Source of the DNA: Bacteroidales bacterium
Lineage (GTDB): Bacteria > Bacteroidota > Bacteroidia > Bacteroidales > F082
Direction of reading: 5' to 3'
Length of the DNA stretch: 35,660 nucleotides
Assembly: GCA_015489465.1 (NCBI GenBank)
Contig: WFZS01000066.1
Coordinates: forward strand, 1 to 35,660
The translations under genes and the position numbers were made by a program. The notes under the pieces were generated by a model that was not told the DNA's origin, searched no databases, and saw only the letters and a list, made by a program, of their open reading frames with translations. Of the stretch, positions 1 through 35,660 are shown piece by piece (position 1 is the first letter of the stretch; every line of letters starts with the position of its first letter).

Positions 1-16
1 AAATTATTGATGCTTT

Positions 17-37
17 CCGGTATTTTATCAATGCCGG
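17..37 (+). terminator. Possible terminator or tail of a gene entering from the left
   Basis: A 7-bp stem (one G-T pair) with a 7-nt loop at 17-23 / 31-37 is followed by four T. It could end a plus-strand gene lying left of the window. Two short open plus-strand frames reach this edge: one stops at 48-50 and the other at 64-66, the latter overlapping the end of mnmD. Either could be the last codons of a gene, and the sequence is too short to choose. Confidence 0.25.
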
Positions 38-55
38 TTTTATACCTTGATACAC

Positions 56-718
56 TTAATTTTTAACGGCTTTTACAAACTCTCTTTTTCCGGGAGGTCC
101 GGGAAGTTTTTCTATTTTGAATCCCACCGATTTTAAAGCTCTTTTTACAATTCCTTTACTTGAATATGTAGTTAATATACCGCCAATCTTTAACGAATCA
201 TATATTTTACCGAATATTTCTTCTGTCCACATTCCGGGCTGTGTTCCGGGCGAAAACGCATCGAAATATATAATATCGTAAAACTCTTTTAACGGGGTAT
301 AATTTTGTATTTTATCCGTTATGACTAAAATCGAGAAAAATTCAGAAATTGTTTTGATATTGTTTTCGGCGGAATGCATTTCTTTAAACAATTCACCGTT
401 TAACCCTAATATTTCCGGATAATTCATACTGCTTATTGTTTTCTGATCTACCGGAAAAGCTTCTATCGAATGATAATTAATTTTAAGGTTATTTGCGAAA
501 GCAAACTTATAAGTTAATAACGCATTCAGTCCTGTACCGAAGCCCACTTCAAAAATATTTATCTCCTTTTTTTGTTGCGCAACAGGTTTTAAGCCTGCAT
601 TAATAAATATGTGTTCCGATTCTTGTACGGCACCGAAAGTGGAATGGTAATGCTCATTAAATTTTTCGCTGAACAGAGTATCGGACCCGTCTTTACTTTT
701 AATCTTTTTCAAACTCAT
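56..718 (-). CDS. mnmD: tRNA 5-methylaminomethyl-2-thiouridine methyltransferase MnmD (stand-alone MnmC N-domain)
   Basis: A 220-residue cytoplasmic methyltransferase of the DUF752 family. MnmD methylates 5-aminomethyl-2-thiouridine at the wobble position of tRNAs for Lys, Glu and Gln, using SAM. The SAM-binding glycine loop IFEVGFGTGLNALL lies near residue 55-68, and the family signature YFDAFSPGTQPGMWTEE lies near residue 150. There is no FAD-dependent oxidase half as in E. coli MnmC, so this is the one-domain form known from Bacteroidota and Bacillus. The start is ATG at 716-718, with no Shine-Dalgarno sequence. It is divergent from yebC, 100 bp away. A TAnnTTTG element ends only 5 bp before the ATG, so the mRNA may have almost no leader. 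Family assignment is confident; the exact substrate is inferred from the family. Confidence 0.85.
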   Translation of the reverse strand: MSLKKIKSKDGSDTLFSEKFNEHYHSTFGAVQESEHIFINAGLKPVAQQKKEINIFEVGFGTGLNALLTYKFAFANNLKINYHSIEAFPVDQKTISSMNYPEILGLNGELFKEMHSAENNIKTISEFFSILVITDKIQNYTPLKEFYDIIYFDAFSPGTQPGMWTEEIFGKIYDSLKIGGILTTYSSKGIVKRALKSVGFKIEKLPGPPGKREFVKAVKN

Positions 719-723
719 ATTTA

Positions 724-731
724 CAAAAGTA
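724..731 (-). promoter_or_regulatory. Candidate -7 promoter element for mnmD
   Basis: Reads TACTTTTG on the minus strand, a full match to the Bacteroidota TAnnTTTG element. It lies 5 bp before the mnmD ATG, so transcription would start at or very near the start codon. No TTG is seen at the expected -33 distance, so it may be a chance match. Confidence 0.35.
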
Positions 732-778
732 AAAATTGTACCTTTATATTTAACGGTTTAAGAAAGGGAATAATTTAT

Positions 779-787
779 TACTTTTAC
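779..787 (+). promoter_or_regulatory. Candidate -7 promoter element for yebC
   Basis: Reads TACTTTTAC, one base away from TAnnTTTGC. It lies 31 bp before the yebC ATG, the usual distance in this window. No clear -33 TTG. Confidence 0.4.
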
Positions 788-818
788 GCTTCGAAAGTTA
801 TAACTAAAAAAGAGAAAA

Positions 819-1562
819 ATGTCAGGACATAGTAAATGGTCAACAATTAAAAGGAAAAAGGGAGCTTTGGATGCCAAGCGTTCCAAAATATTTTCAAAAT
901 TGATTAAGGAGATTACGGTAGCTGTAAAAGAAGGCGGTCCAGATCCGGACGGTAACCCGAGGCTTAGGTTAGCTATTGCAAATGCTAAGGGGCAAAGTAT
1001 GCCCAAGGATAATATCGAAAGAGCAATAAATAAGGGTAAAGATAAAAATTCGGCTAATTTTCAGGAAGTTACCTACGAAGGTTATTTGCCTCACGGAATA
1101 GCCGTTTATGTTGAGTGTACAACGGACAACACTCAAAGAACCGTTTCCAATGTAAGGGCTATTTTCAATAAATACGGTGGAAGTTTGGGAACTAACGGTT
1201 CGTTGAAATTTTTATTTGACAGAAAAGGCGTTTTCGTTATTCCCAAAGGAGATATTGACGAGGAAGAATTTGAAATGGAACTTATAGATGCCGGTGCAGA
1301 AGATATTGAAGTTGAAGACGGTTATTTTCATGTTACAACTTCGATGGAGGATTTCGGACCGATGATGAAAAAACTTGAAGAACTGGGAATTGAGCCGGAA
1401 ACTGCTGAGCTTCAAAGGATTCCTCACGAAACAAAAACATTACCCGATGAAGATGCCGAAAAAATAATGAAGGTTATAGATGTTTTTGAAGATGATGATG
1501 ACGTTCAGAAAGTATGGCACAATTTGGAGCTTACGGAAGAGCAAATGGAAAAATTCAATTAA
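819..1562 (+). CDS. yebC: YebC/PmpR family regulatory protein (TACO1 family)
   Basis: A 247-residue protein with the hallmark N-terminus MSGHSKWSTIKRKK and the conserved GGPDPDGNPRLRLAI segment at about residue 39-53. Members of this family act as DNA-binding regulators (PmpR) or as translation factors that relieve ribosome stalling, as shown for some bacterial YebC and mitochondrial TACO1. Length and domain order (N-terminal helical domain, then two alpha/beta domains with an acidic C-terminus) are normal. It is transcribed alone, with a promoter-like element upstream and a strong hairpin terminator 22 bp downstream. The identity of the family is certain; which of the two roles applies cannot be told from sequence. 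Confidence 0.93.
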   Translation: MSGHSKWSTIKRKKGALDAKRSKIFSKLIKEITVAVKEGGPDPDGNPRLRLAIANAKGQSMPKDNIERAINKGKDKNSANFQEVTYEGYLPHGIAVYVECTTDNTQRTVSNVRAIFNKYGGSLGTNGSLKFLFDRKGVFVIPKGDIDEEEFEMELIDAGAEDIEVEDGYFHVTTSMEDFGPMMKKLEELGIEPETAELQRIPHETKTLPDEDAEKIMKVIDVFEDDDDVQKVWHNLELTEEQMEKFN

Positions 1563-1583
1563 AGGATATTAAATTTTACAATA

Positions 1584-1613
1584 AAAAAATCCCGGTTAAT
1601 GCCGGGATTTTTT
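1584..1613. terminator. Bidirectional rho-independent terminator between yebC and ackA
   Basis: A perfect 12-bp stem at 1584-1595 / 1602-1613 has a 6-nt loop. Its GC core (CCCGG/CCGGG) is flanked by six A on one side and six T on the other, so it works as an intrinsic terminator on both strands. It separates the convergent yebC (+) and ackA (-). Confidence 0.9.
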
Positions 1614-1632
1614 ATTTAAAGTTTATTTTGAT

Positions 1633-2832
1633 TTAGTCGTTCTTGGTTAATAAATAAGCATCCTTTGCAATCATAAGTTCCTCATTGGTAGGAATAACCA
1701 TAACGGTTATTTTAGAATTTCCGGTACTTAAAATAACCTCTTTACCTCTAATATCCATTTTTGAATCGTCGAGTTCAATTCCTAAAAATTCCAGACCTTT
1801 TAAGATATTTTTTCTTGTTTGGGTGTCGTTCTCACCAATTCCTCCCGTAAAAACAAGGATATCGAAACCTTCCAAAGCCGCCGCATAAGCTCCAATATAT
1901 TTTTTAGCCCTGTAAGCATACATTTCAAGTGCCAGTTTAGCTCTGTGATTTCCCTCTTCCGCAGCCTTTTCCAAATCCCTCATGTCAGAAGATACTCCCG
2001 AAATACCTTGTAACCCCGAGAATTTATTTATAAGTGTTCTTACATAGTCGATATTTAAATTTTCTTTATCGGCAAAATGTAATACGGCACCCGGATCGAT
2101 ATCTCCTGTTCTGGTTCCCATTATTAATCCTTCGGTAGGTGTAAGTCCCATTGATGTGTCGTAAGATTTACCGTATTTAATTGCGGCAACCGACGATCCG
2201 TTACCAAGGTGGCATGTAATTATCTTTTTCTTGGAAATATCCGTGTCTAAAATTTCACAAGCGCGTTCCGCCACGTATTTATGACTTGTTCCGTGAAACC
2301 CGTATCTTCTTATCTTATATTTTTCGTACAAAATATAAGGTATTGCATATAGGTAAACATGCTCAGGCATCGTTTGATGATATGCCGTGTCGAAAACTCC
2401 AATTTGAGGAACATCAGGTAATAACGACATCATTGCGTAAATACCTTTAAGGTTCGGAGGATTGTGCAACGGAGCCAGCTCGGTCGATTTTTCAAGAGCT
2501 TCGATAACTTCATCGGTGATTTTAACACTTCCGCTGAATTCTTCACCCCCGTGAACTACGCGGTGACCTACGGCATCAATTTCGTCAAGACTTTTCAAAA
2601 CCCCGTATTCGTTACTTATAAGTACTCCTAACAAATATTCGATACCTTGTTGGTGATCCATTATCTCACCTTCCAGTTTAACGTCTTTTCCGTCTTCTTT
2701 TGAAATTTTTATGGCACTCCCCTTTAACCCTATTTTTTCAACAAGGCCTTTTGCAAGAACCTTGTTTTTGGGCATTTCGAAAAGTTGGTATTTTATGGAT
2801 GAACTTCCGCAGTTTAAAACTATTATTTTCAT
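1633..2832 (-). CDS. ackA: Acetate kinase
   Basis: A 399-residue acetate kinase that converts acetyl-phosphate and ADP to acetate and ATP. All family blocks are present: LNCGSSSIKYQLF at the N-terminus, HRVVHGGE, FDTAYHQTMP, RYGFHGTSHKYV, CHLGNGSSVAAI, MGTRTGDIDPG and FTGGIGEND near the C-terminus (ASKHA fold). The length matches the family. It is the last gene of a three-gene operon. It begins 8 bp after the stop of a 3-hydroxyacyl-CoA dehydrogenase-like gene, which in turn follows pta. It ends before the terminator shared with yebC. With Pta it forms the route from acetyl-CoA to acetate with ATP gain, the usual overflow or fermentation path. Confidence 0.97.
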   Translation of the reverse strand: MKIIVLNCGSSSIKYQLFEMPKNKVLAKGLVEKIGLKGSAIKISKEDGKDVKLEGEIMDHQQGIEYLLGVLISNEYGVLKSLDEIDAVGHRVVHGGEEFSGSVKITDEVIEALEKSTELAPLHNPPNLKGIYAMMSLLPDVPQIGVFDTAYHQTMPEHVYLYAIPYILYEKYKIRRYGFHGTSHKYVAERACEILDTDISKKKIITCHLGNGSSVAAIKYGKSYDTSMGLTPTEGLIMGTRTGDIDPGAVLHFADKENLNIDYVRTLINKFSGLQGISGVSSDMRDLEKAAEEGNHRAKLALEMYAYRAKKYIGAYAAALEGFDILVFTGGIGENDTQTRKNILKGLEFLGIELDDSKMDIRGKEVILSTGNSKITVMVIPTNEELMIAKDAYLLTKND

Positions 2833-2840
2833 TTTTGCTT

Positions 2841-3800
2841 TTATTTAATTATGGCACAAGTGATTGTATTGTTTACCGGAGTACTCCCTTCGTAATTATA
2901 AAAACCTTTTCCGACACGTTTTCCTATAAAGTTAGCTCTTACAAGACGTTTTATGATTGGTGATGCTTTGTATTTTTTATCACCGTATTCGGCATAAAGG
3001 TTATCCATAAATTTTAGTATTTTGTCAAGGCCTATTCTGTCTGCCAACTCAAACGGACCTTCATTATAGCCCATAATTTCTTTCATGGTATCGTCAATTT
3101 CTTTAACAGAAGCAACACCTTCCATAAGTACTTCGCACGCTTCGTTAATTACCGGCAAAAGAATTCTAGTGCTTATGTTTCCCGGTGATTCGTGTATCAC
3201 AATCGCCTTTTTGTTAATCATTTTAAGGAACCTTTTAATTATGTCCACGGTTTTGTCGGAAGTGTCGAGCGATCTCATCACTTCCACAATTTTTGTTTTA
3301 TCAATAGGTTCGATAAAATGAACACCTATAGCCCTGTCTTTGTGTTTAAGGACCGCTGCAAGATCGGAAATCATGAGGGTGGAAAGGTTCGATGCGATAA
3401 CAGTGGTACTTCTTACATGTTTTTCGATATTTAAAAATATTTCGCGTCTTATGTCAATCATTGTACCGCGCTGTTTCGAGCTGATGGTTTCAATGACAAT
3501 ATCGCAATCCTTGAAATCGGCATAATCAACCGAGCCTTTAATTCTTGATAAAATCAACCTTTTTTCAGAAGGTGTGATACCCCAATGTCTGATTTTGGAA
3601 TCAAGTTTTAATTCGAGGTCAACAAATATTTCTTTTATCCGTTCTTCGGAAATATCGATAAAAACAACGTCCATACCGTATTGAGCAACGAGTAAAATAA
3701 CCTGCTGTCCGACACTCCCCCCTCCTACTATGCCTATTGTTTGAATAGTCCCTTTGGGTTTGAGTTGTTTACCCAAGCTGAATTTTTCTAACTGATTCAT
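2841..3800 (-). CDS. 3-hydroxyacyl-CoA dehydrogenase-like protein, catalytic residues altered
   Basis: A 319-residue protein with the two-domain architecture of 3-hydroxybutyryl-CoA dehydrogenase. A Rossmann motif GGGSVG lies at 26-31, and the C-terminal helical domain contains GPFELADRIGLDK (248-260) and GKGFYNYEG (298-305). The presumed catalytic His (H161 in GVHFIEP) and the downstream Glu (E173 in KIVEVM) are kept. The usual Asn-Pro after the His reads Glu-Pro (E164). The active-site Asn in the family motif PGFxxNR is replaced by Thr (T211 in SPGNISTR), judged by hand alignment. I recall similar STR-type motifs in other Bacteroidales homologues, so this may be a clade form rather than decay. 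It lies between pta and ackA in one operon (27 and 8 bp gaps), which suggests a role linked to acetyl-CoA or acyl-CoA handling. The substrate is unknown. Confidence 0.75.
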   Translation of the reverse strand: MNQLEKFSLGKQLKPKGTIQTIGIVGGGSVGQQVILLVAQYGMDVVFIDISEERIKEIFVDLELKLDSKIRHWGITPSEKRLILSRIKGSVDYADFKDCDIVIETISSKQRGTMIDIRREIFLNIEKHVRSTTVIASNLSTLMISDLAAVLKHKDRAIGVHFIEPIDKTKIVEVMRSLDTSDKTVDIIKRFLKMINKKAIVIHESPGNISTRILLPVINEACEVLMEGVASVKEIDDTMKEIMGYNEGPFELADRIGLDKILKFMDNLYAEYGDKKYKASPIIKRLVRANFIGKRVGKGFYNYEGSTPVNNTITCAIIK

Positions 3801-3827
3801 TTTTGTTAATTTAATTGTTTTTAGTGT

Positions 3828-4835
3828 TTATAATCCGTTTGCTTGATTTGCAGTAATTGCAATCATGTTAATAATGTCATCAACGGAGCAACCTCTTGAT
3901 AGGTCGTTAATAGGTGCTGCAAGGCCTTGCAGAATGGGACCGACGGCTTCGGCGTCAGCCAAACGTTGAACAAGTTTGTAAGCAATGTTTCCCGTTTCCA
4001 ATGAAGGAAATATTAGCACGTTGGCTTTGCCGGCTATTTCCGAACCCGGTGCTTTTTTCTTACCTATCGACTCAACTATAGCGGCATCGGCTTGCAATTC
4101 ACCGTCAATTTTAAGTTCAGGATTCATCTTTTTTGCAATATCCAAAGCTTCAAGAACTTTATCTACTTTCTCGTGTTTTGCCGAACCTTTGGTCGAGAAA
4201 CTTAACATTGCAACTTTGGGTTCTATTGCCGCGATATTTTTAGCTGTTTTTGCTGATTCCACGGCAATTTCAGCAAGTTGTTGCGTAGTGGGGTCCGGAT
4301 TTACCGCACAATCGGCAAAAATCATAATTCCGTTTTCGCCGTATTGTTTTTTATGTTCCGGAAGAATCATTATAAAAGCTCCGGAAACGGCACTAACACC
4401 GGGAAGTGTTTTAACAATTTGAAATGCAGGACGTAAAACGTCACCTGTAGCATTATCGGCTCCTGCCACTTCGCCGTCGGCAATGCCTGCTTTTATAAGC
4501 AGTACCCCTAGATAAAGAGGATCTTCAACAAGTTTCCCGGCTTGTTCCAAAGTCATTCCTTTTTTCTTACGAATCTCATAAAGTAGATTTGCCAGTTGGT
4601 CTTTTTCCTCGAAATTAACAGGGTCGATAACTCTTGCATTGTCAATGTTATCAAGTGAAAATTTTTGTGCTTGAGATTTAATTTCAGCGGGATTTCCGAT
4701 TAAAATAATGTTTGCCAATCCGTTTTTTATTGAATAATCGGCAGCTTTCAGAGTTCTTTCTTCAGTGCCTTCCGGTAAAACTATTGTCTTGCCGGCTTTT
4801 TTGGCCATTTCATGAATCTTTTTAATTATATCCAT
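3828..4835 (-). CDS. pta: Phosphate acetyltransferase (short, single-domain form)
   Basis: A 335-residue enzyme that interconverts acetyl-CoA plus phosphate with acetyl-phosphate plus CoA. Conserved blocks include PEGTEERTLKAA near residue 21, and VLLIKAGIADGEVAGADNAT near 112-131, the latter being a signature of the PTA_PTB fold. The length fits the class I Pta without the N-terminal DRTGG and P-loop-like domains found in E. coli Pta. It is the first gene of the pta / dehydrogenase-like / ackA operon. A promoter-like TACTTTTGC element lies 39 bp upstream, overlapping the promoter region of the divergent DUF4271 gene. Confidence 0.95.
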   Translation of the reverse strand: MDIIKKIHEMAKKAGKTIVLPEGTEERTLKAADYSIKNGLANIILIGNPAEIKSQAQKFSLDNIDNARVIDPVNFEEKDQLANLLYEIRKKKGMTLEQAGKLVEDPLYLGVLLIKAGIADGEVAGADNATGDVLRPAFQIVKTLPGVSAVSGAFIMILPEHKKQYGENGIMIFADCAVNPDPTTQQLAEIAVESAKTAKNIAAIEPKVAMLSFSTKGSAKHEKVDKVLEALDIAKKMNPELKIDGELQADAAIVESIGKKKAPGSEIAGKANVLIFPSLETGNIAYKLVQRLADAEAVGPILQGLAAPINDLSRGCSVDDIINMIAITANQANGL

Positions 4836-4873
4836 TTGAATTTCAGTTATTTAAAATTTATTACTTATATGCT

Positions 4874-4882
4874 GCAAAAGTA
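4874..4882 (-). promoter_or_regulatory. -7 promoter element for the pta-ackA operon
   Basis: Reads TACTTTTGC on the minus strand, a perfect match to TAnnTTTGC, 39 bp before the pta ATG. Only 4 bp separate it from a second perfect element on the other strand (4887-4895). No TTG at the -33 position. Confidence 0.65.
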
Positions 4883-4886
4883 TTAC

Positions 4887-4895
4887 TAATTTTGC
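4887..4895 (+). promoter_or_regulatory. -7 promoter element for the DUF4271-hemD operon
   Basis: Reads TAATTTTGC, a perfect TAnnTTTGC match, 66 bp before the DUF4271 ATG. A TTA sits 19 bp upstream where TTG would be ideal. The element lies back to back with the pta element, so the two polymerase sites overlap. Confidence 0.6.
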
Positions 4896-4961
4896 ACTTT
4901 ATTTGGTGTTAAACATTTTTTAACACTTAAAAATCGGAAGTTTATAAAGGTAAAATTAATA

Positions 4962-5777
4962 ATGGCAAATTTTGATATGACCGGGTTAATTGTTGATGTG
5001 TTAAACAAGTTAATGTCCATTATTAAGTTTATTGAAAATGATTTTTTTTTCGTAAAAGTTAGTTCCGGGCATTTTTTGCAACACGGAAAAGTAATTTTAA
5101 ATCCTAAGCCACTTACATCTCCATATCCCGATTGGTTAGTTGTTTATTTTATGGTTCTTTCTTTTTTTATAGTGGTAATTTGGCATTATTTTCCCGAACG
5201 TTTTTACAAATTGGTATTCAGTGAAAATTCTCCTGTTGTAAAACGTTTCGGTTCCAGCAGGTTTACAAATCCCGGAATATTAACATATTTATTATTGCTT
5301 TTGACACTTTTGTCGAGTACAACGGTTACTTTGGTTTTTATATTCGACTATTTTTTCGGTGACAAGTTTTTAAAGGGATTGGATTTTTATTATATGCTCG
5401 GCCTTTTTGCCGGAGTTGTTTCCGTTTATTACATTTTACGTGTTATTTTAATAGTGTGGATAGGTTTTATTTTTGATACAAAAGAAATTTCCGGAGATAT
5501 TTTAAAAAGATTTCTAAGGTTGGATATTATACAGGCAGTGGTATTAATTCCGGTAATTTTTATAATTTTTTATTCTAATACCATATTTACCGTAATGACT
5601 GCCGCATTAATAATTTCAGCGGTTATAGTTGCAAAATGGTTTCAGATTTTTTTTGTCGGAAAGAACTCCTCAAACGTTTTAGTTTACCATAATATTTTAT
5701 ACCTTTGCACCCTGGAAATTCTACCGGTATATTTGATGTTGAAAGTTGCTGAAATTGTGGGGCTTCCGGTAATATAA
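4962..5777 (+). CDS. DUF4271 integral membrane protein
   Basis: A 271-residue polytopic membrane protein of the kind annotated DUF4271 in Bacteroidota; function unknown. About seven hydrophobic segments can be read: near residues 61-76, 106-128, 141-152, 155-170, 189-206, 208-220 and 245-262. Between the first two lies a short polar loop with a FPERFYKLVF motif. There is no signal peptide and no recognisable catalytic motif. It is the first gene of a (+) operon, 34 bp ahead of hemD. This pairing suggests a link to tetrapyrrole metabolism or merely shared expression. An alternative start five codons downstream is possible. Family call is by resemblance and synteny. Confidence 0.7.
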   Translation: MANFDMTGLIVDVLNKLMSIIKFIENDFFFVKVSSGHFLQHGKVILNPKPLTSPYPDWLVVYFMVLSFFIVVIWHYFPERFYKLVFSENSPVVKRFGSSRFTNPGILTYLLLLLTLLSSTTVTLVFIFDYFFGDKFLKGLDFYYMLGLFAGVVSVYYILRVILIVWIGFIFDTKEISGDILKRFLRLDIIQAVVLIPVIFIIFYSNTIFTVMTAALIISAVIVAKWFQIFFVGKNSSNVLVYHNILYLCTLEILPVYLMLKVAEIVGLPVI

Positions 5778-5811
5778 GGAATATAAAAGAGTTTAACCAA
5801 AAAGGGCAACA

Positions 5812-6579
5812 TTGAAGAGAGTAAAAAAAATACTAATATCGCAACCTAAACCGGCTGATATCGAAAAAACACCTTACAGCGATATAATAGCAAAACATAA
5901 TGTTAAAATTCATTTTGAGAAATTTATAAAAATTGAAGGAATTTCCTCGCAGGAATTCCGGAGAAGTAAGGTGTCTTTTAGTGACCATACAGCTGTTATT
6001 CTCACCAGTCGCCAGGCTGTTGACCATTATTTCAGAATGGCCAAGGAACTGCGATGTGAGATTCCCGACAAAATGAAATATTTCTGTATCTCGGAATCAA
6101 CCGCCTTTTATCTTCAAAAGTATATTCAATACAGAAAAAGAAAGATTTTTTTCGGGAACCAGAAATTTATCGAGTTGATGGACTTGATAAAGAAAAATGC
6201 AGGCGAAAAATTTTTGGTGCCCTCATCTAATATTCATAAACAAAGCATGTTCGATCAACTCGATAAAGCGGGGATAAATTATGTTAAAGCCGTTTTGTAT
6301 AAAACAGTGTCGGCGGATCTTTCTCATTTGAATATAGACGATTTTGATTTGTTAGTGTTTTTCAGTCCTGCTGGTATAAAATCGCTAATGGATAATTTCC
6401 CCGATTTTAAACAAGGCGATAAACTTATAGGAGCATTCGGAGCAACAACACAAAAAGCCGTTAAAGAAGCCGGGTTAACTCTTAATTTGCCTGCACCTAC
6501 ACAAACAGCCCCGTCAATGACAATGGCTATCGATCAGTTCCTTACAAAACAAGCTAAGGAACTTAGAAAAAAGAAATAA
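5812..6579 (+). CDS. hemD: Uroporphyrinogen-III synthase (TTG start)
   Basis: A 255-residue HemD-like protein. Uroporphyrinogen-III synthase cyclises hydroxymethylbilane with inversion of ring D in heme and siroheme synthesis. It has the two-lobed alpha/beta character of the family: an N-terminal ILISQPKP strand, the VILTSRQAVDHYF segment near 64-75, and a second-lobe LLVFFSPAGIKSLMDNF segment near 180-195. The start is inferred to be TTG at 5812, because the conserved MKRVKKILISQP N-terminus begins there. An in-frame stop lies 16 bp upstream and the next in-frame ATG is far inside the protein. It sits between DUF4271 and an SDR gene (13 bp gap). HemD is poorly conserved, so this rests on the N-terminal motif, length and context. 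Confidence 0.8.
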   Translation: MKRVKKILISQPKPADIEKTPYSDIIAKHNVKIHFEKFIKIEGISSQEFRRSKVSFSDHTAVILTSRQAVDHYFRMAKELRCEIPDKMKYFCISESTAFYLQKYIQYRKRKIFFGNQKFIELMDLIKKNAGEKFLVPSSNIHKQSMFDQLDKAGINYVKAVLYKTVSADLSHLNIDDFDLLVFFSPAGIKSLMDNFPDFKQGDKLIGAFGATTQKAVKEAGLTLNLPAPTQTAPSMTMAIDQFLTKQAKELRKKK

Positions 6580-6592
6580 AAATTTTTTTGAT

Positions 6593-7543
6593 ATGAATAC
6601 ATACTTCGGTAATAAGACATTGTTTATTACTGGAGCTTGTAGTTACGTGGGTAAATTTCTTGTACAATATTTGTTGGAACAAAATTACCCGGGTAAACTT
6701 GTTCTATGTTGCCGTGATAAAGAAAAAGCGGTAAAACTTTTTGCAGACAATCAAAGAATTACTTTGGTTACCGCAAATTTGGAGAATCCTGAGTCTTACA
6801 AAGATATATTTGCTATACATAAACCGTCGTTTGTAATTCATCTGGCTGCCGTTGCAAGGTTTAAACAAGGTCAGGAAAGTCCCGTGAAAACCGTAAAAAC
6901 AAACTTTTTCGGAAGTGTAAATCTTATTCGATTATCTGAAAACCAAGGGGTTGAAAAGTTCCTTTATATATCATCAAACCTTGCTAGAAATCCCAAAGGT
7001 GTAACGGGATATAGCAAATATCTTGTTGAAGCTTATACTAAACTCAATACTCTTAAGGTACAGGCAATTTCATTAAGGTTACCCAACGTTATTGACAGTC
7101 CGGATGCTGTTACACTGGTTTTTAAAAACCAGATAGATAAAAATTTGCCTGTTACGATAACGGATAAACGGATGTCGAGGAAATTTATCACTCCCGGAAT
7201 GGCTGCCGAACAAATTGTTTTTACTTTGAAAAACGGGAAACACGGTGATATTTTCATCAATAACCGGCCCTCCACTCCTATTGTTGAGCTTGCTAAAGAG
7301 ATGATAAAAAAATCGGGTAAAGATATTCAGATAAAATTTATCGGCGCAAGGCCCGGTGAAAAACTGGAGGAAGAGGATTATCCCGGGGACATGATTTTAG
7401 CTACAAAACATAATGAGTTATTTATATTGAAAAAAGATGTTCATTCCGGAAAAGAAGTAAAAGAAGTTTTGAATAAACTTTCGGAATATATACCTGCAGA
7501 AATAATGGAAGAAATTAACAAACTTTTGTTTAATAAAATTTAA
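6593..7543 (+). CDS. NAD-dependent epimerase/dehydratase-like SDR, CapD/PseB-like
   Basis: A 316-residue extended short-chain dehydrogenase. The nucleotide-binding loop TGACSYVG lies at 13-20 (the middle Gly of TGxxGxxG is Ser), and the strand VIHLAAVARF lies near 81-90. The segment MSRKFITPGMAAE near 198 and GARPGEKLEEEDY near 249 resemble the FlaA1/CapD/PseB nucleotide-sugar 4,6-dehydratases. By hand alignment the family SxDKAxNPxxxYGATK block reads SSNLARNP then TGYSK (127-142). The Lys is retained (K142), but the catalytic Tyr position is Thr (T138) and the Asp-Lys pair is Asn-Leu (N129, L130). The enzyme may therefore be altered or inactive as a dehydratase. It is third in the DUF4271-hemD operon, with no glycan cluster nearby, so the substrate cannot be named. 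Confidence 0.7.
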   Translation: MNTYFGNKTLFITGACSYVGKFLVQYLLEQNYPGKLVLCCRDKEKAVKLFADNQRITLVTANLENPESYKDIFAIHKPSFVIHLAAVARFKQGQESPVKTVKTNFFGSVNLIRLSENQGVEKFLYISSNLARNPKGVTGYSKYLVEAYTKLNTLKVQAISLRLPNVIDSPDAVTLVFKNQIDKNLPVTITDKRMSRKFITPGMAAEQIVFTLKNGKHGDIFINNRPSTPIVELAKEMIKKSGKDIQIKFIGARPGEKLEEEDYPGDMILATKHNELFILKKDVHSGKEVKEVLNKLSEYIPAEIMEEINKLLFNKI

Positions 7544-7552
7544 ACTTAAAAA

Positions 7553-7586
7553 TTACGGCATACTTTTATTGATAAATTTGCCGTAA
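7553..7586 (+). promoter_or_regulatory. Promoter flanked by a perfect 8-bp inverted repeat
   Basis: A TAnnTTTGC match (TAAATTTGC, 7573-7581) lies 23 bp before the GTG start at 7605. A perfect inverted repeat TTACGGCA / TGCCGTAA (7553-7560 and 7579-7586, 18-bp spacer) brackets it. One arm overlaps the -7 element and the other falls where a -33 element would be. This could be an operator; there is no T-run, so it is unlikely to be a terminator. An 8-bp repeat alone can arise by chance. Confidence 0.5.
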
Positions 7587-7604
7587 ACGAATTAGAAAGA
7601 AAAA

Positions 7605-8870
7605 GTGTTAAAAAAAATCATAATATCATTATTATTTGTCATTTTTACATCAAATGTCTTTTCTGCCTGGATTTTGATCCCTATGGATAATTCTCAGACT
7701 AATCATTTGAAAAGTTACGGTATTGCTTACTGGGTTCTTGAAAAGGGTGTGGAAATAGAGTGGTTATTGAATTACCGGGGAGGAAGTTATCTTATACCTT
7801 ACGACGAAAATATTGAAAACGAATGTATTGTAAGGAATGTTTCTTATCAGGTGATTTCAAATGCACAGGCTACATCAATCAGGCAAGAAATAGCCAGGCC
7901 GGATGTAAACATGGAGATAGTAAAATTGAATAAAGCTCCGAAGATAGCCGTTTATTCACCTAAAAACAAACAACCGTGGGATGATGCCGTAACTTTGGTT
8001 TTGACATATGCCGAAATACCTTATGACGTTATTTATGATGAAGAAGTTTTGGACGGTGTATTGCCGACATATGACTGGCTACATTTACACCACGAAGATT
8101 TTACCGGTCAGTACGGTAAATTTTGGGCGAGATACAGAAATTACCCTTGGTATATTGAAAATGTAAAAGCTGCGGAAGATATGGCTCATAAACTGGGTTT
8201 TAAAAAAGTTTCAAAACTTAAATTGGCAGTTGTTGAAAAAATAAGAGAATTTGTTTTGGGAGGCGGATATTTGTTTGCAATGTGCTCCGCAACGGATAGT
8301 TATGATGTTGCTTTGGCTGCCCGTAATACAGATATTTGTGATGTTATGTTCGACGGTGACCCAATGGACCCCGATGCTCAGCAAAAACTTGATTATTCGC
8401 AATGTTTTGCATTCAGGGATTTCAAAATAGTAACAAATCCGGCCGAGTACGAAATTTCGGATATCGATGTTACGGAAACAAGACCTAAAAGTATTACTGA
8501 AAGTAACGATTATTTTACTTTATTTGAGTTTTCCGCCAAATGGGATGTGATTCCTACAATGTTAACCCAAAATCACGTTAAAATTATCAAAGGTTTTATG
8601 GGGCAAACAACGGCATTTAACGAAAACTTGATTAAACCCGGTGTAATTATAATGGGCGAATTCAAAGCAGCCGGTGAGGCGAGGTACATTCATGGTGAGA
8701 TTGGAAAAGGTTTTTGGACGTTTTACGGAGGTCACGACCCCGAAGATTACCGGCATTTAATCGGGGATCCACCTACTGACTTGAATTTACACCCCAATTC
8801 ACCGGGATACAGGCTTATTCTTAACAATATCCTTTTTCCCGCGGCTAAAAAGAAAAAAAGAAAAACTTAA
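7605..8870 (+). CDS. Exported protein of unknown function (annotated as asparagine synthetase B in Bacteroidota)
   Basis: A 421-residue protein with a clear signal peptide (hydrophobic residues 5-20, likely cleavage after NVFSA), so it is exported to the periplasm or beyond. I recall close relatives in Bacteroidota genomes named asparagine synthetase B. I see no N-terminal Cys glutaminase and no AsnB ATP-pyrophosphatase motif SGGxDS, so that name is probably wrong. Visible features are a WLLNYRGGSYLIPYD segment near 45-60, a DWLHLHHEDFTGQYGKFW block near 150-167, and GGGYLFAMCSATDSYD near 221-236. The last resembles the nucleophile-elbow region of class I glutamine-amidotransferase-like folds. 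The C-terminus is a basic KKKKRKT tail. The start is GTG. It has its own promoter and precedes gcvT. Function unknown. Confidence 0.7.
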   Translation: MLKKIIISLLFVIFTSNVFSAWILIPMDNSQTNHLKSYGIAYWVLEKGVEIEWLLNYRGGSYLIPYDENIENECIVRNVSYQVISNAQATSIRQEIARPDVNMEIVKLNKAPKIAVYSPKNKQPWDDAVTLVLTYAEIPYDVIYDEEVLDGVLPTYDWLHLHHEDFTGQYGKFWARYRNYPWYIENVKAAEDMAHKLGFKKVSKLKLAVVEKIREFVLGGGYLFAMCSATDSYDVALAARNTDICDVMFDGDPMDPDAQQKLDYSQCFAFRDFKIVTNPAEYEISDIDVTETRPKSITESNDYFTLFEFSAKWDVIPTMLTQNHVKIIKGFMGQTTAFNENLIKPGVIIMGEFKAAGEARYIHGEIGKGFWTFYGGHDPEDYRHLIGDPPTDLNLHPNSPGYRLILNNILFPAAKKKKRKT

Positions 8871-8920
8871 TGGTTGAGATAAATCAGAAAATTACTTAAT
8901 AATTATACATTTTTAAAGAT

Positions 8921-8929
8921 TACTTTTGC
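8921..8929 (+). promoter_or_regulatory. -7 promoter element for gcvT
   Basis: Reads TACTTTTGC, a perfect TAnnTTTGC match, 24 bp before the gcvT ATG. No TTG at the ideal -33 distance. Confidence 0.65.
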
Positions 8930-8953
8930 ATAAAATCAAATAAAATTATCGGA

Positions 8954-10042
8954 ATGAAAAAAACAGCTTTAAACGAGATACATCACGAAATGGGTGCTAA
9001 AATGGTACCTTTTGCAGGTTTTGAAATGCCTGTTCAGTTTGAAGGAATAAACATCGAACACGAAACCGTTCGTAAAAAATTAGGTGTTTTTGACGTTTCG
9101 CACATGGGTGAGTTTTGGGTGGAAGGTGAAGGTGCGTTCGATTTGGTTCAGAAACTTACAACCAACGATGTTGCCGCTTTGGTTGACGGAAAAGTTCAAT
9201 ACACGACCTTTCCTAACGGTAAAGGCGGTTTGGTTGACGATTTGCTTGTTTACAGGTTTGGACCAGACAGGTATTATCTGGTTGTAAATGCCGCTAATAT
9301 TGATAAAGACTGGGCTCATGTGAATAAACATAACACCGAAGGCGCCAAATTGACAAACGCTTCGGATGATATTTCACAACTTGCTGTACAAGGTCCTTTG
9401 GCTCTTAAAGCCATGCAGAAGCTTACCGACGAACCCGTTGTTGATATGCCTTATTATACATTTAAAGTGCTGACTTTTGCCGGTGTTCCGGATATCATTT
9501 TTTCTACTACGGGTTATACCGGTTCGGGCGGATGTGAAATTTATATGCCCAACGATAAAGCCGAAGAAATTTATAAAGCGGTATTGGAAGCAGGTGAAGA
9601 ATTCGGAATAAAACCCATAGGTTTGGGAGCCAGGGATACATTACGATTGGAAAGCGGTTTTTGTCTTTACGGTAATGATATTGACGAAACCACTTCTCCC
9701 ATTGAAGCGGGATTGGGTTGGATAACAAAATTTGTTCCCGGAAATAATTTTATTGACAGGGAAAGATTTGAAAAACAAAAAGAGGAAGGTGTTTCCAGAC
9801 GGCTTAAAGGTTTTATAATGCAGGAAAGAGCGATACCGCGCCAGCATTATAAAATTTATGATGCCGAAGGCAGCGAAATCGGGGAAGTAACATCCGGAAC
9901 GATGTCACCGATGTTAAAACAAGGAATAGGAATGGGTTATGTTGCCAAAGGTTTTTGGAAAGAAGGAACGGAAATTTATATAGGAATAAGAAATAAAAAA
10001 GCAAAAGCGGTCATCACAAAACCGCCTTTTTATAAGGGATAA
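8954..10042 (+). CDS. gcvT: Glycine cleavage system T protein (aminomethyltransferase)
   Basis: A 362-residue tetrahydrofolate-dependent aminomethyltransferase. It releases ammonia from the aminomethyl-lipoyl H protein and forms 5,10-methylene-THF. Family landmarks include MVPFAGFEMPVQFEG near 17-31, FDVSHMGEFWVEG near 46-58, the KVQYTTFPNGKGGLVDDLLVYR segment (80-101) with the folate-binding Asp region, GARDTLRLESGFCLYGND near 226-243, and the C-terminal barrel with GEVTSGTMSPML near 310. Length is normal. It has its own promoter and a strong downstream terminator, so it is a single-gene unit. The other Gcv genes (H, P, L) are not in the window, which is common in Bacteroidota. Confidence 0.96.
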   Translation: MKKTALNEIHHEMGAKMVPFAGFEMPVQFEGINIEHETVRKKLGVFDVSHMGEFWVEGEGAFDLVQKLTTNDVAALVDGKVQYTTFPNGKGGLVDDLLVYRFGPDRYYLVVNAANIDKDWAHVNKHNTEGAKLTNASDDISQLAVQGPLALKAMQKLTDEPVVDMPYYTFKVLTFAGVPDIIFSTTGYTGSGGCEIYMPNDKAEEIYKAVLEAGEEFGIKPIGLGARDTLRLESGFCLYGNDIDETTSPIEAGLGWITKFVPGNNFIDRERFEKQKEEGVSRRLKGFIMQERAIPRQHYKIYDAEGSEIGEVTSGTMSPMLKQGIGMGYVAKGFWKEGTEIYIGIRNKKAKAVITKPPFYKG

Positions 10043-10064
10043 AGGAAATATCCGTGTTTTAATT

Positions 10065-10099
10065 CAAGCCTCAACAAATTGTCGGGGCTTGTTTTTTTT
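10065..10099 (+). terminator. Rho-independent terminator after gcvT
   Basis: An 8-bp stem (10065-10072 / 10084-10091, one G-T pair) with an 11-nt loop is followed directly by eight T (10092-10099). Confidence 0.85.
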
Positions 10100-10120
10100 A
10101 TGTAATGTATCCGGTTATGT

Positions 10121-10129
10121 TATTTTTGC
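10121..10129 (+). promoter_or_regulatory. -7 promoter element for comB; fixes its start
   Basis: Reads TATTTTTGC, a perfect TAnnTTTGC match, 16 bp before the ATG at 10146. An upstream in-frame TTG at 10089 would place this promoter and part of the gcvT terminator inside the coding region, so the ATG at 10146 is preferred. Confidence 0.65.
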
Positions 10130-10145
10130 ACGAAAAATAATATTA

Positions 10146-10874
10146 ATGAATAAGACTATTGAAGTTTGTTTATCAACAAAACTGTATTCCGATAAATTAA
10201 CAAAAGGTAAATTTAATACGGTAATAACAGATATTTTCAGGGCTACAACATCAGTAGTTGCTGCAATGGATTACGGTGTTAAAGCCATTATTCCCGTTGA
10301 AAATGTTGAAGAGGCATTTGCTTTCAAAGAACAAGGTTTTATTGTTGCCGCAGAACGCGAAGGTAAAAAACTCGATTTTGCGGATATCGGAAATTCCGCC
10401 ACCGAGTTTTTTCAACCTCACCTTAAAAATCAAACTATTGTTTACAGTACTACCAACGGTGTTAAGGCAATACATAAAGCACGGGACGCTCAAAACATTG
10501 CAATGGGGGCATTTTTGAATATTTCCGCCGTCGCCGAATGGCTTGACAAACATTCAATGCCGGCGGTTATTTTCTGTTCGGGATGGAAAAATAAAGTTAA
10601 CCTGGAAGATACTCTGTTTGCCGGCGCTTTAACGGAAATTTTGATCGATAATTACGGTTTCAGTACCGAATGTGATTCGGCCCATATATCTTTGGATATC
10701 TGGAAAACGGCTAAAAACGATCTGATGAATTATATTGAAAAAGCATCGCACCGTCATCGTTTGGCTCATGTGATAGACCGGAATTTACTTGAATATTCTT
10801 TGACAATAGACAAAAGCGACACCGTTCCGGTTTTTGAACATGGGAAAATTGTCAGGAATAACAAGAGTAACTAG
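10146..10874 (+). CDS. comB: ComB-family 2-phosphosulfolactate phosphatase
   Basis: A 242-residue protein of the ComB family. In methanogens ComB dephosphorylates 2-phosphosulfolactate to sulfolactate on the way to coenzyme M; in bacteria its role is often unclear. Family motifs seen are TDIFRATTSVVAAMDYG (near residue 25-41), a Gly-rich VAAEREGKKLDFADIGNS segment, VYSTTNGVKAI near 101-111, and FCSGWKNKVNLEDTLFAGAL near 143. The start is ATG 10146, chosen because promoter and terminator signals occupy the upstream extension. Its TAG stop shares the palindromic CTAG with the stop of the convergent glycosyltransferase. No ComA or ComC neighbour is visible, so the pathway is open: sulfolactate, or another phosphatase role. 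Confidence 0.82.
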   Translation: MNKTIEVCLSTKLYSDKLTKGKFNTVITDIFRATTSVVAAMDYGVKAIIPVENVEEAFAFKEQGFIVAAEREGKKLDFADIGNSATEFFQPHLKNQTIVYSTTNGVKAIHKARDAQNIAMGAFLNISAVAEWLDKHSMPAVIFCSGWKNKVNLEDTLFAGALTEILIDNYGFSTECDSAHISLDIWKTAKNDLMNYIEKASHRHRLAHVIDRNLLEYSLTIDKSDTVPVFEHGKIVRNNKSN

Positions 10875-11788
10875 TCATCCTTAAGTTTGTTCCAATTAGA
10901 ATATCCGAAGATTTCCTTGCCTCCGTTAAAGTATTTTTCGATAAAAGTCAAAATTTTATATTTGGCTTTTTCATGTTTAAACTTTTTCCTTGCGACCTTT
11001 CCTTTTTTCGAATAGTTCAACTTATCTTTCCAAAAAAATTCTGATATTCTTTTTTCCATCACTTTAGGATGGGTTCCCTTAAAAAGCGGTATTTTACCCA
11101 ACGGACCGTAGTCAAATTCGCCGGGTAATAATTTGTATTCTTTTGAAATCTTTTCTTTTCCGTGGTGGATGGAATCGTGTTCTTTTTTCTTCGATTGCAT
11201 CATTTGCGGCGGACGAACCCAACCGTAATGGTAAATGTTAGCTCCAATGGGAACGACATTCAGTTTTTCTCCCTCATTTTTCAAAAACGATTGGGCATCG
11301 TTTCTGGAATAAATACCGGCATTGTTTCTTATTATTCTGATTTCATTTTTATACCATCCGTGAAAAGGCAGGTAATGGTCGTAATCTCCCCAAAAATGGT
11401 AATAATCGAAAAGAAACCCGTCAACCTCTTTTTTGTCAAGGTATTGTGAACAGGCTTTTTTAATTTTATCATAATCTTTTTCATGAATAACTTCGTCGGC
11501 TTGCAGGTAAAAGCACCAATCACCCGAACATTTACTAAGTGCAAAGTTTGTTTCTTTGGCAAATATCCTGCTTTTCACAAAGTCTTCTTCCGACCAAACC
11601 CTGTCGTATATTTTTATCTTATCGGAACCTATCGATTCTATCTCTTCTCTTGTTCTGTCGCCGGCATCACAATCTCCTAATGCCACAATAAATTCATCGA
11701 CAACAGGCAATGCCGATAAAATGGATTCTTTTACGGGAAAATAAAATTTGGTGGCGTTTCTCACCATTGTGAAACCACTTATTTTCAT
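10871..11788 (-). CDS. Glycosyltransferase family 2-like protein
   Basis: A 305-residue cytoplasmic protein with a GT-A type N-terminus. FTMVRNATKFYFPVKESILSAL (6-27) is followed by a VDEFIVALGDCDAGDRT block (30-46) and SGDWCFYLQADEVIHEKD (88-105). In the last block QADE occupies the place of the metal-binding DxD motif. The C-terminal part holds HYGWVRPPQMMQSKKKEHD and a basic tail, without membrane segments. The start overlaps the pdxJ stop by ATGA, so translation is probably coupled. The stop overlaps the comB stop in CTAG, leaving no room for a terminator between the convergent genes. The sugar donor and acceptor are unknown, and no glycan cluster is nearby. Confidence 0.75.
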   Translation of the reverse strand: MKISGFTMVRNATKFYFPVKESILSALPVVDEFIVALGDCDAGDRTREEIESIGSDKIKIYDRVWSEEDFVKSRIFAKETNFALSKCSGDWCFYLQADEVIHEKDYDKIKKACSQYLDKKEVDGFLFDYYHFWGDYDHYLPFHGWYKNEIRIIRNNAGIYSRNDAQSFLKNEGEKLNVVPIGANIYHYGWVRPPQMMQSKKKEHDSIHHGKEKISKEYKLLPGEFDYGPLGKIPLFKGTHPKVMEKRISEFFWKDKLNYSKKGKVARKKFKHEKAKYKILTFIEKYFNGGKEIFGYSNWNKLKDD

Positions 11789-12507
11789 GAATTTATCCTT
11801 AATTTGTTAAGGTACATTTGAACGACATTTTCAAGACCGTAATAAAGTGCATCGCAAATCAAAGCATGACCTATGGAAACCTCATCGGTCCAGGGGATGT
11901 TTTCAATAAAATATTTCAGATTGTCAAGGTTAAGATCATGACCGGCATTTAAACCCAAACCCAATTCTTTTGCCACTGTTGCCGCCCGTATAAATGGTTT
12001 TATTGCTTTTTCCCTGTTTTTCGGATAGCCGGAGGCATAACTTTCGGTATAAAGTTCTATTCTGTCCGTTCCGGTAAGTTTCGCACCTTCAACCATTTTA
12101 GGATCGGGGTCAACAAAAATCGAAGTTCTTATTCCCGCATCTTTAAATCTCGAAATAACATCAACCAAAAAATCTTTATGTTTTATTGTATCCCAACCGT
12201 GGTCGGAAGTAAGCTGTCCGGGGTCATCGGGAACCAACGTAACCTGTGTCGGTTTATATTTTAAAACCAAGTCGATAAACTTGGGAATGGGATTACCTTC
12301 AATGTTAAATTCCGTGGTAATCAATGGGTTTAACAACTCAACGTCTTTGTATGTAATATGACGTTCGTCAGGTCTGGGGTGAACGGTAATACCATGCGCA
12401 CCGAAATTTTGAATGTCAACGGCAGCTTTTTGAACATCGGGCAGATTACCGCCTCTCGAATTTCGCAATGTAGCGATTTTATTTATGTTTACACTTAATT
12501 TAGTCAT
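11785..12507 (-). CDS. pdxJ: Pyridoxine 5'-phosphate synthase
   Basis: A 240-residue TIM-barrel enzyme that condenses 3-amino-2-oxopropyl phosphate with deoxyxylulose 5-phosphate in the DXP-dependent vitamin B6 pathway. The full family pattern is present: LSVNINKIATLRNSRGG at the N-terminus, GAHGITVHPRPDERHI near 36-51, TTEFNIEGNP near 64-73, VTLVPDDPGQLTSDHGWD near 89-106, IELYTESYASG near 150-160, LNAGHDLNLDNL near 185-196 and EVSIGHALICDALYYG near 208-223. Length is normal. A TACTTTTGC promoter element lies 17 bp before the start codon. The downstream glycosyltransferase is coupled through an ATGA overlap. Confidence 0.97.
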   Translation of the reverse strand: MTKLSVNINKIATLRNSRGGNLPDVQKAAVDIQNFGAHGITVHPRPDERHITYKDVELLNPLITTEFNIEGNPIPKFIDLVLKYKPTQVTLVPDDPGQLTSDHGWDTIKHKDFLVDVISRFKDAGIRTSIFVDPDPKMVEGAKLTGTDRIELYTESYASGYPKNREKAIKPFIRAATVAKELGLGLNAGHDLNLDNLKYFIENIPWTDEVSIGHALICDALYYGLENVVQMYLNKLRINS

Positions 12508-12523
12508 CTCGCATATCTTTTGA

Positions 12524-12532
12524 GCAAAAGTA
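12524..12532 (-). promoter_or_regulatory. -7 promoter element for pdxJ
   Basis: Reads TACTTTTGC on the minus strand, a perfect match. A TTG (12554-12556 on the minus strand) lies 21 bp upstream. The element is one base from a near-consensus element on the other strand. Confidence 0.65.
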
Positions 12533-12533
12533 A

Positions 12534-12542
12534 GATATTTGC
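12534..12542 (+). promoter_or_regulatory. Candidate -7 promoter element for dtd
   Basis: Reads GATATTTGC, one mismatch to TAnnTTTGC, 32 bp before the dtd ATG. It is back to back with the pdxJ element. Confidence 0.5.
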
Positions 12543-12574
12543 ATAATATTTTTCAAGTTTAAATATTTAAAGTA

Positions 12575-13027
12575 ATGAGAGCTGTTGTACAAAGAGTGAA
12601 TGAAGCATCTGTAAAAATCGATGGAAAAATTAAATCGGAAACAGGTAAAGGTTTATTGGTACTTCTGGGTATTGAAGATGCTGATGATATGGAAGATGTC
12701 AAATGGCTTACCGGAAAAATATCGAAAATGCGGATTTTTGATGATGAAAACGGAGTTATGAATTTGTCCGTTCAGGATATTGACGGAGAAATACTGGTAA
12801 TCAGTCAGTTTACGTTACATGCATCCACAAAGAAAGGTAACAGACCTTCATACATACGGGCTGCCAGGCCTGAGAAAGCTATTCCGCTGTATGAAAGTTT
12901 TATCAAAGAGCTTGAAAAGTTAACGGGTAAAAGAATTGCAACGGGTGAATTCGGTGCTATGATGGATGTTTATTTGGTTAATTCGGGACCTGTAACTATT
13001 GTAATAGATACCAAAAACAAGGAGTAG
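12575..13027 (+). CDS. dtd: D-aminoacyl-tRNA deacylase
   Basis: A 150-residue Dtd enzyme that hydrolyses D-aminoacyl-tRNA (and glycyl-tRNA-Ala), which recycles tRNA. It has the canonical MRAVVQRVNEASVKI N-terminus, GLLVLLGIEDADD near 26-38, the catalytic-region motif ISQFTLHASTKKGNRPSY near 75-92, and the cross-subunit Gly-cisPro-type motif NSGPVTIVID near 136-145. Length is typical. It is divergent from pdxJ. It ends 1 bp before the stop of the convergent barrel protein gene, leaving no terminator between them. Confidence 0.96.
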   Translation: MRAVVQRVNEASVKIDGKIKSETGKGLLVLLGIEDADDMEDVKWLTGKISKMRIFDDENGVMNLSVQDIDGEILVISQFTLHASTKKGNRPSYIRAARPEKAIPLYESFIKELEKLTGKRIATGEFGAMMDVYLVNSGPVTIVIDTKNKE

Positions 13028-13028
13028 G

Positions 13029-14198
13029 TTAACGCAACCAAGCACTTCCAACAACAATATAAACAGACCAGCTGTCACGACTGAAACCGGCATCCAAGCC
13101 CATTTTCAAGCCTAGTAATCTTGCAATCATATACCTGAAACCTCCTCCGGCATTCCATGCGTTGGCACCGGTGCTTTCACCAAAAATATTTTTGTTGAAC
13201 GTTCTTCCGTAACCGCCGAAACCAACAACACTCCATCTCGGTTTTAGAATAAACTCCTGTTCCGTTTCAAAAAGAACTGTTTCCTTTCCTTGATAACGCA
13301 TTACCGGAATTCCTCGCATATCAATAAAAGGAATGGAATAAAAAGGAGCGTCACCTGTGGAAATATATGTTGCCGCTCTGAAACCGGAATTCCAGAACTT
13401 TGTTACAGGTTGATACCATATTGAGAAAAACTTTAATGTTCCGAAATCTCTGTCACTTCCCAAAAATTCAAAATTTTGTAAGTATTCGGCATGTATTCTC
13501 CAGCCTTTTGCAGGAGAAAGGATGTTATTAAAGTTTTCAAATTCAGCTATTACTCCCACCCCACTGCTTGTAAGGTCAAAATCATCGGGATTAAAAAATT
13601 CCAAAAATTCGGGAAGGTCCAAACCTACTTTTATGAAAGTCAAAAGATATTTACCACCTATAAAAAAGTTACTGTTTTTTATCCTGAAAACAGCTTGTTG
13701 CAAAAAAATGTACGGTTTAATATTGAAACTTACAGGGTGTTCGGAAAGGAAACCGTCACCTTTGCCGTAATATTTCAGTTTTACATCGGCATATCCGAAA
13801 ACACCGCGGTATCTTATATGGTCATCTTTCCAGAATCCCAAATAACCGGCACCGGCAAACCATGTTTTGTTTTTTGTGTATCCCGTTGCAAAACCCGTTA
13901 TGTCGGGAGTTTTAAATTTACGGGAATTATCTTTCTTTTTAGGTATAAAAAACACTCCGGCTAACGCAGCCCCCACTCCTACAGCAGGTTCCGTTATTGG
14001 CGAAACAACAGGCAAAAATCCGTGCAAGTCAAAAAGGTAACTGCTAATATCAAAGGCTTTGTCATACGGGTCAATGAATCTTTTAGTTTTAGTTTCTTTA
14101 GTCTGAACGGAAGTAGAATCGGTTGGTTGTGAATAACCGTATCGACCGTAAAGAGTTGTAATGATTAAAAGTATTAATATTAATGATTTCCCGTTCAT
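13029..14198 (-). CDS. BamA/TamA (surface antigen D15) family outer-membrane barrel protein
   Basis: A 389-residue exported protein with an N-terminal signal peptide (hydrophobic residues 5-17, likely cleavage near GYSQ). After a short linker comes a region rich in alternating aromatic and hydrophobic residues typical of an outer-membrane beta barrel. The 'SPAKGWRI' turn near 231 and 'MRGIPVMRYQGKETVLFETEQEF' near 294-316 match the Omp85/D15 C-terminal barrel pattern, including the conserved RGY/RGI-type motif. No POTRA domains are seen, so this is a barrel-only member whose substrate is unknown. It lies 95 bp downstream of rplT on the same strand, beyond a terminator. I see no clear promoter in that gap, so it may depend on read-through. 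It is convergent with dtd (1-bp gap). Confidence 0.75.
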   Translation of the reverse strand: MNGKSLILILLIITTLYGRYGYSQPTDSTSVQTKETKTKRFIDPYDKAFDISSYLFDLHGFLPVVSPITEPAVGVGAALAGVFFIPKKKDNSRKFKTPDITGFATGYTKNKTWFAGAGYLGFWKDDHIRYRGVFGYADVKLKYYGKGDGFLSEHPVSFNIKPYIFLQQAVFRIKNSNFFIGGKYLLTFIKVGLDLPEFLEFFNPDDFDLTSSGVGVIAEFENFNNILSPAKGWRIHAEYLQNFEFLGSDRDFGTLKFFSIWYQPVTKFWNSGFRAATYISTGDAPFYSIPFIDMRGIPVMRYQGKETVLFETEQEFILKPRWSVVGFGGYGRTFNKNIFGESTGANAWNAGGGFRYMIARLLGLKMGLDAGFSRDSWSVYIVVGSAWLR

Positions 14199-14239
14199 TG
14201 ATTAGCGGATATTTGTTTGAAAAGCCACTTACAATAATA

Positions 14240-14269
14240 AAAAAACCCCACTTTTCAGCGAGGTTTTTT
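14240..14269 (-). terminator. Rho-independent terminator after rplT
   Basis: A 12-bp stem (14240-14251 / 14258-14269) with a 6-nt loop UGAAAA pairs fully in the minus-strand RNA, two of its pairs being G-U. It is followed by U-rich RNA. On the plus strand the inner part mispairs, so it acts for the thrS-infC-rpmI-rplT operon. Confidence 0.8.
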
Positions 14270-14293
14270 CAATTTTATTTTTTAAACGAAAAT

Positions 14294-14641
14294 TTATTTT
14301 TTTACTGCATCCACGATAGCTTTAAAAGCATCCGGATGATTCATAGCAAGGTCTGCAAGCACTTTACGGCTCATCTGGATATCCTTTTTATGGAGTTTAC
14401 CCATAAATTCGGAATACGACATACCGTGTAATCTTGCTGCAGCATTAATCCTTTGGATCCACAATGCTCTGAATGTACGTTTTTTTGCTCGTCTGTCGCG
14501 GTAGGCATATTGTAAGCCCTTTTCCAGCGAATTTTTCGCTACCGTCCAAACATTTTTTCTGCGTCCGAACTGACCCTTGGTCAATTTCATGAGCTTTTTT
14601 CTTCTGGCTCTTGACGCTACTGAATTAACTGATCTTGGCAT
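14294..14641 (-). CDS. rplT: 50S ribosomal protein L20
   Basis: A 115-residue, very basic protein with the L20 pattern: [21 protein letters not shown]-like [13 protein letters not shown] near 20-32, [26 protein letters not shown] near 45-70, and a globular C-terminus. L20 binds 23S rRNA early in large-subunit assembly, and in several bacteria it represses its own operon by binding mRNA. It is the last gene of thrS-infC-rpmI-rplT. An unusually long spacer (84 bp) with a stem-loop separates it from rpmI. Confidence 0.98.
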
Positions 14642-14661
14642 CTTTTCTAAATTTTTTTCAC

Positions 14662-14703
14662 TACAGCGTTCTTATTATTCAATAAGAAACTTTTCGAGCT
14701 GTA
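14662..14703 (-). promoter_or_regulatory. Structured RNA element in the rpmI-rplT spacer, candidate L20 autoregulatory site
   Basis: Two nested inverted repeats occur 20 bp before the rplT start. The inner one is a perfect 8-bp stem (14669-14676 / 14681-14688) with a 4-nt loop. The outer one is a perfect 6-bp stem (14662-14667 / 14698-14703). The minus-strand RNA would fold into a long hairpin with one internal loop close to the rplT start codon. There is no T-run after it that would make it a terminator. L20 is known to bind structured mRNA to repress translation in E. coli and Bacillus; that it does so here is inference. Confidence 0.45.
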
Positions 14704-14725
14704 ACAAAGTTAAACATCTGATTAA

Positions 14726-14920
14726 TTAACTGCGAATCATGCGACGGATGTTCTTTTCATCCGCTGGGTCAACAATTGTGAAATAAGTCAAGTTACGTTT
14801 ACGTTTTTTTGACTTTTTCGTTAAAATGTGACTTTTGTAAGCATGCTTCCTCTTAATTTTACCGGTGCCGGTTACCGTGAACCTTTTTTTAGCGCCGGAT
14901 TTCGTTTTCATTTTTGGCAT
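14726..14920 (-). CDS. rpmI: 50S ribosomal protein L35
   Basis: A 64-residue, highly basic protein with the canonical [27 protein letters not shown] start and the [15 protein letters not shown] segment. Normal length. It lies 48 bp after infC and 84 bp before rplT in the conserved infC-rpmI-rplT order. Confidence 0.97.
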
Positions 14921-14968
14921 CGCTTAAATGAATTTAATTGATTTATACTTGTTTAAAAAATAAAATTT

Positions 14969-15523
14969 CTACTTTTTTGGAGCAATGATCATAATCATTC
15001 TCTTTCCTTCAAGTTTGGGAAGTTTTTCCACCTTTCCGTATTCCTCAACGGCTTCCGCAAATCTTAAAAGGATTAACTCTCCTTGATCTTTATAAATTAT
15101 CGAACGACCTTTAAAGAAAACATCAACTTTTACTTTTGCACCTTCCTTGAGGAATTTGATTGCATGTTTTACTTTAAATTCAAAATCATGATCGTCTGTA
15201 TTGGGACCCAACCTTATCTCCTTGACAACGACTTTTGCCGCTTTGGCTTTCATCTCCTTTTGTTTCTTTTTCTGTTCGTAAAGGAATTTTTTATAATCCA
15301 TAATTTTACAAACAGGCGGATTTGCCGACGGGGATATTTCAACAAGGTCAAGACCCAACTCTTCCGCTTTTTGCAAAGCGTCACGAAGTTGATAAATACC
15401 GCTTTCAACGTTGTCGCCTACAAGACGAACAACAGGTGCGGTAATTCTTTCATTGATTTTGTGCGGGTCCTCTTTTTTTACAAAACCTCTTCTGGGACCT
15501 CGCCTTCCTCTAAATGTTGCTAT
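14969..15523 (-). CDS. infC: Translation initiation factor IF-3 (AUA start)
   Basis: A 184-residue IF-3, which binds the 30S subunit, checks the start codon and prevents premature subunit joining. Taking only common start codons gives a protein that lacks the N-domain. Reading upstream in frame recovers the missing 49 residues: [21 protein letters not shown], then VVRLVGDN and GIYQLRDAL, typical of IF-3. The open frame begins with an ATA codon (15521-15523 on the minus strand) followed by GCA ACA TTT, giving [10 protein letters not shown] strong AGGAGGG (15531-15537) lies 7 bp before it. Non-AUG starts of infC (AUU in E. coli) allow IF-3 to repress its own synthesis. The C-domain contains [21 protein letters not shown] and MIMIIAPKK. 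It lies 38 bp after thrS. Confidence 0.93.
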
Positions 15524-15530
15524 TTTTAAA

Positions 15531-15537
15531 CCCTCCT
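15531..15537 (-). promoter_or_regulatory. Shine-Dalgarno sequence of infC
   Basis: Reads AGGAGGG on the minus strand, 7 bp before the ATA start codon. It is the clearest Shine-Dalgarno sequence in a window where most genes have none. It supports the unusual start and probably compensates for it. Confidence 0.8.
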
Positions 15538-15561
15538 ATTAATTTGTTAATAATTAGTTTG

Positions 15562-17502
15562 TTATTTAATATTCATAAGTCGTTCAACTTCTTCATTAAT
15601 CATATCGGCAAAACTTTCTATCGACATTGTACCCAAATCTTCTCCGCCGTGTTTTCTTACGGAAACGGTTCCTTCTTTCTCTTCTTTTTCACCTACAATT
15701 AACATGTACGGTATCTTCTTCATTTCGGCGTCACGTATCTTTCTTCCCGTTTTTTCACTTCTTCCGTCTATCGTACCGCGAATTTCCGATTTTTTCAGCA
15801 AATGTAAGACTTTTTCGGCGTAATCCTGATATTTTTCACTGATTGGCAAAACAATAACCTGTTCGGGAGTAAGCCAAAGCGGGAAATTTCCTGCACAATG
15901 CTCAATTAATACCGCAACAAATCTTTCCATTGACCCGAACGGAGCACGGTGTATCATCACCGGACGGTGTTTTTCATTGTCGGCACCAATATACGTAAGG
16001 TCAAATCTTTCAGGAAGATTATAATCTACTTGAATTGTTCCCAACTGCCATTTTCTTCCAAGAGCATCACGAACCATAAAGTCCATCTTAGGACCGTAAA
16101 ATGCAGCCTCACCGTACTCAACGGTGGCATTTAATCCTCTTTCTTCCGCAACTTCCATAATGGCTCTTTCGGCTTTTTCCCAATTTTCATCGCTACCGAT
16201 ATATTTTTCGGGATGTTCAGGGTCCCGTAATGAAATCTGAGTAATGAAATCATCAAAGCTCAAAGCTTTGAAAATTTGCATAATGATATCTATTACGCCG
16301 TTAAATTCGCTTTTTATCTGGTCGGGAGTACAGAAAATGTGTGCATCGTCTTGCGTAAAACCTCTTACTCTTGTTAATCCGTGAAGCTCACCGCTTTGCT
16401 CGTACCTGTAAACCGTTCCGAATTCAGCATATCTTATGGGTAATTCACGGTATGAGTGAGGTGTAACTTTGTAAATCTCACAATGGTGAGGACAGTTCAT
16501 CGGTTTCAGGAAAAATTCTTCACCTTCCTGGGGAGTTTTTATGGGTCTGAAGGACTCTTCTCCGTATTTTTGGTAGTGTCCGGAGGTTTTGTACAGGTTA
16601 ACATCTCCTATATGCGGTGTAATTACCTGTTCGTAGCCCGCGTCACGCTGAACCCTTTTAAGGTAATTTTCCAGAAGCTCACGCAATTTTGCACCTTTCG
16701 GTAACCATAAAGGTAAACCCTGACCGACATTTTCCGAAAAAGCGAAGAGTTCAAGTTGTTTTCCTATTATTCTATGATCTCTTTTTTTGGCTTCTTCAAG
16801 CATTTCAAGATACTCGGTAAGCTCCTTCTTTTTGGGGAAAGTTATACCGTAAATCCTTGTTAGTTGTTTTCTTTTTTCATCGCCTCTCCAATAAGCTCCT
16901 GCAAGTTTTAATAGCTTTATAGCCTTTATCGGCGATGTGTCGGGTAAATGCGGTCCTCTACAAAGGTCAACAAAATTACCTGTTTTATAGAAAGTTATTT
17001 CACCGTCATTTAGTTCGTTTATAAGCTCAAGCTTGTATTCATCACCTTTTTCGGTGAAATATTTTATCGCATCTTCCTTTGAGACTTCTTTTCTTATGTA
17101 TGGCTGCTTTTGTCTTGCAAGCTCTTGCATCTTTTTCTCGATCTTCGGGAAATCCTTTTCGGATATTGAATATTCCCCGAAATCGATATCATAATAAAAT
17201 CCGTTTTCAATATCGGGACCGATACCGAACTTAACACCCGGATAAAGTTCTTCGATGGCTTCAGCCATAAGGTGAGCTGAAGAGTGCCACATAGTAGCCT
17301 TACCTTCGGGGTCGTTCCATGTTAACAATTGAACGGTAGCATCTTCGTTTAAAGGTCTTGTAGCGTCAATAACCTCGCCGTTTACTTTGGCCGATAAAAC
17401 GTTACGCGCCAAGCCTTCGCTAATATCTTTTGCTATTTGTAAAGCAGTAACACCTTTTTCGTACTGCTTAACCGAACCGTCGGGTAATGTTATGTTTATC
17501 AT
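15562..17502 (-). CDS. thrS: Threonyl-tRNA synthetase
   Basis: A 646-residue class II synthetase that charges tRNA-Thr. Domains in order: TGS (about 1-60), the editing domain with H73xxxH77 and the CRGPHLPDT block near 180 that removes misacylated Ser, the catalytic core with [13 protein letters not shown] near 333-345, [22 protein letters not shown] (motif 2 region) and [16 protein letters not shown] (motif 3), and a C-terminal anticodon-binding domain starting around [13 protein letters not shown]. The length is that of the full bacterial enzyme. It is the first gene of thrS-infC-rpmI-rplT. The promoter upstream is the best in the window with both elements. Confidence 0.98.
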
Positions 17503-17530
17503 AATAATTGAAGTCTCAAAAAAATTGGCT

Positions 17531-17561
17531 GCAAAAGTATAAAAAATAGCTTATTAATCAA
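17531..17561 (-). promoter_or_regulatory. Promoter of the thrS-infC-rpmI-rplT operon
   Basis: The -7 element TACTTTTGC (17531-17539, minus strand) is preceded by TTG at 17559-17561 with a 19-bp spacer. This matches the Bacteroidota TTG-N19-TAnnTTTG architecture. It lies 28 bp before the thrS ATG and just past the end of lon. Confidence 0.75.
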
Positions 17562-17593
17562 CACTTTTACCAATTATTAACCTTAAAAAAAGA

Positions 17594-20029
17594 TTATTCC
17601 AGTTTTAAAGCGTTAGGGACTTTTTCTTTTAACAATGAATGTGTTAAAACTTCCATCATATTATCCACATAAATGAAATCAAGTCCTTTTATATAATTTT
17701 CTTTAATGTCGTTAATATCTTTCTCGTTTTCTTTGGAAAGTATTATCTCTTTTATTTTGGCACGTTTGGCTGCCAGTATTTTCTCTTTAATGCCACCTAC
17801 AGGCAATACTTTACCACGTAATGTTATTTCCCCCGTCATTGCCATTCTTGAACGTACCTTTCTTTGTGTAAACACTGATGCCAGCGCTGTCAGCATTGTT
17901 ATTCCTGCCGAAGGACCGTCTTTTGGCGTTGCTCCTTCCGGAACATGAATGTGTACATCCCATTTGTTAAAAACTTCGGGATTTATATTCAACTCTTCCG
18001 CGTGTGATTTTAAAAAGTCGTAAGCAATAGTTGCCGACTCTTTCATTACATCACCCAAATTACCGGTGAGTTTTAACAATCCTTTACCTTTACTTAAACT
18101 CGATTCCACAAACAATATTTCACCACCCACAGGTGTCCATGCCAGGCCTATTACAACTCCCGGCACTTTGATATTAATGTCTTTATCCCTTTGATAACGT
18201 GGTGTTCCAAGAATTTTTACAATATCTTCTTTGGTTAATTTCACGTTATAAGGTTCGTTCATGGCGATATATTTAGCCCTGTTTCTTATAATCTTGGCAA
18301 TTTGTTTTTCCAAAGTTCTCACCCCTGCTTCCCGGGTATAGTCGTCTATAAGTATTTCGATTATTTTTTTTGAAAATTTTACTTGATCCTTGGTAACTCC
18401 GTGTTCTTTAAGTTGTTTCGGAATCAAATGACGTTTTGCTATTTCTACCTTCTCTTCCATAAGATATCCGCTAAGCTCTATTATCTCCATCCTGTCGCGT
18501 AAAGCGGGATGAATAGTTGAAAGAGTGTTTGCAGTAGCTATGAAAAGTATTTTCGATAAGTCGTATTCAACTTCAAGGTAATTATCGTAAAACGCTATAT
18601 TTTGTTCGGGATCAAGAATTTCCAGGAGTGCAGCTTGCGGGTCGCCACTGTAATTGTTGCCGCTAACCTTGTCTATTTCATCTAGCATGAAAAGCGGGTT
18701 TGAGGACTTTACTTTTTTCAGGCTTTGGATAATCCTGCCCGGCATAGCACCGATATATGTTTTTCTGTGTCCGCGCAGTTCGGCTTCGTCACGCACTCCA
18801 CCCAGTGAAATACGTACATATTTTCTGCCGAGAGCTTTGGCTATGGATTTCCCCAAGGATGTTTTGCCTACCCCCGGAGGGCCAACAAAACAAAGTATGG
18901 GAGCTTTCATATCCTTTTTGAGCTTTAAAACGGCCAAAAATTCCAATATCCTTTCTTTGATATCCTCTAACCCGTAATGATCGTTTTCAAGAACTTTTTT
19001 GGCATGATTTAAATCAAGGTTATCTTCGGTGTATTCATTCCACGGCAGTTCCACCAAAAGTTCCAAATAATTGAGTTGTATGGAATATTCGGCTGCCGAA
19101 GGGTTCATCCTTTGCAGACGTGCCAGTTCGCTTTCAAAGACTTCGGCAACATGTTCGGGCCAGTTCTTTTTAGCGGCTTTTTCTTTTAATTCGTTTATTT
19201 CCGTTTCGTGAGGCGAGCCGCCGAGTTCTTCTTGAATTTTTTTAAGTTGTTGGTTCAGAAGGTAGTCGCGTTGCTGTTTATCCATTTCAACCTTTACCTT
19301 CTTTTGTATCTGGTTTTTTAGTTCCAGCATTTGGAGCTCTTTGGTAAGCTGCTCCAAAACTTTTGAAGCTCTTTCCTCTATGTCGGTAATTTCAAGTAAT
19401 TTTTGTTTGTCCTTGGTATCCATGCTCAGATTGGACGAAACAAAGTTTACCAGAAATACGGGACTTTCTATGTTTTTTAAAGCAAAAGCCGCTTCCGAAG
19501 GCATTTCGGGTGACTTTTCCACTATCTGGATTGCAATATCTTTTACGGATTCAATAAGAGCCTTGAAAGATTTGGTTTCGGGATATTTCGTGGAAGTTTC
19601 GTAATTGCTGACTTTTGCCTTAATATAGGGTTCAAATTGAGTTATACTTTCGATTTTGAATCTTTTTTTGCCCTGAATTATCGCTGTGGTATTGCCGTCG
19701 GGCATTTGCAATATCTTTATAATCCTCGCAACAACACCGACTTTGTATAAGTCGTTTTCACCCGGTTCTTCAATATCGGCATCCACCTGGGTTACAACAC
19801 CGATAGTTTTGTCACCGGAATATGCGTCTTTGATAAGTTTAATTGATTTTTCCCTGCCCACGGTGATAGGTATCACTACACCGGGGAAAAGCACGGTGTT
19901 TCGTAAGGGTAAAATGGGTAATTCTTCGGGGATTTTTTCTTCGTTCATCAATTCTTCATCTTCCGAAGACAGAAGAGGAAAAAATTCCGTTTCTCCTTCC
20001 AAAATATCTGAAAAAAATATGTCTTTCAT
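17594..20029 (-). CDS. lon: ATP-dependent protease La (Lon)
   Basis: An 811-residue LonA protease that degrades misfolded and regulatory proteins. Domains: N-terminal substrate-binding LAN domain (about 35-230, starting at [20 protein letters not shown]), a coiled-coil linker, an AAA+ module with Walker A GPPGVGKT at 383-390 and Walker [11 protein letters not shown], and a C-terminal serine protease domain. The catalytic dyad is Ser707 (in DGPSAG) and Lys750 (in GGIKEK), 43 residues apart as in E. coli Lon. Length is normal. It appears to be its own transcription unit, with a 14-bp inverted repeat and a weak promoter-like sequence upstream. No heat-shock operator such as CIRCE was seen. The thrS promoter lies directly downstream. 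Confidence 0.98.
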
Positions 20030-20058
20030 AGGCCTGTTACGTCAATTTGTCACATTAA

Positions 20059-20066
20059 CAAAATAA
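20059..20066 (-). promoter_or_regulatory. Weak candidate -7 element for lon
   Basis: Reads TTATTTTG on the minus strand, one mismatch to TAnnTTTG, 29 bp before the lon ATG. A TTG lies 17 bp further upstream (20084-20086, minus strand), inside the inverted-repeat loop region. Confidence 0.3.
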
Positions 20067-20069
20067 ATA

Positions 20070-20115
20070 TTTAAAAGCGGCTGCAATATGTCGTTGATTT
20101 ACAGTCGCTTTTAAA
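20070..20115. terminator. 14-bp inverted repeat between the GlmU-like gene and lon
   Basis: Arms at 20070-20083 and 20102-20115 pair over 14 bp (one G-T on the plus strand, which becomes an A-C mismatch in minus-strand RNA), with an 18-nt loop. In minus-strand RNA the stem is A-rich then U-rich, as in a terminator, and would end the acyl-CoA dehydrogenase / GlmU-like transcript. Because it sits 40 bp before lon and pairs better in plus-strand sense, an operator role is also possible. Confidence 0.55.
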
Positions 20116-20187
20116 TAAAATTACGGGTTTTGTTTTTTATTACGAAGATAAGGCAATTTACGTGCCATCGCGGTAAAAAAGGAAGAT

Positions 20188-21375
20188 TTAACTTTTATTT
20201 AATGTTTTGTCATAAATATATGTCAGTATATCCTTTTCTATATCCGTTAAATGCAAACCTCTCCTTTTCATCATTGCATCGGCAACGGCAAAAGCTTTTC
20301 GTAAAATAAACGGTCTGAAACCTTTTGAGCTGTCACCCCAGGAAAATGACGGTATAAAATTCTTTTGATAATCGGCACCGTAAATATTACATGAAACTCC
20401 TACAACGGTTCCCGTATTAAACATTGTATTTATACCGCATTTGGAATGATCTCCCATTATCAAACCGCAAAACTGTTGACCGGTATTTACAAAACCGTTT
20501 TTTTCGTAAGACCAGAGTTTTACGGTATCATAAGTATTTTTAAGATTTGATGTGTTGGTGTCGGCACCCAAATTACACCATTCGGCGATAACCGATTGTC
20601 CCATAAAACCGTCGTGGGCTTTATTGCTGTATGCAAAAAAAACGGAATTATTTATCTCGCCCCCGACTTTACACCAAGGACCGACCGTGGTATTGGTATA
20701 AATTTTGGCATCCATTTTTACCACTGAATTGTCTCCTAAGGAAAAAGGTCCTCGTATTTTGGCACCCTCCATTATTTCGGCGTTTTTACCGATATACACC
20801 GGACCGTCGGTAGTGTTTATGAATGCATATTCAACTTTGGCACCTTCTTCCATAAAAACAAGTGAAGGGTCTCCGATAACAAAGTTGTTTTTACTTAAAG
20901 GTTGAGATTTTCTGCCCTTTGTAATTAGGTTAAAATCGTCAACAATTGCAACTCCGTTATTGCTGTAAATATCCCAGGGATAATGAATTGATTTAATGTT
21001 TTTCTCGTAGTTTTTGACAACTTCCGTTTTAAAATTTTCAATATTGTCAAATGCCGGGATATCATTTTTTTTTACTCTCGCAGCTATGAGTTTTCCTTCT
21101 TTTGTAATGCTCTCACCGGGGTTAAGTGAATTAACTGCTTCAATAAGTTGTTTATCGGGCAAAACCGAGCCGTTTATCAAAATATTATCATCTTCGCTAT
21201 TTAAAGGGTATTTGAGTTTCAAATAGTCTTCGGTTATTGATGATGTTTTCGAACCGAGGTAAAACTCCCATTTTTCGCGGATTGTGAGAATGCCTGTTCT
21301 GATATCGGCAACCGTTCTCATATAAACCAAAGGCAGTAAACTTTTCCGGTGTGTATCGAACAAAACGTAATTCAT
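20188..21375 (-). CDS. Alternative GlmU-like sugar-nucleotide transferase (Bacteroidota type)
   Basis: A 395-residue protein resembling the alternative bacterial GlmU family of Bacteroidota. This family is thought to supply UDP-GlcNAc for peptidoglycan and LPS in place of standard GlmU. The N-terminus MNYVLFDTHRKSLLPLVYMRTVADIRTGILT differs from the usual LAAGxGTRM nucleotidyltransferase loop. From about residue 165 there is a left-handed beta-helix built of hexapeptide-like repeats: KVEYAFINTTDGPVYIGKNA, IMEGAKIRGPFSLGDNSVV, KIYTNTTVGPWCKVGGEINNS. After this comes the NLGADTNTSNLKNTY region. It lies 35 bp downstream of the acyl-CoA dehydrogenase gene on the same strand and probably shares its transcript. 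The reaction it catalyses is inferred from the family name only. Confidence 0.8.
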   Translation of the reverse strand: MNYVLFDTHRKSLLPLVYMRTVADIRTGILTIREKWEFYLGSKTSSITEDYLKLKYPLNSEDDNILINGSVLPDKQLIEAVNSLNPGESITKEGKLIAARVKKNDIPAFDNIENFKTEVVKNYEKNIKSIHYPWDIYSNNGVAIVDDFNLITKGRKSQPLSKNNFVIGDPSLVFMEEGAKVEYAFINTTDGPVYIGKNAEIMEGAKIRGPFSLGDNSVVKMDAKIYTNTTVGPWCKVGGEINNSVFFAYSNKAHDGFMGQSVIAEWCNLGADTNTSNLKNTYDTVKLWSYEKNGFVNTGQQFCGLIMGDHSKCGINTMFNTGTVVGVSCNIYGADYQKNFIPSFSWGDSSKGFRPFILRKAFAVADAMMKRRGLHLTDIEKDILTYIYDKTLNKS

Positions 21376-21410
21376 AATTAGTATTTTTTAGTGTTGTTAT
21401 TCGGGTAGTG

Positions 21411-23183
21411 TTAAAAATTATATCTGTTGTCTTCTATCAATTTTCCGGCAACACGTCTTCTGGCTTCTTTTACGTTAAATGGATTTAATGACGTTAGTTT
21501 GTCAAGTAATGTTTTCAGTTTATCGGCTTCTTCACCTTCCGCAAAAGAACCGATAGCGTCAAGAGCCGAGCCGTAAATCGATTTTGTAAGATTGTGTGTT
21601 AATATATCGAGGATGTCTTTATAAACGGAAATATTATCTTTTAATCCTTTTTTATCAATTTTTTCAACCCTAAGCAGTGTAGATTCCATAACATACAAAT
21701 TCATCATCATGTCTGAAAGGTTCATTAAAATCTCCTCTTCAAACATCAGTTTTCTACCGAATTTTTCCTGAACCAAAGGAATAAGGTAGAGAGTTAGTTT
21801 TTTAAGATTTTTGATTAAAGCATGTTTGTCATTGTAATATTCACCGGTAAAGGCTTCGGGTTCAAGATTCTTTTTGATTTCTTCAATTTTTTCGTAAAGG
21901 TCTATTTTATGCTTTTTACCTTTTTTTGTAATGGAATCAACGGCAATAAGTCTGTTGATTTCATTGGTTCCTTCAAAAATCCTGTTAATTCTTGAATCCC
22001 TGTATCCCCTTTCAATGGGAGTTTCTGCAGAATATCCCATTCCACCGTGAATTTGAACACCTTCGTCAACAATGAAATCCAAGCTTTCCGAGCCGTAAAC
22101 TTTAAGCATTGCACATTCCGGTTCGTATTCGGCAATCCCCTCAATGTTAGCGGCTCCGTACTCTTTTCCGCTTTCCAGAAATTCATTTATCGTATCCTCA
22201 ATATCTTTACTCGCACGATATACGGCCGATTCGTTTGAAAATGTTTTAACGACCTGATCGGCAAGTTTTTGTTGAATTGCTCCGAACGAGGAAATAAGCG
22301 AACCGAACTGCTTACGTTCATTAGCGTAATTTACTGATTGGTTAATGGCTCTTCGCATTGCTCCTATTACCGTTGCTCCCAATTTTATTCTTCCCACATG
22401 CAAAATATTAAGAGCGATACGAAAACCTTCGCCTCTTCTACCCAAAAGATTTTCAACGGGAACTTTTACATCGTTAAAAAATATTTGTCTTGTTGACGAA
22501 CCTTTTATCCCCATTTTATTTTCCTCCGGATTCATCGTAATACCTTCCCAATCGGCTTCCACCAAAAACGCACTTAATATCCTGTCGTTTTCTATTTTTG
22601 CAAAAACGGTAAGCAGATTTGCAAATCCGGCATTTGTTATCCACATCTTTTGTCCGTTAAGTATGTAATGTTTTCCATCCTCGGACAAAACGGCTTTTGT
22701 TTTACCTGCATTGGCATCGGAGCCTGCACCCGGTTCGGTAAGACAATATGAAGCAAGCCATTCGCCTGTTGCCAATTTACTCAAATATTTATCGTGTTGT
22801 TCTTTGTTTCCGTAGTACAACAACGGCAATGTTCCTATTCCAGTGTGAGCCATGAAAGCAACCGAAAACGAATAGGCGGAGCCTATCTCTTCATTCACTT
22901 TCATATTTGTCAAAAATGATTGTCCGAAACCTTCGTATTCTTCGGGAACGGAAATACCGAGAAGACCCAATTCTCCTGCTTGTTTAAGCAGTTGAGGCAT
23001 TAAACCTTCTTTATGATTGTCTAAGTCGTCAAAATATTGTGCTACCTGAGTTTCTATGAAATCGGAGCTTGATTCGGCAATCATTCTTTGTTCTTCGTCA
23101 AATTCTTCGGGAATAAAAACGTTTTCGTAGCTAATGTCTTTGATTAAAAATTCGCCACCTTTTAACGATGCTTTTGTACTCAT
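21411..23183 (-). CDS. Acyl-CoA dehydrogenase (long form with C-terminal extension)
   Basis: A 590-residue FAD-dependent acyl-CoA dehydrogenase, which introduces the alpha-beta double bond into acyl-CoA. Blocks seen are YCLTEPGAGSDANAGKTKA near 148-166, the KMWITNAGFANLL strand, GRRGEGFRIALNILHVGRI near 249-267, and ERKQFGSLISSF near 290. The C-terminal active-site segment GGMGYSAETPIERGYRDSRI is followed by RIFEGTNEINRL, where the Glu of PIER is the expected base. It is about 200 residues longer than the 380-residue classical enzymes. The extra C-terminal helical domain (about 400-590) resembles the VLCAD/ACAD9 arrangement, suggesting long-chain substrates. The promoter is strong and face-overlapping with that of the divergent sirtuin gene. 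No electron-transfer flavoprotein genes are in view. Confidence 0.92.
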   Translation of the reverse strand: MSTKASLKGGEFLIKDISYENVFIPEEFDEEQRMIAESSSDFIETQVAQYFDDLDNHKEGLMPQLLKQAGELGLLGISVPEEYEGFGQSFLTNMKVNEEIGSAYSFSVAFMAHTGIGTLPLLYYGNKEQHDKYLSKLATGEWLASYCLTEPGAGSDANAGKTKAVLSEDGKHYILNGQKMWITNAGFANLLTVFAKIENDRILSAFLVEADWEGITMNPEENKMGIKGSSTRQIFFNDVKVPVENLLGRRGEGFRIALNILHVGRIKLGATVIGAMRRAINQSVNYANERKQFGSLISSFGAIQQKLADQVVKTFSNESAVYRASKDIEDTINEFLESGKEYGAANIEGIAEYEPECAMLKVYGSESLDFIVDEGVQIHGGMGYSAETPIERGYRDSRINRIFEGTNEINRLIAVDSITKKGKKHKIDLYEKIEEIKKNLEPEAFTGEYYNDKHALIKNLKKLTLYLIPLVQEKFGRKLMFEEEILMNLSDMMMNLYVMESTLLRVEKIDKKGLKDNISVYKDILDILTHNLTKSIYGSALDAIGSFAEGEEADKLKTLLDKLTSLNPFNVKEARRRVAGKLIEDNRYNF

Positions 23184-23208
23184 AATAAAATAAATTAAAT
23201 TTACCCTT

Positions 23209-23238
23209 CAAAGATAAAATTTGCTGGATATTAATCAA
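23209..23238 (-). promoter_or_regulatory. Promoter of the acyl-CoA dehydrogenase gene
   Basis: The -7 element TATCTTTG (23209-23216, minus strand) and a TTG at 23236-23238 are separated by 19 bp, a full match to the Bacteroidota promoter pattern. It lies 25 bp before the ATG. Confidence 0.75.
23215..23224 (+). promoter_or_regulatory. Candidate -7 element for the sirtuin gene
   Basis: Reads TAAAATTTGC, i.e. TA-N3-TTTGC, or AAAATTTGC with a mismatch. It lies 21 bp before the cobB ATG. It overlaps the -7 element of the divergent gene by two bases. Confidence 0.45.
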
Positions 23239-23245
23239 TGATTTT

Positions 23246-23932
23246 ATGAAAAATATAGTTGTATTATCGGGAGCGGGTATAAGTTCGGAAAGCGGATGTA
23301 ACACATTCAGGGATAGTAACGGTCTGTGGCGAAAATACAGAATTGAAGAGGTTGCATCGCCCGTTGCATGGAGAAATAACCCTGAACTGGTGCTCGAATT
23401 TTATAATGAAAGACGTAAAAAACTTTTTGAGGTTGAACCCAATGCCGGGCATAAAGCGTTAGTGGAATTGGAGAAAAAATACAATGTTAATATCATAACG
23501 CAAAATGTTGACGATTTGCATGAGCGGGCAGGTTCAACTAATGTACTTCATTTGCACGGTGAACTGAAAAAAGCAAGGAGTACTTGTGATCCCGACCTTG
23601 TTTATGAATTGGATTCGTGGGAATTGAAACTCGGTGATTTATGTGAAAAAGGTTGTCAATTACGACCGCATATAGTATGGTTCGGCGAGCCTGTTCCCAT
23701 GTTTGAAAAAGCTATTCGTATAGCTTCAAAAGCGGATATATTTATTGTTGTAGGGACCTCTATGGTTGTATATCCCGCAGCTTCATTGATAAATTACGTT
23801 CCTTTAAATGCTAAAAAATATTACGTGGATCCCAATGCGGGAAATCTGGTAGGTATAAATGACCTGCATATTATAAAAGAAAAAGCGGGAACAGCTTTGC
23901 CCCCGCTTGTGAAAAATCTTTTGGAAAGTTAA
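23246..23932 (+). CDS. cobB: NAD-dependent protein deacylase, sirtuin (CobB/SIRT5-like)
   Basis: A 228-residue Sir2-family enzyme that removes acyl groups from lysine using NAD. Motifs are GAGISSESG (9-17), FRDSNGLW (21-28), TQNVDDLHERAG (85-96) and the catalytic His104 in HLHGEL. Tyr53 and Arg56 in FYNERR match the Tyr-x-x-Arg pair that binds negatively charged acyl groups in SIRT5 and CobB, so desuccinylase or demalonylase activity is plausible. Only three Cys are near the zinc-site region (C114, C133, C137), and the two CxxC pairs of zinc-binding sirtuins are missing, so zinc may be absent. It is divergent from an acyl-CoA dehydrogenase gene with overlapping promoters, which hints at a shared acyl-CoA theme. 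It ends 10 bp before the convergent DUF4136 gene. Confidence 0.92.
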   Translation: MKNIVVLSGAGISSESGCNTFRDSNGLWRKYRIEEVASPVAWRNNPELVLEFYNERRKKLFEVEPNAGHKALVELEKKYNVNIITQNVDDLHERAGSTNVLHLHGELKKARSTCDPDLVYELDSWELKLGDLCEKGCQLRPHIVWFGEPVPMFEKAIRIASKADIFIVVGTSMVVYPAASLINYVPLNAKKYYVDPNAGNLVGINDLHIIKEKAGTALPPLVKNLLES

Positions 23933-23942
23933 CCGCTTTGTT

Positions 23943-24518
23943 TTATTGATATCTTACGGGATATTTATACATTATTTGACTTATAATCCTGTTAACTTTC
24001 TTTTCGGTTGCAGGTTTAAGAGGATCTAATTCCCCTACTCCAACACCTTGCCAAATCAATTTCTTTTTGTGTGTATCGAAAACATCTATTATGATTGTTC
24101 CTTCAATATAATCTCTTGCAGTTACCGATGTTCCGTAATAAGGAGGTGCAACAGGTCCGTACCATGCCCACGGATAACCGTAATAATATCCGTAATGACC
24201 GTAATAATCCGTATAATATTGATAATCGGTTTTCTTTTTGGCGAGAATATACGTATTAACTCCCAAGTCGGCATCTTTCAAATCCGGAACGTATTTATAC
24301 CCTCTTTTAATCATTTCCGTTTTAAGTGCGTTAAGTATCATATCCCTTGTAAAAGGACTTACAATGGAATCGTTATGAGGGTTCCATGGTAACAATGTAA
24401 AGGTTTTATATTGTTTAAAGTCGACATTTTTATCATAATTTGCTGAAACCCTGACGGTAGAACAACTTGTAACAAACAAAACTCCCATTACGGAAAGTAA
24501 GAACAATAGCTTTTTCAT
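23943..24518 (-). CDS. DUF4136 lipoprotein
   Basis: A 191-residue predicted lipoprotein. The signal sequence MKKLLFLLSVMGVLFVTSC places the lipidated Cys at residue 19. The mature part starts with STVRVSANYDKNVDFKQYKTFTLLPW, the typical DUF4136 opening, and ends with the family-like TIIIDVFDTHKKKLIWQGVGVGELDP block. In the middle is a low-complexity Tyr/Gly/Pro stretch (near 105-130, YYGHYGYYYGYPWAWYGP), a common feature of these proteins. It sits in the periplasm or outer membrane. The function of the family is unknown. It is divergent from an FKBP lipoprotein gene and convergent with cobB. Confidence 0.85.
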   Translation of the reverse strand: MKKLLFLLSVMGVLFVTSCSTVRVSANYDKNVDFKQYKTFTLLPWNPHNDSIVSPFTRDMILNALKTEMIKRGYKYVPDLKDADLGVNTYILAKKKTDYQYYTDYYGHYGYYYGYPWAWYGPVAPPYYGTSVTARDYIEGTIIIDVFDTHKKKLIWQGVGVGELDPLKPATEKKVNRIISQIMYKYPVRYQ

Positions 24519-24579
24519 CTTTTTTACTTATAATGTTAATAAAATTCGAACTTAACTTTATCAAATTCCATACCGAAAT

Positions 24580-24598
24580 CAAAATTGGTTAATTTTGC
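24580..24598 (+). promoter_or_regulatory. Promoter region of the FKBP gene with a palindrome
   Basis: TAATTTTGC (24590-24598) is a perfect TAnnTTTGC match 19 bp before the FKBP ATG. A perfect palindrome CAAAATT-GGTT-AATTTTG (24580-24597) contains it. The other arm read on the minus strand gives CAATTTTG, one mismatch to a -7 element for the divergent DUF4136 gene. Confidence 0.55.
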
Positions 24599-24616
24599 CG
24601 GACAAAAAATTAAAGT

Positions 24617-25081
24617 ATGAAAAAGTCGGCATTAATATTAATAACCGTTGTATTAGCAATATTTTTAATATCATCTTGTAAAAAAGGTTGGGATCCTGAA
24701 GAGCAAAAAGTTATTGATCATCAGATTATTGAACAATATGTTAAAGAAAAAGGTTTAAACGGTCAGTTTACCGATTCAGGATTGTATTACGAGATTTTGG
24801 TTCCGGGGACGGATGCCAAGCCTAACATAAGTTGCAATGTTACTGTTAAATACAAAGGATACTATACCGACGGTGAAGTTTTTGACGAAGGGACCGTTAA
24901 TGATTATCCTTTATCGAGGTTAATCGACGGCTGGAAGGAAGGAATCCCCTATATCGGAAAAGGCGGTAAAATGATTTTGGTAATACCTTCACATCTGGGA
25001 TACGGCCATAACCCTCAAGGAAAAATCAGAAGTGATGCCGTTTTGGTATTTGATGTTCAGCTTATTGACTTTACTTATTGA
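24617..25081 (+). CDS. FKBP-type peptidyl-prolyl isomerase lipoprotein
   Basis: A 154-residue predicted lipoprotein with signal sequence and lipobox ending LISSC (Cys21). The mature domain is an FKBP fold: VTVKYKGYYTDGEVFDEG near 75-92, LIDGWKEGIPYIGKGGKMILVIPSHLGYG near 106-134 and AVLVFDVQLIDF at the C-terminus. FKBPs catalyse proline cis-trans isomerisation and help fold exported proteins. Length fits one domain plus a short linker. It is followed 39 bp later by recX and then DUF5063, perhaps in one transcript. Confidence 0.9.
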   Translation: MKKSALILITVVLAIFLISSCKKGWDPEEQKVIDHQIIEQYVKEKGLNGQFTDSGLYYEILVPGTDAKPNISCNVTVKYKGYYTDGEVFDEGTVNDYPLSRLIDGWKEGIPYIGKGGKMILVIPSHLGYGHNPQGKIRSDAVLVFDVQLIDFTY

Positions 25082-25120
25082 TAAATTACTTATTTTAGAC
25101 ATAATTTTAAAACCGAAATT

Positions 25121-25573
25121 ATGTCACCCCGTCAATCTCATATTCTGGAAGAAATAAAAAGGTACTGTGCATATTCGGAAAGATGCGTGCAGGATGTAAA
25201 AAACAAACTTAAAAGCTGGAGGCTTGAAGAACATGTAATTGCAGATATAATCGGAGAGTTGGAGAAAGAAAATTTTATCAATGAAGAGAGGTATGCAAAA
25301 CTATATGCCGTAGGGAAATTGAGAAACAATAAATGGGGAATCAATAAGATAATTTACAACTTGCAACAAAAAGGTATTCCTGAATTATATATCCAAATAG
25401 GAATTAGTTCAATAGATAATGATGAATACATAAATGTTTTAAAATCAGTATTAAATTCTAAAAAGATTGACGAGAAGGACGAGTGGAAAAAAAACAACAA
25501 GTTGGTAAATTATGCAGCACAAAAAGGGTTTCAGCCCGAATTGGTTTGGAAAGTAATAAAAGGAGAAATATAA
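25121..25573 (+). CDS. recX: Regulatory protein RecX
   Basis: A 150-residue RecX-family protein, which binds and limits RecA filaments in recombination and SOS. It shows the three-helix repeat pattern: CAYSERCVQDVKNKLKSW near 13-30, IIGELEKENFINEERYAKLYAVGKLRNNKWGINKIIYNLQQKGIP near 43-86, and a third repeat ending with NKLVNYAAQKGFQPELVWKVIKGE. Length is normal. The DUF5063 gene starts 4 bp after its stop, so these two are co-translated. No SOS box was recognised upstream. Confidence 0.9.
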   Translation: MSPRQSHILEEIKRYCAYSERCVQDVKNKLKSWRLEEHVIADIIGELEKENFINEERYAKLYAVGKLRNNKWGINKIIYNLQQKGIPELYIQIGISSIDNDEYINVLKSVLNSKKIDEKDEWKKNNKLVNYAAQKGFQPELVWKVIKGEI

Positions 25574-25577
25574 AATT

Positions 25578-26135
25578 ATGACGCAAGTACCAGATGATTT
25601 GACAATGACAAAACCGGTTTTGGAAACGGTAACGATAGCACAAGAGTTTTGTTATTATTTTGACGATATAGACCCGAAATCACCCGAAGGGATTTTAAAT
25701 TTTATTCACAGGATTTTACCTTTACTTTATTTAAAGGCAACGTTTTTACCCGATATTGAAGTTGAATACCCCGAAGCCAATGAAAAGTTTGTTACGCCCG
25801 AACAGTGGGAAGAGCTTTTTTATGCTTTACGCGAAAAGTTCGGCAAAAAGGATGAATATTATATAATAGATCCTCAATATATCAATGAAACCGAGCCTCT
25901 AAAAGCAAGTCTGTCTGAAAATATTGCGGATATTTATCAATCGATGAAAGATTTTATCCTTCTCTATAAAAAGAATACTTTGGCACACAGGCAAAATGCC
26001 GTTGCCGAGTTTAAATATTCGTTTCAAACACATTGGGGATACCGTGTCGGAAACGTTATTCCCAAAGTTCATCACATGCTTTACGAAGATAAAGCCGAAC
26101 CGCCACAATACCAGCAAACTTTGGATTTTATGTAA
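25578..26135 (+). CDS. DUF5063 family protein
   Basis: A 185-residue soluble protein matching the DUF5063 type; function unknown. It is mainly helical, without signal peptide or membrane segment. Recognisable pieces are EFCYYFDDIDPKSPEGILNFIHRILPLLYLKATFLP near 23-57, YRVGNVIPKVHHML near 155-168, and an acidic body. It is encoded 4 bp after recX and ends before a bidirectional terminator shared with alaS. The tight spacing suggests a link to RecX/RecA control, which is inference only. Confidence 0.75.
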   Translation: MTQVPDDLTMTKPVLETVTIAQEFCYYFDDIDPKSPEGILNFIHRILPLLYLKATFLPDIEVEYPEANEKFVTPEQWEELFYALREKFGKKDEYYIIDPQYINETEPLKASLSENIADIYQSMKDFILLYKKNTLAHRQNAVAEFKYSFQTHWGYRVGNVIPKVHHMLYEDKAEPPQYQQTLDFM

Positions 26136-26148
26136 AATATATTTAACA

Positions 26149-26183
26149 AAAAACCCGCATTTAATACTTAGACGCGGGTTTTT
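26149..26183. terminator. Bidirectional terminator between DUF5063 and alaS
   Basis: A perfect 10-bp stem AAAAACCCGC / GCGGGTTTTT (26149-26158 / 26174-26183) with a 15-nt loop. T-runs occur on both strands, so it serves the convergent recX-DUF5063 and alaS transcripts. Confidence 0.85.
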
Positions 26184-26193
26184 GAAAAATTAT

Positions 26194-28809
26194 TTATTTA
26201 TCAATTAATTCTTTTGCTTTCTCAAAAGCTTCATTCAATCCCGAAGGGTCTTTTCCGCCTGCAGTGGCAAAATGAGGTTGTCCTCCTCCTCCGCCTTTTA
26301 CGGATTTTGCGATTTCTCTAATAATGTTTCCCGCATGAAATCCTTTTTTTGCCAATTCGTCCGAAATACCCAATATTAAATTAGCTTTTCCGCCGTTTTC
26401 AATTCCTATTAACGCAAAGACATTATCCGCTTTGGCTCTTAATGTATGAACCAAAGATTTTGCACCGTTCATATCAAGATTAACTTTTGCCGCGATAAAC
26501 TTAATATCGCCGATGTTTTGCGCTTTTTCGAACAGCTCGTTTCCGAGATTGGCACTCTTTTCTTTGACAAGTTTCTCCAGTTCCCTATGAAGTTTTGCAT
26601 TTTCTTCTATTAAAGAAGATACATTTTGAACAATATTAACGGAATTTTTAAACAGTGATTTTATTTTTTTCAGCGTTTCCAGGTTTTCATTGACAAATTC
26701 TTCAGCTTTTTTACCCGTTACCGCCTCAATACGGCGTATCCCGGCAGCTATACCTCCTTCAGAAACAATTTTAAACAGGCCGATGTTACCCGTTCTGTCA
26801 ACATGCGTACCGCCGCAAAGTTCCACCGAATATTCCGGGTCGAAGGTAACAACCCTCACTTTATCGCCGTATTTTTCACCGAATAGAGCCATTGCTCCCA
26901 TTTCTTTGGCTTTGTCAACCGGAACATCCTGTTTTATGTTAGCCTTTATATTTTCACGTATTTTATCATTAACGATGCTTTCAATTTCTTTAATTTCTTC
27001 ATCGGTAACCTTTGAAAAGTGTGAAAAGTCAAACCTTAAACGGTCAGGTGAAACCAACGACCCTTTCTGTTCAACATGTTTACCGAGAACTTTGCGTAAA
27101 GCTGCATGCAAAAGGTGCGTGGCACTGTGGTTATTTGCCGTCAGATTCCTTTTTTCCTTATCAACAATAGCCTTAAACTCTTTTTCAGGATACCTAGGTT
27201 CCTTATCTACAATGTGAACGATAAGGTTGTTTTCTTTTTTTGTGTCCGAAACGTTCAAAGTTTCTTCGTCAGAAACCAGCTTTCCGCTATCGCCTACCTG
27301 TCCACCCGATTCGGCGTAAAAAGGTGTTTTGTCAAGAACTACTTCATAAACGGTCTTTTTCTTGGAATCCACTTTTCTGTACTTAACTATTTTTGACTTT
27401 GTTTCAAGGTTATCGTATCCCACAAATTCGGTTTCGGTACCGGGTATAAACTCCACCCAGTCGGTAGCATCTTTGGAAGCTGCTTTTCTCGACCTCTCTT
27501 TTTGTTCTGCAAGACCTTTTTCAAACTCATCCATATCAACATCATAGCCTTTTTCTTTTGCCATAAGACGTGTTAGGTCAATCGGGAAACCGTAAGTATC
27601 AAACAGTTCGAAAGCAAATTTTCCGTCAATTATCTTTTTATCGGGATTTGCCGCAATGTATTGTTCAAATTTGCGTATCCCTTGCGCCAGTGTTCTTAAA
27701 AATGCGTTTTCTTCTTCTTTTATAACATTTTCTATAAGTGTTTGTTGACTTTTCAATTCCGGAAAAACATCACCCATTTGCTTTACCAACACAGGAACAA
27801 GTTTAAAAATAAAAGGCTCCTCGAATCCCAAAAAAGTAAAACCGTACCTTACCGCTCTCCTTAGTATTCTTCTGATAACGTAGCCGGCTCCGGTGTTTGA
27901 AGGAAGCTGACCGTCGGCAATGGCAAAAGAAACGGCTCTCAAATGGTCGGATATTACCCTCATGGCAATATCTTTTTCTTCGTCAACACCGTATTTAACA
28001 CCCGCCATTTCCGAAATTTTAGCGATAATAGGTGTGAAAATATCCGTGTCGTAGTTTGATTTAACCCCTTGCAGAACCATTGACAACCTTTCGAAACCCA
28101 TTCCGGTGTCAATATGCTTTGACGGTAACGGTTCCAATTTTCCGTTTGCCAAACGGTTAAATTCGATGAAAACAAGATTCCAAATCTCGATAACCTCGGG
28201 ATGATCTTTGTTAACAAGTTCTTTTCCAGGTTTTTGTTTTTTCTCTTCTTCGCTTCTAAGGTCTATATGAATCTCTGAACAAGGACCGCAAGGACCCGTA
28301 TCGCCCATTTCCCAAAAATTATCTTTTTTTGAACCGTATAAAATTCTGTCTTCGGGAATTATATTTTTCCAAAATCCGTAAGCTTCGTTGTCGGCATCCA
28401 TATTATCCTTTTCATCACCACCGAAAACGGTAACATATAAATCCTCTTTGTTGATTTTGTAAACTTCCGTAAGAAGTTCCCATGCCCACTCTATTGCTTC
28501 CTTTTTGAAATAATCACCGAAAGACCAGTTTCCGAGCATCTCGAACATTGTATGGTGGTAAGTGTCGTGTCCGACTTCTTCAAGGTCATTGTGTTTTCCC
28601 GAAACCCTTAAACATTTTTGAGTGTCTGCAACGCGCGGATATTTTGGAGGTTTGTTGCCAAGAAAAATGTCTTTAAATTGGTTCATTCCGGCATTTGTAA
28701 ACATAAGTGTGGGGTCGTCTTTAACAACCATTGGTGCCGAAGGAACTATTTTATGTCCTTTGCTTTCAAAAAAATCCAAAAATGTTTTTCTAACTTCCGC
28801 TGATTTCAT
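26194..28809 (-). CDS. alaS: Alanyl-tRNA synthetase
   Basis: An 871-residue class II synthetase for tRNA-Ala. The N-terminal catalytic domain holds RKTFLDFFESKGHKIVPSAP, TNAGMNQFKDIFLG and GPCGPCSEIHID (near 172-183). A middle tRNA-recognition domain includes the VISDHLRAVSFAIADGQLPSNTGAGYVIRRILRRAVRYG block near 286-325. The editing domain has the zinc-site motif HSATHLLHAALRKVLG (near 568-583) and CGGTHVDRTG (near 669-678). The C-Ala domain with GGGGGQPHFATAGGKD lies at the end. Full length and intact. The promoter faces that of the M23 peptidase gene within a symmetric element. It ends at the terminator shared with DUF5063. Confidence 0.98.
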   Translation of the reverse strand: MKSAEVRKTFLDFFESKGHKIVPSAPMVVKDDPTLMFTNAGMNQFKDIFLGNKPPKYPRVADTQKCLRVSGKHNDLEEVGHDTYHHTMFEMLGNWSFGDYFKKEAIEWAWELLTEVYKINKEDLYVTVFGGDEKDNMDADNEAYGFWKNIIPEDRILYGSKKDNFWEMGDTGPCGPCSEIHIDLRSEEEKKQKPGKELVNKDHPEVIEIWNLVFIEFNRLANGKLEPLPSKHIDTGMGFERLSMVLQGVKSNYDTDIFTPIIAKISEMAGVKYGVDEEKDIAMRVISDHLRAVSFAIADGQLPSNTGAGYVIRRILRRAVRYGFTFLGFEEPFIFKLVPVLVKQMGDVFPELKSQQTLIENVIKEEENAFLRTLAQGIRKFEQYIAANPDKKIIDGKFAFELFDTYGFPIDLTRLMAKEKGYDVDMDEFEKGLAEQKERSRKAASKDATDWVEFIPGTETEFVGYDNLETKSKIVKYRKVDSKKKTVYEVVLDKTPFYAESGGQVGDSGKLVSDEETLNVSDTKKENNLIVHIVDKEPRYPEKEFKAIVDKEKRNLTANNHSATHLLHAALRKVLGKHVEQKGSLVSPDRLRFDFSHFSKVTDEEIKEIESIVNDKIRENIKANIKQDVPVDKAKEMGAMALFGEKYGDKVRVVTFDPEYSVELCGGTHVDRTGNIGLFKIVSEGGIAAGIRRIEAVTGKKAEEFVNENLETLKKIKSLFKNSVNIVQNVSSLIEENAKLHRELEKLVKEKSANLGNELFEKAQNIGDIKFIAAKVNLDMNGAKSLVHTLRAKADNVFALIGIENGGKANLILGISDELAKKGFHAGNIIREIAKSVKGGGGGQPHFATAGGKDPSGLNEAFEKAKELIDK

Positions 28810-28849
28810 TATTTTATGTTGATTTATAATACGTTAACTTTACAAAGCT

Positions 28850-28858
28850 GCAAATTTA
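28850..28858 (-). promoter_or_regulatory. -7 promoter element for alaS
   Basis: Reads TAAATTTGC on the minus strand, a perfect TAnnTTTGC match, 40 bp before the alaS ATG. CTG at 28878-28880 (minus strand) sits 19 bp upstream, one base from the TTG consensus, inside the opposite -7 element region. Confidence 0.65.
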
Positions 28859-28869
28859 CTCGAAATTAT

Positions 28870-28878
28870 TAATTTTGC
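28870..28878 (+). promoter_or_regulatory. -7 promoter element for the M23 peptidase-merR operon
   Basis: Reads TAATTTTGC, a perfect match, 19 bp before the ATG at 28898. CTG at 28848-28850 sits 19 bp upstream. Together with the alaS element it forms a symmetric GCTGCAAA...TTTGCAGC unit. Confidence 0.65.
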
Positions 28879-28897
28879 AGCCCAATTCAAAAACTTA

Positions 28898-29869
28898 ATG
28901 GCAAAAACCAAGTACATATTTAACGAGGAAAAACAGACTTATGAACCCGTAAAGACAAGTCATGCCAAAAGGGTTTTCCACCTGTCCGTTTTTCTTTTAT
29001 CATCCGTTGCCGTCGCTACATTGATTTTTGTTTTGTCGTTTACACTGTTTACCTCACCCAAAGAAAAGATTCTGGAACGTGAGTTGGCTAATTATAAATT
29101 ACAGTTCAAAATAATGAACGACAGGCTTGATAATATGCAAAAACTGCTTGATGAACTTGCCGATAAAGACGATAATATATACAGAGTGATATTTGAAGCG
29201 GACCCTATACCCGGTGAAGTGAGAAAGGCGGGAATCGGAGGTGCCGACAGGTATTCCAAACTTAAAGGTTACGATAACTCCGAACTTCTGATAAAAACGG
29301 CTAAGAAACTGGATAAAATAGCAAGTGAAATTTATGTTCAATTGAAATCGTATGATGAAGTTTATAAGCTTGCCAAAGAGAAGGAAAAAATGTTGAGAAG
29401 TATTCCGGGAATACAACCTGTTAAAATTTCCGATTTGAAACGTATTTCATCGTATTACGGATATAGAATAGACCCGATTTATAAAGTAAGGAAATTCCAT
29501 TCCGGTATTGATTTTTCAGCACCGGAAGGAGCACCGGTTTTTGCCACTGCCGACGGTGTTGTAAAACGTATCAGACATTCCAGAAGAGGTTACGGTAATA
29601 CGGTATTGATTGATCACGGTTACGGTTACGAAACATTTTATGCCCATCTGAGTAAGATATTGGTTAGAAGAGGGCAAAAAGTAAAACGGGGTCAAAAGAT
29701 AGGATTGGTGGGAAATACGGGTAAATCAACGGCTCCTCATGTGCATTATGAAATTTGGAAAAACAATAGAAAAGTTAATCCTATTTATTATTTTTACAAT
29801 GATTTGAGTCCCGAGGAATTTGATGAAATGTTGACACTTTCTAAAATTCCGAACCAGTCTTTGGATTAG
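28898..29869 (+). CDS. M23 family peptidoglycan endopeptidase, membrane anchored
   Basis: A 323-residue protein with one N-terminal membrane segment (about 29-52, VFHLSVFLLSSVAVATLIFV), which makes it an inner-membrane protein facing the periplasm. A coiled-coil-like region rich in Lys, Glu and Leu (about 57-100 and 125-170) comes next, then a LytM/M23 domain from about 185. Zinc ligands are His201 and Asp205 (HSGID) and His283 of the HVH motif (281-283); all are present, so it should be an active metalloendopeptidase cutting peptide cross-links. merR follows after 10 bp. The layout alaS divergent from M23-merR is one I associate with Bacteroidota. Confidence 0.93.
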   Translation: MAKTKYIFNEEKQTYEPVKTSHAKRVFHLSVFLLSSVAVATLIFVLSFTLFTSPKEKILERELANYKLQFKIMNDRLDNMQKLLDELADKDDNIYRVIFEADPIPGEVRKAGIGGADRYSKLKGYDNSELLIKTAKKLDKIASEIYVQLKSYDEVYKLAKEKEKMLRSIPGIQPVKISDLKRISSYYGYRIDPIYKVRKFHSGIDFSAPEGAPVFATADGVVKRIRHSRRGYGNTVLIDHGYGYETFYAHLSKILVRRGQKVKRGQKIGLVGNTGKSTAPHVHYEIWKNNRKVNPIYYFYNDLSPEEFDEMLTLSKIPNQSLD

Positions 29870-29879
29870 AAACTGCAAA

Positions 29880-30230
29880 ATGGCAAAAAAACTCTTTTAT
29901 AAAATCGGAGAAGTTGCTGAAATGTTTAACGTAAACACTTCGTTAATACGATATTGGGAGCAGCAGTTTGATTTTATCCGTCCGAAAAAAACAAGAAGCG
30001 GCATTAGAAAATATACCCAAAAGGATATAGATAATTTCAATATAATTTATCATCTTGTAAAAGAGAAAGGACTTACGATAAAGGGAGCCAAAGAATACAT
30101 CCGCGAAAAAAAAGAGAATGAAGATATCGACAAACTTCAGGTGATAAACACTTTAAAAAGAACAAAAACCTTTTTGAAAGAGGTTATGGAATACCTTGAT
30201 GCAAAATCTCTAAACGACGAAGATTTATAG
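29880..30230 (+). CDS. MerR-family transcriptional regulator
   Basis: A 116-residue protein with an N-terminal winged-helix MerR DNA-binding domain: YKIGEVAEMFNVNTSLIRYWEQQFDFIRPKKTRSGIRKYTQKDIDN (6-51), followed by the KGLTIKGAKEYI helix. A short coiled-coil tail comes after this. There is no C-terminal effector domain and no Cys, so a metal-sensing role is unlikely. It is encoded 10 bp after the M23 peptidase, perhaps tuning the same envelope function. Targets are unknown; the symmetric alaS/M23 promoter region is one candidate. Confidence 0.9.
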   Translation: MAKKLFYKIGEVAEMFNVNTSLIRYWEQQFDFIRPKKTRSGIRKYTQKDIDNFNIIYHLVKEKGLTIKGAKEYIREKKENEDIDKLQVINTLKRTKTFLKEVMEYLDAKSLNDEDL

Positions 30231-30261
30231 TTAATATTCCCCGATAAATCCCATTATTATT

Positions 30262-30269
30262 TACATTTG
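30262..30269 (+). promoter_or_regulatory. Candidate -7 promoter element for the TonB-C-like gene
   Basis: Reads TACATTTG, a full TAnnTTTG match, 25 bp before the ATG at 30295. No TTG at -33. Confidence 0.5.
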
Positions 30270-30294
30270 ACCTCCAAACTAAAAATAGAGGTTC

Positions 30295-30948
30295 ATGAGA
30301 AAGTTTATTTCGTTAATATTATTTGTTTTAACAGTTGTTCAGCCTGTTTTTACACAAACGCAAAGCGCTGCCGAAAGCAGGAAAAAACTTTTGAAGATGC
30401 AGCTTGATTACAGGTTTAAGGGGGGACTGTACACTTTTGAAAATCTATTTTATAAAACGGTAAAATATCCTGAAATAGCAACGGATAACTGTATCCAGGG
30501 AATTATAATAGTCAGCTTTAAGGTAACATGCGACGGTAAGATGTCGATGATAACCATAAAAAATCCGCTGCATTACGGTATAGATGAAGAGGTTAAAAAG
30601 TTTTTCGGTACATTGGAAGGAAAATGGAATACTTGTAAAGATCCCAAATATACCCATTTCGAAATACCTATTCAATTCAAATTGGAAGGTACTCAAATGA
30701 ATGCAGATGATGCTTTAATAGTTTTTGAAAGTAAAAATCCGGGATATATTTGCCATGGTGACGATTATTACCTGGAAAGAGCCAAAAAATATCTCGACAA
30801 AGGTAAAGGCAGAGCAGCCATAGAGTACATAAACACGCTTATCAAGCACGATCCTTACAATATGGAATATTACGAAATGAAAAAGAAAGCCATAGGAATG
30901 CTTGATAAAAAATCCAAAAAGAAAAAGAAAAAAAAGAAGAAGAAATAA
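30295..30948 (+). CDS. Exported TonB C-terminal-like protein with a poly-lysine tail
   Basis: A 217-residue exported protein with a signal peptide (hydrophobic 4-18, likely cleavage near VFTQ). The middle region resembles a TonB C-terminal domain: VKYPEIATDNCIQGIIIVSFKVTCDGKMSMITI near 56-88, followed by a VKKFFGTLEGKWN helix. This is the ypxeA/xGxVxVxFxVxxdGxv-type pattern used in Bacteroidota for small energy-transducer-like proteins. It lacks the N-terminal membrane anchor and Pro-rich region of real TonB, so it is not a TonB transducer. A single TPR-like helix pair near 160-195 precedes a run of ten Lys at the C-terminus. It is followed by a PAP2 gene. Function unknown. Confidence 0.6.
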   Translation: MRKFISLILFVLTVVQPVFTQTQSAAESRKKLLKMQLDYRFKGGLYTFENLFYKTVKYPEIATDNCIQGIIIVSFKVTCDGKMSMITIKNPLHYGIDEEVKKFFGTLEGKWNTCKDPKYTHFEIPIQFKLEGTQMNADDALIVFESKNPGYICHGDDYYLERAKKYLDKGKGRAAIEYINTLIKHDPYNMEYYEMKKKAIGMLDKKSKKKKKKKKKK

Positions 30949-30957
30949 TCCGCTTTG

Positions 30958-31551
30958 ATGCTTGAAGCAATTGAAAAAATAGATAAATCCGTATTACTCT
31001 GGATAAACGGACATCATTCGGTTTTTCTGGATAATATTATGATTTTTGCGAGCGGTAAACTTTCCTGGCTTCCGCTTTACGTAATTTTATTGTTTTTAAT
31101 ATTTCGCGACTTTAAATGGAAGACACCGCTAATTTTGATATTTATCGCTGTAGCTATCACATTAAGCGATCAAACTTCGGTGCATCTTTTTAAAAATGTT
31201 TTTCAACGTTTACGTCCATGCCATCAACAGGAACTGATTAATATGTTACGGTTGCCCAAAGGATGCGGAGGAATGTACGGTTTTGTGTCGTCACATGCTG
31301 CAAACAGTTTTTCTTTTCTAACAATTACGGCTTTATTATTTAAAAAAAAGTGGTTGACTTTTATTCTTATTTTTTGGGCTTTGTTAATCGGCTACAGCCG
31401 GATATATCTTGCGGCACATTTCCCTACGGATGTTTTATCCGGTTCATTATTGGGAATATTAACGGGTTATGTGGCGTTTTATCTTTATAAAATAACGGAT
31501 TCGTTGATAGAGGCAAGGAAAGAAAACAATTATAAAGCCCCTCAATCATAA
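30958..31551 (+). CDS. PAP2 superfamily membrane phosphatase
   Basis: A 197-residue integral membrane protein with about five to six hydrophobic segments. It carries the three PAP2 phosphatase motifs. The first, KNVFQRLRPC, is KxxxxxxRP-type. The second is SSHAANSF, with Ser in place of the Pro of PSGH. The third is SRIYLAAHFPTDVLSG, SRxxxxxHxxxD. Such enzymes dephosphorylate undecaprenyl pyrophosphate, phosphatidic acid or lipid A; the substrate cannot be decided here. The ATG at 30958 is preferred over a TTG one codon earlier. Its stop overlaps the end of the convergent SAM-hydrolase-like gene by 10 bp. Confidence 0.88.
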   Translation: MLEAIEKIDKSVLLWINGHHSVFLDNIMIFASGKLSWLPLYVILLFLIFRDFKWKTPLILIFIAVAITLSDQTSVHLFKNVFQRLRPCHQQELINMLRLPKGCGGMYGFVSSHAANSFSFLTITALLFKKKWLTFILIFWALLIGYSRIYLAAHFPTDVLSGSLLGILTGYVAFYLYKITDSLIEARKENNYKAPQS

Positions 31552-32372
31552 AATTCAATCGACACCCTGTCGTTTTTTCTTAATCCCAACAATCCCGAAG
31601 CATTGGCTTTGTTAATAGCTATTTCGAGCAATCCGGAACTGTTGAACAATGCTACAATATGCTGGTCCGGAACATCACTGTATTGTTCATGTATTACGGT
31701 AATTTTTACATTTCTGAAAACAATTACAAACTTTCTGCCGTTCACAAGCGACTCAAACAGTTTTTTCGAAATATTTACCACCGCATTTTCGTAACCGTCA
31801 ACATGTATTACCGTACCGCGAATATATTCGTTGGAATAAACCGGTTGGATGTCCAATAATTCTTTAAATTCCTCAATAGGCTTGGCTATTTCCGTAATAT
31901 CACCGCCGTTAGCCAGGTGAGCAGCTGCATAAACGAAACGGTCACGTTCGGGAAAAATATATTTGAATTCACCGTTTATTTCCTTGTAAGGTATGGTAAG
32001 CTCGTAAATCGCTTCAACGTCATTGAGCGGAGCAATCATTGAAAAAATACCGTTGTCGGCTCCGATAAAATAGTGTGATTTGTATTTTACTATCAGATGA
32101 GACTGAATTTCATTATTGTTGGCATATTCTTCCGAATCCACACCCAAAATATGTATTGAGCCTTCCGGAAAGAATGAAAATGCATTTTTGATTACATAAC
32201 CCGCATGGTTTATATCGAAATTTTCTATATCATGCGAAATATCCACTACCCTGACATCAGGAATCAAAGAGTATAGCTTTCCTTTAACAGCTCCTGCAAA
32301 ATAATCCCTGTTACCCCAATCGGTTGTCAGGGTTACAATCTTGCTACTATTTTTTTCTTTTTTTTCAGTCAT
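31542..32372 (-). CDS. SAM hydrolase / SAM-dependent hydroxide adenosyltransferase-like protein (DUF62)
   Basis: A 276-residue protein of the fluorinase/chlorinase/DUF62 fold. The N-terminal TLTTDWGNRDYFAGAVKG, the middle ADNGIFSMIAP and the RDRFVYAAAHLANGGD segment (with the conserved His) match the family, whose usual members hydrolyse SAM to adenosine and methionine. The usual DPGVGxxR motif reads GVDSEEYANNNEIQS: the Asp is kept, but I see no Arg in the position used for water activation. Either this clade works differently or it has another substrate. I recall the same variant in other Bacteroidota homologues. The C-terminal part is a beta-barrel domain as in the family. It is divergent from phoH and overlaps PAP2 by 10 bp. 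Confidence 0.82.
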   Translation of the reverse strand: MTEKKEKNSSKIVTLTTDWGNRDYFAGAVKGKLYSLIPDVRVVDISHDIENFDINHAGYVIKNAFSFFPEGSIHILGVDSEEYANNNEIQSHLIVKYKSHYFIGADNGIFSMIAPLNDVEAIYELTIPYKEINGEFKYIFPERDRFVYAAAHLANGGDITEIAKPIEEFKELLDIQPVYSNEYIRGTVIHVDGYENAVVNISKKLFESLVNGRKFVIVFRNVKITVIHEQYSDVPDQHIVALFNSSGLLEIAINKANASGLLGLRKNDRVSIEFYD

Positions 32373-32383
32373 TATTTAAGCAT

Positions 32384-32391
32384 CAAAATTA
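32384..32391 (-). promoter_or_regulatory. Candidate -7 element for the SAM-hydrolase-like gene
   Basis: Reads TAATTTTG on the minus strand, a full TAnnTTTG match, 11 bp before the start codon at 32372. The leader would be very short. Confidence 0.45.
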
Positions 32392-32424
32392 TAAATTTTA
32401 AGAGAGATTTAATTAAAAAAGTAA

Positions 32425-32433
32425 TAATTTTGC
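32425..32433 (+). promoter_or_regulatory. -7 promoter element for phoH-purC
   Basis: Reads TAATTTTGC, a perfect match, 40 bp before the phoH ATG at 32474. Confidence 0.6.
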
Positions 32434-32473
32434 ATAACACTAAAAATCATCAATTTAATTTTAATCCCCGTTA

Positions 32474-33445
32474 ATGAGCGAAACGGTAATTCAAGTAGAT
32501 ATTGACAGTCCCATTGATCTATACGGTCCCGGTGATAAATATCTAAATCAGATCAAAGAAATTTTTCCGAAACTTAAAATTATAGTAAGAGGCGAGCTGA
32601 TAAAACTTATCGGCGAACACTCCGAAATAATGAGGTTCGAGAAAAAATTCGACCTTTTATTGGTGCATTACGACAAATTCGGAAAAGTTACGGAAAACGT
32701 GATAAACAGCATAATGCGCGAGGATAATTACGACAGCACATCGATAAAAGATGCTAACGGTGATGTGTTGATTTACGGAAGAAACGGAAAGCTTGTCAGA
32801 GCGCAATCACCCAACCAAAAAAAGATGGTTAAAAGCATTGATAAAAACGATATGATTTTTGCCATCGGACCCGCCGGAACCGGAAAAACATACACTGCCG
32901 TGGCACTTGCGGTGAGAGCTTTAAAAAACAAAGAGATAAAGCGTATTATTTTAACACGTCCCGCTGTGGAAGCAGGTGAAAGTCTTGGGTTTTTACCGGG
33001 TGATATGAAAGATAAACTTGACCCCTATCTTCAACCTTTGTATGATGCTTTACGCGATATGCTCCCGCAACAAAAGCTACTCTCCTATCTCGAAGACGAA
33101 ACCATTGAAATTGCACCCCTTGCATACATGCGCGGACGAACTCTGAATAATGCTTTTGCAATCTTGGATGAAGCTCAAAATGCTTCCGAGAATCAGATAA
33201 AAATGTTCCTGACCCGTATGGGAAAAGATTCGAAATTCATAATCACAGGTGATATAACACAAATTGACTTGCCCCGTCACAAATCGTCGGGTTTGTTGCA
33301 GGCACAAAGAATATTGAAAGATATAAAAGGTATAGATTTCATTTATCTTAATAATAAAGACATAGTGCGTCATAAACTCGTATCGAAAATTATTGACGCA
33401 TACGCAAAAAACGATGAAGAAAGTAATAACGAAAAACAAAAATAA
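32474..33445 (+). CDS. phoH: PhoH-like ATPase
   Basis: A 323-residue cytoplasmic protein with an N-terminal KH-like region (about 20-85) and a PhoH ATPase domain. Walker A is GPAGTGKT (132-139). [16 protein letters not shown] near 160-175 is a hallmark of the family, and Walker B reads FAILDEAQN near 229. The Walker A and B motifs match the superfamily 1 helicase-like fold of PhoH/YbeZ, which is linked to RNA processing with YbeY. purC starts 2 bp after its stop, so they share a transcript. No ybeY is seen in the window. Confidence 0.93.
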
Positions 33446-33447
33446 TA

Positions 33448-34398
33448 ATGGCTGAAGCAATAACATTTACGGATTTTAAATTCCCGAAACAAAAAAGCGT
33501 TTATCACGGAAAAGTACGCGATGTTTACAATATAGACGATAAATTTCTGGTAATGGTTGCCACCGACCGTATTTCGGCATTTGATGTGGTGCTTCCAAAA
33601 GGAATACCTTATAAAGGGCAGGTTTTGAATCAAATAGCGTCTAAATTTTTGGATGCTACCGAGGATATAGTTCCAAACTGGAAAATAGCAACTCCCGATC
33701 CTATGGTCACCGTAGGTCGTTATTGCGAACCGTTTCCTGTGGAAATGATTATAAGGGGTTACCTCACCGGAAGTTCGTGGCGCACTTATAAAAGCGGTGC
33801 AAGGGAAATTTGCGGTGTACCTATTCCGGACGGTATGAAAGAACATCAGCGGTTTGACGAACCTATTATTACTCCCACAACTAAAGCCGAAGAAGGTCAT
33901 GACGAAGATATAACAAAAGAAGAGATAATATCACAAGGACTTGTTTCGGAAGAAAATTATGCAAAACTTGAGGAATATACCCGTAAACTTTTTCAAAGAG
34001 GTAGTGAAATAGCTGCCAAGCACGGACTTATTCTTGTTGATACAAAATACGAGTTTGGTAAAGTCGGTGATAAAATTTATTTGATAGATGAAATTCATAC
34101 ACCGGATTCGTCGCGTTATTTTTATGCCGACGAATATGAAGAGAGGTTTGCCAAAGGGTTGCCTCAAAAGCAACTTTCAAAAGAATTTGTACGTGAATGG
34201 CTGATGGAAAAAGGTTTTCAGGGAAGAGAGGGACAACAGGTTCCGGAGATGACCGATGAATTTGTTAAAAGCGTTTCCGACAGATACATTGAGCTTTACG
34301 AAAAAGTTACGGGTGAAAAATTTGAAAAAGCAGAAGACAAAAACATTTTAGAGCGTATTGAAAGGAATGTGACTGAATTTTTGGAGAAAAATTTATAA
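33448..34398 (+). CDS. purC: Phosphoribosylaminoimidazole-succinocarboxamide synthase
   Basis: A 316-residue SAICAR synthetase, the purine pathway step that joins aspartate to CAIR with ATP. Motifs are [30 protein letters not shown] near 22-51, [38 protein letters not shown] near 73-110, and [29 protein letters not shown] near 193-221. It belongs to the longer, yeast-like branch of about 300 residues rather than the 240-residue E. coli type, which I associate with Bacteroidota. It lies 2 bp after phoH, and a hairpin follows 45 bp downstream. Confidence 0.97.
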
Positions 34399-34442
34399 AA
34401 TTTCTTAAAAAACTTTCTTTGGAAAGAATATAGACAATAATT

Positions 34443-34479
34443 ACACTGTAAATAAGTTATTCCAGTTTATTTACAGTGT
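34443..34479 (+). terminator. 13-bp hairpin after purC, before the SH3b-NERD gene
   Basis: A perfect 13-bp stem (34443-34455 / 34467-34479) with an 11-nt loop is followed by an interrupted T-rich stretch. It could terminate phoH-purC. It also lies 8 bp before the next ATG (34487), where a hairpin could affect translation of that gene. Confidence 0.55.
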
Positions 34480-34486
34480 TAATTTT

Positions 34487-35660
34487 ATGTTGTCAATAGT
34501 AATTTTTAATAAGTTTTTAAAAACAACCTTTATTGTTGTTGTCGTATATTTTATTGTCAAGTATTTGATAGTTTTTAATTCGATCAAGGATATTTACATA
34601 CTTTCATCGGATTTGAATGTGAGAGCAAAACCCGAAATGGGCAGTGAAATATTGCATGTTTTGAAAAAAGGAACGAAAGTAAAAAAGTTTGCAGAAAAAA
34701 GGAATTGGTTTAAAATAAAACTACGAAAAGGTAACGGTTATATTCATTCGAAATATGTTAAACCTGTTCCTTTTACAAATTACATCTCTTTTCAAGATGT
34801 TAAAACTTTTAGTGCAAGTATATTAACTCTAACGGTTTTAATAAAACTTACTAATAAGCGTAAGAACGGAAAATCACGAAAACAAAACAAATTACCTGGA
34901 AAAAACTTGAATAAATCATATTTGGAAAACCGTAAATACGTAAAAAATGTTGAATCAGCGAAACCGGGAAAAAGATATCCAAGTATAAATGATAAATATG
35001 CCAGTATATCTTCACATAATATTAAAACACAAGCATCTGATACCGGTTCGAAATATTCCGGACGCATTAATAATTATTTTCAAAATCTTTACGTGACCGG
35101 CAATATTTCAACTAATTTTAGTAACGGAATTGATGCGGAGAGAAAGCTCGTTTCCAAATTAATCAGTTTGGGTTTTTTACCGGAAAATATTTTTCATGAT
35201 ATTTATATTGAAAAAGGTGTTAAGAATTTTTCTCAAATAGATCTATTGCTGATAACCGATGCAGGAATAATAGTTTTTGAAGTAAAAGATTACAGCGGCT
35301 GGATTTACGGTGACGGAAACAGCAAATATTGGACACAAGTTTTGGCTTACGGAAAACAGAAATACAAATTTTATAATCCGGTAAGGCAGAATTATAATCA
35401 CATCAATGTTTTAAAAAGGAAGTTGAGTAAATACGTTTCAGGTATTCCTTTCTTTTCGGTAATTTTATTTTTCGGTGATTGTAATTTAAAAAACATAAAT
35501 TATATACCTAAAGGAACGTTTGTCGGAAAATCGGAAAAGTTAAAAGATATACTCAGTGCTATTTTACAAAATAATCCACCTGTTAAATATCTTTATCGGA
35601 ATGAAATAAAACTTTTATTAAAAGAAGCTGCTGAAAAAGGAAAGAATATTGAAACCAAAA
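34487..35660 (+). CDS. Membrane-anchored SH3b-NERD domain protein, cut by the window edge
   Basis: At least 391 residues, still open at the edge. A hydrophobic segment at 13-30 is followed by a bacterial SH3 domain at about 36-92 (DLNVRAKPEMGSEILHVLKKG, then NWFKIK and GYIHSKYVKP). A second short hydrophobic stretch at 107-121 precedes a strongly basic, disordered-looking linker (121-195) and then a NERD nuclease-related domain (about 213-340). NERD signatures are E218 in DAERKLV, D252 in SQIDLLLI, and E265-x-K267 in IIVFEVKDYSGWIYG, together matching a PD-(D/E)xK core. The positive-inside rule would put SH3b in the periplasm and NERD in the cytoplasm. Codon use looks like the neighbours. Substrate and role are unknown. 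No start other than the ATG at 34487 is needed. Confidence 0.8.
   Translation, partial: MLSIVIFNKFLKTTFIVVVVYFIVKYLIVFNSIKDIYILSSDLNVRAKPEMGSEILHVLKKGTKVKKFAEKRNWFKIKLRKGNGYIHSKYVKPVPFTNYISFQDVKTFSASILTLTVLIKLTNKRKNGKSRKQNKLPGKNLNKSYLENRKYVKNVESAKPGKRYPSINDKYASISSHNIKTQASDTGSKYSGRINNYFQNLYVTGNISTNFSNGIDAERKLVSKLISLGFLPENIFHDIYIEKGVKNFSQIDLLLITDAGIIVFEVKDYSGWIYGDGNSKYWTQVLAYGKQKYKFYNPVRQNYNHINVLKRKLSKYVSGIPFFSVILFFGDCNLKNINYIPKGTFVGKSEKLKDILSAILQNNPPVKYLYRNEIKLLLKEAAEKGKNIETK

Follow-up and report, generated by a model that had tools for sequence, protein, structure and literature searches.

The locus at the right-hand end of this contig raises the question of what is encoded by a gene that appears to join a bacterial SH3 (SH3b) domain to a nuclease-related NERD domain across a membrane, and whether this pairing belongs to a stable system with partner genes. 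The window, meaning the whole stretch of 35,660 nucleotides that was analysed, is an entire contig (C66), one of 209 contigs of a Bacteroidales genome. Genomes, contigs and loci are denoted below by G, C and L numbers.

Domain layout and predicted nuclease core

The open reading frame on the forward strand (34487..35659) starts with ATG and runs for 391 aa with no stop before the contig end, so that, as the initial annotation had stated, the gene stops at the window edge. The last 130 bases matched only themselves among the contigs of the genome (E ≤ 0.001), and the gene could therefore not be extended beyond C66. Since the aligned relatives continue for approximately 15–20 residues past the cut point, and one of them further, the protein is probably nearly complete, with a similar number of C-terminal residues missing. 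The features of the gene were as follows.

34487..35659, + strand: whole gene, 3′ end cut by the contig end; TM, SH3b, weak TM, basic linker, NERD (open reading frame, Pfam, hydropathy)
34529..34585, + strand: hydrophobic helix 1, residues 15–33 (KD 2.35 over 19 residues)
34607..34762, + strand: SH3_3 domain, residues 41–92 (Pfam E 7.5e-13; solved relative 2kq8, E 8.1e-5)
34799..34855, + strand: second hydrophobic segment, weak, residues 105–123 (KD 1.13)
34862..35104, + strand: basic linker, residues 126–206 (81 aa, 17 K/R against 4 D/E; pLDDT < 50)
35126..35470, + strand: NERD domain, residues 214–328, with a predicted PD-(D/E)xK-like fold (Pfam E 4.7e-26; model)
35138..35140, + strand: E218, conserved core residue (23/23 aligned relatives)
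35240..35242, + strand: D252, PD-(D/E)xK aspartate (23/23)
35279..35287, + strand: E265-V-K267, ExK motif (E and K in 23/23)
35387..35389, + strand: Q301, conserved core residue (23/23)

The order of TM helix, SH3b domain, second hydrophobic segment, linker and NERD domain read by the initial annotation was borne out by Pfam and hydropathy. Both models that it had proposed for searching exceeded their curated cut-offs, SH3_3 (PF08239) with 48.9 bits against 27 and NERD (PF08378) with 91.9 bits against 22.1. The only other family found in the Pfam scan to E 1 was SH3_4, with 24.7 bits against a cut-off of 24.1. Helix 1 would serve as an uncleaved anchor. The sole other match to the NERD profile in the genome, on C202, was rejected as a second NERD protein; it is a frame of 120 aa which we take to be YraN-like.

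The core alignment comprised 23 of the 27 NERD matches, leaving aside three broken or short copies (L077, L093 and L098) and one distant, intact sequence (L103). Eight columns were invariant in all 23 relatives (G214, E218, Q250, D252, E265, K267, W272 and Q301), which indicates that the core is under constraint. D252, E265 and K267 fell at the positions first assigned to them, and these residues of the nuclease-like core are kept by the homologues throughout the alignment. We take E218, D252, E265 and K267 to be the catalytic PD-(D/E)xK residues.

An AlphaFold2 model was built from a four-row alignment. Block-mean pLDDT was 70–95 over residues 211–330 and 77–95 over residues 221–380, and was below 50 for residues 31–65, 75–81 and 83–213; helix 1 apart, the model is poor over most of the remaining chain and gives no usable fold for the SH3b domain. 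A Foldseek search of the PDB with the model found nothing at E ≤ 0.001, although many of the top rows were nucleases. With VIA-align 2, the NERD part was best matched by Cdn1 (Z 10.0, 127 aligned residues, rmsd 3.0), followed by Can2 chains (Z 8.2–9.5) and Upx (Z 9.0), then McrC, Card1 and Holliday-junction (Hjc-type) enzymes. These matches mostly covered approximately residues 208–365 of the model, and the best 50 rows included many nucleases by title and others of unknown or other function. The named matches presumably share the PD-(D/E)xK fold. They point to a PD-(D/E)xK-type nuclease fold for the NERD part, which is accordingly termed a predicted nuclease here.

In the alignment, the second hydrophobic segment corresponds to the strong second helix of another SH3b protein (L024) and to the single TM of short relatives, among which the aligned helices reached KD 2.35 (L072) and 2.44 (L092). 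Since helix 2 of the SH3b proteins lines up with the single helix of the short ones, the NERD domain would lie on the same side in both, presumably in the cytoplasm.

The explanation that we tentatively favour, with somewhat less than even confidence, is an acquired, stand-alone, membrane-tethered NERD nuclease that would cut incoming DNA, with the SH3b domain as a periplasmic anchor, adaptor or sensor. Helix 1 would anchor the protein in the membrane, the SH3b domain would sit in the periplasm and the chain would re-enter through the short helix 2, placing the basic linker and the NERD domain in the cytoplasm close to the membrane. There the NERD domain could cut DNA of phage or other foreign origin as it passes the envelope, and the tether would hold the nuclease away from the bulk of the chromosome. 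In this scheme the TM-NERD part would be a chassis and the SH3b domain a variable adaptor, which may hold the enzyme to, or report on, peptidoglycan or an entry site. The weakness of helix 2 in the window protein counts against this explanation and makes the proposed topology less certain. It would suit an arrangement in which helix 2 does not span the membrane and the SH3b and NERD domains both lie outside, as in a surface or periplasmic nuclease; however, a strongly basic segment follows helix 2, and the corresponding helices in L072 and L092 are strong, with 7 K/R in the 15 residues after them, making this arrangement very improbable.

Relatives, distribution and the SH3b domain

The closest relatives were proteins of 226–264 aa consisting of a single N-terminal TM and then NERD, and the hydrophobic segment N-terminal to NERD was strong in the short forms compared by hydropathy. 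In the tree the window protein was located in a starred clade of 18 rows, its placement within the clade being unresolved (5/20 inner branches starred). Judged by sequence, it is a member of a Bacteroidota family of short TM-NERD proteins, and examples such as WP_007479959.1, annotated as a nuclease-related domain-containing protein, belong to the same NERD subfamily. Intact clade members were 38–50% identical to the window protein over the aligned NERD part, with the same core residues and one TM before NERD; unlike the window protein, the short forms lack both the SH3b domain and the long basic linker.

The distribution of the family was determined in overlapping samples of genomes from the order, class and phylum. 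In the order, 18/393 genomes matched the family model at E ≤ 1e-12 and 9/393 at over 220 bits; in the class, 6/395 matched at E ≤ 1e-40, the window's own genome included; and in the phylum, 22/395 matched by the NERD part at E ≤ 1e-6. The gene was found in 0/4 congeners, which are drafts of 77–96% completeness. The copies of G686 and G1138 carry in-frame stops and that of G834 lacks the middle of NERD. Scattered occurrence together with broken copies in three genomes is the pattern of an accessory gene.

This pattern bears on whether the protein instead has a role in the envelope or in division. The one experimentally studied TM-NERD protein found was SmdA of Staphylococcus aureus, a cell division protein with a TM helix and a cytoplasmic NERD domain (PMC9040797). 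The window protein has the same order of TM then NERD. In an SmdA-like protein the NERD domain would be a septal protein or DNA scaffold and the SH3b domain would bind peptidoglycan; a wall role suits an SH3b domain, and S. aureus is reported to need SmdA to place its septum and build its wall normally, conserved residues of the NERD region being important (PMC9040797). However, the available text of that study describes SmdA as conserved through the Staphylococcaceae and as missing several conserved NERD residues, and reports no SH3b domain in it (PMC9040797). In contrast, the family here is patchy, broken in some genomes and not found in the four draft congeners, and keeps its core residues. 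We rate an SmdA-like function as quite improbable.

The SH3b domain was present in 2/18 clade members, as assessed by length and N-terminal sequence, with Pfam run on both and on two other members. The second case (G228, L024, 358 aa) has the same order, TM-SH3b-TM-NERD, with SH3_3 at residues 54–103 (42.6 bits against a cut-off of 27) and a strong second helix. The two SH3b domains are 35% identical over 57 residues, and the two forms come from two taxonomic families. G818, a sister in the genus of G228, is 72% identical over query residues 119–358; its protein keeps two helices, gave no SH3 match with Pfam and has a short leftover stretch that may be a remnant. Given this sister without the domain, the SH3b seems to be an outer module that is gained and lost while the TM-NERD part stays constant. 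The membrane SH3b-NERD fusion proposed by the initial annotation is thus supported by domains and hydropathy, and its expectation of a stable SH3b-TM-NERD architecture across Bacteroidota is not: the architecture is real but rare. A single origin of the fusion was also considered, which the weakly resolved tree and the level of SH3b identity leave undecidable.

The same rarity, and the absence from G818, would be expected if the protein were a generic housekeeping TM-NERD protein with the SH3b domain as a neutral, functionless insertion. SH3b modules occur widely in these genomes: the query matched 16/60 other relatives through its SH3b end. This is set against the recurrence of the TM-SH3b-TM-NERD order in two taxonomic families, with both SH3b domains over the Pfam cut-off, and we allow a neutral insertion only a minor chance. 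No partner gene was common to the two SH3b forms; as each gene sits at the end of its contig, this comparison covers one flank of each. A literature search covering few subscription journals found no paper pairing an SH3b or SH3 domain with a NERD domain. In the genus of G228, an unrelated SH3b protein with several hydrophobic stretches (L085:847–1923) also places an SH3b domain beside membrane helices.

Genomic surroundings of the window gene and its relatives

The neighbour upstream of the window gene was read as purC, and the following feature lies between the two.

34441..34482, + strand: AT-rich hairpin between the purC-like gene and the NERD gene, ending 4 bases before the ATG

The 102-nt hairpin stretch had a folding energy of −23.9 kcal/mol against a shuffled mean of −12.4 (z −4.07, 0/200 shuffles as good), and is perhaps the terminator of the purC-like gene or a leader hairpin masking the start. 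The NERD gene has a GC content of 28.9%, below that of the window as a whole (36.6%) and of purC (38.7%). In the congeners G002 and G004 a queA-like gene (Pfam Queuosine_synth) comes immediately after the purC-like gene, and in G003 other genes stand between the two; G001 has a CarboxypepD_reg protein plus an AbiEi/AbiEii pair at this place, and its other flank differs too. By this comparison, the window gene is located at a junction that varies among congeners. It may have been horizontally acquired, as the favoured explanation holds; the housekeeping genes recognised by eye in the left flank of the window count against that explanation. The AbiEi/AbiEii pair of G001 (L112:837–2468) occupies the junction held by the NERD gene in the window. 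A queA gene bridging the contig gap was rejected: the best match of the window genome is on C83, beside other genes and not at a contig end.

The neighbours of 26 related loci and the window were compared all against all. No conserved partner was found: clusters comprised at most four loci, and the recurring ones were generic families, glycosyltransferase-like and M23-peptidase-like (by eye; the L079 member by Pfam). The recurring neighbours anticipated by the initial annotation were therefore not recovered, and a stable system with partners is, on this comparison, not borne out.

The suggested link to defence fared better, defence-type genes (restriction, TIR and candidate defence genes) being located near several relatives. 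These were a TIR protein, type IIG and PLD-SNF2 at L074, type IIG at L092, PDC-S46 at L080, Tmn with a C5 methylase at L078, NERD-UvrD at L076, type IV restriction at L096 and PDC-S05 at L020. L079 adjoins a conjugative-type element (by eye) and L051 has a plasmid setting; at the remaining loci no defence gene was recognised by eye near the NERD gene. The TIR neighbour was identified by Pfam and is probably the same protein as the spbK match of the PADLOC scan.

Several arrangements were observed beside individual relatives. The NERD copies of L074 and L075 are 96% identical over 1093 bases of DNA; between shared blocks, the L074 stretch measures 8.7 kb and carries the TIR, type IIG and PLD-SNF2 genes beside NERD, and that of L075 measures 0.9 kb, so that L074:6099–15525 is a variable defence locus beside closely related NERD genes. 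Small TM-anchored proteins are encoded directly upstream of NERD at L051:4601–5314 and L099:7527–7928 (= L028:914–1315), on a Bacteroides plasmid and in G115 respectively. They form one family (34–45% identity, no Pfam match at 0.01) and are possibly a separate outer partner. A periplasmic-type protein recurs at L051 and L092. Related large proteins adjoin NERD in distant genomes at L096:8689–11832 and L100:4859–7999; that of L096, the one for which domains were run, is a type IV restriction-like PLD-helicase-DUF3427 protein.

The neighbourhoods were compared with a control by PADLOC (E ≤ 1e-20 for both sets). The test set held 115 proteins, from ORFs of at least 120 aa within 4 kb of 18 loci with NERD proteins excluded, and the control 117 proteins from 18 stretches of 8.5 kb at blind positions on contigs of seven of the same genomes. 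Among the 25 of 32 families listed near NERD, type IIG and PDC-S01 had two members each and mad3 three, with one each for type IV restriction, Tmn, PDC-S46, spbK, PDC-S05, PDC-S31, mad8 and NERD-UvrD; the PbeA, DrmMI and MTase_II rows were probably the same proteins as other rows. For the control, GajB helicase models, each with a single member, made up 19 of the 25 families listed (of 38), and the remaining rows were RTasHel, mad3, mad8, PDC-M37B (two rows) and dCTPase, with no restriction enzyme among those listed. The PADLOC lists do not identify members, so matches were assigned to loci by name and the defence candidates of each locus were picked by eye; strong matches could be located directly at 7/18 loci, and L075 was added because one of its genes resembles a gene of L078. 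The larger number of families in the control (38 against 32) counts against the favoured explanation. Overall the comparison leans to defence, in a small sample and with PADLOC models that include general enzymes.

A mobile-element DNA-processing factor would account for some of these settings differently, as a membrane nuclease for conjugation, element transfer or uptake, or simply as cargo. One relative lies on a Bacteroides finegoldii plasmid, one IMG/VR contig matches the alignment of the family, and 959/72,556 plasmid records match at E ≤ 1e-5 (865 predicted conjugative), the best 20 covering the NERD part. At L079 (7287–8748), an M23 peptidase gene, identified by Pfam, ends 10 bases before the same-strand TM-NERD gene, beside conjugative-element-like genes recognised by eye. 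However, the B. finegoldii plasmid is typed as non-mobilizable, and transfer-type genes were seen by eye at L079 only, with none recurring in the neighbour comparison; we hold this role to have a low probability. A prophage or virus gene was rejected as well, no viral relative of the full-length protein having been found and the 3/50,697 matching phage records matching via the NERD part.

Comparison with known nuclease and NERD systems

The membrane-tethered nuclease acting on incoming DNA, rated somewhat below an even chance, draws on the domains, the invariant core, the fold matches, the patchiness, the low GC content, the variable junction, the defence neighbours and the precedent of SNIPE. 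Against it, no report of nuclease activity or defence was found for the TM-NERD family. The failure to find a conserved partner, the direct placement of strong PADLOC matches at only 7/18 loci, the division role of SmdA and the sister G818 without SH3b also weigh against it. SNIPE is described as a membrane-bound nuclease that cuts phage DNA during injection and whose homologues have highly variable N-terminal regions (PMC13190303, Nature 2026). The likeness is one of functional analogy only, in a membrane-anchored nuclease with a variable N-terminal region, and offers a possible mode of action. SNIPE combines DUF4041 with GIY-YIG, a different nuclease fold, and the window protein has neither domain (Pfam to E 1). 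By this analogy, the protein could be a one-gene, entry-blocking NERD nuclease whose wall-binding SH3b domain places it, or switches it on, where peptidoglycan is damaged or opened during injection, a more specific version that we consider unlikely.

If DNA is cut at entry, the family would provide a second fold for the SNIPE type of membrane-nuclease strategy, and the SH3b version would offer a way to find out if such enzymes are directed by binding to the wall. The family is in any case easy to test, being a small membrane form of NERD encoded by one gene, with its core intact and its loci often variable.

NERD domains are widespread. The authors of the SmdA study wrote in 2022 that they knew of no earlier work on what NERD does in bacteria (PMC9040797). 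The NERD of PglW has been treated, by inference, as a possible backup nuclease in a BREX study (PMC12839542), and NERD is named in the Mokosh I and TALON systems (PMC10952713, PMC12458937). PglW of BREX type 2, which has kinase domains and approximately 1400 aa, was rejected as an identity for the window protein, given the 391 aa seen, no Pfam kinase and an NCBIfam score of 15.4 against 990 bits; MAD6 was rejected with 25.1 against an NCBIfam equivalog cut-off of 460 bits. What the window protein has in common with PglW, MAD6 and MkoA (Mokosh I) is a NERD stretch with weak profile matches, in which about 66–89 of the 612–1607 profile positions match.
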